A DNA stretch of 64,000 nt from Gemmatimonadota bacterium (GTDB taxonomy: Bacteria; Gemmatimonadota; Gemmatimonadetes; Gemmatimonadales; GWC2-71-9). A program made the translations under genes and the position numbers. The notes below the pieces were generated by a model, which saw only the letters and a list, made by a program, of their open reading frames with translations, did not search any database and was not told where the DNA came from. The stretch lies in the NCBI GenBank assembly GCA_003220935.1, contig QHTT01000079.1:1968-65967 (forward strand). The letters run 5' to 3'. Each line of letters opens with the position of its first letter. Within the stretch, counting starts at the first letter, position 1. Below are positions 1-64,000 of this stretch, piece by piece.

Positions 1-720
1 TTCTACGGCTCGATCCTGTACGACCGCGCCCCGTGGCGACAGCGTCCCGATGACGTCAAGAAGCTCGACTCGATCGGCGTCATCCAGACGTTTCGTCAGC
101 TCAGAATCATCGACACCACGATGGTAAACGGCCAGCCCAAGGTCGACACCACGATGGTGCCGGGCCTCGACACGCGCGACAGCCCGGTCGAGAACTGGAA
201 CGGCGCCTACTCCGGCTACTATGTCCGCAAGTTCATCGATCCCTCCCTCAACGCGCAGTTCATCCGGCAGCAGGTGCCGTGGATCTTCTTCCGGTACGCG
301 GAAATCCTGTTGAACTACGCCGAGGCTTCAATCGAGCTCAACGAGCTGGGGGACGCGGTCAACGTCTTGAACCAGATCCGGCGCCGCGCCGGGATGCCGC
401 TCTTCTCCGCCGGGCTGGACCAGGCCGCCCTGCGAGACGAGTACCGCAACGAGCGACGCATCGAGATGGCGTTTGAAGAGCAGCGCTTCTTCGACGTGCG
501 CCGCTGGATGATCGCGCCCACGGTGTTGAGCAAGCCCGCGGGCGGCATCAACATTTTCCTCGACGGGAAGAGCCGTACCGACCCGAGCACCTGGAAGAAC
601 TACCGCTACGTGCGTGACACGATCCAGGCGCGGGCCTGGGACGACAAGATGTACTTCATGCCGATTCGCCTGGATGAGCTGAACCGCAACGGGTTGCTCA
701 AGCAGAACCCGGGATACTAG
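1..720 (+). CDS. RagB/SusD family nutrient-uptake outer-membrane protein, C-terminal part
   Basis: The reading frame is open from base 1, so only the last 239 residues are present and the start lies outside the window. The family consists of surface-exposed lipoproteins that capture glycans or peptides and pass them to a partner SusC TonB receptor. Family-typical features are the helical stretch with YAEILLNYAEA, the NQIRRRAG segment, the RNERRIEMAFEEQRFFDVRRW block and the closing QNPGY, which is how most SusD proteins end. A heptad repeat and a small TonB-plug lipoprotein follow on the same strand, suggesting that a SusC gene lay upstream. Assignment to the family is secure; the substrate is unknown. 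Confidence 0.9.
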   Translation, partial: FYGSILYDRAPWRQRPDDVKKLDSIGVIQTFRQLRIIDTTMVNGQPKVDTTMVPGLDTRDSPVENWNGAYSGYYVRKFIDPSLNAQFIRQQVPWIFFRYAEILLNYAEASIELNELGDAVNVLNQIRRRAGMPLFSAGLDQAALRDEYRNERRIEMAFEEQRFFDVRRWMIAPTVLSKPAGGINIFLDGKSRTDPSTWKNYRYVRDTIQARAWDDKMYFMPIRLDELNRNGLLKQNPGY

Positions 721-748
721 GGGCCGGGGGCCAGGGGCCAGGGAGGTG
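721..748. repeat. Heptad tandem repeat GGGCCAG
   Basis: Four consecutive seven-base units (GGGCCGG, GGGCCAG, GGGCCAG, GGAGGTG) fill the gap between the SusD stop codon and the next start codon at 751. The last unit doubles as a strong Shine-Dalgarno sequence two bases before ATG. It belongs to the heptad-repeat class seen elsewhere in the window. Confidence 0.7.
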
Positions 749-750
749 CC

Positions 751-1134
751 ATGACGATTGCGGGACGTATCGGGCTCGCGCTGCTCGCCGGGTGCGGTCG
801 GGCGGCGTCGTCGCCGCCGCATAACGCCACGCCCGGCACGGGAGCCGTCGCCACCGTCGTCCCCGGCGAAACCGACGCGCGGGTGAGTCGCGTGGAGGAG
901 TTATTGCGCGGGGTGCCGGGGCTCGAGGTGACGGCGCTGTCGAACCCCGGCGATGACGACCCGCTGATCGTGATCGACGGCGTGCCGAGCTCGGCCGGTG
1001 CCGCAGCGCTCGCCGACCTCGCGCCCAACGACGTCGCTCGGATCGACGTGTTGAAGGATGCTGGCGCCACGAGCCAGTACGGCTCGCGCGGCGCCAACGG
1101 GGTGATCGTCATTACCACGAAACGGGCTCGTTAG
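751..1134 (+). CDS. Orphan TonB-plug-domain lipoprotein
   Basis: This 127-residue protein starts at an ATG preceded by GGAGGTG. The N-terminus has a short hydrophobic stretch ending in the lipobox LLAGC, so Cys15 is probably lipidated. The remainder matches only the plug domain of SusC-type receptors: VSRVEELLRGVPGLEV, then PLIVIDGVP, then the closing NGVIVITTK. No beta-barrel follows; the next gene is separate. In known receptors this domain closes the barrel pore from the periplasm. A free lipid-anchored plug could regulate or replace a partner plug, or it could be a remnant of a SusC gene. The intact frame, good ribosome site and lipobox favour a functional small protein. Confidence 0.75.
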   Translation: MTIAGRIGLALLAGCGRAASSPPHNATPGTGAVATVVPGETDARVSRVEELLRGVPGLEVTALSNPGDDDPLIVIDGVPSSAGAAALADLAPNDVARIDVLKDAGATSQYGSRGANGVIVITTKRAR

Positions 1135-1145
1135 GAGGGATCAGC

Positions 1146-1667
1146 ATGCTAGCTCGCGTGATGCGGTTGTTGGCGGGGGCCACGCTCGTCCTCGCGGTTC
1201 CGGTGGCGGCCCAGCGGGCCGGCACCATCGAAGTCGGCGGGTTCGCGCGCTACGTCGATTTCGACAATACCTTGCCGATGGGCGACGACATGGGCGTCGG
1301 AGGACGCGTGGGCGTGTACCTGGAGCCCGCGCTCGCGCTCGAGCTCGACCTCGCGCGCTCATCCCAGAGCTCGGTCACCTACACCCCGCTGCACTTGCGG
1401 GCCGTGTACATCGGGGCCGTGAGCCCGCGCCTCGACGCCCTGGTCGGCGGCGGGTACGTCCGGAACTGGTACGGCGCGCCCTATTCGGCCGCCGACCAGG
1501 GCCTCTCGCTGCTGTTGGGGCTCCGCTATCACCTGCGGAGCCAGGTGTGGCTCCGACTCGGCGCCGACCTGGACGTCATGTTCCACACGGCGGACAACAC
1601 CCTCTTCACGTTCTACAACGGGAACTGGGGCATTCATTTCGGCCCCAGCGTGCGACTCAATCGCTGA
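1146..1667 (+). CDS. Small outer-membrane beta-barrel protein
   Basis: A 173-residue protein with a clear signal peptide (hydrophobic core ending in VAAQ near residue 23). The start ATG has AGGAGG seven bases upstream. The mature part alternates glycine, aromatic and polar residues as in eight-stranded OmpA/OmpW-like barrels, with strand-like segments such as VGGRVGVYLEP and LLLGLRYHLRSQVWLRLGAD. It ends with GIHFGPSVRLNR. It lies 11 bases after the plug lipoprotein and is probably co-transcribed with it. No specific family is recognised. Confidence 0.7.
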   Translation: MLARVMRLLAGATLVLAVPVAAQRAGTIEVGGFARYVDFDNTLPMGDDMGVGGRVGVYLEPALALELDLARSSQSSVTYTPLHLRAVYIGAVSPRLDALVGGGYVRNWYGAPYSAADQGLSLLLGLRYHLRSQVWLRLGADLDVMFHTADNTLFTFYNGNWGIHFGPSVRLNR

Positions 1668-1718
1668 CCGCTGCGCGGCTGACCCCGGGGCGATGCCCCG
1701 GGGCCCGCCGTTCCATGC

Positions 1719-3038
1719 TCACGCGCTCCGCCAGCTGCGCGCCAGCACGGTCTGCCCGGGCATCGCCACCGGCGCCACGGGCATGGGCCCGAACTTCACG
1801 TCCGCCGGCACGAGGTCCTGCTCGGCGTTCAGGAGCTCGTCCCATGTGATCTCCTTCCCGGTGTAGGCGGCCTCTCGTCCCATGATCGCGCTGAGCGTGG
1901 TCTCGGCCACCTGCCGGCCCTCGTTGAGTGGCTTGCCCGCGCGGATGCTCGCGATCAGGTCGGCGTGCTCCTGCACGTAGGGGTTGGTCCTGGGGGTCTG
2001 CGCATCCCAGCTCCACGGCGCCGCGCCCGTGATGACGGAGTGCGCGTCCGATGTGCCGCGCGTGCCGACCAGACGCTCCGCCACGCGAGACGCCGTGCTG
2101 TCGATCTGGCGGCACATGGAGAGCACGTGCACGCCATTCGGGTACTCGAAGTCAATCGCGAAGTGATCGTAGATGTGCCCGTACGCGGGATCAGTGCGCC
2201 ATTGACGCCCGCCCACGCCGATCGCCTTCACCGGATGCGCGCCGAGCGCCCAGTTCGCCACATCGATGTTGTGGATGTGCTGCTCCACGATGTGGTCGCC
2301 TGACAACCACGTGAAGTACAGCCAGTTCCGGATCTGCCACTCGACGTCGGACCAGTCGGGCTGCCGCGGCTTCATCCACAACCCGCCCTGGTTCCAGTAG
2401 ACCTGGGCCGCGACGATGTCGCCGATGGCGCCGTTGTGGATGCGCTGCATCGCCGCCTGGTAACCGGCGTCGTGGCGGCGCTGCGTTCCGGCCACGATCG
2501 CGAGCCCTGTTTGGGCCGCGCGATCGGACGACGCCATTACAGAGCGCACGCCCACCGGGTCCACGGCCACGGGCTTCTCCATGAAGACGTGCTTGCCGGC
2601 CTCGATGGCAGCCGCGAGGTGGCGGGGCCGGAACGCCGGCGGCGTCGCGAGCAGCACGACGTCAACTTTGCTCGCGATCACCTTCTGGTAGGCATCAAAC
2701 CCCGCGAACGCATGGGCGTCGTCCACTCTGATCTTTGCTTTGAGTCCCCCGGTGGTGTCCTCGGTGGCCATGCGGGCCAGATTCGTCCGGCACTCCGTGA
2801 CGCGGTCCGGGAACAGGTCACCGATGGCCACCAGCTCGACGCGCTCCGAGGATGTAAGACAGTCTTTCGCCGCGCCGGTACCACGCCCGCCGCAGCCGAT
2901 CAAACCGATCCGCAGCGTGTCGGCGCGCCCGAGCAACGCCGGGGCGCCGGGGAGCGCGAGCGCGGCGCTCGCGACCGCGGTAACGTGGACGAACTCACGG
3001 CGGCTCAAGTCTTTCGCAGGTTTGCGGCTCCGACTCAT
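1719..3038 (-). CDS. Gfo/Idh/MocA family oxidoreductase, Tat-exported
   Basis: A 439-residue NAD(P)-dependent sugar-type oxidoreductase. The twin-arginine motif SRREFV near residue 13, followed by a hydrophobic stretch, marks Tat export with folded cofactor. The Rossmann motif is GLIGCGGRGTG, and the family EKP motif is in FMEKPVAVDP. I place the start at 3038 because GAGGAG lies about nine bases upstream and the Tat signal begins there; the frame stays open upstream to 3257. The stop lies about 50 bases from the convergent outer-membrane gene. An FGE-like gene sits just upstream on the same strand, so the two may form an operon. Secreted members act on modified sugars; the exact substrate cannot be read. 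Confidence 0.88.
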   Translation of the reverse strand: MSRSRKPAKDLSRREFVHVTAVASAALALPGAPALLGRADTLRIGLIGCGGRGTGAAKDCLTSSERVELVAIGDLFPDRVTECRTNLARMATEDTTGGLKAKIRVDDAHAFAGFDAYQKVIASKVDVVLLATPPAFRPRHLAAAIEAGKHVFMEKPVAVDPVGVRSVMASSDRAAQTGLAIVAGTQRRHDAGYQAAMQRIHNGAIGDIVAAQVYWNQGGLWMKPRQPDWSDVEWQIRNWLYFTWLSGDHIVEQHIHNIDVANWALGAHPVKAIGVGGRQWRTDPAYGHIYDHFAIDFEYPNGVHVLSMCRQIDSTASRVAERLVGTRGTSDAHSVITGAAPWSWDAQTPRTNPYVQEHADLIASIRAGKPLNEGRQVAETTLSAIMGREAAYTGKEITWDELLNAEQDLVPADVKFGPMPVAPVAMPGQTVLARSWRSA

Positions 3039-3058
3039 GGCTCGTAGCTCCTCTCGGT

Positions 3059-3853
3059 TCAGGGTTCGCGGACGATGCGGAAGCCGACGAATGGCGCATC
3101 CGCGAGCCACCAGCGGCTCTTGGGAAACTGGGGATCGGTCTCGTTCCAGGCGGGCGTCTGCCGGGCTCGGGCGTTCGGTCCCACGTGCTCCGGCCGGTCG
3201 ACCCACGAGCCGCCGCGGACGACGCCTCCTCGCCCGCTGTCCATGCCCGTGACCCACTCGGCCACATTGCCCAGCATGTCGTGGAGGCCGAGGGCATCGG
3301 CGGCCTTGGCGGCCACGGCGTGGGCCTTGGCGGCCGCGTTGCCGGCGTGCCAGCCGAGTGCGTCGCGACGCTCAGGAGTGAGGGCGGAGTCCCCGCCGAG
3401 CCCGAGCAGCACCGCGCGCGTCCACTCGGCGTCGGTTGGCAGGCGATAACGCTTGCCGGTCTTGGTCGAGAGCCACGCGCAGTAAGCTTGCGCGGCGAAG
3501 TACGTCATGGCGAGCGCCGGGTAGCCGTGGTGGCCGAAGCCCCGGTCGGGGGCGCCGTAGGGGCGACTGGGTCGGGCCGTCGCGTCGACGCCGGAGCTCC
3601 GCTCCTGGGGCGTGAGATCGAGCCGGAACGCCCACACGTCGTACTCGTCCCACGTGACCTCGGTCCGCCCGATCGCGAACGGGCCGACCGCGACGCTACG
3701 CGGACCGCGGGACGTCGGCACGGTGACCGGTCCGGCGGGCACGGGGACGGTCTCGAAGCGGACCAGCGTCCCGGGGATCGAGTCACGATTCGGAGGGGGC
3801 GGGGGCGCGTTCTGGACGAGCAGCAGCAGCGATATCTTGCCTGCAATGTGCAT
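3059..3853 (-). CDS. Formylglycine-generating-enzyme (SUMF1/FGE-sulfatase) domain protein
   Basis: 264 residues. After a short hydrophobic N-terminus and a proline run, the fold's landmarks appear in order: IGRTEVTWDEYDVW, the YCAWLSTKTGKRYRLPTDAEW block, DMLGNVAEWV, GGSWVDR and the terminal VGFRIVR. The architecture fits the FGE-sulfatase superfamily. The cysteine pair of true formylglycine enzymes is not evident, so it may be a non-catalytic or differently active member. The start at 3853 has AGGAG ten bases upstream; an in-frame start at 3880 is possible. Its first eight bases overlap the start of the divergent apbE gene. Confidence 0.82.
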   Translation of the reverse strand: MHIAGKISLLLLVQNAPPPPPNRDSIPGTLVRFETVPVPAGPVTVPTSRGPRSVAVGPFAIGRTEVTWDEYDVWAFRLDLTPQERSSGVDATARPSRPYGAPDRGFGHHGYPALAMTYFAAQAYCAWLSTKTGKRYRLPTDAEWTRAVLLGLGGDSALTPERRDALGWHAGNAAAKAHAVAAKAADALGLHDMLGNVAEWVTGMDSGRGGVVRGGSWVDRPEHVGPNARARQTPAWNETDPQFPKSRWWLADAPFVGFRIVREP

Positions 3854-4796
3854 GCGGACGCGGCTCCTCGTCACAGTCACGGTGCTGGCGGGCTCGACCG
3901 GCGACGCGCGCGCTCAGGAAGTACGCCGCGAATTCGCCGAGCTGCACATGGGCGTCGCGGTGCGGATCGAGCTGTATGCCCCGGACGACGCGACGGCGCG
4001 TACGGCGGCGCGGGCAGCGTACGCGCGGATCGCCGAGCTCGAGGACATCATGAGCGACTACCGCGCCGAGAGCGAGGTCCGGCGCCTCGCCGAGCGGCCG
4101 GACGCCGCCGTGCCCGTGAGCGAGCCCCTGTTCGTCGTGCTGACGCGGGCGCTCGAGCTCGCCCGCCTGTCGGACGGCGCGTTCGATCCCACCGTCGCGC
4201 CGTTCGTCGCGCTGTGGCGCCGGGCGCGGCGCACCGGCCGCTTGCCCAGCCGGGCCGAGCTCGACGCCGCCGCCCGGCGCGTGGGGTGGCGCAAAGTCCG
4301 TGCCGATTCCGTGACCCGCTCGATCCGGCTCGACACCGCGGGAATGGGGCTCGATCTGGGAGGCATCGCCAAGGGGTACATCCTCGACCAGGCGCTGCTG
4401 GTGCTCGGCCGCCACGGCGTGACGCGGGCGCTGATCCAGGCCGGGGGCGACATCGTGGTGGGAGATCCGCCCCCGGGCCGGGCGGGCTGGCGCGTGGCAG
4501 TGCCGGGAGGCGGTGAGGCGGTGCGGGGGCGGGCCGGGGCACTGGCACACGCCGCGTTATCTCTCTCCGGGGACACGGAGCAGTACGTGATCGTCGCTGG
4601 GGTGCGGTATTCGCACGTTGTCGATCCGCGCACTGGCGTCGGGTTGACGAGCCGGCGCCAGGCGGCGGTCGTGGCCGAGGACGGCCTAACGGCCGACGGT
4701 CTCGCGACGGCGCTCACAGTGCTGGACGACGCACGCGGCGCCGAGCTGCTGCACGCGTATCCGGGTGTGGTGGCGGAGGTGCGGCGCGTACCTTAG
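3846..4796 (+). CDS. apbE: FAD:protein FMN transferase (ApbE)
   Basis: A 316-residue enzyme that attaches FMN covalently to Thr/Ser of flavoproteins such as NqrB/RnfG subunits, acting in the periplasm. It starts with a signal peptide ending in DARAQ. Family motifs are present in order: LDLGGIAKGYILD, the QAGGD of the flavin/metal site, VVDPRTG, and TADGLATALTVLD with the late metal-binding aspartate. The start could be 3846 or the ATG at 3852; neither has a strong ribosome site, and a TATCTTG box lies a few bases upstream. It diverges from the FGE-like gene, overlapping it by about eight bases. No Nqr/Rnf genes are in the window. Confidence 0.9.
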   Translation: MCMRTRLLVTVTVLAGSTGDARAQEVRREFAELHMGVAVRIELYAPDDATARTAARAAYARIAELEDIMSDYRAESEVRRLAERPDAAVPVSEPLFVVLTRALELARLSDGAFDPTVAPFVALWRRARRTGRLPSRAELDAAARRVGWRKVRADSVTRSIRLDTAGMGLDLGGIAKGYILDQALLVLGRHGVTRALIQAGGDIVVGDPPPGRAGWRVAVPGGGEAVRGRAGALAHAALSLSGDTEQYVIVAGVRYSHVVDPRTGVGLTSRRQAAVVAEDGLTADGLATALTVLDDARGAELLHAYPGVVAEVRRVP

Positions 4797-4841
4797 GGCC
4801 GTCGCGGGCGGATCGGACCTGTGACCTCCACCGCCGTCGCG

Positions 4842-4931
4842 CAGCCCGACCGCGGTGCCCACCACACCCGGCAGCGCCATGAGTGTGTCGGTGTGGGCGG
4901 CGAGCACTTCTCGGATCGTCTTGGAGGTCAC
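4842..4931 (-). pseudogene. Remnant of a leader domain related to the neighbouring protease
   Basis: Directly downstream of the trypsin-like gene stop, a GTG at 4931 opens a frame whose first 30 residues contain LMALPGVVGTAVGL. The upstream protease carries nearly the same segment, LLRLPGVVGTAVGLL. After that the frame loses resemblance to the family and runs antisense into the apbE 3' end. I read it as a decayed partial duplicate or a truncated small paralogue. Confidence 0.5.
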
Positions 4932-4933
4932 CG

Positions 4934-6608
4934 TTATGGCTTGGACACCTTGATCGTCGTGCCGTTGCTGCTGCCGTCCACGTCGTGGTTCAGCGTCCGA
5001 TCGTAGATCCGGTCCGGCATCGTCACGCTCACGACCGTGAAGTTCACCGAGCTGACGCTCCGCTTGAGCGACGGGAACAGCACGGTGCACGTCCCGTTAC
5101 CGCCCAGGTCCCCGGTGGTGCAGGTGTTCGAGTTCTGCCCCAGCTGGCTCCAGTGTCCCACCACGGTCGCGCCGTTGAGCGGAGCGTGATTGGCGTCATG
5201 CACGGTGATTTCGACGGTCACCGACCAGTTCGACCCGTTGCGTGACGGGTAGCCGTCCAGGTCGCCGATGTGGATCACGCTCGACGCCCCGTTCACGGTC
5301 ACGGTGGTCGAAGCGTGGCTATTGTCCGCGTTGTCGTCCGTGAGACTGTGGCTCGCGGTGAGCGTGTGATTCCCGATCGTGCTCCCGGTCGTGTTCCAGC
5401 TGAACGTAAGCGTCGTGCTCGCTCCCGCCGCGAGGCTCGCCATGGTCTGCGTCCCGATCGCCACGTTGTCGGTCGCGTCTTGCAGGCTCACATCGAAGCT
5501 GCTGACCGGCTGAGTGCCCGCGTTCCGGACCGCGACGACCACGTTGACCGTAGCACCCTGGGTGACCGCAGTTGGTGCGCTGACGCTCGTGATCGCGACG
5601 TCCGTCACGGGCGTGGGTGGAGGCGAGTTGCCGCCGTCCACGGTCACCCCGAACTGGTTCAGCACCAGGTCGATGCGGTTCGCGATCGTCTGGGTGGAGC
5701 TGCCGGCGAACAGCAGGGCGACGGGGTTCTTGTTGCCGTCATCGGTGACGATCAGAGAGCCCGAGTCGCCGCCGCCGGAGAAGGTCCCGGGCTCGATGAC
5801 GAGCTGATCCACGAACCGGGCTGCCTTGATGCAGAAGCCGAAGAACAGTAGCCTCGTCGTCGAACACGTGATCGCCGTTCGCGTCGCCAAAGATCGTGGC
5901 GCTGGGCGCGCCGTACCCGTCGTCCGTGGGCGTTGCGTTGCCGAGGTCGCTCGTGGTGGAGCGGGCGATGGCGGCGTCGATGGTATTGTCGCCGCCCGAG
6001 AAGTCGATCGTATTGAATGCGGTCAGCGTCCCGATCTGATCGGCTGGAGCCGTGCCGCCGTCGTACGGCCCCGGCTGCAGTGTGGCGTCCCCGATGCTGG
6101 CATCGTTCGAGTTCGCGAGCACGTGGTTATTGCTGAGGACGTAGACGGTGCGCGAGCCGTCCACGACGCGCGCCCCGATCGAGCCGGCTGTGATCGCCGG
6201 ATGGCCCACCGAGAAGCCCAGCGGCGCCGGACGCTGTCGCTTCGTGGGATCGCTGAACGCCACCAGCATGCCCGTCACCTGCGTGACCACGGGAATGCCC
6301 TCGAGCGCGCTCGGCAGCCCGTGCACGTCGGGACTCGCCAGCAGGACCTTGAGGCCCGCCTTGCCGTTCGGCAGCAGGCCCACGGCGGTGCCGACCACGC
6401 CGGGCAGGCGCAAGAGGGCCGCGCTGTGCCGCTTGTGCACGGCGAGCACGGCGTGAATCTCCTGCAACTGATCCCCGGCGAAGTGTCGCTGAGCCGATGG
6501 CCCGATGAGCGCGTCGGGTGAGCGGTCGGAGCAGCCGGTCCAGAGGCTGGCGCCCAATCCGATGACGGCGAGGATTGCGGCGCGGCGGGAAACGCGGAGG
6601 TGCGGCAT
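4934..6608 (-). pseudogene. Trypsin-like serine protease with CARDB and Ig-like domains, internally deleted and frameshifted
   Basis: The start at 6608 has AGGGAG upstream and a lipobox-like LWTGC near residue 24. The protease half shows the chymotrypsin-fold triad regions: SNNHVLA (His), TIDAAIA (Asp) and GGGDSGSLIV (Ser). Downstream come a CARDB adhesion module and a second beta-sandwich ending at 4934. The frame changes near 5850: one frame reads FDDEATVL, the next resumes at FGFCIKAARFVDQ. From my recollection of the family, about 30 residues are missing at that point, so this is a deletion plus frameshift rather than a single-base slip. Either the gene is broken or the assembly is wrong there. 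Confidence 0.75.
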
Positions 6609-6787
6609 ACGTCGCTCCCTGTGTGAGGGAGAGGGGCGCAACTCTCCGGCGGAGGGCGATTATGGGCCACCGAGGGGGATCCGTCAAGTCCGCCACCACG
6701 GTTGCGGCTCCAATGCAGCTTGGGCGCAAAGCTTGTGATCTGCAGCACGGAGGCCACTCCACATACCGTTGCGTGCACTCGACACTT

Positions 6788-6815
6788 GAAGCAACGTGGC
6801 GCAGAGCGTTGCTTC
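6788..6815. promoter_or_regulatory. Nine-base inverted repeat upstream of the Ig-repeat lipoprotein
   Basis: GAAGCAACG and CGTTGCTTC are separated by ten bases in the 263-bp region between two divergent genes. The symmetry suits an operator or a short RNA hairpin. No promoter boxes are obvious beside it, so its role is unknown. Confidence 0.4.
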
Positions 6816-6871
6816 GAGTCGCCATAGCCGAGCGAAACGGTGCGATGTTTGCGACACTGCCCGCGCAGGCT

Positions 6872-8293
6872 ATGAAGCGACTGCGCATTACCTCGGCTTG
6901 GGGCCTGCTCGCGGCGATGGCAGGATTCGTAGGGGCCTGCCGCATCGACAAGCTGCTGCACGATCCGGGTGGCGGCCCGGGAACTCCCCTGCGGATGGCG
7001 TTCACCCGTCAGCCGGGCGACGCGCCCGCGGGCGAGCCGATCACGCCGGCCGTGCGGGTGACCGTGCAGGATTCGACCGGTCAACCGGCCACGACGTTCA
7101 ACGGGCCCGTGACTGTGGGCCTCGAGGCGAACCCGAGCGACGCCGCCTTGTTGGGCACGGCGAAGGTGAACGCGGTGAACGGCGTCGCGACGTTCGCCGA
7201 CTTGAGCGTCGACAAGGCCGGCAGCGGGTACACGCTGCGCGCCACCACCTCGGGCGCGACCGGTGCCACCAGCGATCCGTTCGACATCACCGCCCCACGG
7301 CCACCGCCGCCTGCAGCCACGCACCTCGGATTCGCCCAGCAGCCGCAGCCGACGCAAGCCGGCTCGGCCATCACGCCGGCGGTGAAGGTAGCGGCCCTCG
7401 ACGACGCCGGGAACCTCGTGCCGGCCTTCACGGGGCCTGTTACGATCGCGCTCGACGCCAACCCGGGCGGCGCCGGTCTCGCGGGAAGGAAAATCGTCGA
7501 CGCCGTGAACGGTGTCGCGACGTTCTCGGACCTGAGCATCGACAAGGCCAGCAACGGCTATACCTTACGCGCCACCACGCCAGGCCTGACCGGCGCCACG
7601 AGCGATCCGTTCGACATCACGGCGCCACCCCCTCCGCCGCCGCCCGCCACGCACTTGGGCTTCAGCGTCCAGCCCACAAATGCCGAGGCCGGGGCGACGA
7701 TCACCCCGGCGGTCGCAGTGAGCGCCCTCGACGCGTCAGGGAACACCGTCACGAGCTTCACCGGCACCATCACGGTGGCGATCGGGGCGAACCAAGCGGG
7801 CGGAACGCTCGCCGGCACGCTGAGCGTGCCCGCGGTGAACGGCGTGGCGACGTTCTCGAATCTGAGCATCAACCTGGCCGGGAACGGCTACACCTTGACG
7901 GCCAGCGCGGCTGGGCTCGCGGGAGCGACCAGTGCGGCGTTCAACATCACCGCGCCGCCGCCGCCCCAGGCGACCCAGCTCGTGTTCACGGTGCAGCCGA
8001 GCAAGACGCCGCCCGGCGCGACGATCACGCCGGCGGTAGAGGTGACGGCGGTAGACGACCTCGGCAACCGCGTCACGAGCTTCACCGGCTACGTGACCAT
8101 CGCGAAGGGGCACGACGCGAGCCTGCTCGGGAACGCCGTCCTGTCCGGGACCACGATGGTGCGGGCGGTGAACGGCGTCGCGCGGTTCAGCGACTTGAGC
8201 ATCGACCAGCTCGGGAACGGCTACACGCTGCAGGTTACCGCCTCGGGGCTGAAGAGCGCCGAGAGCGCCGCGTTCAACATCGCGCTGCTGTGA
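6872..8293 (+). CDS. Lipoprotein with four Ig-like repeats
   Basis: 473 residues. The start at 6872 begins a signal ending in the lipobox GFVGAC; an in-frame ATG at 6845 is an alternative. Four repeats of roughly 100 residues follow, each with the pattern FTRQP or F-VQPS, ITPAV-V, NGVATF-LS-D and GYTL-A, ended by SDPFDIT or SAAFNI. Proline-rich linkers (APPPPPPP) separate repeats 1-3. The RCC1 lipoprotein at 35120 carries one copy of the same module. These are surface beta-sandwich modules of adhesin-like proteins. No catalytic domain is present. A strong hairpin follows the stop. Confidence 0.82.
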   Translation: MKRLRITSAWGLLAAMAGFVGACRIDKLLHDPGGGPGTPLRMAFTRQPGDAPAGEPITPAVRVTVQDSTGQPATTFNGPVTVGLEANPSDAALLGTAKVNAVNGVATFADLSVDKAGSGYTLRATTSGATGATSDPFDITAPRPPPPAATHLGFAQQPQPTQAGSAITPAVKVAALDDAGNLVPAFTGPVTIALDANPGGAGLAGRKIVDAVNGVATFSDLSIDKASNGYTLRATTPGLTGATSDPFDITAPPPPPPPATHLGFSVQPTNAEAGATITPAVAVSALDASGNTVTSFTGTITVAIGANQAGGTLAGTLSVPAVNGVATFSNLSINLAGNGYTLTASAAGLAGATSAAFNITAPPPPQATQLVFTVQPSKTPPGATITPAVEVTAVDDLGNRVTSFTGYVTIAKGHDASLLGNAVLSGTTMVRAVNGVARFSDLSIDQLGNGYTLQVTASGLKSAESAAFNIALL

Positions 8294-8303
8294 TCCGAAC
8301 GAA

Positions 8304-8334
8304 CCGCCCCGGCTCGGGGGTCGAGCCGGGGCGG
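8304..8334 (+). terminator. GC-rich hairpin after the Ig-repeat gene
   Basis: A perfect 13-bp stem (CCGCCCCGGCTCG with its complement) and a five-base loop start ten bases after the stop. There is no T-tract on either strand, so it may act as a bidirectional or Rho-aided terminator between convergent genes. Confidence 0.6.
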
Positions 8335-8348
8335 GGGGCCGTCGTAAC

Positions 8349-9576
8349 TCAGTTAACCTGACAGCAGCCATTGGTGCATCGTATCCAGCCCGTCTCGTCG
8401 TCCACCGTCCAACGCCAACGCACCGTCCCTGGGATCTTGACGCTCGGGTGCGGGCGCTGGGTCACGCAACGGTATGTTGCCTTGTGCGAAAGCCAGAACG
8501 GCCAGAGCCAGTAAGGCGACTCGATCTTCGCCCACCACTTGCCGTCCGCTGATGGTGGACAAGTGGGTACCGGGCCCGGCACGTGGCACTCGATCGCCGT
8601 GCCATAACAGAGGTAGATCTTGTTGTCGCCATTCCGGAGGTGCAGTTTGCTTGAGTAGGGGCCAGTGACGTTTGCGGTGGCGACGTGCACCCACGGTTTG
8701 CTCGAGGTGGGGTGAAAGTCGGTCGCCTGATTGAGCTGGCCCAAGACGGGGTTCGGAATGATGACTCCGTGTACCGCGCCCGGCTGAACACCGCCACCTG
8801 CGGCCGGCACCGCGAGTTGTTGTTCGTCGTACCAGCCCTTGATCGCGTACACCTGGTCGGTCCCTGTGGTCGTGGTGAAGCCGGTGATGGGGTCGAACGA
8901 CGGGCCAGCCGACCGCCTGGGCACGTTGGAGCAGCAGGTCGACTCGGCCATCGACAATGCGCTGGCAGCGCCGCTGCGCCAACAGACGCGCCTCCAGTGG
9001 CTCGCGCGAGCAGCTACGCTCGCGTTTCCAGACTACCGATTCAAATCAATTCCCAGGCTCGCCGGAACGGGGGATTACTTGTTGGACGGACAAGCGGCGC
9101 CGCCACTGCGACCCATCGCGATAGAAATACAGGCAGTTGAAGTAGGGCTTAATGGCAAGCGGCGCGTACTCGTGGGTGTCGCTGCTGTAGATCTCGGCGG
9201 CGGGAAACGCCCGCTTCGTGATCGTGTACTTCAGCGTGTCGAGACTGTCGGCCAGCAAGTCTAACCGGAAACTGGCGAAGATGGCATAGAGAGAGAGGTA
9301 CCCGTTGTCTTTGATCAGCTCTTGGCAGTCGTGGAACTCTGGCACGTTGCTGATGGGGCCAGCCAGCGGAATCGTCGTGATGGTCCGTGGATGAGTCACA
9401 ACGCCCCTCAGGGTGCGGACGCTGTCGACCACGCTGATTGCAAACGAGTCGGACGGGCACTCAGGACGCCCGATGGTAGGCGTAGCCGCACCACCTGAGA
9501 GTGTGGTCTCGCAGGCGATCGCGCCCGCGACGAGACTCGAAGCCAGCACCAGGGCCTGCACGCTTTGCCGCTTCAT
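8349..9576 (-). pseudogene. Lipoprotein gene split by a 199-bp inverted insertion
   Basis: The start at 9576 has GAGGAAG upstream and a signal ending in the lipobox GAIAC. The 5' part reads to YFYRDGSQWR at 9100. There a 199-bp block, identical to an antisense piece of the adjacent kinase gene, begins and brings an early stop. Beyond it the frame continues from 8900 as SFDPITGF, then KGWYDEQ, to the stop at 8349. Removing exactly bases 8901-9099 restores one uninterrupted frame of 342 residues. The C-terminal part has several cysteines and a WAKIESPYWLWPFW segment. I do not recognise the function. The gene is either disrupted or mis-assembled. Confidence 0.7.
8901..9099 (+). repeat. 199-bp inverted copy of kinase coding sequence
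   Basis: By direct comparison this block is identical over 199 bases to the reverse complement of 10005-10203. On the + strand it encodes the kinase segment around TLEQQVDSAIDNAL. It sits inside a lipoprotein gene on the other strand. No transposase, terminal repeat or target duplication is visible. Confidence 0.92.
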
Positions 9577-9620
9577 GGTCACTTCCTCTTCTCTAGAGGT
9601 ACAGAGCCCAGCGCGCACGC

Positions 9621-12600
9621 TCACCCAGCCCGGCGCCGCATGCGGCGGACCAGGGGCTGCAAGAACGGATCAGCATCGGACCAGAAAGCCGCGACAGCCG
9701 CCGCCCACCGCGCGGCGACGGCATGGTCCCCCACCCGCTCGGCGAGGTCCGCTCGCAGGGCCATCGCCCGAACCAGGGATCCAGCCCTGGCAGGGTCGGT
9801 GAAAACCTCCGGTGGCGTCGACAAGAGGGAGACAAGTGTCGGATCAAGCCATGTGATCGCCGCCTTCTCGTCACCGAGCGCTGCTAGCAGCCACGCTTCC
9901 GGATAGAGCGCATCGAGCGTCAACTGTGCCGGTGGGAGATGGCGACGCGCTGTCTCTAGCTCGGCGAATAGTCGCCGGACGGCGGCCGTATCGCCCCGCA
10001 GGAACGCCGCTTGTCCGTCCAACAAGTAATCCCCCGTTCCGGCGAGCCTGGGAATTGATTTGAATCGGTAGTCTGGAAACGCGAGCGTAGCTGCTCGCGC
10101 GAGCCACTGGAGGCGCGTCTGTTGGCGCAGCGGCGCTGCCAGCGCATTGTCGATGGCCGAGTCGACCTGCTGCTCCAACGTGCCCAGGCGGTCGGCTGGC
10201 CCGCCTAGCGAAGCGAGTAGCACGAGAGGCAGGGCGGTCTGGGCCAACGGCGCGGGCACGATCCATTCGGTGGCGGCGGGCGGCTCCCGGCCGTACGCAG
10301 CCGCGAGTTCAGCGTGCCCTGTGAGCGCCGCGAGCGTCGCGAGCAAGAGAGGCTCGGGTGCTTTGGGCGGTGGATAGGCCCGCAGCACGGAATCCGCCAA
10401 TGCCCGCGCGGCGCGCAGCCCCGCCACATCGGCGGGGACGGAAAACTTGACTAGCATCCAAACCTCGCCAACGCCGATGCGAACGCGCTCGCCGGGCGTG
10501 GTCGCGAGGGCCGAGGCCCGCCGGAGCGTGTCGAGGGCGGCGGGATTGCCGAGCATCTCCAGAGCGATTGCCAGTGCTTCCAGGGCGTCGGCGCTACGCG
10601 GAAAGGCCGTCACCCAAGCCGTGGCGACCTCGAGGAAGAGCTCGCGCTCGTGGCGGGCAGCCACAGTCACGGCCTCGGGCACGACTTCGAGGGCGAGAGA
10701 CGCTTGGCGGGGGTAAGGGAGGAGCGCCAGCGTGTCCCCTTGCCATATGGGCCGGGCTGCAAAGACGGTGGTGTCGGGTGCGACTGCGCGACCTATTCGC
10801 ACGTTGTTTCCCCCGGTCATCAGCAATTGCCGCACCGACTCGTATGATTCGCCGCGCAGCGACCTGTGTATGGACGGCAGCAATTGGAACGCGCGCACGT
10901 ATGCTCTGATCGCCTGCTGGTAGCTGCTACGGAAACGCCACCCCGATGCAGTGGTGGGGTCGTGCTGCACCGCATCGTCACGGCTGAGGCAGTTGCCCAG
11001 TCCGTACCACGAGGCAAAGTCGTAAGGATCGACGACCGTCAGCCGGGTCCAGACGCGACAAGCGCGGTCGACTTCTGCTCGCCCGAGGGCGAGCAAGGCA
11101 TCCGACAGCAGCTGGTCGCGGCTGGAGAGCCGCGCCCGTCCCGCGGCTGCTCGCTCCGCTGCCGACTGCCAGGTGGCCACGGGTGTGTCGCTCCACGCCC
11201 GGCCCTGCGCCATCCATGACCGTGTCTGCGCCAACCAGAGAAAAGCCTGAGCGTACTGCGGATCGTAACGGGTCGCAGCTGCGAACGCCGAGTCCGCTGC
11301 CGCCAGGTCCCAGCGTTCGATCGCGGCGTGCCCCTGCGCGTACGCCTGGCGAGCTGGAAACGAGTTCGTGCCGGTCTGACTCTCGAGCCGGGCGCCCGGA
11401 CCAGCACTCCCAAAAAGCAGCTGCTCGCCGAGGTTAGCGAAAGCTGCCTCGGCCTTCGCCAGTTTGCTCCCGAGCTTCATCGTGCCGTCCCGCACGAACG
11501 AGCCTCCGCGGGTCACGTCGTACAACGCCGCGTACACCCTGACTGAATCGCCGATGTGCGACACCTCCCCACGCACGTAGCGACCCGCACCCAAATCCAA
11601 GGCCACCGCCCGGGCGTCGCTGCCGCTCAGGGTCCGGCCATCGCGCCGCGCCAGCGCGTCCCGCACCTGGAACGGGTCGACCACCGCAATGCCACTCCAG
11701 TGCGTCAACGCGTCCTGTAGCAGCTCGCCTTCGTTAAGGGGCGTGACGGCGCCTGCATGCACGAATGGCAAAATCACGTAGCGTGAGGTGTCGGCCGAGC
11801 CGGCGGCAGCGGCCCCGTTGCTCCCGGACGGCTGGATGGCAAAGACCCAGTACAGCGCCACAGCCGCCGCCACTGCCGCGAGACCGGCGGCGAGCCAGGG
11901 CCGCAGATGCGGGCGAGCCGCCGGCGCCGGGGCCTCGAGCGCATCCGCGAATTGCGTAACGGTGGCGAACCGGTCCGCCGGCACCTTCTCGAGCGCGCGC
12001 AAGATCGCCTGCTCGACCGACGCCGGCACACTGCGCCGCACCGTGCGCAGCGGCGGCACGGGATCGCTCAAGTGGCGCGCCAGAATCGCCTGGGGCGTGG
12101 ATCCCGTGAACGGCGGGCTCCCGGCGAGCATCTCGTACGACACGCAGCCAAGGCTGTAGATGTCGCTGCGGCCGTCGAGCCGGGTCGAGCCACTCGCCTG
12201 CTCGGGGCTCATGTAGCCGGGCGTCCCAACCGCCAGCCCCGTCTGCGTCAGCTTGTCTTCGCCCGCGGCGGCAAACGCCCGCGCGATGCCGAAATCGGCG
12301 ATCATTGCCTGATCGTTGGCCAGCAGGATGTTCGCGGGCTTGATATCGCGGTGCACCACGCCGTAGCGGTGGGCGTAGTCGAGCGCTTCGGCCACCTCGC
12401 GTGTGATCCGGAGCGCCTCGTCCAGGCGCAGCTGCTTCTCACGCTCCAACCGCTCTCGCAGCGACTCGCCGGCGACGAACGGCATGACATAATAAAGGAA
12501 CCCGCTGGCCTGGCCCGAGTCGTACAGCGGCAGGATGTGGGGGTGCTGGAGCTGGGCCGCGAGCCGGATCTCCCGCAAAAACCGCTCGACCCCGATCGCG

Positions 12601-12758
12601 CTCGACACTTCCGGGTCGACCACCTTGATGGCGGCTGCGCGATCGTGCTTCAGGTCGTGCGCGAGGTACACGGTCGCCATCCCGCCACGGCCGAGCTCGC
12701 GCTGGATTATATAGTGGCCGGCGAGGGCAGCCTGCAGGCGCGTCAGAGCGTCGGCCAA
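9621..12758 (-). CDS. Transmembrane Ser/Thr protein kinase with large TPR-like sensor region
   Basis: 1045 residues. The kinase domain (about 15-275) has the glycine loop GRGGMATV, Lys45 in AIKVV, HRDIKPAN at 136-143, DFG at 155-157 and the SPEQ anchor, so it should be active. A membrane helix spans about 286-308. The exported part first resembles a TolB-like domain (YVILPFVHAGAV onward), then has helical TPR-like repeats rich in alanine, with AFAAATRYDPQYAQAFLWLA and similar. This is the PknB-like layout common in Gemmatimonadota and Acidobacteriota. The C-terminal region supplies the 199-bp block duplicated at 8901. It is likely a one-component envelope sensor; targets are unknown. Confidence 0.9.
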   Translation of the reverse strand: MADALTRLQAALAGHYIIQRELGRGGMATVYLAHDLKHDRAAAIKVVDPEVSSAIGVERFLREIRLAAQLQHPHILPLYDSGQASGFLYYVMPFVAGESLRERLEREKQLRLDEALRITREVAEALDYAHRYGVVHRDIKPANILLANDQAMIADFGIARAFAAAGEDKLTQTGLAVGTPGYMSPEQASGSTRLDGRSDIYSLGCVSYEMLAGSPPFTGSTPQAILARHLSDPVPPLRTVRRSVPASVEQAILRALEKVPADRFATVTQFADALEAPAPAARPHLRPWLAAGLAAVAAAVALYWVFAIQPSGSNGAAAAGSADTSRYVILPFVHAGAVTPLNEGELLQDALTHWSGIAVVDPFQVRDALARRDGRTLSGSDARAVALDLGAGRYVRGEVSHIGDSVRVYAALYDVTRGGSFVRDGTMKLGSKLAKAEAAFANLGEQLLFGSAGPGARLESQTGTNSFPARQAYAQGHAAIERWDLAAADSAFAAATRYDPQYAQAFLWLAQTRSWMAQGRAWSDTPVATWQSAAERAAAGRARLSSRDQLLSDALLALGRAEVDRACRVWTRLTVVDPYDFASWYGLGNCLSRDDAVQHDPTTASGWRFRSSYQQAIRAYVRAFQLLPSIHRSLRGESYESVRQLLMTGGNNVRIGRAVAPDTTVFAARPIWQGDTLALLPYPRQASLALEVVPEAVTVAARHERELFLEVATAWVTAFPRSADALEALAIALEMLGNPAALDTLRRASALATTPGERVRIGVGEVWMLVKFSVPADVAGLRAARALADSVLRAYPPPKAPEPLLLATLAALTGHAELAAAYGREPPAATEWIVPAPLAQTALPLVLLASLGGPADRLGTLEQQVDSAIDNALAAPLRQQTRLQWLARAATLAFPDYRFKSIPRLAGTGDYLLDGQAAFLRGDTAAVRRLFAELETARRHLPPAQLTLDALYPEAWLLAALGDEKAAITWLDPTLVSLLSTPPEVFTDPARAGSLVRAMALRADLAERVGDHAVAARWAAAVAAFWSDADPFLQPLVRRMRRRAG
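10005..10203 (-). repeat. Source copy of the 199-bp inverted duplication
   Basis: This stretch of the kinase gene (about residues 852-918) is in frame and continuous with its surroundings, so it is probably the donor. It is identical to the inverted block at 8901-9099. The copies are 905 bases apart and could support inversion of the intervening DNA by homologous recombination. Confidence 0.9.
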
Positions 12759-12829
12759 GAAGAGGGTCCCGGCGGGGGATGATCTCCATCATAGAGCCCC
12801 TCGTGGCGTGGGGTAAGAGGGCGCGCACC

Positions 12830-12880
12830 TGCGCCCCTACGGGGCGCACATTGGAGCCGAGCGCGGGCTCTCAGCCCGCG
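12830..12880. repeat. Double-hairpin element, copy 1
   Basis: TGCGCCCC-TAC-GGGGCGCA forms a perfect eight-bp stem (12830-12848). About 13 bases later CGCGGGCT-CTC-AGCCCGCG forms a second (12862-12880). The same pair recurs at 13134-13185 with nearly the same spacer. Confidence 0.7.
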
Positions 12881-12898
12881 TAAAATCAATCGCGCAGT

Positions 12899-12995
12899 AG
12901 CAGCCTTCGGTCCCTAGCTGCCTTCAATCCTTACCTTAGCCGCCTTCAATCCCTAGCAACCTTCAATCCCTACCCTAGCCGCCGTCAATCCTTGA
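12899..12995. repeat. Short tandem array with 17/22-base units
   Basis: Five units begin with AGC and carry a CCTTCAATCC-like core. Lengths alternate 17, 22, 17, 22 and about 19 bases; the longer units have an extra TACCT or ACCCT. Cores vary slightly (CCTTCGGTCC, CCGTCAATCC). There are no spacers of CRISPR type. Confidence 0.7.
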
Positions 12996-13133
12996 ATGAG
13001 TCGAGCGGCATCAAACGAGTCGTGGGTCATCGACGTGGGACGACCTTATGAGGGATCTCGTAGCGCCGAGGGACGGGAAGCGCACGGCCGCATCGTTTGG
13101 AACGCACCCTGAGAGAGCACGCTCGGCGCGCGC

Positions 13134-13185
13134 GTGCGCCCCTACGGGGCGCACCTTGGAGCCGAGCGCGGGCTCTTAGCCCGCG
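13134..13185. repeat. Double-hairpin element, copy 2
   Basis: GTGCGCCCC-TAC-GGGGCGCAC (nine-bp stem) is followed by CGCGGGCT-CTT-AGCCCGCG (eight-bp stem). It matches copy 1 over about 50 bases. Conservation of the stems with a changed loop base suggests an RNA or protein-bound structure. Confidence 0.7.
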
Positions 13186-13307
13186 AAATCCTGGCCCCGC
13201 GAGTGGAGATGGTCTGGCAGGAGCAGCCCGACATCCGCACGCGCACCGTGGAGATGCACGTTAGCGTCTGCGGCAGAAGGTTCTGGACATCACCGTCGGA
13301 GGGCACA

Positions 13308-13328
13308 CCGCGGGCTCTCAGCCCGCGG
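13308..13328. repeat. Single hairpin related to the double-hairpin elements
   Basis: CCGCGGGCT-CTC-AGCCCGCGG is a perfect nine-bp stem with the same CTC loop as copy 1. It lies six bases beyond the stop codon of the DUF4328 gene and may serve as its terminator. Confidence 0.55.
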
Positions 13329-13333
13329 CTGAA

Positions 13334-14008
13334 TCACGCCGCTACGCCGATCTGTCGAAACCCCTGCTGGTGACGGTCGATGCGTCGAACGACCTTCATG
13401 GCGAGCACCGCCGCGACCAGTCCGACGGCGTGGACGAACAGCCCCAGGTCGGTCACGTTGGTCTGCTGCTCGAGCGTATAGGCGTCCCGTGCCAGAATGG
13501 CCACCACCACCCCCAGTGCTCCCCACGTCAGGGACACCACCCACCACGTCGCGAGCAGCGCGGGGACGGGCAGGCCGTCATACCCGTCGCGGTCGTTCAT
13601 CGATTCGCTCCGCAGCCACAGATCCCTCATGATCTGGTAGGCCCGCACGAGGTTGACGACGGGAATGAACCAACAGCCGATGGCCCAGCCCCGACTGAAG
13701 CGCGATCGCTTCGAGCCGATCAGCGCCAGGTTACCGTACGCTCGATGCAGCCACACCAGCCACGCGATGCCCGTGCATGCGAACGCCGCCAGCTGTAGCA
13801 TGCCGATAGGCCCATGTCGTGGTGGGCTCGCAGCAGCTTCGCCGGGAAGCAGTTGCGCGCCCGCCATGGCGCGGGCGAGCAACGAGCGTTGCGAGAAGCC
13901 GGACACGATCGCAACGGCGTCGAGCGCCAGGCAGGCGAATAGGAGGTACGTAGTCCACCGCGCCCCTGCGTGCTCGGCGCGGCGCACGGTGCTCAGGTCG
14001 TCGGGCAT
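13334..14008 (-). CDS. DUF4328-type membrane protein
   Basis: 224 residues with about five hydrophobic helices. The hallmark is the segment GWAIGCWFIPVVNLVRAYQIM, which is how DUF4328 proteins are recognised, preceded by WLVWLHRAYGNL. I start at 14008 (MPDDLS); an in-frame ATG at 14041 adds eleven residues without hydrophobic character. Function is unknown in the family. The gene is transcribed away from mrp and towards the repeat-filled gap. Confidence 0.78.
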   Translation of the reverse strand: MPDDLSTVRRAEHAGARWTTYLLFACLALDAVAIVSGFSQRSLLARAMAGAQLLPGEAAASPPRHGPIGMLQLAAFACTGIAWLVWLHRAYGNLALIGSKRSRFSRGWAIGCWFIPVVNLVRAYQIMRDLWLRSESMNDRDGYDGLPVPALLATWWVVSLTWGALGVVVAILARDAYTLEQQTNVTDLGLFVHAVGLVAAVLAMKVVRRIDRHQQGFRQIGVAA

Positions 14009-14088
14009 AGGCGCGTGATCGAGCCTACACCGCCAGTGCAATCCCTATGCCTTCCAAGGGATGCGGCACCGGCGATCCGGCCCGCTCG

Positions 14089-14120
14089 TTGCCCCCCTGC
14101 TTGATTCCTGCGTAGCTTTC
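14089..14120 (+). promoter_or_regulatory. Bacteroidota-like promoter of mrp
   Basis: TTG at 14089-14091 and TAGCTTTC at 14113-14120 are 21 bases apart; the GTG start is five bases further. The MATE gene has the same two boxes at the same spacing with matching flanks. The pattern resembles the TTTG / TAnnTTTG promoters of Bacteroidota and would give a very short leader. Confidence 0.55.
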
Positions 14121-14125
14121 CGCCC

Positions 14126-15223
14126 GTGCCCGCCTCCGACACCCTGCAAGCGCGCGTCGAGCGCGCCCTCGCCCAGCTCCAGAACCCCCGCCTCGGCAAG
14201 GACGTCCTCTCGGCAGGCATGGTGAAGGACGTGGCGGTGGACGGCGCGGGGCAGGTCACGTTCACGTTCACGCTCACGCAAGCCGACCCACCGACCCTCG
14301 CGCGCGAGGCTCGCAAGGCGGTACAGGCCGTGGAGGGTGTAACCGCCGTGCGGGTTAACGTCACCGACGCCGGCGCTGCAGCGGCCGGGCCCACCCCACG
14401 CGAAACCGCTCGCCGGCCCGGCCCCGGAGCGGTGCCGCCACCGCCCACGCCGGTCGAATTGCCGCACCTCGGCAAAGTGCTCGCGGTCTCGTCCGGCAAG
14501 GGTGGGGTGGGGAAGTCCACGGTCTCGGCGAACGTCGCGGTCGCCCTCGCCCAACAGGGGCACCGCGTCGGGCTCATGGATGCGGACATCTACGGGCCCA
14601 ACGTTCCCCGCATGATGGGCGTGGACCAGAAGCCCGAGGTGCGGGGCGGCAAGATTCAGCCGCTCGAGAGTCACGGCGTAAAGATCATGTCGCTCGGGCT
14701 GATCGTGGAGCGCGACGCGCCGGCGATCTGGCGCGGGCCGATCATCATGAAGGTGATCCAGCAGTTCGTGCGGGACGTGGAGTGGGGCCAGCTCGACTAC
14801 TTCCTGGTCGATCTCCCGCCCGGCACCGGCGACGCCCAGCTGTCCCTCGCCCAGACGCTCCACATCCGCGGCGCCATCATCGTGACCACCCCCCAAGAGG
14901 TAGCCGTGGGCGACAGCCTGCGCGGCGCCAAGATGTTCGAGCGCGTCGGCGTTCCGGTGATCGGTGTCGTGGAGAACATGAGCTACTTCGTGTGCCCGCA
15001 GTGCGGCGAGCGCACCGAGATCTTCTTGACGGGCGGAGGCAAGCGGCTCGCCGCAGAGCTGGGCGTGCCGCTGCTCGGTGAGGTGCCACTCCAGGCGCAC
15101 ATGGCGGACCTCGCGGACACCGGGCGCCCGATCGTTGCTGCCGAACCGGACTCACCGGCCGCGCAGGCGCTGAGCGACGTCGCCCGCCACGTCGCGGAGC
15201 AGCTCGCCGCGCTCGCTCACTGA
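14126..15223 (+). CDS. mrp: Mrp/NBP35 iron-sulfur carrier ATPase
   Basis: 365 residues, GTG start, no Shine-Dalgarno but a good promoter just upstream. An N-terminal MIP18/DUF59-like domain (about 1-85) is joined by a proline-rich linker to a P-loop domain with the deviant Walker A GKGGVGKS. The scaffold cysteines are in YFVCPQCGE. Mrp proteins bind a 4Fe-4S cluster at the CPxC motif of a dimer and deliver it to apoproteins. The fused N-terminal domain is usual in bacteria. The next gene starts one base after the stop, so the two are probably co-transcribed. Confidence 0.93.
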   Translation: MPASDTLQARVERALAQLQNPRLGKDVLSAGMVKDVAVDGAGQVTFTFTLTQADPPTLAREARKAVQAVEGVTAVRVNVTDAGAAAAGPTPRETARRPGPGAVPPPPTPVELPHLGKVLAVSSGKGGVGKSTVSANVAVALAQQGHRVGLMDADIYGPNVPRMMGVDQKPEVRGGKIQPLESHGVKIMSLGLIVERDAPAIWRGPIIMKVIQQFVRDVEWGQLDYFLVDLPPGTGDAQLSLAQTLHIRGAIIVTTPQEVAVGDSLRGAKMFERVGVPVIGVVENMSYFVCPQCGERTEIFLTGGGKRLAAELGVPLLGEVPLQAHMADLADTGRPIVAAEPDSPAAQALSDVARHVAEQLAALAH

Positions 15224-15224
15224 C

Positions 15225-15892
15225 GTGTCGCTCGTCGTCGCCACGCTGTTGCTGCTGCAGAGCGGCGCCGGTCTTCCCGACCGTGATCGGCCCGAGCTGC
15301 GCGCCGGGCTCGACACCCTGTACGCGGGCGGCTTCCCCACGGCCGCCGCGTACTTCGCCACCCTCGCCACGCACGACCCAGCCGCGCGCGGGCGTCCGCG
15401 CAGCCCACCGGCCCCACGCGCGAGTTCTGGCTCGCCACCGCGCTCGGCTACCGCGCGCGCCAGCGCGACCTGCAGGGCCACTCGTGGGGCGCCGCGAAAG
15501 ACGGCAAAGCGATGCGGGACGCCTACCGGCGCGTGCTGCAAGCGGACTCGACCTGCGTCGACTGCTACCTGGGGCTCGGCGTCTACCAATACGGCCTCGC
15601 GCGGGCCAGCGCCCTCGCGCGTCTCGTGGCGAAGCTGATCGGCCTCGGGTCGGGGAGCGCCGAGCTCGGCATCAGCTATCTGCGCCGCGTCGCGCGCGAC
15701 GGTGACCTCGCCCGGGTGGAGGCGAACTGGGTGCTCGCAGCGGCGCTGGTGCGCGAGGCCGCGCGCGACCCCGGCGGCCGCGCCGCGCTCGAGCGTGAAG
15801 CCCGCGGCTACGTGCGGCGGCTGGCGGCGCGCTACCCCGGAAATCCGGTGTTCCAGCGGTTCCTTGAGGAGGTCCCCGCCGCGCCGCCATGA
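15225..15892 (+). pseudogene. TPR-type protein gene with internal deletion and frameshift
   Basis: A GTG start one base after mrp opens a signal-like N-terminus (VVATLLLLQ) and a helical stretch to THDPAARG. At about 15385-15400 coding shifts to another frame, which reads TREFWLATALGYRARQRDL, CVDCYLGLGVYQYGLA and on to VFQRFLEEVP. Both halves fit one secreted tetratricopeptide family, in which, as I recall, some tens of residues normally lie between them. The lesion is therefore probably a deletion with frameshift. Function unknown. Confidence 0.62.
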
Positions 15893-16047
15893 GCCTTTCG
15901 GGCCGTTGCGGCGGCGCCACTCTGGCATTGCGCCAGGACCATTATAAGGTAGGGGAGCTGGGTCCGGGGGTGACTTCACCTCGACCAGCTGAGTCTTTGC
16001 ATAAAGTAAGGGCGCGCGCCCCGCCGTCCTGATACATCGGGGACTGG

Positions 16048-17427
16048 ATGATCCAGTCGCGCTTGCTCAGACGTGTGGGGCTATTGCTTGCGCTCGGCGC
16101 GGCGTACTTCATCGCCGGCAAGCTCGGGCTGCGGCTTGCCTTCGTGAACGCCAGCGCGACTGCGGTCTGGCCTCCCACCGGCATCGCCCTCGTCGCCTTC
16201 GTCCTGCTCGGCTACGACGTCTGGCCCGCGATTCTCGCCAGCGCCTTTCTCGTGAACCTCACAACCACGGGCTCGGTGGCGACCTCCATCGGCATCGCGC
16301 TGGGGAACACCCTGGAAGGGGTGGTGGGGGCGTATCTGGTCAACCGCTTCGCCCGCGGTCGCCGTGCTTTCGATCGCCCGCAGGACGTCTTCGTCTTCAC
16401 GGCGCTCGCCGCCATGGTCAGCACGAGCGTGAGCGCCACTGTGGGGGTGACCACCATCTCGCTGGCGGGATACGCGCGCTGGGCCGAGTACGGGTCGATC
16501 TGGTGGACGTGGTGGCTCGGCGACGCCGCGGGCGACCTGGTCGTTGCGCCCGCCCTAATGCTGTGGTTCGTGACGCCGCGCCGCCCGTGGCTACGGGCCA
16601 AGCTGATCGAGGCCGCGGCGCTGCTGCTGTGGGTGATCGTCGTGGGCCTCACCGTGTTCGGGGGGCTGTTTCCGTCCCGGGTCAAGAACTATCCGTTGGA
16701 GTTCCTGTGCGTCCCGTTGCTCATCTGGGCGGCGTTCCGCTTCGCGCAGCGCGAGGCGGCGAGCGCCGTCGTGGTGTTGTCGGCGATCGCCATCTGGGGC
16801 ACGCTGCACGGATTCGGGCCCTTCGTGCGGGCGACGCACAACGAGTCGCTTCTGCTGTTGCAGGCGTTCATGGGCGTCACGTCGGTGATGACCCTGGCGC
16901 TCGCCGCCCTGGTGGCCGAGCGCAACCAGGTGGAGGACCGCTTGCGCCAGCTCGCGGTGAGCGATCCGCTGACCGGCCTCGCCAACTATCGCCAGCTCAC
17001 CTACGCGATCGACGCGGAGATCAAGCGGTTCCAGCGAACCGAGCGGTCGTTTGCCGTTGTGCTCCTCGACATGGACGGCCTGAAGAAGATCAACGACAGT
17101 TTCGGCCACCTGGTGGGCAGCCTGGCGCTGTGTCGCGTGGCGGAAACGCTGTTCGGGTCGTGCCGCGCGATGGATACCGCCGCCCGATTCGGCGGCGATG
17201 AATTCGCCGTGGTGCTGCCCGAGACGGGGGACGCGGCGGCGTGGCACGTCGCCCGGCGCGTCGCCGAGCGGGTGGCGCGGGATGGCGAGAAGCCCCCGCT
17301 CTCTGTCAGCGTCGGGGTGGCGGTATACCCGCGGGACGGCGACTCGTTGGAAGCGCTCCTGAGCGCGGCGGACCGCTCACTCTACGACAGCAAGGCGCGG
17401 CGACGCTCCAAAGCTCGAGCGCGTTGA
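16048..17427 (+). CDS. MASE1-GGDEF diguanylate cyclase
   Basis: 459 residues. The first 290 or so form a MASE1 membrane sensor with about eight helices, including VWPPTGIALVAF and WWTWWLGDAAGDLVVAPAL. The GGDEF domain follows, with SDPLTGLANYRQL, the active-site motif GGDEF at 382-386, and an intact inhibitory site R373-x-x-D376 placed five residues before it. It should make cyclic di-GMP from two GTP and be product-inhibited. The HD-GYP protein at 44260 would be the degrading counterpart. The region upstream (15893-16047) shows no clear riboswitch. Confidence 0.93.
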   Translation: MIQSRLLRRVGLLLALGAAYFIAGKLGLRLAFVNASATAVWPPTGIALVAFVLLGYDVWPAILASAFLVNLTTTGSVATSIGIALGNTLEGVVGAYLVNRFARGRRAFDRPQDVFVFTALAAMVSTSVSATVGVTTISLAGYARWAEYGSIWWTWWLGDAAGDLVVAPALMLWFVTPRRPWLRAKLIEAAALLLWVIVVGLTVFGGLFPSRVKNYPLEFLCVPLLIWAAFRFAQREAASAVVVLSAIAIWGTLHGFGPFVRATHNESLLLLQAFMGVTSVMTLALAALVAERNQVEDRLRQLAVSDPLTGLANYRQLTYAIDAEIKRFQRTERSFAVVLLDMDGLKKINDSFGHLVGSLALCRVAETLFGSCRAMDTAARFGGDEFAVVLPETGDAAAWHVARRVAERVARDGEKPPLSVSVGVAVYPRDGDSLEALLSAADRSLYDSKARRRSKARAR

Positions 17428-17633
17428 CCCGTTGAGTGCGCAGCGCCGCATTCCGTTGCTGATGCACTACATAATCGCACCGGTCCGTTTCAAACTGAAC
17501 GCGCGGCGTCGGCTAAGTGTCGCCGCCGGAGAGTATTGCGTCGCCCAAATCACGAACTCGACAGCACGCGATATGCAGCGTCTCCCGCCCAGTGCGGGTC
17601 CCTACCGGTTCCACCTCGTTCCAGGGTGGGTTC

Positions 17634-19958
17634 ATGGCCAGCATCAAGAGTCTGACGCAGCCCCTGTCGAGCGCGTTGTTGCTGCTGAGCGCGGGCTTGC
17701 TGGTGTACGCTTGCGAGAAGCAGGCGGCCGCGCCGTTGCAGCCCAGCGCGCCCGTGTCGGTGCAGGTCGTGAGCGGCGATCTCCAGTCCGGTCCGCCCGG
17801 CAAGGAGCTCCCGAATCCGCTGGTCGTGAAGGTGGTGGATGCGAACGGGCTGCCGCAGAGCGGGCAGCTCGTGAACTTCCGCGTCACGAGCGGCGGCGGC
17901 AGTGTGTTTGCCGGCGCAGCCCTCACGAGTGTGAGCGGGATCGCGCAGGAGCGGTGGACGCTTGGGACCAATCCCGCCGACAGTCAGCGCGTCGAGGCGC
18001 GGGCCGTGGACAACGTCACGGGCCAGGCGCTGACGTTCGCGGTGTTCAAAGCCACCGTCACGGCGTCGGTAGCGTCAGTGACCGTGGCGCCGGCGTCGGC
18101 GAGCGTAGGCGTGAGTGGCACCGTGCAGCTGGCGGCGACGACGAAGGATGCGGCGGGGAACGTGCTCACGGGGCGCGTGGTAACATGGACCTCGGGCACC
18201 CCAACCGTGGCCACCGTGTCGGCCACGGGGCTGGTGACCGGCGTCAGCGCGGGCACGGCGACAGTTACGGCGACCAGCGAGGGCAAGACCGGGTCCGCTG
18301 CCATCACCGTGACCGCCCCTGTGGCGTCGGTGACCGTGACGCCGGCGTCGGCGAGCGTGGCCGTCAGTAGCACGGTGCAGCTCGCCGCCACGACGAAGGA
18401 TGCCGCGGGGAACGTGCTCACGGGGCGCGTGTTGACATGGACCTCTGGCACCCCCACAGTGGCGACGGTGTCGACCACGGGCCTGGTGACCGGCGTGAGT
18501 GCCGGCCCGGCGACGGTTACGGCCACCAGCGAAGGCAAGACCGGGTCCGCCGCCATCACCGTGAACGCGGTGGTGGCGTCGGTGACGGTGACGCCCGCGT
18601 CGGCGAGCGTGGCCGTGGGGGGGACCGTGCAGCTCGCGGCAACACCGAAAGACGCGAGCGGGAATGCGCTGTCGGGGCGGGTCGTGACGTGGGCCAGCAA
18701 CGCCGCGGCGGTGGCCAGCGTGAATGGAAGCGGGCTCGTGACGGGGCTCGTGGCCGGGTCAGCGACGATCACCGCGACCTCGGAAGGCAAGAGCGGCAGC
18801 TCGGCGATTAGCGTCACTGCTCCGACTGCTATCTCGTGTCTTACGAGTCCCACCATCACGCTGAGCGGGGTGCAGACGTCGGCCTTCGCCAACATAAGTT
18901 TGCCGGATAACACTCAGATCGACGCCTCCACGGCTCAGTTCCTGACGTCGGACAATATTTCGATCCGGCTGGGCGGCGGTTCGAATACCTGCTTCTCAGG
19001 CGGAGAGAGCATCGGCGACCTGCCGCCTGCGACTTCCTGGAGCAGCGCGCTCGCACACTATTCCGTGGTGCCTGACGGCCCCAACGTGATCGTCGAGAAT
19101 GTTCGCACGTTCGATCGTGGCGACGGGGTCGCATTCGGCAAGAACGTTCCGAACTGGACGCTGCGACGTGCCTACATCCACTATGCGCGTGACGGCTGCG
19201 TCGAGAATCACTTCGTGTTCTCCGGCACGGTCGACGACGCGCTGCTGGACGGCTGCTTCATCGGGTTTGCCTCGCGGCCGTATACGACAGCCCAGGACGG
19301 CAGCAATAACGTCATCACGATCAAGAACACGCTGATTCGATTGCAGCCGATGGACGGAGTCTTCACAGGCACCGCTCCCGGCCACGGCGGCTTCTATGAG
19401 TGGAGTGCGACATCTCCCAAGCTGTCGCTCCAGAACGACGTCTTCCGCGTCGATCAGAACTCGAACGATCACGACGAGTTCCTGGCGCCGCCGCCCGGTA
19501 AGCTGGCGGACTGCTCCAACAACGTGATGATCTGGCTCGGTCCCGGTCCCTTCCCGGAGACCCTGCCGAGCTGCTTCACCGTGATGACGGGGGCCGCCGG
19601 TCTCCAGTATTGGAACAATGCGGTGGCGCAGTGGAAGGCGAATCACCCGACCACGTTGCCGGACGTGGGGCCGCCGGTCATCTCCCTGTTCGCGCCGTCC
19701 GATGGCGCGACGCTGACGGGGACCGTGAGCCTCACGGCCACGGCCGTGGACGATCGCGCCATGGCCGGGGTCCAGTTCCAGGTGAGCGGGCAGAACATCG
19801 GATCGGAAGTGACGACCGACTCGCCGATCACGAAGTTCACGCTGGCGTGGGATTCGCACGGAGTGCCGAACGGGACGTACACGCTCACGGCCATCGCGCG
19901 AGACGCCGCCGGCCACACTACCACCTCCGCGGGGATCACGATCACGGTCAGCAACTGA
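17634..19958 (+). CDS. Lipoprotein with Ig-like repeats and a beta-helix-like domain
   Basis: 774 residues. The start at 17634 has AGGGTGGG upstream; the signal ends in the lipobox LLVYAC. Domain order: one Big_1-like module (about 35-145), three BIG2 modules of 84 residues (about 146-398), a region of about 275 residues with features of a right-handed beta-helix (NISLPDNTQIDAS, VIVENVRTF, NVITIKNTLIRL), and a C-terminal Ig domain (PPVISLFAPSDGATL to the end). The helix-like part has cysteines in CLTSPTITLS and DGCVENHFVF. It may be a carbohydrate-active or binding module; no catalytic residues are identified. It looks like a surface adhesin or glycan-processing protein. Confidence 0.82.
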   Translation: MASIKSLTQPLSSALLLLSAGLLVYACEKQAAAPLQPSAPVSVQVVSGDLQSGPPGKELPNPLVVKVVDANGLPQSGQLVNFRVTSGGGSVFAGAALTSVSGIAQERWTLGTNPADSQRVEARAVDNVTGQALTFAVFKATVTASVASVTVAPASASVGVSGTVQLAATTKDAAGNVLTGRVVTWTSGTPTVATVSATGLVTGVSAGTATVTATSEGKTGSAAITVTAPVASVTVTPASASVAVSSTVQLAATTKDAAGNVLTGRVLTWTSGTPTVATVSTTGLVTGVSAGPATVTATSEGKTGSAAITVNAVVASVTVTPASASVAVGGTVQLAATPKDASGNALSGRVVTWASNAAAVASVNGSGLVTGLVAGSATITATSEGKSGSSAISVTAPTAISCLTSPTITLSGVQTSAFANISLPDNTQIDASTAQFLTSDNISIRLGGGSNTCFSGGESIGDLPPATSWSSALAHYSVVPDGPNVIVENVRTFDRGDGVAFGKNVPNWTLRRAYIHYARDGCVENHFVFSGTVDDALLDGCFIGFASRPYTTAQDGSNNVITIKNTLIRLQPMDGVFTGTAPGHGGFYEWSATSPKLSLQNDVFRVDQNSNDHDEFLAPPPGKLADCSNNVMIWLGPGPFPETLPSCFTVMTGAAGLQYWNNAVAQWKANHPTTLPDVGPPVISLFAPSDGATLTGTVSLTATAVDDRAMAGVQFQVSGQNIGSEVTTDSPITKFTLAWDSHGVPNGTYTLTAIARDAAGHTTTSAGITITVSN
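18069..18824 (+). repeat. Three 252-bp tandem coding repeats
   Basis: BIG2 modules begin at 18069, 18321 and 18573, exactly 252 bases apart. Copies 1 and 2 are nearly identical in DNA, including synonymous positions; copy 3 has diverged. This suggests recent duplication and potential for copy-number change. Confidence 0.85.
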
Positions 19959-19975
19959 TCTCCAGCTGTCGCTCG

Positions 19976-20007
19976 TTGCCCGCCCGGCCCGCGCTCCGGT
20001 AGCTTTC
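19976..20007 (+). promoter_or_regulatory. Bacteroidota-like promoter of the MATE gene
   Basis: TTG at 19976-19978 and TAGCTTTC at 20000-20007 are 21 bases apart, with flanks GCTCG-TTG-CCC and TAGCTTTC-CG shared with the mrp promoter. The GTG start follows at 20013, so the transcript leader would be only a few bases. Confidence 0.55.
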
Positions 20008-20012
20008 CGAGC

Positions 20013-21353
20013 GTGACGACCGTCGCCCGCCCGCCGGGCTCGCTCACCGTAGGGCCGCTGCGGCCGGTGATTCTGCGGCTCGCCGCGCCCGCCGTGGCGA
20101 TGATGGCGTGCCACTTTTCTTTCAACCTCATCGACTCGATCTGGGTGGGCCGGCTCATCGGCGCCGCGGCGCTCGCCGCGGTGTCGACGGCGGGGTTCTA
20201 CGTGTGGGTGCTCCTGTCCTTGGGCGAGATGGTCGAAGTGGGGCTGATCGCGGTCGCGGCGCGGCGCCACGGCGAGGGGCTGCCGGACGCCGCGGCCCGG
20301 GCCGCCGGCGCCGCCGTGCTCTATGCGCTCGCCGCGGGCACGGCCGTGAGCCTGCTCGGCTTCGCCCTCACCGCCGACCTGTTCCGCCTCATGCGCGTGC
20401 CACCCGAGGTGGCGCAACTCGGGCACGCGTACCTGGACACCTGGCTGCTCGGCGGGCCGCTGGTGTTCGGCTTCTTCGCCGTCGAGGCGACCTTCCGCGC
20501 TTCGGGCGACACGCGCACGCCGTTCCTGATCCTGACGGCGTCGGTGCTCCTGTCGGTCGGGCTCGACCCGCTGCTCATCTCGGGGCTGGGCCCGTTCCCC
20601 CGGCTCGGCGTCGAGGGCGCGGCGACGGCATCGGTGATGGTGCGCGGCGGCGGATTCCTCATCGGGGTGGTGATCGCGCTGCGACGCGGCCTCGTCCGGC
20701 TCGACGCCCCCGACTGGCGCGCCGTGCCCACGATCTTTCGCGTGGGCGCACCGCTCTCGCTCGCGGGCGTGCTCTTGAGCCTGATCTACATGTGGCTGAC
20801 GCGGTTCACGTCGCAGTTTGGTACCCCCGCGCTCGCCGCCCTCGGCGTGGGGCACAAGGTCGAGGGGCTCGGCTTCATGGCGATCTCGGGGTTCGCCCTC
20901 TCGGCCAGCGCGCTCGTGGGCCAGAACTTGGGCGCCCGCCAGGAGCAGCGCGCCCGCCAGGCGGTGCGGATGACGGTCGCCTACTGCCTCCTCGTGACCA
21001 CCGCGACCGCGCTCGCGTTTCTCGCCATCCCGCGAACGCTCGTGGCACTGTTCACGACGGACCCGGCGGTGATCGCCGACGGCAGTCTCTACCTGCGGGT
21101 GATCGCGTTTGCGCAGATCGGCCAGACGTTCGAGATCATTCTCGAGGGCGCGCTCGCGGGCGCTGGATACACGTTCTGGCCGCAGACCGTGAGCACCGGG
21201 CTGACGCTCCTGCGGCTGCCGCTGGCAGCGTGGTGGTCGGCCACGATCGGGTTGCTCGGTATCTGGTTGGCCCTCTCAGTGACCGCGATTGCGCGCGGCG
21301 TCGCCATGGCTTTGTTCTGGACCTCGGGCGCCTGGCGGCGGGCCGTTGTATGA
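20013..21353 (+). CDS. MATE family efflux transporter
   Basis: 446 residues with about twelve membrane helices in two similar halves. The N-terminal helix carries the family pattern PAVAMMACHFSFNLIDSIWVG, and the second half repeats it as GAPLSLAGVLLSL. QNLGARQEQRARQAV is the conserved loop after helix 8. Such proteins export cationic compounds using a sodium or proton gradient. GTG start without a ribosome site but next to a promoter. A heptad repeat joins its stop to the next gene. Confidence 0.9.
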   Translation: MTTVARPPGSLTVGPLRPVILRLAAPAVAMMACHFSFNLIDSIWVGRLIGAAALAAVSTAGFYVWVLLSLGEMVEVGLIAVAARRHGEGLPDAAARAAGAAVLYALAAGTAVSLLGFALTADLFRLMRVPPEVAQLGHAYLDTWLLGGPLVFGFFAVEATFRASGDTRTPFLILTASVLLSVGLDPLLISGLGPFPRLGVEGAATASVMVRGGGFLIGVVIALRRGLVRLDAPDWRAVPTIFRVGAPLSLAGVLLSLIYMWLTRFTSQFGTPALAALGVGHKVEGLGFMAISGFALSASALVGQNLGARQEQRARQAVRMTVAYCLLVTTATALAFLAIPRTLVALFTTDPAVIADGSLYLRVIAFAQIGQTFEIILEGALAGAGYTFWPQTVSTGLTLLRLPLAAWWSATIGLLGIWLALSVTAIARGVAMALFWTSGAWRRAVV

Positions 21354-21357
21354 TGCA

Positions 21358-21392
21358 GCTGACGGCTCATGGCTGACTGCTGACGGCCGATG
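21358..21392. repeat. Heptad tandem repeat GCTGACG
   Basis: Five seven-base units (GCTGACG, GCTCATG, GCTGACT, GCTGACG, GCCGATG) fill the space between the MATE stop and the next gene. The ATG at 21390 lies in the last unit, so the repeat helped form the start region. Confidence 0.7.
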
Positions 21393-22133
21393 CCCCCCAT
21401 CATCACCCTGCTCTCCGACTTCGGCAGCGCCGACAGCTATGTCGGCGAGGTGAAGGGCGTGCTGCTGTCGCACGTGCACGGCGCGGCGTTGTTGGACATC
21501 ACCCACCAGGTGCCGCCCGGCGATCTGCGGGCGGCCCAGTACATCTTGGGGCGCGTGTGGCACCGGTTTCCCCAGGGTACGGTGCACCTCGCCGTGGTCG
21601 ATCCCGGCGTAGGGACGACGCGGCGCGCCCTCGCCGCCGGCGCCGCAGGGCACTTCTTCGTCGCGCCCGACAATGGTCTCCTGTCGTGCCTCCCCGGCGA
21701 TGCCCACTACGTGTCGCTGCCGATTCCGCCCGGCGCCGCGCCCACGTTTCACGCCCGTGATGTGTTCGCCCGCGCGGCGGCCCAGCTCGCCATCGGCGCC
21801 TCCCTCACGCACCTGGGTCACGCGATCACCGATCCGTACCGCTCTCCCCTCCCTGTGGCCCGCCACGACGGCGCGGCGGTCGTCGGCGAGGTGCTTTATG
21901 TCGATCGGTTCGGGACGCTGGTTTCCAACATTCCCGGCGATCAGGTGGAGCCTGGCGTGCGCATCAAAGTGGCTGGAACGGCCGTCGGTACGCTGGTGCG
22001 CACGTTCGGCGACGTGGCGCGCGGGCAGCTCGTCGCGCTGGTGGGGAGCGGGGGCACGGTGGAGATCGCGGTGCGGGACGGCAGCGCGGCGCGGATGCTG
22101 GGGGTCGGGGTGGGAGCGGAGGTGCGTGCGTGA
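21390..22133 (+). CDS. SAM hydroxide adenosyltransferase (DUF62 family)
   Basis: 247 residues. The family hydrolyses S-adenosylmethionine to adenosine and methionine, using a hydroxide where chlorinases and fluorinases use a halide. Landmarks are ITLLSDFGSADSYVGEVKG at the N-terminus, DITHQVPPGD, VVDPGVGT, FVAPDNGLL and the C-terminal barrel segment VDRFGTLVSNI. The short chloride/fluoride-binding loop of halogenases is not visible. The start ATG falls in a heptad repeat, so the exact start is slightly uncertain. A long imperfect hairpin follows the stop. Confidence 0.9.
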   Translation: MPPIITLLSDFGSADSYVGEVKGVLLSHVHGAALLDITHQVPPGDLRAAQYILGRVWHRFPQGTVHLAVVDPGVGTTRRALAAGAAGHFFVAPDNGLLSCLPGDAHYVSLPIPPGAAPTFHARDVFARAAAQLAIGASLTHLGHAITDPYRSPLPVARHDGAAVVGEVLYVDRFGTLVSNIPGDQVEPGVRIKVAGTAVGTLVRTFGDVARGQLVALVGSGGTVEIAVRDGSAARMLGVGVGAEVRA

Positions 22134-22144
22134 GGGCGGTGGGA

Positions 22145-22216
22145 GACGGTCCAGGACGGTCGAAGACGGTCGGGGGGTCTTACCTCGACCGTCTTGGACC
22201 GTCCTCTACCGTCTTC
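22145..22216. terminator. Long hairpin built from ten-base GACGGTC units
   Basis: The left arm has three ten-base units starting GACGGTC; the right arm has three complementary units with ACCGTC. The inner stem AGACGGTCG / CGACCGTCT (22164-22172, 22186-22194) is perfect with a 13-base loop. It lies between convergent genes and probably ends both transcripts. It also encodes the last residues of the anti-sigma gene. Confidence 0.6.
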
Positions 22217-22434
22217 GGGATCTGCACTTTCGCCATCACCCGCTCGACGAAGCCGAACTCGGGCGCGAAGCGGGGCAGTTGCGCCAGCGCGCGGAACAGC
22301 TTCCGCTCGCGGTCGCCCACGCCGCGGCACTCCGCGCACTGCGCGAGGTGCAGCTCCCGCGCGGCGGGAAGCAGCCCCTGAGCCCATAGCTCGGTCTCAT
22401 CGGCGGTGAGGTGTTGCAACAAGAGGTCGGTCAT
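22180..22434 (-). CDS. Zinc-finger anti-sigma factor, short
   Basis: 84 residues. HLAQCAECR gives the His-x3-Cys-x2-Cys pattern of zinc-binding anti-sigma domains. No membrane helix or sensor part follows. The C-terminal residues after AKVQIPKTVED are encoded by the repeat hairpin at 22145-22216, suggesting that the gene was cut short by it. Its ATG overlaps the stop of a sigma-factor remnant (ATGA), the usual coupling of sigma and anti-sigma genes. It may now control the full sigma factor encoded at 25360. Confidence 0.72.
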   Translation of the reverse strand: MTDLLLQHLTADETELWAQGLLPAARELHLAQCAECRGVGDRERKLFRALAQLPRFAPEFGFVERVMAKVQIPKTVEDGPRRSR

Positions 22435-22529
22435 TGTGCCGTCCTACGGAGCGCCCGCAGCCGCGGTTTCACTCCCGCCGTGAGGTAACCGCGCAATTCA
22501 TTGCGGGCCCGGTGGATATAGGTCTTGAC
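22431..22529 (-). pseudogene. 3' remnant of a second ECF sigma factor
   Basis: In frame with a stop that overlaps the anti-sigma ATG, 32 codons read VKTYIHRARNELRGYL and then a basic tail. They match the end of region 4 in the intact sigma factor at 25360 (VKTYIHRARNELRSYL). The DNA is nearly identical for about 34 bases. Nothing of the rest of the gene is present; the remnant begins eight bases after the TonB receptor stop codon. Confidence 0.8.
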
Positions 22530-22535
22530 CGGACT

Positions 22536-25343
22536 TCAGAACGCCACCTCCACACCAACCCGCACCGTACGGGCCGGCCCGTGGAAGCGCCAGGGGCCGA
22601 AGAACGCGTTGTAGTAAGTGTCCAATGCCCGGGTTTGCTCGGCGGGCGTGTACAGCAGGTCGCCGTTGCCGAACCGGGCCTCGACCCGCCGCAGCGCCAC
22701 GCAGTCCCATGGAATTCCCCACGCGTTGCAATTGCCGCTCAGGTCGATCGAGCCGTCGGGCCGGAGGGCGCCTGACTGGCTCGCCTCGCTCTGCAGGAAC
22801 TGGAGCTCAGGACTCAGCAGCTTGTCCTTGTGTAGCGCATTTACGAAATCACCGGTCTCGGCGTACAGCGCGACGACGTTCGTGAAGTTCAGGAGGTTGC
22901 GGAAGTCGGCGTACGCCCGCAGAGCGCGGCCACCTGCCTGGAAGGTCTTGGTGAGTCGCAGGTCGAGCGTCTTCGTGGTCGGGAGGTGAGACGCGTTGAT
23001 CTGCTCGGCGGCTCGGCCTCCGAGTCCTGGCCCGATTTGCGGCGCGATCGCGCCGTCACCGTTGTTGACGAGTCGAGTGTACGCAAGTCCAGTTGCCAGT
23101 CGGAACGTGAGAACCGCGCCGAGCCGTCGCGCGAGGGTGCCCACAGTCGTGCCCGCGCTCCAGTCACCCGGCACCGACAGATTTGCCACGGCGTATAGGG
23201 CGTTGGTGTTGACGGCCGGCTGACAGCCCACACAGGACCCGAAGAACGTGCCGATATTGGAACCCACATTGGCATGCAGGAACGAGTATGAGACTGATCC
23301 GCTCACCGCATCCGACGCTTGCCAGTCGAGCCGCGCATCCACGCCCGTGCCGTGCCCGCCATCCACCTTCGTCAGCACATTGGTGAAGAGTGTATCCGAC
23401 GCCTGCCGCGGACTCGCGAATGGCAGGATCCGGAACGCGTACGGCACGAGGTTGTTCTTCCGATAGACTGAAAGGTCGAAGTCGAGATGGGGCCCAAAGG
23501 CGTGCTGCGCGCCAAGCTCCATCAGCTCCGACTTCGCATAATCCACGTCCCGCCCGAATACATCGGTGGTGTTCGTAAAGGACAGGTCGCTATTGGTGTT
23601 CGCGAACAGATCGATGAGCGCGGGGAGCTCGACCTGTTGCCCATAGGCGGCCCGGACGCTGGTGCTCGGCGCAACGGCGTACGCCGCCCGAACGCGCGGC
23701 GACGTTGCGGCGGCGGGACTCCAGTTCGGGTCGCTGCCAATAAACCCGGGAGTCTTCGGGAAGTCGCCTCCTGGCGTGAAGTGATCGTAGCGCGCCCCGA
23801 GGTCGAGCACCACCGCGCCGAGGGAGAGGCGATCGCTCGCGAACAGGCCGAAGCGCGAGGGCTTCGCGCGAAAGGCATCAAAGCCGATCAAACTGATCAA
23901 GTCGGATCCGTATAGCGACACGTCGCCGCGCTCGGCGTCGCCGCCGAGCGTGACGTGATGGCGCGTGCCCGGCTGCCACTCGAGATGGGCCCGGCCGTCG
24001 AGCCTGTGCTCCCACGCCCGGATCAGCGCGCTACGCAGGCCGCTCGTGGGCCACCCGCGCTGCAATCCATAAGGATTCAGGCGACCAACCTGTGTGAGAT
24101 TCAAGTCCGTGCGGTTCGGAAACGGCACCGGCAACCCACCCGTGCGGACGCTCCGGATGACCGCATCGCTGACCGGGAACGCTACGCTATCCGCGCCGGT
24201 GAACTCGAGCGTCTGCCACTCGACGCCGAGCCCGGGGTCGCGGGTCGCGAGCTCCGACGCCGGGGTGAGCGGGCCGTCGATCAGCTGATCGCTCGCCAGC
24301 GAGAGGTTCGCGCTGACGCTTAGCGGCCCGCCCCGGAAGGTCCCGAGGGGGTGGCTCCAGTTCAGCACGCCGAGCCGGGACGTCCCGCTGGCTCCGCGGT
24401 CCAGCGCCGGGTCGGCGATGTTCCTGCCGGGGAAGACCCGTTGGTGCACATCCAGCACGAGGGCAGTGAACGAGAGGCTCGCCCCGGACCCGTAGCCGTA
24501 AGAGAGCTTCGCCTGGCCGCGGCGGACCGTGGACCAGTCCATCGGCCGCCGCAACCCCTGGCAGTCGAACCCGTTGTTGTCTACTGCACTGCACGACCCG
24601 CTCCACTGGACGAACCGCGGCAGCGGTACGGTCACTGTCGAGCCGCTCGCATCCGTCGACTGCACGAGCGTGTCGAGCCCGCCGAGGACGTACGCTGGCT
24701 GGTCCGCCGCCCCACGGCCGTAGTACTGTGAGCGCTGGCCGTACAGCGTGCCGGACGCCGCCCAGGAGAGCCGCGCCACGCCCGGCACGGGGCCGCCCAC
24801 CCATCCTTCGAACCGATTGTAGCCGACGGTGCTTCCGTCGCCGAACGGCTCGTCCGTCTCGGTGCGCCAGATTCCCGTGAGCCTCTGGCCGCCCGCGGCC
24901 GTGACGTAGCTGATCACGCCCCCGCCCGCGTCCAGGACCGAGGCCGCCGGCACGCCGGTCGTGACCGAGATCCGATCGATGCCGAGCGTGCCGGGCGCCA
25001 TCGCTTGCGTGCCAAACGCCTGGAACCGCACCGGCGCGCCGTCCACGTACACGGCAGCCGCGCCGAGTCGCGACCCGCGGATCGCAATGACGGGCGCGAC
25101 GCCGATCCCGATATCGCCCCCGCGCAGCACCACCGCCGGGGCGAGGATCAGGGCCTGGCGCGAATCGTCGACCGGCAGCGCCCGCAGGAAATCTCCTCTG
25201 ATGACGGTCTCGGACGTGAGCGGGGCGACGCCGGCGGTGTCGCGCGGCGGGGCGCCCGAGGTGTCACGCGCTGCTTGCGAGCTCAGACATCCCGGAATCA
25301 CGACGGCCAGCAATGTCGCGGCGCTCGAACGACACAGGCTCAT
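22536..25343 (-). CDS. TonB-dependent receptor
   Basis: 935 residues. After an export signal, a plug domain occupies about 45-160 (VIRGDFLRALPVDD, VIAIRGSRLGAAAVYVDGAPV, GIDRISVTTGVPAASVLDAGGG). The long remainder has the alternating strands of a 22-stranded barrel, with ASDRLSLGAVVLDLGARYDHF and a final strand VRVGVEVAF ending in phenylalanine as required for BAM recognition. No carboxypeptidase-like N-terminal domain is present. It lies 16 bases after the sigma gene and eight bases before a sigma remnant. Control by the adjacent ECF sigma factor is plausible. Confidence 0.9.
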   Translation of the reverse strand: MSLCRSSAATLLAVVIPGCLSSQAARDTSGAPPRDTAGVAPLTSETVIRGDFLRALPVDDSRQALILAPAVVLRGGDIGIGVAPVIAIRGSRLGAAAVYVDGAPVRFQAFGTQAMAPGTLGIDRISVTTGVPAASVLDAGGGVISYVTAAGGQRLTGIWRTETDEPFGDGSTVGYNRFEGWVGGPVPGVARLSWAASGTLYGQRSQYYGRGAADQPAYVLGGLDTLVQSTDASGSTVTVPLPRFVQWSGSCSAVDNNGFDCQGLRRPMDWSTVRRGQAKLSYGYGSGASLSFTALVLDVHQRVFPGRNIADPALDRGASGTSRLGVLNWSHPLGTFRGGPLSVSANLSLASDQLIDGPLTPASELATRDPGLGVEWQTLEFTGADSVAFPVSDAVIRSVRTGGLPVPFPNRTDLNLTQVGRLNPYGLQRGWPTSGLRSALIRAWEHRLDGRAHLEWQPGTRHHVTLGGDAERGDVSLYGSDLISLIGFDAFRAKPSRFGLFASDRLSLGAVVLDLGARYDHFTPGGDFPKTPGFIGSDPNWSPAAATSPRVRAAYAVAPSTSVRAAYGQQVELPALIDLFANTNSDLSFTNTTDVFGRDVDYAKSELMELGAQHAFGPHLDFDLSVYRKNNLVPYAFRILPFASPRQASDTLFTNVLTKVDGGHGTGVDARLDWQASDAVSGSVSYSFLHANVGSNIGTFFGSCVGCQPAVNTNALYAVANLSVPGDWSAGTTVGTLARRLGAVLTFRLATGLAYTRLVNNGDGAIAPQIGPGLGGRAAEQINASHLPTTKTLDLRLTKTFQAGGRALRAYADFRNLLNFTNVVALYAETGDFVNALHKDKLLSPELQFLQSEASQSGALRPDGSIDLSGNCNAWGIPWDCVALRRVEARFGNGDLLYTPAEQTRALDTYYNAFFGPWRFHGPARTVRVGVEVAF

Positions 25344-25359
25344 GACGGTGGCTCGGGCT

Positions 25360-25917
25360 TCACGCTCGGCGGTCCTCGAGATAGCTCCGCAATTCGTTGC
25401 GGGCCCGGTGGATATAGGTCTTCACGGTGCCCAGCGGCAGGTCCAGGGTCGCGGCGATCTCTTCGTAGCTGAACCCTTCCACGTGCCGCAGTAGGATGCA
25501 TGCTCGGTACTCGGGGCGGAGCCGCGCGATCGCCTGCTCGATCGCGCCCCCCAACTCGCGCGCCTCGAGCTCCGCCAGCGGTGATTCGCCGCGGTCCCCC
25601 AGCTGCAACGCAGTGGCGTGCATCTGCTCCGGGGTCGTGGCGTGGGGCGAGCCGTCGAGGGACAAGGTATCGAGGTCGCGCTTGCGCAGGTGATCGATCG
25701 CCGCGTTGTTCGCGATCTTGAAGATCCACGACGAGAACTTGAACTGCGGATTGTACGAGCCAATCCCGTTCAGGACCTTGATGAAGGTTTCCTGAGCCAG
25801 GTCTTCGGCGAGCGCCCGGTCGTGTACCATGCGGTAGAGCAGCGAGAACAGCGGCCGCTCGTAGCGGCGCACCAGTTCGCGGAACGCCGCCTCGTGACCC
25901 TGCTTCGCCCACGCCAC
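25360..25917 (-). CDS. ECF-type RNA polymerase sigma factor
   Basis: 185 residues, start GTG at 25917 (the frame continues upstream through TGASDQQV but lacks a standard start there). Region 2 spans EAAFRELVRRYERPLF to AAIDHLRKRD, with the promoter-melting FKFSSWIFKIANN. Region 4 spans RLRPEYRACILLRHVEGFSYEEIAATLDLPLGTVKTYI. The usual partner would be the anti-sigma at 22434, but a TonB receptor and a sigma remnant lie between. It diverges from ubiE with about 50 bases between the starts. Confidence 0.93.
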   Translation of the reverse strand: MAWAKQGHEAAFRELVRRYERPLFSLLYRMVHDRALAEDLAQETFIKVLNGIGSYNPQFKFSSWIFKIANNAAIDHLRKRDLDTLSLDGSPHATTPEQMHATALQLGDRGESPLAELEARELGGAIEQAIARLRPEYRACILLRHVEGFSYEEIAATLDLPLGTVKTYIHRARNELRSYLEDRRA

Positions 25918-25969
25918 GACCTGCTGGTCGCTGGCGCCCGTCAGGTTGCCCGGCCTATCTTTCGCGCCT

Positions 25970-26716
25970 ATGACGTCCCCCCCCGCCCCCCCGTCTCCCG
26001 CGCGCGAGGTGGCTGTGAGTGCGGGCGGTGACGCGAAGCGGTCCTATGTGCGTCGTATGTTCGCCGCTATCGCGCCGCGCTACGATTTTCTCAATCATCT
26101 CCTCAGCCTCAACCTGGACCGCCGCTGGCGCCGGACCGCGGTGCGGCGGCTCGGCTGGGAGCGACGACCGGACGGTGTCTATCTCGATCTCTGCGCGGGC
26201 ACCTTGGACCTCGCGGCGACGCTGGCGCATGAGCCGCGCTTCACGGGCAGCGTGATCGGCGCGGACTTCGTGGTGCCGATGCTCGAGCGGGGGAAGGGCA
26301 AGGCGCCGCGCACCCGTCCCGTTGCCGCCGACGCGCTCGTGCTGCCCTTCGTCGATCGCCGCTTCGACGGCGCGATGGTCGCGTTCGGGGTGCGGAACCT
26401 CGCGGACCTGGACGCGGGGCTCGGCGAGGCGCACCGGGTGCTCCGCCCCGGCGCCCGCTTCGTGGTGCTCGAGTTCACGACGCCGCGCTTCGCGCCGCTG
26501 CGCGCTGCGTACCTCTGGTATTTCCGACGGGTGCTCCCTGCCATCGGTCGCGCGGTGTCGAAACATAGAGACGCCTATACCTACCTGCCAGAGTCGGTGC
26601 GCGAATTCCCCGACCCGGACACCTTCGCGCGGCGGCTCGAGGACGCTGGGTTCTCCGATGTCCGTTACGAGCTGCTGAGCGGCGGCATCTGCGCTGTCCA
26701 TTATGGCACTCGATAA
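25970..26716 (+). CDS. ubiE: Demethylmenaquinone/ubiquinone C-methyltransferase
   Basis: 248 residues from the ATG at 25970; upstream ATG at 25946 is less likely. Family motifs are RYDFLNHLLSLNLDRRWR, the SAM-binding DLCAGTLDLA, FGVRNLADLD and the C-terminal block SKHRDAYTYLPESVREFPDP. The enzyme methylates the quinone ring at the end of menaquinone synthesis. ubiD overlaps its 3' end by 14 bases and ubiA overlaps ubiD, so the three are one operon. A TATCTTTC box lies just before the start. Confidence 0.93.
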   Translation: MTSPPAPPSPAREVAVSAGGDAKRSYVRRMFAAIAPRYDFLNHLLSLNLDRRWRRTAVRRLGWERRPDGVYLDLCAGTLDLAATLAHEPRFTGSVIGADFVVPMLERGKGKAPRTRPVAADALVLPFVDRRFDGAMVAFGVRNLADLDAGLGEAHRVLRPGARFVVLEFTTPRFAPLRAAYLWYFRRVLPAIGRAVSKHRDAYTYLPESVREFPDPDTFARRLEDAGFSDVRYELLSGGICAVHYGTR

Positions 26717-28181
26717 CCTGCGCGCGTTCGTCGGCGCGATCGAGCGGACCGGAGAGCTCGCCCGCGTGGAGCGGCCGGTCTCCGTGGACAAGGAAATGAC
26801 CGAGATCGCGGACCGCTGCATGAAGTCGCCCGGCGGTGGGCCAGCGCTCGTGTTCCAGCACCCGACGCTGTTGCAGGGCGGTCCCTCGCGCTATCCCGTC
26901 GCCGTGAACCTGTTCGGGTCGGAACGACGCATGGCGCTGGCGCTCGGAGTGGAATGTCTCGATGAGATCGGCGAGCGGATCGCGACGCTCTTGAACCTGA
27001 AGATTCCGGACAGCCTGTTCGGGAAGCTCGCGATGCTGCCGCAGCTTGCCGAAGTGGCGAAGTTTCCGCCCAAGACGGCCGGCGGCAGGCCGCCCTGTCA
27101 GGAGGTCGTACTGCGGGACCAGGACGTCGACCTGTCGCGCTTCCCGATCCCGGTGTGCTGGCCCGAGGACGGCGGGCCGTACATCACGCTGCCGGGGGTC
27201 ATCACCCGGGATCCGGGGTCCGGGGTCCGGAACGTGGGGATGTACAGAGTCCAGGTGCTCGGCCGTAACGAGCTGGCGATGCACTGGCAGCGTCACAAAG
27301 TCGGGGCCGCGCACTGGCGTGAGATGGCGGCGCGCGGCGAGAAGATGTCGGTCGCGATCGCCCTGGGGGGGGACCCCGCGTCGATCTACGCTGCGTCGGC
27401 GCCGCTCCCGCCCAGCATCGACGAGTTCCTGTTCGCCGGCTTCCTGCGCAAAGAGCCGGTGCGCCTCGCCAAGGCGGTGACCTCCGACCTGGAGGTGCCC
27501 GCCGAGGCCGAGGTCGTCGTGGAGGGCTACATCGATCCGGGTGAGGAGCTGGTGCTCGAAGGGCCGTTCGGGGACCACACCGGGTTCTACTCGCTCGCCG
27601 ACTACTACCCCAAGGTGCACGTCACGGCGGTGACGATGCGCAGCGAGCCGATCTGGCCCCACACGATCGTCGGCCGGCCGCCGATGGAGGATTACTGGCT
27701 CGGGCACGCGACCGAGCGCATTTTCCTGCCGCTCCTGAAGCTCACGATCCCCGAGATCGTGGACATCCACATGCCGGCGGCGGGGATCTTTCACAACCTC
27801 GTCTTCGTGAGCATCGACAAGCAGTATCCCGGCCAGGCGTACAAAGTCATGAGCGGTCTCTGGGGGCAGGGGCTGATGTCGCTCGCCAAGGTGATCGTCG
27901 TGTTCGACAAGGACGTGAACGTTCAGGATCCGCGGGAGGCGTGGTGGGTGGCGCTCAACCACATTGATCCCGAGCGGGATGTGCGGTTCACCATGGGGCC
28001 GATCGACGTGCTCGACCACTCGAGCCGCGCCTTCACCTTCGGCTCGAAGATGGGCATCGATGCGACCCGCAAATGGAAGGAAGAGGGGTTCACGCGCGAG
28101 TGGCCGAACCGGATCGTGATGGATCCGGAGACGAAGCACAAGGTGGACGCGATGTGGAGGGAGCTTGGCATCGAGCTCTGA
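26703..28181 (+). CDS. ubiD: UbiD-family prenylated-FMN decarboxylase
   Basis: 492 residues. Landmarks are QDVDLSRFPIP near the start of the core, RNVGMYRVQVLG, the catalytic-region EGPFGDHTGFYS and the C-terminal FGSKMGIDATRKW. UbiD enzymes need prenyl-FMN made by UbiX, encoded at 32843. The clustering with ubiA and ubiE points to quinone synthesis, by the futalosine route if the organism makes menaquinone that way (MqnL role); no other mqn gene is in the window to prove it. A heptad-like stretch at 27209-27236 encodes the RDPGSGVRN loop. Confidence 0.92.
   Translation: MALDNLRAFVGAIERTGELARVERPVSVDKEMTEIADRCMKSPGGGPALVFQHPTLLQGGPSRYPVAVNLFGSERRMALALGVECLDEIGERIATLLNLKIPDSLFGKLAMLPQLAEVAKFPPKTAGGRPPCQEVVLRDQDVDLSRFPIPVCWPEDGGPYITLPGVITRDPGSGVRNVGMYRVQVLGRNELAMHWQRHKVGAAHWREMAARGEKMSVAIALGGDPASIYAASAPLPPSIDEFLFAGFLRKEPVRLAKAVTSDLEVPAEAEVVVEGYIDPGEELVLEGPFGDHTGFYSLADYYPKVHVTAVTMRSEPIWPHTIVGRPPMEDYWLGHATERIFLPLLKLTIPEIVDIHMPAAGIFHNLVFVSIDKQYPGQAYKVMSGLWGQGLMSLAKVIVVFDKDVNVQDPREAWWVALNHIDPERDVRFTMGPIDVLDHSSRAFTFGSKMGIDATRKWKEEGFTREWPNRIVMDPETKHKVDAMWRELGIEL
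27209..27236. repeat. Heptad repeat within ubiD
   Basis: Four seven-base units (GGGATCC, GGGGTCC, GGGGTCC, GGAACGT) encode a surface loop without changing the protein's usual pattern. It could be chance, but the phase is exact. Confidence 0.45.
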
Positions 28182-29076
28182 GCTGCGGCGCGAGGGCCAG
28201 ACTTTCACCGGGGAGAGCCTCCTCGTCCGCTACGTCAACTTCGTAAAGTTTCCTCACACCCTGTTCGCGCTGCCGTTCGCGCTGCTCGGCTTGCTCGTGG
28301 CGTCCCGGCAGCAGCCGGTCACGTGGCGAGTACTCGCGCTCGTCGTACTCGCGTTCACTTGCGCGCGTTTCGTAGCGCTCGGTTTCAACCGGATCGCGGA
28401 TCGGGACCTGGACGCGAAGAACCCGCGCACCCGGGCCCGGGAGCTCCCGTCGGGGCGGCTCACGCTGGCGCAGGCGTGGGCCGCGGTACTCGTCGCGGCC
28501 GGTTTGTTTCTCGCAACGGCGTGGGCGCTGAACCCGCTCTGTCTCGCGCTCGCGCCCGTCGCGTTGGTGTTTATCTCGGCGTACAGCTACGCCAAGCGGT
28601 TCACCCGCTGGTCGCACCTGTGGCTTGGCCTGGCGGACGGGATTGCCACGCCGGCGGGCTATCTGGCCGTCACGGGACGGTGGAGCGAGCCGTGGTGGTT
28701 GCTCTTCGCCGGCGCGCTAGCCGTGACATTCTGGGTGGGCGGGTTCGACGTGTTCTACGCGCTCGAGGACGAAGCCTTCGACCGCGCAGAGCGGCTCGAG
28801 TCGCTGGTCGTGCGCCTCGGGCAACGGCAGGCGATCCTCGCCGCAAAGCTGCTGCATGGGCTCGCGCTGGTCGCGCTCGTGCTCTTCGGGATCGGCGCGG
28901 GGCTCGGCGGCGCCTACTACGTGGGGGTGGCGATCGGGGCCGTGCTCATCGCCTGGGAGCACCAGCTCGTGAAGCCGGGAGATCTCTCGCGCCTCAACGC
29001 CGCTTTCTTCGGTGCCAACGGCGTGGTCAGTGTTGTGGTGTTCCTCGGCGCCCTCGTGGATCGGATCACGTCATGA
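28165..29076 (+). CDS. ubiA: UbiA-family prenyltransferase (MqnP-like)
   Basis: 303 residues with eight or nine membrane helices. The first aspartate motif is NRIADRDLDAKNPRTRAR; the second is DVFYALEDEAFDRAE. The family transfers a polyprenyl chain to an aromatic acid in the membrane. The TTG start overlaps ubiD by 17 bases and has GGAGGGAG just upstream; no closer ATG fits. With ubiD and ubiX this is the tailoring set of futalosine-pathway menaquinone synthesis. Its stop overlaps the stop of the convergent kinase gene by six bases. Confidence 0.88.
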   Translation: MASSSELRREGQTFTGESLLVRYVNFVKFPHTLFALPFALLGLLVASRQQPVTWRVLALVVLAFTCARFVALGFNRIADRDLDAKNPRTRARELPSGRLTLAQAWAAVLVAAGLFLATAWALNPLCLALAPVALVFISAYSYAKRFTRWSHLWLGLADGIATPAGYLAVTGRWSEPWWLLFAGALAVTFWVGGFDVFYALEDEAFDRAERLESLVVRLGQRQAILAAKLLHGLALVALVLFGIGAGLGGAYYVGVAIGAVLIAWEHQLVKPGDLSRLNAAFFGANGVVSVVVFLGALVDRITS

Positions 29077-31230
29077 AACCAGGTTCATCTTCCTCAAGAG
29101 CGCCGTGAACCTGGGGTGCGAGCGAAGCGGGGTGAACAGGAAGGAGCCCTTGATTCCGTAGACCCCGCCGGCCCGCTCTTCGTAGGCCTGCTCCAGCGCG
29201 TCCATCGCCCGGTCCGATTCGCCGAGGCCGGTGTGGACGTAGGCCATGTGGTAGGGTGAGACGTATCGCCGTCGCGACAGCTCCTGCAGTCGCCCCAACA
29301 CGTCGCGGGCCTGCTCCACTTTTCCCACCAGCGCGTAGGCCTGTGCGAGCTGAGCCACGAACAGCGTGTTACCGGGGGCCAGAGAGATCGCCCGCTCCAG
29401 CTCGCCCAGCCCCTTCGCGTACCTGCCCTTCTTCAGGTGGGCCCACCCCAGGGTGGCGTGCCCCATCGAGTAGTGCGGGTCGAGCTGTTGGGCACGAGTC
29501 AGAGCGTCGATCGCTTCGTCGTAGCGTTCGAGCGCCGCGAGCATGAGCCCATAGAGGTCATAAGTGTCCGCGCTGCCGGGGCTCAGCTCGAATGCCCGCT
29601 TGAACTCCAGTTCGGCGCCGCTCCAATCGAAGTCGCACACGAACTTGAGGAAGGCCAGCATACCGTGCGCTTCCCCCAACCCGGCGTCGAGCTCGAGCGC
29701 CTTCGCGACGGCCTTGCGGGCCTGCTGATACGCCGCCCGCGGCTTCAACGCTCCCGCCCCGTGGCCGAGCCCGAGCTCCGCGTACACCAGAGCGAGGCCG
29801 ACGTAGGCGAGGGCGTAGCCCGGGTCTTTCACGATCGCTTGCTGGAAGTACTCGATCCCTTTGCGGATCCCCTCCTGGGTATAGCGAAAGGAGCACTGGC
29901 GCGCCTGGAGATAGAGTTGGTAGGCCTGCAGGTCCCGGGTGGGCTCTCTCCGCAGCCGGGTTCGCTCATCCGGCGAAAGCTCCGTCTTGAGCGCCGCGGC
30001 GATCTGCAACGCCACGTCCGTTTGGATCACGAAGATGTCGGTCAGCTGCCGGTCGTAGGTCTCTGCCCAGAGGTGATGGACGGTCTCAGCGTCGATGAGC
30101 TGGGCGACGATGCGCACCCGATCCCCGTCGCGCCGGACGCTCCCCTCGAGCACCGCCGCGACCTCCAAGCGGGCTCCAATCTCGCGCAGGCTCTGCTCCC
30201 GCTTCTTGAGGGGCATCACCGACGTGCTGGAGATCACCTTGAGGGCGCGGATTTTCGACAGCTGGGCGATGACGTCCTCGGTGATCCCGTCGGCGAAGTA
30301 CTCGTTCTCAGCGTCCGGGCTCAGGTTCGTGAACGGCAGCACGGCGATGGACCTGGGCGTGGGACGGACCGCTCGAGGCTGGGTGAGCGCCTCCGCGAAC
30401 GCGGCCGCGGAAACGAACCGGTCGGCTGGGACCGTCGCGAGCGCTTTGAGGAGCGCTTGCTCGACGCCCCCTGGGACCGTGGCCCGGAGTCGCCGCACCC
30501 CGGGCGCCGGACCGGCGAGGCGCTTGGCGATCACCGCCTGCGCGGTGGGTCCCGTGTACGGCGGCTCCCCGGCCAGCAGCTCATACAGGACGCACCCCAG
30601 GCTATACACGTCGCTGCGGGCGTCCAGCGACTGTTCACCCAGGGCTTGCTCCGGGCTCATGTACTCGGGTGTCCCCACCCACACCCCCCGCTCTGTCAGC
30701 CGCTGCCCCCCCTGCCCCTGCCCCCCCTCAGACGCGCCGCTCAGCGCCAGGGCGATCCCGAAGTCCGCGACCATCGCCTCGCCTTCGTAAAGCAGGATGT
30801 TCTCCGGCTTGACGTCCCGATGGATCACCCCTTGAGCGTGGGCGTGGTCGAGGGCCAGGGCGGCGTCGCGCGTGACGGCGATGGCCTCCTCGATCGGAAG
30901 GGGCTTCTCGCGGTGGAGCCTGTGGCGGAGGGATTGGCCCTTCACGTACGGCATGACGTAGAAGAGGAACTCGTCAGCCCGGCCGGAGTCGTACAGCGCC
31001 AGGATGTGGGGGTGGTTCAGCTTGGCGGCGATCTCGATTTCTCGCAAGAACCGGTCCGGCCCGATGGCGGCCGCCAGCTCGGGTCGGAGCACCTTGACGG
31101 CCACCTGCCGGCGGTGCTTGAGATCGTCGGCGAGGTAGACCGTGGCCATCCCCCCGCTGCCGAGCTCCCGCTCGACGGCGTAGCGCCCGGCGAGGGCGGC
31201 GTTGAGGCGCTCCAGCTGATTGGTTTGCAT
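29071..31230 (-). CDS. Soluble Ser/Thr protein kinase with TolB-like and TPR domains
   Basis: 719 residues from the ATG at 31230, with GGAG seven bases upstream; a GTG at 31287 would add 19 residues. The kinase domain has GSGGMATV, Lys46, HRDVKPEN at 137-144 and DFG at 156-158. The activation loop holds a Gly/Gln-rich insert encoded by a G-rich repeat. About 290-420 is a TolB-type domain (AVLPFTNLSPDAENEYF, VLEGSVRRDGDRVRI), and the rest is a chain of TPRs (AYVGLALVYAELG, YSMGHATLGWAHLKKGRYA). No membrane helix is evident, unlike the kinase at 9621. Confidence 0.9.
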   Translation of the reverse strand: MQTNQLERLNAALAGRYAVERELGSGGMATVYLADDLKHRRQVAVKVLRPELAAAIGPDRFLREIEIAAKLNHPHILALYDSGRADEFLFYVMPYVKGQSLRHRLHREKPLPIEEAIAVTRDAALALDHAHAQGVIHRDVKPENILLYEGEAMVADFGIALALSGASEGGQGQGGQRLTERGVWVGTPEYMSPEQALGEQSLDARSDVYSLGCVLYELLAGEPPYTGPTAQAVIAKRLAGPAPGVRRLRATVPGGVEQALLKALATVPADRFVSAAAFAEALTQPRAVRPTPRSIAVLPFTNLSPDAENEYFADGITEDVIAQLSKIRALKVISSTSVMPLKKREQSLREIGARLEVAAVLEGSVRRDGDRVRIVAQLIDAETVHHLWAETYDRQLTDIFVIQTDVALQIAAALKTELSPDERTRLRREPTRDLQAYQLYLQARQCSFRYTQEGIRKGIEYFQQAIVKDPGYALAYVGLALVYAELGLGHGAGALKPRAAYQQARKAVAKALELDAGLGEAHGMLAFLKFVCDFDWSGAELEFKRAFELSPGSADTYDLYGLMLAALERYDEAIDALTRAQQLDPHYSMGHATLGWAHLKKGRYAKGLGELERAISLAPGNTLFVAQLAQAYALVGKVEQARDVLGRLQELSRRRYVSPYHMAYVHTGLGESDRAMDALEQAYEERAGGVYGIKGSFLFTPLRSHPRFTALLRKMNLVS
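30695..30730. repeat. G-rich repeat in the kinase activation loop
   Basis: On the coding strand the stretch is a run of G-blocks separated by CA, close to seven-base spacing, encoding a GGQGQGGQ insert between DFG and the SPE motif. Confidence 0.6.
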
Positions 31231-31328
31231 GGGAGGCTCCAGACTCCCAAGGTAGCTCCGCAGCTCCGCGTTGCTACCCCCGCTCACTTGCCTCTACCTT
31301 TCACGCGGCCTCATTGATCGGATCCTAT

Positions 31329-31419
31329 GAAACGCGGAACGCGGAAGTCGGAACGCGGAACAGATGGGCGAGCTCCGCGCACCCCTGTTCCGCGTTCCGC
31401 GTTCCGCGTTCCGCGTTCC
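31329..31419. repeat. Paired-arm heptad element, copy 1
   Basis: The left arm (31329-31363) is five heptads of GGAACGC type ending GGAACAG. A 21-base spacer follows. The right arm (31385-31419) begins CTGTTCC and continues with four exact GCGTTCC units. The arms pair at 32 of 35 positions. It lies between divergent kinase and fucosidase genes. A second copy is at 48630. Confidence 0.85.
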
Positions 31420-31496
31420 CCACCGCCGCCGCGCCCGCCAGCGCACCCCAAGCGTAGTCCGACGCCGAACCGGAGGGGGCGCTGAACCGGCTGCGC

Positions 31497-32846
31497 GTGG
31501 CGCTCACCGCCGCAACGCTGCTGACCGCGGGCCGTGTTCCCGCGCTGGCGCAGGCGGGCGAGTCGGTGCCGCCCGAGCGGCTCGCCGCGCGCCGCTGGTT
31601 CGCCGACGCGAAGTTCGGGCTGTTCATCCACTGGGGCGTGTACAGCCAGCTCGGCGCGGGCGAGTGGGTGATGCACAACCGCAAGATCGCCGTCGCGGAT
31701 TACGAGTCGCTCGCCGTGACGTTCAACCCGACCAAGTTCGACGCCGCAGCGTGGGTCGCGCTCGCCAAGCGAGCCGGCGTCCGCTACATCACGATCACCT
31801 CGCGCCACCACGACGGCTTCTCGATGTTCAAGACGACGCAGACGCCCTACAACATCGTGGACTGGACGCCGTTCCGGCGCGATCCGCTGCAGGAGCTCGC
31901 GGACGCCTGCCATGCGGCCGGCGTCAAGCTCTTCTTCTATTACTCCCAGCTCGACTGGCATCACCCGGATTACTGGCCGCGCGGCCGGACGGCGTGGGAC
32001 AACGGCCGCCCCGACCACGGCGACTGGAGCCGCTACCTCACGTTCATGAACGCACAGCTCGCCGAGCTGCTGACGCGGTACGGCGAGGTCGGCGGGATCT
32101 GGTTCGACGGCATGTGGGACAAGCCGGACGCCCCCTGGCAACTCGACTCGACCTACACGTTGATCCATCGGCTCCAGCCCGCGGCGCTGGTCATCCCCAA
32201 CCACCACCAGCCACCGCGCTCGGGTGAAGACGCGCAGACGTTCGAGCAGGACCTGCCCGGCGCCAACACGGCGGGGTTCAACACGAACTACGTGAGCGCG
32301 GACGTGCCGCTCGAAACGTCGCTCACCATGAACGACTCCTGGGGCTTCAACATCACGGACAAGGACTTCAAGTCGGTGCGCACGCTGGTGGGCTACCTGG
32401 TCCGCGCCGCCGGCAACGGCGCCAACCTGCTGCTCAACGTAGGTCCGCGGCCCGACGGCACGATCGGCGCCGAGTTCACCTCACGGCTCGATTCCCTGGG
32501 CGAGTGGCTGCGCGTGTATGGGACGGCGATCTATGGCACGCGCGCCGGGCCGGTGCCGCCCCGCAGCTGGGGCGCGACGACGCGCCGCGGCGACACGGTG
32601 TTCGTCCACGTGCTCGACTGGCCCGACCCGTTGCTGGCGCTGCCGCCGCTCGGCGCTCGAGCACGCGCAGCCTACCTGCTGCGCGGCAGGGCCGCGGTGC
32701 CGGTTGCGGAGACGGCGGCGGGAGTGACGCTCGCGTTGGGGCCTACCGCGGGCGAGTTGGACCGCGTCATCGTCGTGGTGACAGGGGGGCGGGGGGGCGG
32801 GAGGGCCGGCCCCAGTGACACCCCTGATCGCCGGAGGCCCCAGTGA
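31497..32846 (+). CDS. Alpha-L-fucosidase, GH29
   Basis: 449 residues with a signal peptide ending LAQAG. GH29 landmarks are RRWFADAKFGLFIHWGVYS, RYITITSRHHDGFSMF and GGIWFDGMWD, in which the aspartate of WFDG is the usual nucleophile. NLLLNVGPRPDG closes the catalytic barrel. The start is GTG at 31497; it may lie slightly upstream. The last 20 or so residues are encoded by a G-rich repeat and are unlike the family. The stop overlaps the ubiX GTG (GTGA). It probably removes fucose from imported or surface glycans. Confidence 0.9.
   Translation: MALTAATLLTAGRVPALAQAGESVPPERLAARRWFADAKFGLFIHWGVYSQLGAGEWVMHNRKIAVADYESLAVTFNPTKFDAAAWVALAKRAGVRYITITSRHHDGFSMFKTTQTPYNIVDWTPFRRDPLQELADACHAAGVKLFFYYSQLDWHHPDYWPRGRTAWDNGRPDHGDWSRYLTFMNAQLAELLTRYGEVGGIWFDGMWDKPDAPWQLDSTYTLIHRLQPAALVIPNHHQPPRSGEDAQTFEQDLPGANTAGFNTNYVSADVPLETSLTMNDSWGFNITDKDFKSVRTLVGYLVRAAGNGANLLLNVGPRPDGTIGAEFTSRLDSLGEWLRVYGTAIYGTRAGPVPPRSWGATTRRGDTVFVHVLDWPDPLLALPPLGARARAAYLLRGRAAVPVAETAAGVTLALGPTAGELDRVIVVVTGGRGGGRAGPSDTPDRRRPQ
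32784..32811. repeat. G-rich heptad-like repeat at the fucosidase C-terminus
   Basis: Four G-rich seven-base blocks (GGGGGGC, GGGGGGG, CGGGAGG, GCCGGCC) encode a Gly/Arg tail just before the ubiX start. Confidence 0.5.
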
Positions 32847-33430
32847 GCAAGCTCCCCGTCATCCTTGCGATTACCGGGGCCTCGGGCGCGCCGTACGGCG
32901 TCCGCCTGCTCGAGCTGCTCGCGATGCATCACGTCCCCACCTGGCTCATGATCTCGAGCCACGGGTGGCGGCTGCTCACCGAGGAGTGCGGCATCAAGGA
33001 TGACCGTGAACTGCGCCAGGCCACGGGGGGCGAGTGGGTAAGCGTGCGGGTGTTCGACGACGACGATCGCGGCGCGGAGCCGGCATCGGGCTCGGCCAAG
33101 ACCGCCGGGATGGCGATCTGCCCCTGCTCGATGGGCACCGTCGCAGCCATCGCGCACGGCACGAGCCGCTCGCTCGTCGAGCGCGCGGCGGACGTGACTC
33201 TCAAGGAGCGCCGCCAGCTGATTCTCGTGCCGCGCGAGACGCCGCTGTCGCTGGTGCACCTGCGGAACCTCACACTCGCGACCGAAGCGGGGGCGATCGT
33301 GCTCCCGGCGGCGCCCGGCTTCTACCACAAGCCGCAGAAGGTGTCAGACTTGGTCGACTTCGTCGTGCAGCGCGTGCTCGACCACCTCGGGCTCGAGATC
33401 AATCTGGTCAAGCGCTGGGACGGGAAGTGA
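32843..33430 (+). CDS. ubiX: Flavin prenyltransferase UbiX
   Basis: 195 residues. It joins dimethylallyl phosphate to FMN to make the cofactor of UbiD. Landmarks are AITGASGAPYGVRLLELL, ICPCSMGTVAAIAHG, the RRQLILVPRETPLS block and PGFYHKPQKVSDLVDFVV. The GTG start overlaps the fucosidase stop. The following YfcE gene overlaps its end by four bases. Its UbiD partner is encoded 4.7 kb upstream on the same strand. Confidence 0.94.
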   Translation: MSKLPVILAITGASGAPYGVRLLELLAMHHVPTWLMISSHGWRLLTEECGIKDDRELRQATGGEWVSVRVFDDDDRGAEPASGSAKTAGMAICPCSMGTVAAIAHGTSRSLVERAADVTLKERRQLILVPRETPLSLVHLRNLTLATEAGAIVLPAAPGFYHKPQKVSDLVDFVVQRVLDHLGLEINLVKRWDGK

Positions 33431-33820
33431 GGCTGGGCGTCATCTCGGACACGCATGGCTTGCTCCGACCCGAGGTGTTCGACGTATTCCGCGAAGTCGA
33501 CCACATCCTCCACGGCGGGGACGTGGGCAAGCGGGAGATCCTGATCGACCTGGAAGCGATCGCGCCCGTGACGGCGGTATTCGGGAACGCGGATCCTCCC
33601 GAGCTCCGCTCGCGCCTGCCTCAGGCACGAGGCGTTCCCACGAGCCGAGATCATTGTATACGGACACACCCACAAGCCGTTGCTCGAACTCGTGGACAAG
33701 ACGGTGACCGTGATGAATCCAGGTGGGGCGGGGCGTCCCCGCTTCGACCTCAAGCCGTCGGTGGGGATCATGGAACTCGAGCCGGGGATCCCGCCCAGGG
33801 CGCGGCTGGTGCCGCTATGA
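33427..33820 (+). pseudogene. YfcE/MJ0936-type phosphodiesterase with internal deletion
   Basis: The 5' part reads LGVISDTHGLLRPEVF, HILHGGDVGK and TAVFGNADPP, the metal-binding motifs of this metallophosphoesterase family. Near 33620 the frame changes, and the other frame reads HEAFPRAEIIVYGHTHKPLL through NPGGAGRPRFDLKPSVGIMEL to a stop at 33818. From the family as I know it, about 30 residues between these parts are absent. The start is a GTG overlapping ubiX, and the stop overlaps the next ATG, so it was once a normal operon member. Its 3' end has a degraded copy at 36601. Confidence 0.75.
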
Positions 33821-35001
33821 CGCGTCTCGTCGCCGGGCTCGCGATGCTCACGCTGGTCGCGACGCCCGTCGCGAGCACGCAACGCCGTCCGTCGCGCGCC
33901 GAGGCGCCGAAGCAGTGGGAGGTGTTTGTGCGCGCGTTCGACGGCTACGCGACCGAGGACAGCGTCGTCGGCGCGAGCGTGCTTCTGATGCGGCAAGGGG
34001 GAGTGCTGGCGCACCACGAGTACGGCTTCGCCGATCGCGCGCTGGGGCAGCGCGTGGACGAGCGAACCATCTTCCACTGGGGTTCGATCACCAAAACGCT
34101 CACCGCGGTCGCGGTGATGCAGCTGCGCGACCGCAAGCGGCTCTCGCTCGACGACCGCGTCACCCGCTACCTCCCCGAGCTGCGCCAGGTGCACGACCCG
34201 TTCGGCTCCATGGACGACGTCACGATCCGGATGCTGCTGTCGCACTCCGCCGGGTTTCAAAATCGCACGTGGCCGTACAGGACGGGGAAGCCCTGGGAGC
34301 CGTTCGAGCCGACGCGGTGGGAACAGCTGGTGGCGATGATGCCGTACCAGGAGGTGGCCTTTGCGCCGGGGTCCCGCTACAGCTATTCGAACCCCGGGTT
34401 CATCTATCTGGCGCGTATCATCGAGCAGCTCACTGGCGACCCCTATCAGAGCTACATCTACAAGAACCTCTGGACGCCGCTCGGGATCACGCACAGCTAC
34501 TTCGGTGCCACGCCGTATCACCTCGCGGATCAGCGATCCAACAACTACGACGTGGTGCGGGACAGCGCCGGCCGCGAATCGGTCGTGGCGAACGGGCGCG
34601 ACTTCGATCCCGGCATCACGATTCCGAATGGCGGCTGGAACGCGCCGCTCAGTGACGTGGCGCGCTGGGTCGCGTTCCTGACAGGTGCGACGGCGAGCGA
34701 CACCGTGCTGGCGCGCGCGACGCTGGACGAGATGTGGCGCCCGCTGTTCGCGGCCGACAGCGAGGCGCCGGGCGACTCCGTAGGACTGTCGTTCTTCGTG
34801 CTGTGGCGCGGCGGGGTGCGGTTCATCGGGCACACGGGGCACCAGGCGGGCTTCCGGTCGTTCTTTTATGTCGAGCCGAAGGCCAAAGCGGCGCTGATCG
34901 CCGCGTTCAACACAACCAATGACGCGCGCGAAGCGGAGTCGGGACAGGGGTTCAAGCGCATCATCGACGCCGCGTTGGCGATGGTGGCCGCCCAGCGCTA
35001 G
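33817..35001 (+). CDS. Serine hydrolase of the beta-lactamase (class C/PBP4*) family
   Basis: 394 residues with a signal peptide ending VASTQ. The active-site set is S90-I-T-K93, Y190-S-N192 and the third motif HTGHQAG near 345. FSPGSRYSY-type context and SDVARWVAFLTG are typical of esterase/peptidase members acting on D-amino-acid or ester substrates outside the cytoplasm. The ATG overlaps the YfcE stop (ATGA). With the next gene it lies between two copies of the YfcE 3' end. Confidence 0.9.
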   Translation: MTRLVAGLAMLTLVATPVASTQRRPSRAEAPKQWEVFVRAFDGYATEDSVVGASVLLMRQGGVLAHHEYGFADRALGQRVDERTIFHWGSITKTLTAVAVMQLRDRKRLSLDDRVTRYLPELRQVHDPFGSMDDVTIRMLLSHSAGFQNRTWPYRTGKPWEPFEPTRWEQLVAMMPYQEVAFAPGSRYSYSNPGFIYLARIIEQLTGDPYQSYIYKNLWTPLGITHSYFGATPYHLADQRSNNYDVVRDSAGRESVVANGRDFDPGITIPNGGWNAPLSDVARWVAFLTGATASDTVLARATLDEMWRPLFAADSEAPGDSVGLSFFVLWRGGVRFIGHTGHQAGFRSFFYVEPKAKAALIAAFNTTNDAREAESGQGFKRIIDAALAMVAAQR

Positions 35002-35119
35002 CGCGGGCACTGGGGGGTGCTGTCGCGCGTTCGCAACACGAGCGATGGGAGCGAGGACATTTATTGACTGGTCTGTTTGTTGCGTCTCCGCTCTAGTCGG
35101 TTCCCCCTCGAGGCTCGAT

Positions 35120-36586
35120 ATGCCCGCCGTCCTCCGAGAGCACGTCCCGAGCATGCTCGGAGTGGGTCTGCTCCTCGCTGCTTGCGGTCACGACCTCACG
35201 CCTGCGCAGCCTCGCGCGGCGAAGCTCGCCTTCCTAGTGGAGCCTACTCGCACAGAGGGGACGGTACCCATCAAGCCGGGCCCACAGGTCATAATCCTCG
35301 ATCAATTCGGCGACACCGTACCAGACGCGACGAATACGGTCACCGTCGCGCTGGGCGCGAACCCATCGGGGGCAACACTCACCGGCACGACGACCGTGAC
35401 AGCTGCGGCGGGCGTGGCCAGCTTCAGCGACTTGCACATCGACCGCCCGGGGAGCGGGTACACGCTCCTTGCCACGGCACCGGGGCTCGCGGGCGCGATG
35501 AGCGTCGCGTTTCGAATCGGCCTAACCATCGCAGCGCTGAGCGCGGGCGACCACACCTGCGCGGTGACGACAGTCGGAGCATCTTACTGCTGGGGATTCA
35601 ATAGCGCTGGCCAACTCGGCGACGGTACGACCGACCGCAAGTCGACGCCGGTGCTAGTGATCATGCCTGCGGGCGTGCGCTTCGCGGCCGTGAGCGCGGG
35701 CGGTGACCACACCTGCGGAGTGACGCCTAGCGGAACAGCCTACTGCTGGGGGTGGAACCAGGACGGTCAGCTCGGCGATGGAACGAGAGTGGACAGGCGG
35801 ACACCGGTGCCGGTTGCAGCGCCGGCCGGCGTAGGCTTTGCGGCGGTGAGCCTGGGCGGTTGGCACACCTGCGGTGTGACGCTGGGGGGGACTGCTTATT
35901 GCTGGGGACATAATGCCTATGGGCAACTCGGCGACGGGACGGACACCAGCCGCACCATTCCGGTGGCGGTGTCGGTACCCGCCGGGTTGAGCTTCGCGGC
36001 GGTGAGCGCGGGCTTTTACCACACGTGCGGCCTAGCGACGACACGCGCGGCGTATTGCTGGGCCGTTGCGACGGCCGACTCCGCTGCGCGAGCCCCCACA
36101 CCCGTGGCCACGCCCGAGGGTGTGAGCTTCGTGGCGGTGAGCACCGGGGGGGTTCACGCTTGCGGCCTGACAGCAGCAGGTTCCGCCTACTGCTGGGGAG
36201 ACAATAACTACGGGAAGCTCGGCGACGGAACCACGACCTCTAGCGCGACCCCGGTGCTTGTGGCGGCGCCTGTGGGCGTGACCTTCGCACAACTGAGCGC
36301 GGGGGGTGAACACACCTGCGGCCGCACGGATGCTGGAGCTGTCTATTGCTGGGGGCAGAACGGTTCAGGCCAGCTCGGCGACGGGACCATCCCTTTCAAC
36401 AGGACGACTCCGACAGCTGTGGCTGCGCCTCAGGGAGTGGTGTTCGCGCACGTGAGCGCCGGTTGGAACCATACGTGCGCGATGACGGCCGCGGGGGCGG
36501 GCTACTGCTGGGGTAGCAACGTTGGAGGCGAGCTCGGCGACGGGACGTTCGTCACCAGCCCGGTGCCCGTGCAGATCGTGCAGTAG
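35120..36586 (+). CDS. RCC1-repeat lipoprotein with an Ig-like module
   Basis: 488 residues. The start at 35120 begins a signal ending in the lipobox GLLLAAC. Residues about 35-135 form one Ig-like module of the type repeated in the gene at 6872. Seven RCC1 blades follow, each with HTC-V or HACGL, YCWG-N--GQLGDG and a TP-V--P-GV-F spacer. RCC1 propellers bind other proteins or surfaces. Cysteine pairs (HTC / YCW) recur in every blade, which suggests disulfides in an exported protein. The role is unknown. Confidence 0.88.
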   Translation: MPAVLREHVPSMLGVGLLLAACGHDLTPAQPRAAKLAFLVEPTRTEGTVPIKPGPQVIILDQFGDTVPDATNTVTVALGANPSGATLTGTTTVTAAAGVASFSDLHIDRPGSGYTLLATAPGLAGAMSVAFRIGLTIAALSAGDHTCAVTTVGASYCWGFNSAGQLGDGTTDRKSTPVLVIMPAGVRFAAVSAGGDHTCGVTPSGTAYCWGWNQDGQLGDGTRVDRRTPVPVAAPAGVGFAAVSLGGWHTCGVTLGGTAYCWGHNAYGQLGDGTDTSRTIPVAVSVPAGLSFAAVSAGFYHTCGLATTRAAYCWAVATADSAARAPTPVATPEGVSFVAVSTGGVHACGLTAAGSAYCWGDNNYGKLGDGTTTSSATPVLVAAPVGVTFAQLSAGGEHTCGRTDAGAVYCWGQNGSGQLGDGTIPFNRTTPTAVAAPQGVVFAHVSAGWNHTCAMTAAGAGYCWGSNVGGELGDGTFVTSPVPVQIVQ

Positions 36587-36600
36587 CCTCGGACCTGCGG

Positions 36601-36673
36601 TTCGAATCTCAAGCCGTCGGTGGGCATCATGGAACCTGCGCCCGGGATCCCGCCGCGGGGGGCTCGTACCGCT
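36601..36673 (+). pseudogene. Degraded copy of the YfcE-type gene 3' end
   Basis: About 73 bases match 33743-33816 at roughly 80-85% by eye, including the stretch encoding LKPSVGIME. One inserted base breaks the frame. It lies 14 bases after the RCC1 stop. Confidence 0.72.
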
Positions 36674-36724
36674 GGCGCAACGCCGTGGCGATCATGCCGC
36701 TGGGCGCGCTGAACTGGTCGCGCG

Positions 36725-38179
36725 CTAACGCTTGATCGAATCCACAGACAGAGCCGTCACCGGCCCGTACTCGGACAGGGACTTGTCGAACGCCGACGGT
36801 TTGCCCACCACGACCGTCACCAGCCGCTCGGGGTGCAGGTATCGCTGCGCCACGTCCGTTACCTGCTCCGGCGTCACCCTCTGTATCCCCTGCAGGTAGA
36901 CCTCGAACCAGTTCGGGGGGAGGCCGTTCACGGCGTAGCTGAGCTGCTGCGATACGATCTGACCCGCATTCTCGAACTGGAAGACGAAAGAGTTGACCCT
37001 GTTGTCCTGTGCCAGCTTTACGTCCTTGGCGGTGACGGGCTCCGTCGCCATCGAGCCGACGATCTGCCGCATCAGCTTGAGCGCCGCCACGGTCTTCTCG
37101 GCGCGCACTTGCGCCCCCGCTGCGAACTGACCCTCGCGCTTTGGCGTCGCTTCCCAGAAGCTGAACACGCTGTAGGCAAAGCCCGAGTCGCTGCGCACAC
37201 GCTGCAGCAGCCTGGAGCTGAACCCGCCTCCGCCACCGAGCAGGAACTCGGCGACGGCCGATGCGAAGTAGTCGGGCGTGTTGGCCACTTTGAGGCCGCC
37301 GGCATGGCCCATCCGGATGCTCGTCTGATTGAAGTCTTTCTCAACCAGCACGACGGGCGGGCCCTGTGCGAAGTGCAGCGGTGGCAGCTCGCGTAGCCCC
37401 GCCTTGCAGCGCTCCCACCCGCGAAACAGGCTCTCGAGCTTGGCGATGAGCGGGCGCTCGTCGAAGTCCCCCGTGACGCCGATCAGCAGGTTCTCGGGAC
37501 AGAAGATGCGCTCCTCGACCCAGCGGAACCGCTGTGGTGTGAAGCCGGCGATCTCTGCGGGCGTGGCGAGCGTGCGGCCCAGGGGGTGGTCGCCCAACAT
37601 CACCTGGTTCCAGGCGCGAGCGATCACGGAGAACGGCTGGTCATTGCGGCGGCGCCAGTTCTCCTCTTGCTGGGCGGCGAGGATGCGGATCCGGGAGGTG
37701 TCGTTGCGGGGGTTGCGGAGCAGGTCGAAGGTCAGCTCCAGCATCTCGTCGCGGTAGCGTGACAGCCCGGAGACGAATGCCCGGCTCTGCTCGTTCTCCG
37801 TATTGAGCTGGAACTGGATTGCGTAGAAGTCGAGCAGCTTGTCCACCGAATCGGGCGAGAGCCGTGTGGTTCCGCCGCTGCGGATGATTTCGTCCGCGTG
37901 CCAGCCGACGCCCCACAGCGAATCGGGGACGTGCGCCACCCCCGCTTTGGAGACCACGAAGAGCTGAAGGATCGGCAGGGTCTTGTCCGGTAACAGGTAC
38001 ACGGGCACACCGTTGGAGAGTTTCACCCGCTTCGGCATCGGCGGGCTGAACCGGAGCGGCGGAAACTGCAGGCTCTCGATCGCCCGTCGGCTGTCGGTGG
38101 GCTGCTGCGCGGCGGCGCGGGCGGGCGTGGAAGCGGGAACGGTGGCAAGCCAGCCGAGCAGTGCGAGGTGCGCGCGCAT
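36725..38179 (-). CDS. M16 peptidase-like protein, non-catalytic partner
   Basis: 484 residues with a signal peptide. The fold matches M16: FSPPMPKRVKLSNGVPVYLL, the RFRWVEERIFCPENLLIGVTGD strand-turn and the second-half FLLGGGGGFSSRLLQRVR. Where active members have HxxEH, this protein has WHADEI, so it cannot bind zinc in the usual way. Its ATG overlaps the stop of the catalytic partner (TGATG). Such pairs form heterodimers in which this subunit supplies the substrate-binding arginine/tyrosine site. Confidence 0.9.
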   Translation of the reverse strand: MRAHLALLGWLATVPASTPARAAAQQPTDSRRAIESLQFPPLRFSPPMPKRVKLSNGVPVYLLPDKTLPILQLFVVSKAGVAHVPDSLWGVGWHADEIIRSGGTTRLSPDSVDKLLDFYAIQFQLNTENEQSRAFVSGLSRYRDEMLELTFDLLRNPRNDTSRIRILAAQQEENWRRRNDQPFSVIARAWNQVMLGDHPLGRTLATPAEIAGFTPQRFRWVEERIFCPENLLIGVTGDFDERPLIAKLESLFRGWERCKAGLRELPPLHFAQGPPVVLVEKDFNQTSIRMGHAGGLKVANTPDYFASAVAEFLLGGGGGFSSRLLQRVRSDSGFAYSVFSFWEATPKREGQFAAGAQVRAEKTVAALKLMRQIVGSMATEPVTAKDVKLAQDNRVNSFVFQFENAGQIVSQQLSYAVNGLPPNWFEVYLQGIQRVTPEQVTDVAQRYLHPERLVTVVVGKPSAFDKSLSEYGPVTALSVDSIKR

Positions 38180-39702
38180 CACTCGTTCCCTCCCTTCTGA
38201 TCCGCTGCGGCGGCCGGACGCACCAGGGTCGCCACCGTACGGTTGGTGCGCTCGAAGTACGTCTTCGCCACACGTTGCACGTCGGCCGCGGTCACCCGCG
38301 CCTGCGTCCCCTGATCGTGGAACGTCCGCCGCCAGTCGGACCACAGCGCCTCGCTGCTCGACAGCTGGAAGGCGAGGCCGAGGTTCGACTGCAACCGCTG
38401 GTAGGACGACGCGTCGATCTGATTGCGGACCCGCTGCAGCTCGAAGGGCGAGGGCGGCTCGCGCTGGATGCGCTCGAGCTCGTCGTACACCGCCTGTTCG
38501 ATTTCCCGGGTCGTGTGGGGCGCGATGGGCACCCCCTGGAACGCGAATTCGCGCGGGTACAGCTGGCCCGGTGCCATGAACGAGCCGATGGCCGTCGCCA
38601 CGCGGTCACGGATCACGAGGCGCTGGTACAGTCGCGACGTGCGGCCTCCCGTGAGGATCTGCGACAGGACCGCGAGCGCCGGCGCGTCAGCGTGCTGTGC
38701 GCTCGGCACGTGGTAGCCGATCATGACGATGGGGCTGGCATCGAATTGGACCTCGATGCGGCGCTCCCCGCGCTGGGGCGGCTCCTGGGTCACGACGGGG
38801 CGATGCGGCTCGCCCGCCGGTATGTCGGCGAAGTACTGGCTCGCCCAGGCCTTCATCGAGTCCACGGCGATGTCGCCGACAATCGCGACGACGGCATTGT
38901 TCGGCGCGTAGAATCGGTGGTAGTACTCGAGCGCCGCGTGGCGATTGACCGCCTGAATCTCGCTCGCGACGCCGACCACCGGCCGGCCATACGGATGCGC
39001 CTGGAAGGCCGTGGCGACGAATTGCTCGTACAGCATGCCGAACGGCTGCGTCTCGATGCTCAGCCGCCGCTCTTCCATCACGACCTCGCGCTCGGAGTAG
39101 AACTCCCGCAGCACGGGGTTGCGGATGCGGTCGCTTTCCAGCACGAACCAGAGCTTGGCACGGTTCGCCGGGAGCGAGAAAAAGTAGTTCGTGAGGTCGT
39201 TCCCGGTCGAGGCGTTGAGATTCTGCGCACCGTTTTCGGTGAGGATGCGCCACAACTCGTTGCTCACGGTGTACTGGCGCGCCGAATCCTCGAGCTGCTT
39301 CAGCCGGTCGCGCAGCCGCTTGAGCTGAGCGGAATCAGTGAGCGCGCCCTTGCGGAACTCGGCCGTGACGGAGTCCGCTGCCGCGTCGATCCGCGGAAAC
39401 AGGGCCTGCTCGGCGTCGTAGTTCTTGGTTCCAATCGTGCGCGTCCCCTTGAAGAGCATGTGCTCGAAGAGATGTGCCGTGCCCGAGATCCCGGTCCACT
39501 CGTCCACGCCGCCGGCGCGGAAGTGGGTCACGAACGCGACCGTCGGCGCGCCCTCGCGGCGCAGCAACAGGAACGTCATGCCGTTGGGGAGGACGTGCGT
39601 CACGACGGGGAGCTTCTCGCCGGGGGATTCCTGGGCGTGGAGGGGGACGGACGTGGCGAGCGGCACCAGTAGCGCTAGCGCGGCCAGCGGCAAGGTACGC
39701 AT
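38179..39702 (-). CDS. M16 zinc peptidase, catalytic subunit
   Basis: 507 residues. The start at 39702 has GGAGGAG five bases upstream and a signal ending LHAQ. The inverted zinc motif is HLFEH in GTAHLFEHMLFKGT, with the distal glutamate expected in the EREVVMEERRL block. YYHRFYAPNNAVVAIVGD marks the end of the first domain. It is translationally coupled to the non-catalytic partner downstream. The pair probably degrades small peptides in the periplasm. Confidence 0.92.
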   Translation of the reverse strand: MRTLPLAALALLVPLATSVPLHAQESPGEKLPVVTHVLPNGMTFLLLRREGAPTVAFVTHFRAGGVDEWTGISGTAHLFEHMLFKGTRTIGTKNYDAEQALFPRIDAAADSVTAEFRKGALTDSAQLKRLRDRLKQLEDSARQYTVSNELWRILTENGAQNLNASTGNDLTNYFFSLPANRAKLWFVLESDRIRNPVLREFYSEREVVMEERRLSIETQPFGMLYEQFVATAFQAHPYGRPVVGVASEIQAVNRHAALEYYHRFYAPNNAVVAIVGDIAVDSMKAWASQYFADIPAGEPHRPVVTQEPPQRGERRIEVQFDASPIVMIGYHVPSAQHADAPALAVLSQILTGGRTSRLYQRLVIRDRVATAIGSFMAPGQLYPREFAFQGVPIAPHTTREIEQAVYDELERIQREPPSPFELQRVRNQIDASSYQRLQSNLGLAFQLSSSEALWSDWRRTFHDQGTQARVTAADVQRVAKTYFERTNRTVATLVRPAAAADQKGGNE

Positions 39703-39742
39703 CGACGCTCCTCCGGAGCAGGCCTTAGCCATTAAGAATGGG

Positions 39743-40570
39743 TCATCTCTGACAATTGGGACAGAACGTCGTCGCCCGCAAGTCGATCGTGTGCGTCGCC
39801 ACGAGCTTCTTGCCGCACGTGACGCACGGCTCGCCACCGCGGCCGTACACCTTCAGCTCGAACTGGAATCGCCCGGGCTCACCCGTCCCGGTGCGGTAAT
39901 CGCGCACCGTGGTCCCCGATGAGTTCACGGCGCGCAGGAGCACGTCTGTCACGGCCGCGTGCAGGCGGGCGAACTCGCCCAAGGACAGCTTATCGGTGGG
40001 CTTGGACGGATCGATGCCCGCCTCGAACAGCGCCTCGTTCGCGTAGATGTTGCCCACTCCCGCGACACGGCGCTGGTCCATGATGGCCTTCTTGATCGCG
40101 GTCCGCGTCCCCTTGAGCCGCTCGGCGAACACGAACGGCGTGAACGTCTCCTCGAGCGGCTCGGGGCCGATACGGCTGGTATAAACGCCCCAGCCCTTCT
40201 CGTCGAGCAGCCACACCGTGCCGAGGCGGCGCACGTCGCGGTACACCAGCAACCGGCCGTCGTCGATGGTGCAGGTGAGCACCGCGTACTTCGTTTCGTC
40301 GCGGGTGAGGGCGCGGTCGTACACGACGAGCGAGCCCGTCATGCGCGGCTGCACGATCAGCCGGTGGCCGCTCGACAGCCGGAACACGGCGTGCTTCGCC
40401 CGGCGAATCACTTCCTCGATGGTATTGCCCCGGAGGGTGCGGAGCAGGCGCGGCTTCGACACGCGGCGCAGCACGTCCGTCTTGGCGAGACGGGCGCGCG
40501 CGATCCGGTAGCCCTCGAGCCGCGGGGCGAGCTCTCGGACGATCGTCTCAACTTCTGGCAGCTCTGGCAC
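39743..40570 (-). CDS. mutM: Formamidopyrimidine-DNA glycosylase
   Basis: 275 residues. Pro2 and Glu3 of the catalytic N-terminus are intact (MPELPEVETI). Lys57 lies in RRAKHAVF, the H2TH helix has RVAGVGNIYANEALF, and the C-terminal zinc finger has CVTC and CPNC. It removes oxidised purines such as 8-oxoguanine and cuts the strand by beta/delta elimination. The start overlaps the purD 3' end by 23 bases. Confidence 0.95.
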   Translation of the reverse strand: MPELPEVETIVRELAPRLEGYRIARARLAKTDVLRRVSKPRLLRTLRGNTIEEVIRRAKHAVFRLSSGHRLIVQPRMTGSLVVYDRALTRDETKYAVLTCTIDDGRLLVYRDVRRLGTVWLLDEKGWGVYTSRIGPEPLEETFTPFVFAERLKGTRTAIKKAIMDQRRVAGVGNIYANEALFEAGIDPSKPTDKLSLGEFARLHAAVTDVLLRAVNSSGTTVRDYRTGTGEPGRFQFELKVYGRGGEPCVTCGKKLVATHTIDLRATTFCPNCQR

Positions 40571-41843
40571 CCCGCCTCCTGATCTCCCGCCAGCCGATGT
40601 CGCGCCGGTAGGTCTTGCCCTGGAACGCGATCAGTTCGCAGGCGGCGGCGCTCCGCTCGGCGGCCTCGGCCACCGTGTCGCCCAGCCCTGTGACGCTGAG
40701 CACGCGGCCGCCCTGCACCCGGAGCGTACCGTCGGGGTCGCGGTAGGTGCCGGCGTGAAACACCAGCGTCCCGGGCTCCAAGTCGCGTGGCACGATGATC
40801 GCGGCGCCGAGCTCCGGCTTGTCCGGATACCCAGCGGCGGCGAGCACCGTGGAGACCGCCGCACGGGTGACGTTGAGCGTCGTCCGCCCGGGTCGCCAGC
40901 TGCCCGCCGCGATCTCCCCGAGGTGCCGCGTCACGCCCGGCAGCAGCGGGAGCACGGCCTGCGCCTCCGGATCGCCAAAGCGGCAGTTGAACTCGAGCAC
41001 GTGCGGGGTGCCGTCGCCGGCCAGCATCAACCCGGCGTACAGCACGCCCTGGTAACTCGCGCCCTGGGCCGCGAGTTCCCGGATCGTCGGCTCGAGCACC
41101 TGCTCGCGTACCCGGTCGAGCAGCGCGTCCGTGGCGATGCCCACTGGGCAGTAGGCGCCCATCCCGCCCGTGTTGGGCCCCGCGTCACCCTCCCCCAGCC
41201 GCTTGTGGTCCTGGGCCGCCGGCAGCACCAGGATCCGCTCACCGTCGGTGAGCGCCAGTACCGACAGCTCTTCCCCCTCGAGGAACTGCTCCACCACGAT
41301 CTCGCGCCCCGCGTCGCCCAACGCCCCGTCGGCGAGCATGGCGCGGGCGGTGCGGGCGGCCGCGTCGCGGGTGGCACAAACCACCGCCCCCTTACCGCCG
41401 GCCAGCCCCGACGCCTTGACGACGAGCGGCTCGGCATGGCCACGGATGTAGGCGAGGGCCGGGTCGAGCGTGTCGAACGTCCGGCTCGCAGGCGTCGGGA
41501 CGCCGGCGCGCTGCATCACGTCTTTGGCGAAGGCTTTCGAGGATTCGATTCGTGCCGCCGCCTGCGTGGGGCCGAAGACCGGGCGGCCCGCCGCGCGCAG
41601 ACGATCGGCGAGCCCCGCGGCGAGCGGGGCCTCGGGCCCGACGATGGCGAGGTCGATGTGGTGTTCCTGCACCGCCTCCACCACCTTCACAACCTCCACG
41701 GCCGCGATTCTCAGATTGGTGCCGAGCTGCGCGGTGCCGGGGTTGCCGGGGGCGGCGAACACCGTCGCCTCGGGGGCGTCGCGCTTCAGCGCCCAGCAGA
41801 GCGCGTGCTCGCGGCCGCCCCCGCCGACGACCAGGACTCTCAC
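40548..41843 (-). CDS. purD: Phosphoribosylamine-glycine ligase
   Basis: 431 residues from a GTG overlapping the M48 gene stop (GTGA). Landmarks are VLVVGGGGREHALCWAL, PLVVKASGLAGGKGAVVC, EEFLEG-type EQFLEGEELSVLAL, DAGPNTGGMGAYCPV and LEFNCRFGDPEAQ. It makes glycinamide ribonucleotide in purine synthesis. The frame stays open far upstream, but homology begins at this GTG. Confidence 0.95.
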   Translation of the reverse strand: MRVLVVGGGGREHALCWALKRDAPEATVFAAPGNPGTAQLGTNLRIAAVEVVKVVEAVQEHHIDLAIVGPEAPLAAGLADRLRAAGRPVFGPTQAAARIESSKAFAKDVMQRAGVPTPASRTFDTLDPALAYIRGHAEPLVVKASGLAGGKGAVVCATRDAAARTARAMLADGALGDAGREIVVEQFLEGEELSVLALTDGERILVLPAAQDHKRLGEGDAGPNTGGMGAYCPVGIATDALLDRVREQVLEPTIRELAAQGASYQGVLYAGLMLAGDGTPHVLEFNCRFGDPEAQAVLPLLPGVTRHLGEIAAGSWRPGRTTLNVTRAAVSTVLAAAGYPDKPELGAAIIVPRDLEPGTLVFHAGTYRDPDGTLRVQGGRVLSVTGLGDTVAEAAERSAAACELIAFQGKTYRRDIGWREIRRRGARAARS

Positions 41844-42838
41844 TTCTTCTTGAGCGCCTCCGCGAACGCCTGGGCGGCCCGCTTGGCGGTGTCCACCACG
41901 TCGTTCACGACGGCCTTGGCTTCCTTCATGTAGTGGTCGCGCGCCTCGTCGATGTCCTTGTCGATGGGCCGCTGCTCGGCTTCCGGGCCGCGCCTCGTGT
42001 ACTCGCCGCCCAGGATGCGCTCGTAGTTGCCCTGCTCGATCCAGCGTTGCAGCTCGGCGGCTCGCACGGTGTTGAAGGGGTGGGAGCGGCCCAGCACCCC
42101 CAGGATCTTGAACACCCGGTCGAGCGCGCCGCCCGTCTCCTCGTACTCCTTCGCTTGCGCCAGAAAGGCGTTCAGGTCCATCTGGGACATGTCGCCGCCG
42201 CCCGCGAACTTCAGGTTGACGCGCAGCGAGGCGGTCGGGTCTTGGCACGCGAGCAGGCCGGCCCGGTCGGACGATAGCTCGCTCTTGCGGAACCACTCGA
42301 GCAGCGCCAGCTGGATCGGCAGGATCGCGATGCCGGCGAGAAACGGCAGCGCCCCGAGGCTCACGTTCAGGATCAGCACGAGGATCGTGTGGTACAGCGC
42401 GTGCCCGCTCATGACGTGCCCCAGCTCGTGCCCCAGCACGTTCCTGAGCTCGTCGTCGTCGAGCAGCTTCAACGTGCCCGAATTGATCACGATGAACGGC
42501 TTGTCCATGCCGAACGCCCCCGCGTTCGCGAACGGCGTCTGCGACACGAACAGCTCGGGCCGCTCGGGCCAGTCCATCGAAGTGACCACGTCGACGTACA
42601 GCTGGTTCAGGCGGGGAAATTGGGTCGGACTGACCCGGACGGCGTCAGCCTGGAACAGCAAGCGGATCCCCCGCTCGCCGAAGAAGCCGTAGATCTTCCG
42701 CACGACCTCGTCGAAGCCGGGGACGGAGCGCAGTGTTTGCAGCGCCGCGCGGTCCGCCGGGTGCTCCCACGCGACGGGCGCGATCTGTGTGAGGATCCTG
42801 CGAGGGCGCGCGGCGGGGAGCGACGTGGGGTCTGTCAT
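41840..42838 (-). CDS. M48 family zinc metallopeptidase
   Basis: 332 residues. The zinc motif HELGH lies in NVLGHELGHVMSGHALYH; the third ligand region is KSELSSDRAGLL. Two hydrophobic helices follow the zinc motif (ILVLILNVSLGALPFLAG, ILPIQLALL), so the protein is membrane-bound like HtpX. Upstream AGGAG lies about seven bases from the ATG. It may take part in membrane-protein quality control. Confidence 0.9.
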   Translation of the reverse strand: MTDPTSLPAARPRRILTQIAPVAWEHPADRAALQTLRSVPGFDEVVRKIYGFFGERGIRLLFQADAVRVSPTQFPRLNQLYVDVVTSMDWPERPELFVSQTPFANAGAFGMDKPFIVINSGTLKLLDDDELRNVLGHELGHVMSGHALYHTILVLILNVSLGALPFLAGIAILPIQLALLEWFRKSELSSDRAGLLACQDPTASLRVNLKFAGGGDMSQMDLNAFLAQAKEYEETGGALDRVFKILGVLGRSHPFNTVRAAELQRWIEQGNYERILGGEYTRRGPEAEQRPIDKDIDEARDHYMKEAKAVVNDVVDTAKRAAQAFAEALKKK

Positions 42839-42909
42839 ATGATGCTCCTACTCATCGAGTGTAGATCGTCATTACGTCCCGGCACATACGGTGTTTCGCA
42901 TCGTGTGTT

Positions 42910-43000
42910 CCCACGCTGAAGCGTGGGCTCGGCGAAGCACGACGCTGAAGCGTAGTGTGCTTGAGCACAGTGCAGTGCCGAGCCCACCCTTGAGGGTGGG
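42910..43000. repeat. Nested palindromic element
   Basis: CCCACGCT-GA-AGCGTGGG (42910-42927) and CCCACCCT-TG-AGGGTGGG (42983-43000) flank a larger pairing of GGGCTCGGC with GCCGAGCCC. Inside are AAGCAC/GTGCTT and another ACGCT-GA-AGCGT. CGCTGAAGCG occurs twice. It sits in the 189-bp gap between two genes on the - strand and may be a REP-like element or terminator. Confidence 0.7.
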
Positions 43001-43027
43001 GAAAACGGGCAGCGATTTCTGCCCCGG

Positions 43028-44200
43028 TCACCCCGCCCCCGCCAGCGCCTGCTCCAGGTCCGCGATCAGGTCATCCACGTCCTCGATGCCGACCGAGAGT
43101 CGCACCAGGCTGTCGGTGAGGCCCATCGCGCGCCGCATCTCAGGCGGCACGCTCGCGTGCGTCATCGACGCCGGATGGCCGACGAGGCTCTCCACCCCTC
43201 CGAGCGACTCGGCGAGCGCGAAGATCTTGGTGCGCTCCACGAAGCGTCGAGCGCGCTCCACCGAGCCTAGCTCGATCGAGATCATGCCGCCGAAGCCCGT
43301 CATCTGGCGGCAGGCGAGATCGTGCTGGGGGTGGGAGGGCAGGCCGGGGTAGTAGACCCGCTGCACCTTGGGATGCTTGGTCAGCCACTCGGCGACGCGG
43401 CGGCCGTTGACGTCGTGCTGCCGCATGCGAAGAGCGAGGGTCTTGGTGCCGCGCAGCGCGAGCCAGCAGTCGAACGGCCCGGGCACGGCGCCCGACGCGT
43501 TCTGGATGAACCCGATCCGCTCGGCGAGGTCGTCGGAGTTGACGACCACCACTCCGCCGACCATGTCGCTGTGGCCGTTCAGGTATTTGGTGGTCGAGTG
43601 AAGCACGATGTCGGCACCCAGCTCGAGCGGCCGCTGGAAGCAGGGCGTCGCGAAGGTGTTGTCCACCACGCACCACGCGTGGGCGTCATGCGCGATCTCG
43701 CCCACGGCCTGGAGGTCGCACAGCCGCATCATCGGGTTGGTCGGCGTCTCGGCGTAGATCAACCGGGTGCGGGGCGTCACGGCCGCGGCGACGTTGCCGG
43801 CGTCTCCAGCATCCACGAAGCTGAATTCCAGCCCGTGCCGGGCCCAGATATGGGTCATCTGCCGGTGCGTGCCGCCGTACACGTTCTCGCCGCTCACGAC
43901 GTGATCCCCGTGCGACAGCAGCTTGAGCACGGCATCCACTGCGGCCAGCCCCGAGGCGAATGCGAAGCCGTGGCGGCCGCCTTCGAGCGCTGCGATGTTG
44001 CGCTCGAGCACCTCGCGGGTGGGGTTGCGAGTGCGCGCGTATTCGTAGCCCTTGTGCTTGCCGAGGCCCTCTTGGACGTAGGTGGAAGTCTGATAGATCG
44101 GCGTCATGACGGCGCCCGCTAGCGGATCGGGGACGTGCCCGGCGTGCACCGCGCGCGTCCCGAAACGCGTGGTCAGGTCGTCAGCCGACACCTTGGTCAT
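43028..44200 (-). CDS. Cys/Met-metabolism PLP enzyme (cystathionine gamma-synthase type)
   Basis: 390 residues from the ATG at 44200. Family landmarks are FGTRAVHAG, YARTRNPTREVLE, the cofactor-lysine motif STTKYLNGHSD and GGVESLVGHPASMTHAS. The last block with an uncharged residue pattern suits cystathionine gamma-synthase or gamma-lyase; MetB, MetC and MdeA cannot be separated by reading. A TTG-N20-TACGTTC promoter-like pair precedes the start. It diverges from the HD-GYP gene with 59 bases between. Confidence 0.9.
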   Translation of the reverse strand: MTKVSADDLTTRFGTRAVHAGHVPDPLAGAVMTPIYQTSTYVQEGLGKHKGYEYARTRNPTREVLERNIAALEGGRHGFAFASGLAAVDAVLKLLSHGDHVVSGENVYGGTHRQMTHIWARHGLEFSFVDAGDAGNVAAAVTPRTRLIYAETPTNPMMRLCDLQAVGEIAHDAHAWCVVDNTFATPCFQRPLELGADIVLHSTTKYLNGHSDMVGGVVVVNSDDLAERIGFIQNASGAVPGPFDCWLALRGTKTLALRMRQHDVNGRRVAEWLTKHPKVQRVYYPGLPSHPQHDLACRQMTGFGGMISIELGSVERARRFVERTKIFALAESLGGVESLVGHPASMTHASVPPEMRRAMGLTDSLVRLSVGIEDVDDLIADLEQALAGAG

Positions 44201-44259
44201 ATAGCGGGAACGTAAGGGCGCCTTCCGCGCCGAGCAAGCGACCTTTACGTTAAGCACGG

Positions 44260-45345
44260 ATGCCGCAGCCGAATGCCGTGAAATGCCTCGTGGTGGACGA
44301 TGAGCCGCGCCTGCGACGCGTGCTGGTGCGCCTGCTCGAAGGGGAAGGGTTCACCTGTGCGGAGGCGGGCTCCGGCACCGAGGCGCTCGAGAAGATGCAC
44401 GCGGAGCCCGTGCCGCTCGTCATCTCCGACTTGCGGATGCCGCAGATGGACGGCGTCACGCTGTTGCGCGAGATCCTCGCCCGCTGGCCGGACACCGCCG
44501 TCATCGTCGTGACGGCGGTCGCCGAGGTCGAGAGCGCGGTCGCCTGCCTCCAGCTCGGAGCCCTCGACTACGTCGCCAAGCCGTTCCACCTGGACGAGGT
44601 GCGAGCGCGCGTGATGCAGGCGCTCGACAAGCGCCGTCTCATTCTCGAGAACCGGATGTACCACCACCAGCTCGAGGAGCGCGTCCAGGAGCAGGCGCAC
44701 CGCATCGAAGAGCTCTCGCTCGAGCGCCTCCAGGCCCTGGTGCATTTCCTCGAGGAGAAGGATCCCTACACGCGCGGCCATTCGGTGCGCGTGGCCAACT
44801 ACGCCTTGGGGATCGGCCGGCAGTTGCAGCTCGACCGGGAGGTGATCGATATGATCGCACTCGGCGCCGAGCTGCACGACATCGGCAAGATCGGGGTCAG
44901 CGAGGCCGTGCTCCACAAGGCCGGCAGGCTCAGCGACGCCGAGTATCGGCACATCATGGAGCACCCTGTGATCGGGGCCCGCATCCTGGCCCCGCTGTTG
45001 CGGGACGTCCCTGCGGCGCTCGCGATCGTCCGGTCGCACCACGAGCGTCTCGACGGGAAGGGGTTACCCGACGGCCTGACGGGCGACGACATCCCCCTCG
45101 AGGTGCGGGTCGTCACGGTGGCTGACTCGTTCGACGCGATGACGAGCGTCCGCCCCTACCGTCCCGCCCTCTCGGTCCAGCGGGCGATGCAGGAGCTCGA
45201 GGACATGCAGAGCGTGCAGTTCGATCCCCGGGCGGTGGCGGCGTTTCTCGACGCCTTCCCCGACCGCGCCGCGCTCCCCGTCACCGCGCCGGACGTCCGG
45301 CCGTTGCGCCTGCCCGCCCGGTCGCTCGAAGCCCCACACCGTTGA
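44260..45345 (+). CDS. Response regulator with HD-GYP-type output domain
   Basis: 361 residues. The receiver domain (about 5-125) has the acidic pair VDDEP, phospho-acceptor Asp57 (ISDLRMPQMDG) and the conserved Lys in YVAKPF. A coiled-coil linker precedes the HD domain with His206-Asp207 in ELHDIGKIGV. The signature reads HHERLDGKGLPDGL, where GLP stands in place of GYP. Such proteins hydrolyse cyclic di-GMP; the substitution may alter this. No sensor kinase is adjacent. Confidence 0.92.
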   Translation: MPQPNAVKCLVVDDEPRLRRVLVRLLEGEGFTCAEAGSGTEALEKMHAEPVPLVISDLRMPQMDGVTLLREILARWPDTAVIVVTAVAEVESAVACLQLGALDYVAKPFHLDEVRARVMQALDKRRLILENRMYHHQLEERVQEQAHRIEELSLERLQALVHFLEEKDPYTRGHSVRVANYALGIGRQLQLDREVIDMIALGAELHDIGKIGVSEAVLHKAGRLSDAEYRHIMEHPVIGARILAPLLRDVPAALAIVRSHHERLDGKGLPDGLTGDDIPLEVRVVTVADSFDAMTSVRPYRPALSVQRAMQELEDMQSVQFDPRAVAAFLDAFPDRAALPVTAPDVRPLRLPARSLEAPHR

Positions 45346-45391
45346 CGCGCGTCCGATTGACGCGTCGTCCCCGCGTTTCTACGTTGCGCCC

Positions 45392-46794
45392 ATGACCGAC
45401 ACTCTGATGGTGAGTGTATCCGGCGTACGCGGGATCGTCGGCAAGGACCTGACCGACGACGTCGTGGGCCGCTGGGCACAGGCGTTCGGCGCCTGGATCG
45501 TCGCTGCAGGGAACGGCGAGCGGCGCGGCAGCGGCGCCACCGTCGTGGTCGGGCGCGATGCGCGCACGTCCGGCCCCGCGTTCGCCCGGGCGGCGATGGC
45601 CGGGCTCGCCGCCGCGGGCTGCGACGTGATCGACGTGGGTCTCGTGCCGACGCCCACCGTGCAGCTCGCCGTGGAGCACCACCAGGCGGGCGGCGGGATC
45701 GTCATCACGGCGAGCCACAACCCGATCGAGTGGAACGCCCTCAAGTTCATCGGACCGGATGGCATTTTTCTCGACGGACCGGACGGGGCGCGGGTGCAGC
45801 AGCTGGCGGTCGAAACGACGGTCACAGGCCGGGAGAGGACGGTCAAAGGCCGGGGAAGGGGGAAGGGGGAAGCGCAAGAAATCCGGTCAGATCCCCGCGC
45901 CGTCGAGCGGCACCTCGACGCCGTGCTCGAGCTACCGGCGGTCGACGTCGACCGGATCCGGCGACGGCAGTTTAAGGTCGCGCTCGACGCCGTCCGCGGG
46001 GCCGGCGGGCCCGTGATGCGCGTGCTGCTCGAACGGCTCGGCTGCAGCGTGACGGGAATCAACCTGGAAACCGACGGCCAGTTCCCCCGGGCCCCGGAGC
46101 CGGTGCCGGAGAACTTGGGCGAGCTGTCCGCGCTGGTGCGGCGCAGTGGAGCCGACCTCGGGATCGCGGTGGACCCGGATGTGGACCGGCTGGCGATGGT
46201 GGATGAGACGGGCGCGGCGATCGGCGAGGATTACACGCTGGCGTTCGCCGTGCGAGCGGTCTTGGGGGAAGGGGGAAGGGGGAAGGGGCAAACTGTCGTG
46301 TGCAACTTGTCCACGAGTCTGGTGGTGGAGGATGCGGCGCGTGCGCTCGGCGCCGAGATCGTGCGCACGCCCGTCGGCGAGGTCCACGTCGCCCGCGCCA
46401 TCTTACGCCTTGCGGCTGTGATCGGGGGGGAAGGGAACGGCGGGGTGATGTATCCCGCGCTGCACGCCGGCCGCGACGCGCCCGTAGCCACGGCGCTGGT
46501 TTTGGAGCTGCTCGCGCGGACGCAGCAGACCGTGAGCGAGCTGGTGAAGGCGGGGCCGCGCTATACCATTGTGAAGGCGAAAACGCCCCGCGGCCCGGCG
46601 CTCGAGCCGGTGTACATGGCGCTGCGGCAGCGGTTCGCCGACGCCCAGGTGGACACTCAGGATGGGCTGCGGCTCGCCTGGCGAGACCGCTGGCTCCATG
46701 TGCGGCCGTCCAACACCGAGCCGATCGTCCGGCTGATCGCCGAAGCGCCGACGAGCGTAGCGGCTCGGCAACTGGTCGACGAGGGACGGCGTCT

Positions 46795-46810
<16 letters not shown>
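45392..46810 (+). CDS. glmM: Phosphoglucosamine mutase / phosphohexomutase
   Basis: 472 residues. The phospho-serine loop is TASHNP, the metal loop is DPDVDR, the sugar loop contains GEGNGGVMYP, and the phosphate-binding loop is RPSNTEP. Overlap with glmS by 16 bases supports the glucosamine-6-phosphate role. Two in-frame heptad repeats enlarge loops: 45817-45872 (TVTGRERTVKGRGRGKG) and 46264-46288 (GEGGRGKG). Both are unlike the family at these points. A TTG-N20-TACGTTG box precedes the start. Confidence 0.92.
45817..45872. repeat. Eight-unit heptad repeat inside glmM
   Basis: The units in exact phase are GACGGTC, ACAGGCC, GGGAGAG, GACGGTC, AAAGGCC and three GGGGAAG. Units 1-3 and 4-6 also form a 21-base higher-order repeat. 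The reading frame stays open. Confidence 0.8.
46264..46288. repeat. GGGGGAA heptad repeat inside glmM
   Basis: Three exact GGGGGAA units plus GGGG encode GEGGRGKG in a loop between the metal-loop domain and VVCNLSTS. Confidence 0.8.
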
Positions 46811-48627
<1,817 letters not shown>

Positions 48628-48629
48628 GG

Positions 48630-48733
48630 CGAACGCGGAACGCGGAAGGCGGAACGCGGAACAGCAGTGGGAGGTCCTGCTCCACGAAGGCGCCCCGTCT
48701 GTTCCGCGTTCCGCGTTCCCCGTTCCGCGTTTG
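48630..48733. repeat. Paired-arm heptad element, copy 2
   Basis: The left arm (48630-48664) has five GGAANGC-type heptads ending GGAACAG. The right arm (48699-48733) has five starting CTGTTCC and continuing with GCGTTCC-type units. The spacer is 34 bases. Arms and boundary units match copy 1 at 31329. It begins three bases after the glmS stop and ends before dtd. Confidence 0.85.
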
Positions 48734-48748
48734 GGTGGGGGCGGGGCG

Positions 48749-49210
48749 GTGAGGGTCGTGCTGCAGCGGGTCTCGCGTGCGGAAGTGCGCGTTGACCGGA
48801 GCGTAACCGGGAAAATTGGAGCGGGGTTTCTCGTCCTCGCTGGCTTTGCCCCATCCGACACCGAGGACCAGCTCGCCTGGATGGCGGACAAGGTGCTCGG
48901 TCTGCGGCTGTTCAGTGACGCCGAGGGGAAGATGAACCTGGCCCTCGCCGACGTAGGCGGGGCGCTGCTCGTGGTGTCGCAGTTCACCCTCTACGGCGAC
49001 GCGCGCAAGGGGCGGCGGCCCAGCTTCATCGACGCGGCGCCGCCCGAGGTAGCGATTCCCCTGTACGAACGGTTCGTCGCGCTCCTCAGGGAGCGGGGCG
49101 CGGGGGCGGGGGCGGGGGGCGGGACCCGCGTGGAAACCGGCGAGTTCGGTGCGATGATGGAGGTGGAGCTGGTGAATGACGGCCCCGTGACCCTCGTCCT
49201 CGAGAAGTGA
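48749..49210 (+). CDS. dtd: D-aminoacyl-tRNA deacylase
   Basis: 153 residues from the GTG at 48749. The family motifs are SQFTLYGD and NDGPVT, the latter holding the cross-subunit Gly-cisPro that selects D-amino acids. A glycine-rich insert (GAGAGAGGG) between LRERG and RVETGEF is encoded by a G-run and is not usual. The stop overlaps the maf GTG (GTGA). It recycles tRNAs mischarged with D-amino acids or glycine. Confidence 0.93.
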
Positions 49211-49782
49211 GCCTCGTCCTCGCCAGCGGGTCGCCCCGCCGGCGCCAGCTGCTCGAGATGCTGGGGCTCGAGTTCCGCATCGTCGCTCCGAACGTGGACG
49301 AGACGCGGGGGAGCTCGGAGCTGCCCGAGGAGTACGTCACTCGTCTCGCCCGTGAGAAGGCGCGGGTCGTGGCCGGGCGCGAGCGCGGCGCGGTCGTGCT
49401 CGCGGCCGACACGACGGTGGTGTTGCGCGGCGCCATCTTCGAGAAGCCGCAGACGCCGGCCCAAGCGGTCGAGATGCTGGCGCAGCTCGCAGGGCGCACC
49501 CATCAGGTGATGACGGCGGTCGCGGTCGCACGGGACGGGCGACTCGCGCATGCCGTCGACGTCACCGACGTGACGTTCCGGCCGCTGTCGGGGGATCAGA
49601 TCGCCGCGTACGTCGCGACGGGGGAGCCGATGGACAAGGCGGGCGCCTACGCGATCCAGGGGAGGGGCGCGGCGCTGGTGGAGGGGATCCGCGGCGACTT
49701 CTTCGGCGTCATGGGCCTGCCGCTCCGGCTCGCGCTCGAGCTACTCGAGCGCTTCGGGGTGTCCTACCGCTTCACCCGGTAG
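49207..49782 (+). CDS. maf: Maf-type nucleotide pyrophosphatase
   Basis: 191 residues, GTG start. The N-terminal [10 protein letters not shown] loop, VLAADTTV with the catalytic aspartate, the [13 protein letters not shown] helix and the [11 protein letters not shown] block all fit. Maf proteins cleave dTTP/UTP or modified nucleotides to monophosphates. Its end overlaps the convergent cyclase gene by 19 bases. Confidence 0.94.
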
Positions 49783-51377
49783 ACCGGGATCATCTTCGAT
49801 TTGCCTTTGACGTGGATCGGCTCGAGGGGATCGACCTTCGGGGGTTGCTTCAGCTGCTGGTAGAAGGGCTCCGAGATGATGATCTCGTTGGCCCCGGCGG
49901 TGTCGCAGAGGCGCTTGGCGGTATTCACCGCATCGCCGATCACGGTATACTCGAGCCGCCGATCCGAGCCGACGTTGCCCGCGAATACTTCGCCGAAGTT
50001 GATGCCGAGCCCGATGCCGAGCTCGGGGCGACCCTGCTCCTTCCACTTCGTGTTGAGCTTCTGGAGCGCTGCCAGCTGATCGAGCGCGCAGCGCATGGCG
50101 CGGTCGGCGTCGTCCTCGTGGGCGATGGGCGCGCCCCACAACGCCATGATCGCATCGCCTATGAACTTGTCGAGCGTGCCGCCGTGCTCGAACACGATCT
50201 CCACCATCTCCGTCAAGTACGAATTGAGGAGCGTGGCGATGTCGTCCGGGCTCATCGTCTCCGACATGGGGGTGAAGCCGCGGATATCGGAGAAGAAGAT
50301 GACGACGGGGCGCTTTTGACTCGGGAGCTTACCGGCATCCTGCTGCTGAGCGATGACCGCGGCGATGTTCGGGGAGAAGTAGCGCTGGAAGTTCGACAAC
50401 ACCAGCGCCTCACGTTGCAACCGCTCGGAGCGTCGCGAGTTCTCGATCCCGACCGCCGCGAGCGAGCCGAAGGCGATCAGGAACTCGAGGTCTTCGTCGG
50501 CGAAGGAGTGGGTGGCGGTGAGGTTATCGACGTACAGGATCCCGAGCACCTGCTGGTCCGTTCCCATGAGCGGGGTACACATGGCGCTGCGCACGCTCTG
50601 GATCAGAATCGACTTGCCCTTAAAGCGCTCGTCGGCGGCGGCGTTGTCGGAGAGGATGGCGACGCGCTCCTCCACGGCCTTGCGGGCGATCGACTGCGGC
50701 ACGTGCTTCGACGCTGCGGCGGAGCCGGTCTTCCCCTTCGAGACCCGCGGTACCAGTTCCCCGGTCTTGTCCTCAAGCAGCAGGATGGACACGCGGTCCA
50801 CGTTCATGATCTGGAACGTGAAGTCCACCACTTTGTCGAGCAGGCGGTCGAGCTCCTGCTGCTTGGACAGCTCCTTGGAGATCTCGAGCAGCAGCGAGAG
50901 CTTCTTCTCGCGCCGCTCCTCGAGCGTCTGGGCTGCGACCTTGAGGTGCGATGCGCCCGACGCGCGGTCGACGACGATCGCCGGGACGCCGCCCGAGTGC
51001 GTCACCGGGAGCTGACGCACGATCGTGCCGGCGCCGGGCTTGCCGCCGAACTCGGCGGGGAGCGACGCCGACACCCGGGGGCGCGGCGCCGGCGCGGTCA
51101 CGCTCTTCACGCGGAACGCGACGTTCCCGAAGGTGATGACGTCGTTTTCGCCGGCGACGGCTTCGGTGACGCGGGCGCCATTCAGGAAGGTGCCGTTGGA
51201 GGAGCCGAGGTCCTTCACCTGCACCCCGCCGTCGGTGAGGCGGAGCTCCGCGTGCCGGCGGGAGATGGTGGGGTCGTAAATCGGGACGTCGCTGGTGACG
51301 GCCCGCCCCACGACGACGGTCCGGCCGGGCTGGAGGTCGATCGCCTGATCGCCCGTCGTGCTCAGCAGCTTAAACAC
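49764..51377 (-). CDS. FHA-GAF-adenylate/guanylate cyclase (class III)
   Basis: 537 residues. The FHA domain (about 1-95) has RTVVVGR, ISRRHAELR and SSNGTFLNG, so it should bind phosphothreonine. The GAF domain (about 165-315) ends with ATHSFADEDLEFLIAFGS. The cyclase domain has the two metal aspartates in FFSDIRGFT and KFIGDAIMALWG, and VIGDAVNTAKRL. FHA input fits signalling from the window's Ser/Thr kinases, which is an inference. It shares a convergent 3' overlap with maf. Confidence 0.93.
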   Translation of the reverse strand: MFKLLSTTGDQAIDLQPGRTVVVGRAVTSDVPIYDPTISRRHAELRLTDGGVQVKDLGSSNGTFLNGARVTEAVAGENDVITFGNVAFRVKSVTAPAPRPRVSASLPAEFGGKPGAGTIVRQLPVTHSGGVPAIVVDRASGASHLKVAAQTLEERREKKLSLLLEISKELSKQQELDRLLDKVVDFTFQIMNVDRVSILLLEDKTGELVPRVSKGKTGSAAASKHVPQSIARKAVEERVAILSDNAAADERFKGKSILIQSVRSAMCTPLMGTDQQVLGILYVDNLTATHSFADEDLEFLIAFGSLAAVGIENSRRSERLQREALVLSNFQRYFSPNIAAVIAQQQDAGKLPSQKRPVVIFFSDIRGFTPMSETMSPDDIATLLNSYLTEMVEIVFEHGGTLDKFIGDAIMALWGAPIAHEDDADRAMRCALDQLAALQKLNTKWKEQGRPELGIGLGINFGEVFAGNVGSDRRLEYTVIGDAVNTAKRLCDTAGANEIIISEPFYQQLKQPPKVDPLEPIHVKGKSKMIPVYRVKR

Positions 51378-51411
51378 AGGCCGGAATATATCGCATTTCG
51401 CGTCGCCGGCT

Positions 51412-51912
51412 TCAGCCGGGGCAGGCCGGCCCCGGCCGGATGACGAGCTCCCGGCTGCGCGCGCCCGCCACCGGTCGCGTCACCGTCACGATCCGATTCC
51501 CCGCCGCCCACCACTCCATAGGCCCTCTGTCTCCGGTGCACGCGCCCGCCGGCGCGCCGAATCGGCTCCGCGCCCACGCCGTCACGTCCGCCATGTCCCG
51601 GCGGAACGCCACCACGGTGATCGCTGCGAGCCGCCCGTCCCGCGCCGTCACGTTCACGTCGCGGCCGTCCGCGTCGGCCGCGCACATCTGCTCGTGGCCG
51701 GCCGGGTCGCCGTGCATCCCGTGCATCATGCCGCTGCAATAGAGCGAGGGCAGCGCGGCGCGCACGGAGTCGAGGGGCGCGCCGAGCGGAACGGCAGCGA
51801 GCGCGTCGAGCAAGCGTCGCGAGGCTGCGCGCCGGGCGGCGCGCGGCAGGAGCAAGGCGGCGCTCAACGCGACCACCACGCCGGCGCCCAGGAGCGCCAC
51901 GCGCCGCCTCAT
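51412..51912 (-). CDS. Hypothetical secreted or membrane-anchored protein
   Basis: 166 residues, start ATG overlapping the trpE stop (ATGA). The N-terminus has basic residues and a hydrophobic helix (ALLGAGVVVALSAALLL). The mature part has a cysteine pair region (LYCSGMMHGMHG, EQMC) rich in Met and His, which might bind metal, and a C-terminal TRPVAGARSRELVIRPG strand. I do not recognise the family. Translational coupling to trpE suggests co-expression rather than a shared role. Confidence 0.65.
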   Translation of the reverse strand: MRRRVALLGAGVVVALSAALLLPRAARRAASRRLLDALAAVPLGAPLDSVRAALPSLYCSGMMHGMHGDPAGHEQMCAADADGRDVNVTARDGRLAAITVVAFRRDMADVTAWARSRFGAPAGACTGDRGPMEWWAAGNRIVTVTRPVAGARSRELVIRPGPACPG

Positions 51913-53429
51913 GCCGCGCTCCCCCCCCCGCCTCCGCCCATCGCGCTGCGGGCGAGCGCCAGCGCCTTCAATACCGCCTGCGCCTTTGCTTCCGTCTCGG
52001 CGAATTCGCGCGCCGGATCGGAGTCGGCCACGATGCCGGCGCCCGCCTGCACCACGACGCGGTCCTTGAGGACTACGGCCGCACGGATCGCGATGGCAGT
52101 GTCCAGGTTGGTCGCGCCCCAGCCGACGTACCCCACCGCGCCCGCGTAGGGGCCGCGGCGCTCGGGCTCGAGCTCGTCGATGATCGCCATCGCGCGCACC
52201 TTCGGAGCACCCGTGACCGTACCGGCAGGGAAGCATGCCTTGAACACGTCGAGGGCATCGTAGCCGTCGCGCAGTCGCCCCCGCACCTCGCTCACGATAT
52301 GCTGCACGTGCGAGTAGCGCTCGAGGGTCAGAAGGTCGGTGACCCGCACCGTAGCGAACTGCGCCACGCGCCCTACGTCGTTGCGTCCCAGGTCGACCAG
52401 CATCAGGTGCTCGGCCCGCTCCTTCTCGTCCGCGAGCAACGCGCGGCCCAGCGCCTCGTCCTCCTGCGGCGTCCCGCCCCGCGGCCGCGTGCCGGCGATG
52501 GGGCGCACCGTCACCTCGCCGCCCTCCACGCGCACCAGCACCTCGGGGGAGCTCCCGACCAGCGCGAAATCGTCGAGCGCGAGGTAGAAGAGGTACGGGG
52601 CCGGGTTCAGCGCCCGCAGGTAACGGTACAGCAGGAAGGGGTCGACGGCGCCCGCCGCGTCCTGGCGGCGCGACAGCACCGTCTGGAAGGTGTCGCCTGC
52701 CCGGATGTACTCGAGGATGCGGGAGACGTCGCGCTCGAACGCCGCGCGAGGGTAGCGGGAGGTGGTCGGGACGGCGGGCAACGTGTCGCGCAGCGCCAGC
52801 GGCACGAGCTCGTGCCGCCCGCGCAGCCGGACGATGAGCTCGGCGAGGCGCGCCTCCGCGGCGTCGTAGAGCCGCAACCGCTCCGCCGCGGCCGCGCGAG
52901 CGGGCACCTCCACGTTGGCCACGACGATGGCGCGGCCGAACAGGTTGTCGACGATCACCAAGGTGTCGGCGATCATCATGATGGCGTCGGGCAGGTCGAG
53001 CGTGTCCGCGGGCGGCCGGGGCAGACGCTCGATCGTGCGCACCAGGTCGTACCCGAGGTAGCCGACGGCGCCGCCCGTGAAACGGGGCAGCCCGGGCACC
53101 GGGACGGCGGGCAGCGCCCGCATGCGCTGCGCGAGGTGCCCGATCGGGTCGTCGGTCTCGCCGGCGCCGCGCCAGCCGGTCTCCCGCGTCCAGCGCTCGA
53201 TGGCCCGGCCGCGACAGCGCCAGACCTCGCGCGGCTCGGTGCCCAGGAAGGTGTAGCGGGCCCAGCGCTCGCCTCCCACCAGCGACTCGAGCAGGAACGC
53301 GAACGGCGGTCGCGCCACCTTCACGAACGCCGCGAGCGGGGTGTCGGCGTCGAGCACTACTTCGCGCACCAGCGGGACCATCCCGCCGCGCTCGGATCGG
53401 GCGAGAAACGCCGACCGGGCGTCGCTCAT
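51909..53429 (-). CDS. trpE: Anthranilate synthase component I
   Basis: 506 residues from the ATG at 53429. The chorismate-binding half has PIAGTRPRGG, DEKERAEHLMLVDLGRNDVGR and the signature FPAGTVTGAPKVRAMAII. The N-terminal half carries LLESLVGGERWARYTFLG, part of the tryptophan-feedback region. The amidotransferase subunit is not adjacent. The last residues (GGGGGGSAA) come from a G-run. It diverges from a surface-antigen-like gene; 71 bases separate the starts. Confidence 0.94.
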   Translation of the reverse strand: MSDARSAFLARSERGGMVPLVREVVLDADTPLAAFVKVARPPFAFLLESLVGGERWARYTFLGTEPREVWRCRGRAIERWTRETGWRGAGETDDPIGHLAQRMRALPAVPVPGLPRFTGGAVGYLGYDLVRTIERLPRPPADTLDLPDAIMMIADTLVIVDNLFGRAIVVANVEVPARAAAAERLRLYDAAEARLAELIVRLRGRHELVPLALRDTLPAVPTTSRYPRAAFERDVSRILEYIRAGDTFQTVLSRRQDAAGAVDPFLLYRYLRALNPAPYLFYLALDDFALVGSSPEVLVRVEGGEVTVRPIAGTRPRGGTPQEDEALGRALLADEKERAEHLMLVDLGRNDVGRVAQFATVRVTDLLTLERYSHVQHIVSEVRGRLRDGYDALDVFKACFPAGTVTGAPKVRAMAIIDELEPERRGPYAGAVGYVGWGATNLDTAIAIRAAVVLKDRVVVQAGAGIVADSDPAREFAETEAKAQAVLKALALARSAMGGGGGGSAA

Positions 53430-53500
53430 CTGCAGGGGAATGGGGTAGACGGGGTATGCACCGTTGCTCGGGTCGGCAGCCCGGTGGAGATTCCGCCGCG

Positions 53501-55552
53501 ATGTGCCCACGGGTCCTCCTCCTCGCCGTCCTCCCGACGCTGCCGCTGGCCGTCCCCGCGGCGCAGACCTGGAACTCCCCCGCGGCGGTCGACCTGGCGC
53601 AGCGCGCGATCGCACGGCGCACGCGGGCCGCTGCCGACACGACGCTGCGCGACTACAAGGCCCAGGCGCACGGCTTCCTGTTCTTTCTCGGCCAGTTCGG
53701 GGAGGGCCTGGCCGATCCCCCGCGCCTGGTCAAGGCCGACCAGCTGGAGCTGGAAGTGTACTGGAAGGCCCCGGCGAGCAGCAAGCAGCGCGTCGTCGGC
53801 TGGCGCGACCGCGCCGAGCTCCCCACCGACATCAACTACCACCGCGACCACCTCGGCATCGTCCAGAACAATTTCGGCGCTGCGATCCGCCTCGGGGAGG
53901 GGGACGAGGTGCGGGACGTGCCGCACCCGCTCTCGGCCGCGGGTCCCGCCCTGTACGACTACGCGCTGGCCGACAGCACCACGATCACATTCCCCCAGCG
54001 CGAGGTGCGCGTCGTCGCGCTGCGCGTGCGGCCCAAGGACTTCGCCGCGCCGCGCATCGTGGGCACGTTGTACGTGGACGCGGCGTCCGCGGATCTGGTG
54101 CGTCTCGCGTTCAACTTCACACCGCGCGCCTACCTCGATGCGCAGCTCGAGGACGTGAGCATCGTGCTCGACAACGCGCTGTGGGAGGGCCGGTTCTGGC
54201 TGCCCTACCGCCAGGAGCTCGAGATCCGGCGGCGGGCCACCTGGCTGGACGTGCCGGCGCGGGGGATCATTCACGCGCGCTGGGACATCGGGGGGTACGT
54301 ATTCAACCTGGGGCTGGCCGCGAGCTGGTTTCAGGGGGAGGAGATCACGTTCCTTCCCAAGGCCGAGCGCGACTCGTTCCCGTGGCCGGAGCCGCTGGCC
54401 GAGGCGATTCAGACCGTCGCCGAGCCGGTGCGCCAGAGCGACCTCGAGCGGGTGCGCGCCGAGGTGGAGCAGATCGCCGGCCGCCGTGCGCTCACCGGCC
54501 TCAAAGCGCGCCGCCTCGGCGTGCGCGGCCTGTCCGACCTGGTCCGCGCGAACCGCGTCGAAGGGCTCACGCTGGGTGCAGGGTTGGTGTGGCGCGGGGG
54601 CGGCGAGCGACGCGAGCTGCGCGTCGTCGCGAGCTACGGCTTCTCCGACCGGCGCCCCAAGGGCAGCGTCGCGGCCGTCGACCGCGAGGGCCGGGGCGCG
54701 CTCGAAGCGAGCCTGTTTCGCGAAGTCCGGGATGTGGGTGACGAGCGCGTGATCGCGCCCCTGCTCAATTCGTTCGCGTCGCAGGAATTCGGCGTGGACT
54801 ACGGCGATTACTACCTTGCCGACGGCGCCCGGCTGACCTACCGTCACGGCAGCGGCGTGCGCGGGGAGTGGAGCGCCGCGCTCGGGCGCGAGACGATCCG
54901 GTCGCTCGCGGTGACCGCCGAGCCTGCGAACGGCAGCTTTCGCCCTAACCCCGCTTTGGGAGGAGGAGCAAGCGGCGTCGACCTCGCGCAGCTCGCGCTG
55001 CGACGCCGCAGCGAGGGCTTCGCAGTGCGCCGTGATTTGCACTACGAGCTCGTCGCGGAAACGGGACGCGCGGACGGCGGGACCACTTACCTGCGCGTCT
55101 CCGGCACGGGGCACCTGCTGCTCCCCGCCGGCGCAACGCGGCTGCTCGTCCGCGCCCTGGGCGGCGTGGCAACCCACGAGCTCCCAGCCCACCGCAGCTT
55201 CGTGCTCGGCGGCAGGGGGACGCTGCTGGGCGACGACTTCCGGCGCTGGGGCGGCGGCCGAATGGCGCTGGCGCACCTCGAGTGGCGCGTCCCCGTGCCC
55301 TTCATCTCCCTGCGGCTCGGCCCCTACACCCGCACACCGCGGCAGCTCACCGTCGCGCCCTACCTGGCTGCGGGATGGGCCGATCGGCCGGTGCCGGGCA
55401 CGCCGTGGGCGGCGACGCCCGGGACCCGGGTGACGCTCGGCCTTGGGCTCGAGTGGCTCGGTGTGTTCCGGTTCGAGGCCGGGCTGGGGGCGGAAAGCCG
55501 GCGTGTCGGCCTCGCGCTCGACGTGACGCGCGATTTCTGGGGCATCCTGTGA
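53501..55552 (+). CDS. Outer-membrane protein with surface-antigen (BamA-like) barrel
   Basis: 683 residues with a signal ending VPAAQ. The N-terminal half resembles carboxypeptidase/DUF5686-type proteins: PRIVGTLYVDAASADLVRLAFNF and WLPYRQELEIRRR. The C-terminal half is a beta-barrel whose FVLGGRGTLLGDDF followed by GGRMALAHLEWRVPV matches the D15/BamA pattern of the strand preceding the last hairpins. The last residues DVTRDFWGIL are atypical of an aromatic end. Function is unknown; outer-membrane transport or assembly is plausible. Confidence 0.75.
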   Translation: MCPRVLLLAVLPTLPLAVPAAQTWNSPAAVDLAQRAIARRTRAAADTTLRDYKAQAHGFLFFLGQFGEGLADPPRLVKADQLELEVYWKAPASSKQRVVGWRDRAELPTDINYHRDHLGIVQNNFGAAIRLGEGDEVRDVPHPLSAAGPALYDYALADSTTITFPQREVRVVALRVRPKDFAAPRIVGTLYVDAASADLVRLAFNFTPRAYLDAQLEDVSIVLDNALWEGRFWLPYRQELEIRRRATWLDVPARGIIHARWDIGGYVFNLGLAASWFQGEEITFLPKAERDSFPWPEPLAEAIQTVAEPVRQSDLERVRAEVEQIAGRRALTGLKARRLGVRGLSDLVRANRVEGLTLGAGLVWRGGGERRELRVVASYGFSDRRPKGSVAAVDREGRGALEASLFREVRDVGDERVIAPLLNSFASQEFGVDYGDYYLADGARLTYRHGSGVRGEWSAALGRETIRSLAVTAEPANGSFRPNPALGGGASGVDLAQLALRRRSEGFAVRRDLHYELVAETGRADGGTTYLRVSGTGHLLLPAGATRLLVRALGGVATHELPAHRSFVLGGRGTLLGDDFRRWGGGRMALAHLEWRVPVPFISLRLGPYTRTPRQLTVAPYLAAGWADRPVPGTPWAATPGTRVTLGLGLEWLGVFRFEAGLGAESRRVGLALDVTRDFWGIL

Positions 55553-55605
55553 GTGAATCGGGCTGGACGGCGCCGCGCCGCGGGCTAGCTTTGACACGTT
55601 GACCG

Positions 55606-57864
55606 ATGGCCGAAACTAACTTCCCTGACGAATGGCTGGCGCGCTCCCTTGAGGGGGTGCTGAGCCCCGAGCTCCTCGTGGAGCTCCGGACGAAGGCGCA
55701 GCCTGGCCAGACCCTGTGGGAGACGCTCGTCGCCCAGAAGATCGTGAGCGACGACCAGATCCTCACCGCTCTGTCGACGCGCTTTCGCCTGAAGCTGGCT
55801 GACGTCAAGGACGTGGACCCCAGTGTCAAGGAGAAGGTCCCGGAGCAGCTGGCCCGTCGCTATCACGTGCTGCCGCTGCGTGTCACCGATTCCTTCTTGG
55901 AGGTCGCGACCGCCAACCCGTTCGACCTGGATGCGGAGAAAACCCTGGCGTTCGCCACGGCGCGGGAGATCCGCATGCAGCTGCTGGCGCCGTCGAAAAT
56001 CAACGAGAAGCTCGACGAGCTGTACCGGCCCGAGAAGGCGCTCGACAAAATGTTCCAGCAGATGGAGGGGTCGCCCGAGATGGTCCAGCTCGTGGAGGCC
56101 GGCCCGGAGGAGATCGCCGTCTCCGAGGAGCAGGCGAGCCAGCGCCCGATCGTGCGGCTGGTCGATCTGATCATCTCCGAAGCGATCCTGGCGCGCTCGA
56201 GCGACATTCACATCGAGCCCGAGGAGGGCGGCGTGGCGGTGCGGTACCGCATCGACGGCGTGCTGCGCCAGCAGATGAAGATCCCGCGCCAGGCCGGGCT
56301 GCCGCTCATCTCGCGCATCAAGATCATGTCCTCGCTCGACATCGCCGACCGGCTGCGCCCCCAGGACGGCCGGGCGCGGGTGGCCGTGAACGGCCAGCCG
56401 ATCGACCTGCGCGTCTCGACCCTCCCCGCGGCGCTGGGCGAGAAGGTCGTGATCCGGATCCTCGACTCCCGCGCCACCGTCAAGACGCTCGACTCGCTGG
56501 GCTTGAGCCCGGACGAGGTCGAGGGCATCGGGCGTCTGCTGGAAAACCACGAGGGAATTCTCCTGGTCACCGGGCCCACGGGGTCGGGGAAGACCACCAC
56601 GCTCTACTCCTGCATCAACCAGATCAAGAGTGAGGGTGTCAACATCGTGACGGTCGAAGACCCGGTCGAGTACCGGATGCAGGGAATCGTGCAGGTGCAG
56701 GTGCAGGAGAAGGCCGGGCTGACGTTCGCGTCGGCGTTGCGCTCGATCTTGCGTCAGGATCCCAACGTCGTGCTGGTGGGCGAGATCCGCGACCGCGAGA
56801 CGGCGCAGATCGCCGTGCAGGCGTCGCTCACGGGGCACCTCGTGCTCTCCACCCTGCACACCAACGACGCGGCGAACGCCGTGACACGCCTCGTGGACAT
56901 CGGGGTCGAGGCGTACAAGATCGCGGCGGCGTTGCGCGGCGTGGTGGCGCAGCGGCTGATGCGCAAGCTCTGCCCCACGTGCAAGGAAGTCTGGATGGAA
57001 GCGCCGCCCGACCGGCTGAAGCCGTGGATTCCCAAAGGGACGCCGCTGTACCGCGCGGCCGGTTGCCCCGACTGTGCGATGACGGGGTACCGGGGACGGT
57101 TTTCGATTATGGAGGTGCTCACGGTCACGCCCGAGGTCGAGAGCCGCATCGCGGCGGGCGAGCCCGCGGAGCGGATCGCGAAGGCGGCACGGCGCGGCGG
57201 TATGAAATCGCTGTGGGACTCGGGGCTGGCCCACGTGCTCCGAGGCGAATCCACCGTGGACGAGCTGATGCGCGTGGTCGACGTTCCGCAGGAGGACGTG
57301 GCGGAACCCGTTCCGGCCCCCGGCGGCCGGCGCCCCTCCAGCGGCATGCCGGCGTCGCGCGGCACGCCCGCTCCGCCCGCCGGCACGTTCGCCGCGCCAC
57401 CGGCGACCTCCCCGGTAGAGCCGCTCGCCGCCCATTTCGACTTGCTGGAGGAGCCGCCGAGGCCACGCGTGTCGGGGCCGCACGGTGAGCTTGCAGTAAA
57501 GGTGCTGCTGGTGGACGACGAGGACAGCCTGCGGAAGGTGATGCGTGACCTGCTCGAGCGGGACGGCTACAGCGTTTCGGAGGCCCGCGACGGAGTACAG
57601 GCGCTCGACCAAATTGACCGCGTAGGGCCGGACATCATCGTGCTCGATCTGAACCTGCCCGGGCTCGACGGCTACGGAGTGCTGTCGCACCTGCGGTCGC
57701 GCCCCGCCACCGCCTCCATCCCGGTCATCGTCCTCACCGCTAAAGGGGACGAGGATAATGAGGTGCGGGTGTTCGAGCTCGGCGCCGATGACTTCCTGAC
57801 GAAGCCGTTCCGCGCCCGCGCGCTCTCGGCCCGGCTCGAAGCCGTCCTTGGGCGCCGCCGGTAG
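55606..57864 (+). CDS. GspE/PilB-type secretion ATPase fused to a receiver domain
   Basis: 752 residues. An N-terminal GspE-N domain (to about 150) leads to the ATPase with Walker A GPTGSGKTTTL near 322, Asp box VEDPVEYR, Walker B VLVGEIRDRETA and the His box STLHTNDAANAV. Four cysteines (CPTC, CPDC) form the zinc module. A proline-rich linker (about 570-615) joins a complete CheY-like receiver with VDDED, Asp681 and Lys733. The fusion suggests that the pilus or type II secretion motor is phospho-regulated. A TAGCTTTG box lies 12 bases upstream of ATG. No other pil/gsp genes are in the window. Confidence 0.93.
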   Translation: MAETNFPDEWLARSLEGVLSPELLVELRTKAQPGQTLWETLVAQKIVSDDQILTALSTRFRLKLADVKDVDPSVKEKVPEQLARRYHVLPLRVTDSFLEVATANPFDLDAEKTLAFATAREIRMQLLAPSKINEKLDELYRPEKALDKMFQQMEGSPEMVQLVEAGPEEIAVSEEQASQRPIVRLVDLIISEAILARSSDIHIEPEEGGVAVRYRIDGVLRQQMKIPRQAGLPLISRIKIMSSLDIADRLRPQDGRARVAVNGQPIDLRVSTLPAALGEKVVIRILDSRATVKTLDSLGLSPDEVEGIGRLLENHEGILLVTGPTGSGKTTTLYSCINQIKSEGVNIVTVEDPVEYRMQGIVQVQVQEKAGLTFASALRSILRQDPNVVLVGEIRDRETAQIAVQASLTGHLVLSTLHTNDAANAVTRLVDIGVEAYKIAAALRGVVAQRLMRKLCPTCKEVWMEAPPDRLKPWIPKGTPLYRAAGCPDCAMTGYRGRFSIMEVLTVTPEVESRIAAGEPAERIAKAARRGGMKSLWDSGLAHVLRGESTVDELMRVVDVPQEDVAEPVPAPGGRRPSSGMPASRGTPAPPAGTFAAPPATSPVEPLAAHFDLLEEPPRPRVSGPHGELAVKVLLVDDEDSLRKVMRDLLERDGYSVSEARDGVQALDQIDRVGPDIIVLDLNLPGLDGYGVLSHLRSRPATASIPVIVLTAKGDEDNEVRVFELGADDFLTKPFRARALSARLEAVLGRRR

Positions 57865-57904
57865 TCGCCGCCCGGCGACGACGCGCTTTCCCCTCCCCGC
57901 TGCC

Positions 57905-59002
57905 ATGAAGCCCACCGCCGCGCCAGCGGCCGACGCCGCCCTCGCGTTGATCAAGCCGGAGGTTCGCGCCCTGACGGCCTACACTCTCGAGGCGCCCCCC
58001 GCGCCCCGGAAGCTCAACCAAAACGAGAGCCCCTTCGACGCCCCCGAGCCGGTGAGGGAGGCCGTGATCCGCGCGATGCGAGGCGAGCCGTGGAACCGCT
58101 ACCCGCCGTTCAACCCCGGGGAGCTGGTCGAGCGGCTCGCCGCCCGCCACTGCTGGCTCGCCAGCGGCGTGCTGGTCGGCAATGGCTCGAACGAGCTGAT
58201 TCAGGCGACGCTCGCCGTGACGGTGGGGACGGGGACCGCGGTGGTCACGCCCGCCCCCACGTTCAGCCTGTACCGCCTGCTCGTCGCGGTGTACGGCGGC
58301 CGCCACGTGCCCGTGTCGCTCACCGCGGATTTCCAGTTCGACGTGGACGCGCTGGTGCGGACGGCCCGCGACACGCGGGCGTCGCTCGTCGTCGTCAACT
58401 CGCCGAATAATCCGACCGGGACGCCGGTCCCCGACGGCGCGGTGGCGCGGCTGCTCGCCGAGACCAACGCGCTGATCGTGATGGACGAAGCGTACCAGGA
58501 CTTCGGCGGGCCTACGGCCGTGCCGCTCCTCAAAGACCACCCGCGCCTGGTGGTGCTGCGCACGTTCAGCAAGGCGATGTCCCTCGCGGGGCTGCGGTTC
58601 GGGTACGCGCTGGCGCACCCGGCGGTGGCGGCGGAGATCATCAAGGCCCGGCTGCCCTACAACGTGAATCGGGTGACGCTCGCCGCCGCTCACGCGGCGC
58701 TCGACGCCGCCGACCTCCTGGCCGAGCGCACGCGCGCGGTGCGGCGCAGTCGGGAGCTGCTGGAGCGCCGGCTCGCGGGCGTCCCGGGTCTCCGCGCCTT
58801 TCCCTCGGCCGCCAACTTCGTGCTCATCCGATGCGAGGCGCGGCCCGCGGCGGAGGTGTTCCGCCGGCTGGTCGAGGAGTACGGGATTCTCGTGCGCGAT
58901 GTGTCGGCGGGCCCCGGCCTGGACGGCTGCCTGCGAATCACCGCCGGTACCGACGAGGACGTCGAGGCGGTGGCTGCGGCGTTGAGCGCGATCCTCGCAT
59001 GA
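57905..59002 (+). CDS. hisC: Histidinol-phosphate aminotransferase
   Basis: 365 residues from the ATG at 57905. Motifs are KLNQNESPFDAPEPV, GNGSNELIQ, SPNNPTGTPV and the cofactor lysine in TFSKAMSLAGLRFGY. The stop overlaps the hisB ATG (ATGA). It heads the cluster hisC-hisB-hisH-nudix-hisF-ATL, all overlapping or abutting and clearly one operon. Confidence 0.94.
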   Translation: MKPTAAPAADAALALIKPEVRALTAYTLEAPPAPRKLNQNESPFDAPEPVREAVIRAMRGEPWNRYPPFNPGELVERLAARHCWLASGVLVGNGSNELIQATLAVTVGTGTAVVTPAPTFSLYRLLVAVYGGRHVPVSLTADFQFDVDALVRTARDTRASLVVVNSPNNPTGTPVPDGAVARLLAETNALIVMDEAYQDFGGPTAVPLLKDHPRLVVLRTFSKAMSLAGLRFGYALAHPAVAAEIIKARLPYNVNRVTLAAAHAALDAADLLAERTRAVRRSRELLERRLAGVPGLRAFPSAANFVLIRCEARPAAEVFRRLVEEYGILVRDVSAGPGLDGCLRITAGTDEDVEAVAAALSAILA

Positions 59003-59589
59003 GCCGCAGCGCGGACGTGAACCGCAAGACGAAGGAGACCGAGGTTCGCGTGCGTCTCACACTCGACGGCTCGGGCCGGGCCGACCTCGCGACCGGGATC
59101 GGCTTCTTCGATCACATGCTGGAGGCATTGGCCCGGCACGCGCTATACGATCTCGAGGTCCGCGCTAGCGGCGATCTGCACGTCGACCAGCATCACACGG
59201 TGGAGGACGTGGGCATCGTGCTCGGTCAGGCGCTGTCGCAGGCGCTGGGCGAGCGGCGTGGCATCCGGCGCTACGGGGACGCCACGGTTCCGCTCGACGA
59301 CGCGCTGGCCCGGGTGGTCGTTGACGTGAGCGGGCGGCCGTACCTCGCCTACCACGCCGAACCTCCGACATGGCAGAAGCTCGGGGACTACGACGTCGCC
59401 CTCACGCCCGAGTTCTTCCGCGCGCTCGCGACCCACGGCGGGCTCACCCTGCACGTCGATCTGCTGCGGGGCCAGAACGCGCATCATGTCGTGGAGGCCG
59501 TCTTCAAGGCTGCGGCGCGGGCGCTCGGTGACGCGACGAGCCTCGACCCCCGCGTGCAGGACGTGCCGTCCACGAAGGGAGCGCTGTAG
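58999..59589 (+). CDS. hisB: Imidazoleglycerol-phosphate dehydratase
   Basis: 196 residues, single-function HisB. Metal-binding motifs are FFDHMLEALARH, DQHHTVEDVGIVLG and the second set GQNAHHVVEAVFKA. The N-terminus has RKTKETEVRV as usual. It removes water to form imidazole acetol-phosphate, which HisC then aminates. Confidence 0.96.
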   Translation: MSRSADVNRKTKETEVRVRLTLDGSGRADLATGIGFFDHMLEALARHALYDLEVRASGDLHVDQHHTVEDVGIVLGQALSQALGERRGIRRYGDATVPLDDALARVVVDVSGRPYLAYHAEPPTWQKLGDYDVALTPEFFRALATHGGLTLHVDLLRGQNAHHVVEAVFKAAARALGDATSLDPRVQDVPSTKGAL

Positions 59590-60219
59590 GTGATCGCCGT
59601 AGCCGACTACGGGGCGTCGAACACCCAGAGCGTGCTGCGGGCGCTGCGCGCCGTGGGCGGCGAGGCGCCCCTCCTCACCACGGACGCAGATACAGTGCGC
59701 CACGCCGAGCGCGTGGTCCTGCCGGGCGTCGGCAACTTCGCAGCTGCGAGACGGCGCCTCGACGAGACCGGGCTGGGCGAGGCGATCACGGAGGTGGCGC
59801 GCGCCGGCCGCCCCGTGCTTGGCATCTGCCTCGGGTTGCAGCTCTTCCTCGCCGAGAGTGAGGAGGCGCCCGGCGTCGCGGGACTGGGGTTGCTCCCGGG
59901 GCGCGTGGCGCGGTTCCAGACCCAGCTGCCGGTGCCGCACGTGGGCTGGGCACGCGTGCGGCTCACGGCGGGCGGCAAGGCCCACGCGGCGCTGGCGCCG
60001 GCATTCGGAAGCGGTGGCGACGAAGCGTTTTTCTACCACGTCCACAGCTACCATCCCGCCGATGTGGACGCGGCGCGCGCTCTCGCCGAGGCCGAGTATG
60101 GCTCGGCGTTTCCCACGATTGTCGGAGCGGAGAACGTGCTGGGCGTGCAATTTCATCCCGAAAAGTCGCAGGCGGCGGGGCTGGCGTTGCTGCGCGGCTT
60201 CGCGTGCTGGACCCCATGA
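59590..60219 (+). CDS. hisH: Imidazole glycerol phosphate synthase, glutaminase subunit
   Basis: 209 residues, GTG directly after the hisB stop. The triad is Cys in GICLGLQLF, His in GVQFHPEKS and the following Glu. DYGASNTQSVLRAL is the N-terminal signature. It supplies ammonia to HisF, encoded one gene downstream. Confidence 0.95.
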   Translation: MIAVADYGASNTQSVLRALRAVGGEAPLLTTDADTVRHAERVVLPGVGNFAAARRRLDETGLGEAITEVARAGRPVLGICLGLQLFLAESEEAPGVAGLGLLPGRVARFQTQLPVPHVGWARVRLTAGGKAHAALAPAFGSGGDEAFFYHVHSYHPADVDAARALAEAEYGSAFPTIVGAENVLGVQFHPEKSQAAGLALLRGFACWTP

Positions 60220-60704
60220 CCGAGGCGCGCGTTGCGTTCGTCGACGTCTACGTGCTGCGACAGGCCCCTCGCCCCGCCCCCCCCGCCCAACCAGGCGTCG
60301 AGGTCCTGGTGCTGCGCCGCGGCCCCGCCGGCCGCTCTCCCGGCTCGTGGGAGACAGTGCACGGCACCGTCGAGCCCGGCGAGACGCCGGTCGCGGCGGC
60401 GCTGCGCGAGCTGCGGGAGGAGACCGGTTACGAGCCAGTGCGGCTGTACAACGCCAGCCGGGTGGAAGCGTTCTACCGTCACCGCGTCGACCAAGTGGCG
60501 CTCGGTCCCGTCTTCGCGGCGTTCGTGGATCCCGGGGCCGCCCCACGGGTGTCGGCAGAACACGACCGGGCCGAGTGGCTCGCGCCGTCCGCGGCCGCCG
60601 CGCGGCTCGCCTGGCCCCGGGAGCGCAGAGCACTGGATGACATTTTGTCAATCCTGGGGGGCGGGGACGGGGGCTTGCTGGATGACGTGCTGCGCGTATG
60701 CTAG
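60216..60704 (+). CDS. NUDIX hydrolase inside the histidine operon
   Basis: 162 residues from the ATG that overlaps the hisH stop (ATGA). The Nudix box is intact: GTVEPGETP followed by RELREETGY. The N-terminal part has a proline-rich insert (RPAPPAQP) and the C-terminus a glycine stretch (GGGDGG), both encoded by G/C runs. Its end overlaps hisF by seven bases. hisA usually occupies this place. The substrate is unknown; a nucleotide clean-up role is possible. Confidence 0.88.
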
Positions 60705-61468
60705 CGCGGCGGCTCATCCCCTGTCTGGACGTGGCCGGGGGGCGGGTCGTGAAGGGGGTGCACTTCCGGGAGCTGCGGGACGCGGGCGACCCGGCGGAGC
60801 AGGCCGCGCGCTACGACGCCGAGGGGGCGGATGAGATCGTCTTCCTCGATATCGCGGCGAGCCACGAGGAGCGCGGGACCCTCATCGATTTGGTGAGCCG
60901 CGTCGCTGACAGGCTGTTCGTTCCGTTTACTGTTGGAGGCGGGATCCGCAGCGTGGCGGACGCGCGGCAGGTGCTCCGCTCGGGGGCGGACAAGGTGGCC
61001 GTCAACACCGCCGCGGTGCGCGATCCCGCGCTCGTGACCCGCCTGGCCGACGAGTTCGGGCGCCAGTGCGTGATCGCCGCGGTCGACGCGAAGCGCGGGG
61101 GAGGGGCGAGGGGGAAGCGGGATGGGTGGGAAGTCATGGTTCGGGGGGGACGCGAGCCCACCGGACTCGAAGCCGTGGAGTGGGTGGTGCGACTGCAAGA
61201 CCTCGGAGCGGGGGAGATCCTGCTGACCTCGATGGATACCGACGGCACCCAGCACGGCTACGACCTTCCTCTCACCCGGGCCGTCGCGCAAGCGGTGCGG
61301 ATTCCCGTGATCGCCTCCGGCGGGGCGGGGAAGCTCGAGCATCTCGCCGCGGCGCTCGACGCCGGCGCACACGGCGTACTCGCGGCGACGCTGTTCCACT
61401 ATCGCGGCACCACGGTCCCCGAAGCCCGCGCCTATCTGGCGAGTCGCGGCTACCCTGTGCGGCCGTGA
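60698..61468 (+). CDS. hisF: Imidazole glycerol phosphate synthase, cyclase subunit
   Basis: 256 residues. The catalytic aspartates are in IPCLDV and AAVDAKR; the barrel motifs VGGGIRS and [13 protein letters not shown] identify HisF rather than HisA. Directly after the second catalytic aspartate, a heptad repeat adds GGGARGKRD to loop 5. HisF makes imidazole glycerol phosphate and AICAR with ammonia from HisH. The stop overlaps the next GTG (GTGA). Confidence 0.94.
61097..61131. repeat. Heptad repeat inside hisF
   Basis: Five units in exact phase (GGGGGAG, GGGCGAG, GGGGAAG, CGGGATG, GGTGGGA) encode a glycine/arginine-rich extension of the loop after the catalytic aspartate. Confidence 0.7.
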
Positions 61469-61854
61469 ACCCCTTCTATCACCGCATCTACCGGGTCGTG
61501 CGGCACATCCCCAAGGGCCGTGTGGCGACCTACGGCGTGGTGGCGCGCCTCGCCGGGCGCCCGGGCGCGGCGCGCACCGTCGGGTGGGCGCTCTCCGCGC
61601 TCCCCGAGGAGAGCGACGTGCCGTGGTGGCGGGTGCTCAACGCGGCGGGTCGCATCTCGCTCTCGGGCGCGGATCACGGCTCGGTGGTGCAGCGCGCGCT
61701 GCTGCTGCGGGAAGGGGTGAAGTTCGCGGCCGGTGGCGCGGTGAACCTGGCCGTGTTCGGTTGGCCCGCCGAGGCCTACGATAGCGTGGCGGCTGCCAAT
61801 CCGCGCGCCGCCGCGTCACGTCATGCGCGGAGATCCAGGGGCTTGCGGACGTAG
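61465..61854 (+). CDS. Alkyltransferase-like (ATL/MGMT-family) protein
   Basis: 129 residues, GTG overlapping the hisF stop. The DNA-binding domain of O6-alkylguanine-DNA alkyltransferases is present: [29 protein letters not shown]. In place of the active PCHRV motif it reads PWWRVLN, so no alkyl transfer is possible. ATL proteins bind O6-alkylguanine and recruit nucleotide excision repair. The final 25 or so residues are encoded by the antisense of a receiver-gene remnant and are not part of the family. Confidence 0.88.
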
Positions 61855-61859
61855 CGCAG
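61776..61859 (-). pseudogene. 3' remnant of a receiver-domain gene
   Basis: On the - strand this reads [12 protein letters not shown], a stop, then RDAAARG and AAATLS with a final TAG. The intact gene at the window's right end reads LRYVRKPFNLRDLRDEAAQ and ends AATLS. Two stretches of about 20 bases are almost identical. It overlaps the ATL 3' end in antisense. Confidence 0.75.
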
Positions 61860-61875
61860 GTCCACAGGTCAGGTC

Positions 61876-63810
61876 GTGAACAGCACGCCGAACGCGCCGC
61901 CGCTCCAGAGCTCCCGCAGCTCCCAGGACGAAGTCTACGCCGCGTGGCTTAAGGAGCCGGAGCGGTTTTGGGCGGAAGCCGCCGACGCGGTTCAATGGTA
62001 CCAGAGATGGGAGCGCGTGCTCGATGCGTCGCGGCCCCCCTTCTACCGTTGGTTCCCGGGGGGCGTGGTCAACACCTGTTACAACGCCCTCGATTGGCAC
62101 GTCGCGCACGGCAGGGCCGACCAGCCGGCGCTCATCTACGACAGCCCGGTCACGGGATCCATCCGGACGTTCACGTATCGCGAACTCCTGACTGAGGTGG
62201 CTCGCTTCGCTGGGGTACTGATCGGACAGGGCGTCGGCCGGGGCGACCGGGTCATCATCTACATGCCCATGGTCCCGGAGGCGGCGATCGCGATGCTCGC
62301 GTGCGCGCGGATCGGGGCGATCCATTCGGTTGTGTTTGGGGGCTTCGCTTCGCACGAGCTGGCAGCTCGCATCAGTCACGCCGAGCCGAAGCTGATCGTT
62401 TCTGCGTCGTGCGGCATCGAGGTGAATCGCGTCGTTCCCTACAAGCCGCTGCTCGACAAGGCGATTGAGCTCGCCTCGGTGCAGCCGCGCCACTGCATCA
62501 TCCTGCAACGGCCTCAAGCCGCTGCCCCGATGGTCTCCGGGCGTGACCTCGACTGGTCGGAGCTCATGGCGAGCGCGCAGCCGGCGGAGTGCGTTCCGGT
62601 CGCCGCGACCGATCCGCTCTACATCCTCTACACGTCGGGCACGACGGGGATGCCGAAGGGCGTCGTTCGCGACAACGGCGGCCACCTCGTGGCGCTCAAG
62701 TGGAGCATGACGCACATCTACGGTGTGGCGCCCGGCGAGGTCTACTGGGCCGCCTCCGACCTCGGCTGGACTGTGGGCCACTCCTACATCGTCTACGGTC
62801 CGCTGTTCAATGGGAACACCACGGTCCTGTACGAGGGGAAGCCCGTCGGCACGCCCGATCCTGGCGCCTTCTGGCGCGTGATCTCGCAGCACCGGGTGCG
62901 CGTGTTCTTCACCGCTCCGACAGCGGTCCGCGCCATCAAGCGCGACGATCCGAACGGAGCCCACGTCCGGCGCTACGATCTGAGCGGGTTCCGGACGTTC
63001 TTCCTCGCGGGCGAGCGGTGCGATCCGGACACGCTCCACTGGGCGGAGCGCCAGCTGGGCGTCCCGGTCATCGATCACTGGTGGCAAACGGAGACCGGCT
63101 GGCCCATCGGGGCGAACTGCGTGGGACTGGGCATGCTCCCCGTGAAGCCGGGCTCGTGCACCAAGGCGGTCGCGGGCTACGATGTGCGCATCCTCGGGGA
63201 GGACGGGCATGAGCTGCCCGCCGCTCAGACCGGGAACATTGCGATCCGGCTGCCGTTGCCCCCCGGCTGCCTGCCGACCCTCTGGAACAACGACGAGGGC
63301 TACGTGCGGTCGTATTTGAGTCGCTACCCCGGCTACTACCTCACCGCCGACGCGGGCTATAAGGACGAAGACGGCTATCTCTGGGTGATGGGCCGCACGG
63401 ACGACATCATCAACGTGGCGGGCCACCGGCTGTCCACCGGCGCTATGGAGGAAGTGCTCGCCTCCCATCCCGACGTCGCTGAGTGCGCGGTGATGGGCGT
63501 GGCCGACGACATCAAAGGAGAGATTCCGCTGGGGCTCATCGTCCTCAAAGCCGGCGTCGGACGTCCCCCCGACGCCATCGCCCAAGAGCTCGCGCGCATG
63601 GTGCGCGAGCAGATCGGCCCGGTTGCCGCCTTCCGGACGGCTCTCGTCGTGCAGCGGTTACCCAAGACACGGTCCGGCAAGATTCTGCGCGGCACGATCA
63701 AGAAGATCGCCGACGGGATGGAGTACCGGGTTCCACCGACCATCGACGATCCGACGATTCTCGACGAGATCACCGCGGCTCTGGCGGCGATCGGTTATCC
63801 ACGGCGGTAG
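61876..63810 (+). CDS. prpE: Propionyl-CoA synthetase-like acyl-CoA ligase
   Basis: 644 residues, GTG start. AMP-forming ligase motifs are YTSGTTGMPKG near 253, the WWQTETGWPIG core, the hinge WVMGRTDDIINVAGHRLS and the acetylatable lysine in RSGKILRG near 600. The N-terminal WYQRWERVL-like region and NTCYNALDWHV resemble PrpE/ACSS3 more than Acs. It activates propionate, or acetate, to the CoA thioester. The gene lies between an intact receiver gene and a remnant of that gene's 3' end, both on the opposite strand. Confidence 0.87.
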   Translation: MNSTPNAPPLQSSRSSQDEVYAAWLKEPERFWAEAADAVQWYQRWERVLDASRPPFYRWFPGGVVNTCYNALDWHVAHGRADQPALIYDSPVTGSIRTFTYRELLTEVARFAGVLIGQGVGRGDRVIIYMPMVPEAAIAMLACARIGAIHSVVFGGFASHELAARISHAEPKLIVSASCGIEVNRVVPYKPLLDKAIELASVQPRHCIILQRPQAAAPMVSGRDLDWSELMASAQPAECVPVAATDPLYILYTSGTTGMPKGVVRDNGGHLVALKWSMTHIYGVAPGEVYWAASDLGWTVGHSYIVYGPLFNGNTTVLYEGKPVGTPDPGAFWRVISQHRVRVFFTAPTAVRAIKRDDPNGAHVRRYDLSGFRTFFLAGERCDPDTLHWAERQLGVPVIDHWWQTETGWPIGANCVGLGMLPVKPGSCTKAVAGYDVRILGEDGHELPAAQTGNIAIRLPLPPGCLPTLWNNDEGYVRSYLSRYPGYYLTADAGYKDEDGYLWVMGRTDDIINVAGHRLSTGAMEEVLASHPDVAECAVMGVADDIKGEIPLGLIVLKAGVGRPPDAIAQELARMVREQIGPVAAFRTALVVQRLPKTRSGKILRGTIKKIADGMEYRVPPTIDDPTILDEITAALAAIGYPRR

Positions 63811-63820
63811 GCTCCGAGGC

Positions 63821-64000
63821 CTACGACAGCGTCGCCGCCCAGACCTGCGCGGCTTCATCCCTCAGATCGCGCAGGTTGAAGGGCTTGCGGACGTAGCGCA
63901 AGCCGAGGTGCGCCAGCGCCTCGTCGGTCGACGCCCGCACGTCCCCGGTCGCCACCAGGATCCGCTCTTTCAGGCCGGGGTGCGCGGCGACGAGCTGCTC
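63821..64000 (-). CDS. Receiver-domain protein (regulator or hybrid kinase), C-terminal part
   Basis: The last 59 residues of a gene entering from the right. ILVATGDVR is the beta-4 strand and turn of a CheY-like receiver, LRYVRKPFNL holds the conserved Lys-Pro, and the end is WAATLS. The receiver is at the C-terminus, as in hybrid histidine kinases. A decayed copy of its 3' end is at 61776. Confidence 0.78.
   Translation of the reverse strand, partial: EQLVAAHPGLKERILVATGDVRASTDEALAHLGLRYVRKPFNLRDLRDEAAQVWAATLS

Follow-up and report, generated by a model that had tools for sequence, protein, structure and literature searches.

A 199-bp inverted copy of a kinase gene segment stands in place of native sequence in a putative lipoprotein gene of a Gemmatimonadota draft genome and is probably an assembly or library-chimera error

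In the 64,000-nt window analyzed here, which belongs to contig C64 in the draft genome of a Gemmatimonadota soil bacterium (G000; 4.04 Mb, 154 contigs, 85% complete), a gene for a putative lipoprotein is broken by a 199-bp block that is a perfect inverted copy of a segment of the neighboring protein kinase gene on the same strand. The sequence as such is confirmed, and a biological significance is unlikely: we consider it probable that the block arose as a local error of assembly or from a library chimera, in a draft genome of metagenome type. The real gene would then most likely encode an intact putative lipoprotein of ~427 residues, as it does in G002, a member of the same genus (record MNIR01000087, Gemmatimonadetes bacterium 13_1_20CM_4_69_16). 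The features concerned, in window positions, are:

8349–8900, minus strand: 3' part of the lipoprotein gene (~182 residues), severed from its start.
8901–9099, minus strand: 199-bp block in the lipoprotein gene, an inverted perfect copy of kinase codons ~852–918 that stands in place of ~241 bp of native sequence.
8901–8911, minus strand: junction with microhomology; kinase copy CGGCTGGCCCG versus native G002 sequence CGGCTGGTCCG, 10/11 bases.
9099–9100, minus strand: second junction, essentially blunt; the kinase-side and lipoprotein-side flanks diverge immediately.
9046–9576, minus strand: 5' part of the lipoprotein gene in its present reading (176 aa, i.e. ~160 native residues and a short block-derived tail).
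9621–12758, minus strand: gene for an intact Ser/Thr protein kinase (PF00069; 1045 aa, counted from the listed TTG).
10005–10203, minus strand: native (donor) copy inside the kinase gene, 79% identical to the same place in the G002 kinase.

The two arms are exactly complementary over 199 nt and lie 905 nt apart, which confirms the perfect inverted copy that a sequence-only reading of this DNA had described, and its assignment of the donor (kinase codons about 852–918) and of the recipient (the lipoprotein gene) is borne out as well. An inverted match of this length and perfection far exceeds what chance could generate, and the whole genome assembly contains two copies of the block and no third. 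The position of the left arm in the lipoprotein gene is ambiguous by one base. The lipoprotein reading frame runs into a stop codon within the block, after 176 codons. Apart from the block, the two halves of the gene contain no lesion, and their dN/dS values relative to G002 (0.21 and 0.17, with 0.12 for the kinase) indicate purifying selection on both (~0.2).

Deletion of positions 8901–9099 results in an open frame of 342 residues, as had been claimed, and this looked like proof of a clean insertion, but the relatives reveal a replacement. In G002, the lipoprotein gene encodes 427 residues and has 241 bp between the two anchors that flank the block. The relatives have about 80 more residues at this site, and in an alignment of two G003 copies with G023, G011 and G036, the conserved segment PPVARWDWD..YIGI.CG..WCEVG is found there in variants; the 241 bp of G002 likewise include a motif that is conserved in other homologues. 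If the joined, block-deleted protein is compared with that of G002, the match is split at the junction, with in-frame sequence between both parts. The aligned homologues (G002, both G003 copies, G023, G011 and G036) are unbroken at the block position, and those of G100 and G105 each match as one open stretch. The missing native segment was not found elsewhere in G000, the relatives do not have the second arm, the junction is absent from all five genus genomes examined, and no relative found encodes a 342-residue version of the protein. Judged by these homologues, with the length taken from G002 as proxy, the block replaces native sequence, of which about 241 bp are missing at the same point, and the change is not a clean insertion. 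As the relatives carry ~80 extra residues at the site, the ancestral gene is not regained by removing the 199 bp, and as the block replaces native sequence and no relative has the 342-residue form, the continuous frame is a coincidence of about 1 in 3.

The microhomology at the first junction (8900/8901) was judged against G002 as proxy for the lost native sequence. The G002 match sits at the exact codons that run on into the conserved SFDP, and among the kinase/lipoprotein position pairs compared, a fraction of 1.6e-5 gave 10/11 matches. Between G000 and G002, the kinase block is 21% divergent, yet both copies in G000 are identical, and the event, if real, would be very recent. Since both halves of the lipoprotein gene are under purifying selection and have no other lesion, only an extremely recent date would be compatible with a real break. 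The identity had previously been read as the sign of either a recent event or a product of the assembly; this alternative was correctly posed, and other defects of the same scaffold now favor its second branch. In an alignment of the window with contig C35 of G003 (87–93% identity across most of the aligned window) and, where it aligns, with G002, there are five clean losses of 76–109 bp, located within genes or at their starts; the relatives have these genes intact, and four of the five losses cause frameshifts:

~4836: clean loss of ~85 bp in a small gene, frame broken.
4934: clean loss of 76 bp at the start of a small gene, relative to G003.
5847–5848, minus strand: loss of ~98 bp relative to G003, frameshift in a protease/CARDB gene.
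15384–15385, plus strand: loss of 109 bp relative to G003 (about 110–120 relative to G002), frameshift.
33624–33625, plus strand: loss of 80 bp relative to G003 and G002, frameshift in a Metallophos_2 gene, conserved THGDQFGH stretch lost.

Both relatives carry the sequence lost at 15384 and 33624, and the joins at 5847, 15384 and 33624 have almost no homology. The metallophosphoesterase gene is conserved apart from its loss, and the lost piece is absent elsewhere in the G000 genome. Two further sites were not counted as defects, namely 23703 (66 bp, in frame) and the variable region around 46270–46295, which is unlike both relatives. Given the number of fresh breaks in genes that are otherwise conserved, assembly errors are much likelier than biology, and the five losses probably represent further local assembly errors. 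Such loss-type defects may be concentrated on C64; in ~9 kb of contig C124 aligned with G003, no such losses were seen in G000. In G003, an aminotransferase-like gene (C35 ~68587) is short of 75 bp in the region that encodes the C-terminus; the window has this gene intact at 58900, and this type of defect is therefore not limited to one genome. The main lesson of the case is caution: the other broken genes on the scaffold would be mistaken for pseudogenes or variable loci.

It is because this scaffold lost short pieces at several other sites that an assembly error is favored for the block as well. About 241 bp of native lipoprotein sequence would have been dropped in the assembly, and a 199-bp piece of the kinase gene, located about 1 kb away, would have bridged the gap in reverse-complemented form, joined via the 11-bp overlap on one side and bluntly on the other. 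The bridge may have been supplied by a chimeric molecule or by mis-oriented reads, and the junctions would be expected to lack read support. Local assembly errors in metagenome-assembled genomes are known to propagate as wrong gene sequences and are suspected to be commonest in IDBA-UD output (Chen et al. 2020, PMC7111523). Like these errors, the block would be a short wrong consensus inside a scaffold that breaks a gene which is intact at the same place in relatives, it occurs in an N-gapped draft, and the same scaffold has other defects (4934, ~4836, 5847, 15384, 33624) that we infer to be assembly errors. Unlike them, the suspect stretch here duplicates part of a neighboring gene in inverted orientation. 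Amplification chimeras with inverted nearby joins at short complementarities have also been described (Lasken and Stockwell 2007, PMC1855051), and such amplification or library chimeras resemble the present case in being inverted, within 10 kb, with short complementary bases at the junction and with the intervening native sequence missing. They differ from it in that two joins in one molecule would be required here, and in that there is no general excess in 661 kb of the genome.

These 661 kb were sampled as stretches, with N runs excluded, and were scanned for inverted duplicates of ≥30 bp within 6 kb; none was found in addition to the pair described here, apart from one self-palindrome (perfect, 56 bp, L063 14267–14322 on contig C105 of G000, GCCCGCTGGCGGATCGCCGCGCGCGCGATCGCGC...). 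A pervasive MDA chimerism was rejected on the basis of this single nearby inverted pair, as many inverted nearby chimeras would belong to an MDA-type amplification. The N-gaps in the sampled part of the assembly measure 7 to 197 bases, and their variable length suggests scaffolded short reads. It counts against an assembly error that inverted pairs are infrequent here (one in 661 kb) and that the other scaffold defects are simple losses and not inverted copies.

Could the block have arisen in a living cell? The 11-bp microhomology is also compatible with a real template switch, and we regard it as unlikely, albeit as the most serious competitor of the assembly error, that two template switches within a single replication fork very recently inactivated the lipoprotein gene in this strain. 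Plus-strand synthesis, copying the lipoprotein gene from its 3' side, would have slipped at CGGGCCAGCCG onto the opposite parental strand, landed ~1.1 kb ahead in the kinase gene, copied 199 bases in the reverse direction, and resumed its original template ~241 bp further along. The geometry suits such a course, as the copy is inverted and nearby, the departure point has microhomology (10/11, 1.6e-5 of positions), the return at the second junction is blunt, and the net result is a replacement; moreover, the lack of a second inverted duplicate in the scanned 661 kb suggests a single event. In E. coli, inverted double switches with 3–30 bp microhomology are documented, and some inversions have been proposed to arise inside one fork spanning about 1.5 kb (PMC3161906). 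The two junctions, the microhomology and a distance within one fork agree with these precedents, but the E. coli events had been verified in isolates by PCR and sequencing, and in the present case the neighboring defects point to assembly. With 0 differences in 199 bp as opposed to the 21% divergence of the kinase block from G002, the template switch must be very young, and it is hard to accept all of the other gene-breaking losses on the scaffold as real. The hairpin potential of the replaced native segment, with G002 as proxy, is not unusual (z = 0.29; donor block z = -0.99), and the idea that this segment formed a strong fork-stalling hairpin was rejected. A real template switch would offer, from an uncultured lineage, a clean example in nature of inverted switching within a fork, and would be a fresh mutation in a wild soil bacterium, caught with both copies still identical.

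A further possibility is that the assembler picked a real minority variant from a strain mixture over the native allele. A draft assembly may indeed be a population consensus, but no second allele exists among the contigs, and we consider this explanation very improbable. Even less credible, to the point of being negligible, is the idea that the arms are the 199-bp inverted ends of a mobile element or form a functional invertible switch. Recombination between perfect inverted copies is conceivable in principle, and the sequence-only reading had suggested that inversion of 9100–10004 would swap the 3' ends of both genes. The computed outcome contradicts this: the lipoprotein ORF remains the same truncated 176-aa frame, because its stop codon lies inside the arm, while the kinase would have 972 instead of 1045 aa and end with an antisense tail, so that neither sense coding ends nor promoters are exchanged. 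In addition, the arms are internal kinase coding sequence, the spacer contains nothing but the 3' end of the kinase gene and the 5' end of the lipoprotein gene, and the second arm is absent in relatives. There is no target-site duplication and no transposase, and two copies in the genome are all that exist, which does not agree with a transposon or IS element.

The kinase and the putative lipoprotein (window 8349–12758) form a conserved neighboring pair in at least six related genomes (G002, G003, G023, G011, G036 and WYBP01000023), in all of which the kinase homologue beside the lipoprotein gene is full-length, and G003 has two lipoprotein copies side by side. The lipoprotein family has no match in Pfam or PDB. 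In a comparison over window positions 9632–17178, the kinase region is 85% identical to G002 and 78% to G003, while the part from 13.3 to 17.2 kb is 91–94% identical to G003 and ~81% to G002; this mosaic relatedness suggests recombination between species. Small dispersed GGAACGCGGAAC-type repeats occur as inverted pairs in the window (31330–31421, 48628–48732), and 46270–46295 is a G-rich tract inside a gene, where both relatives have a different, longer stretch.
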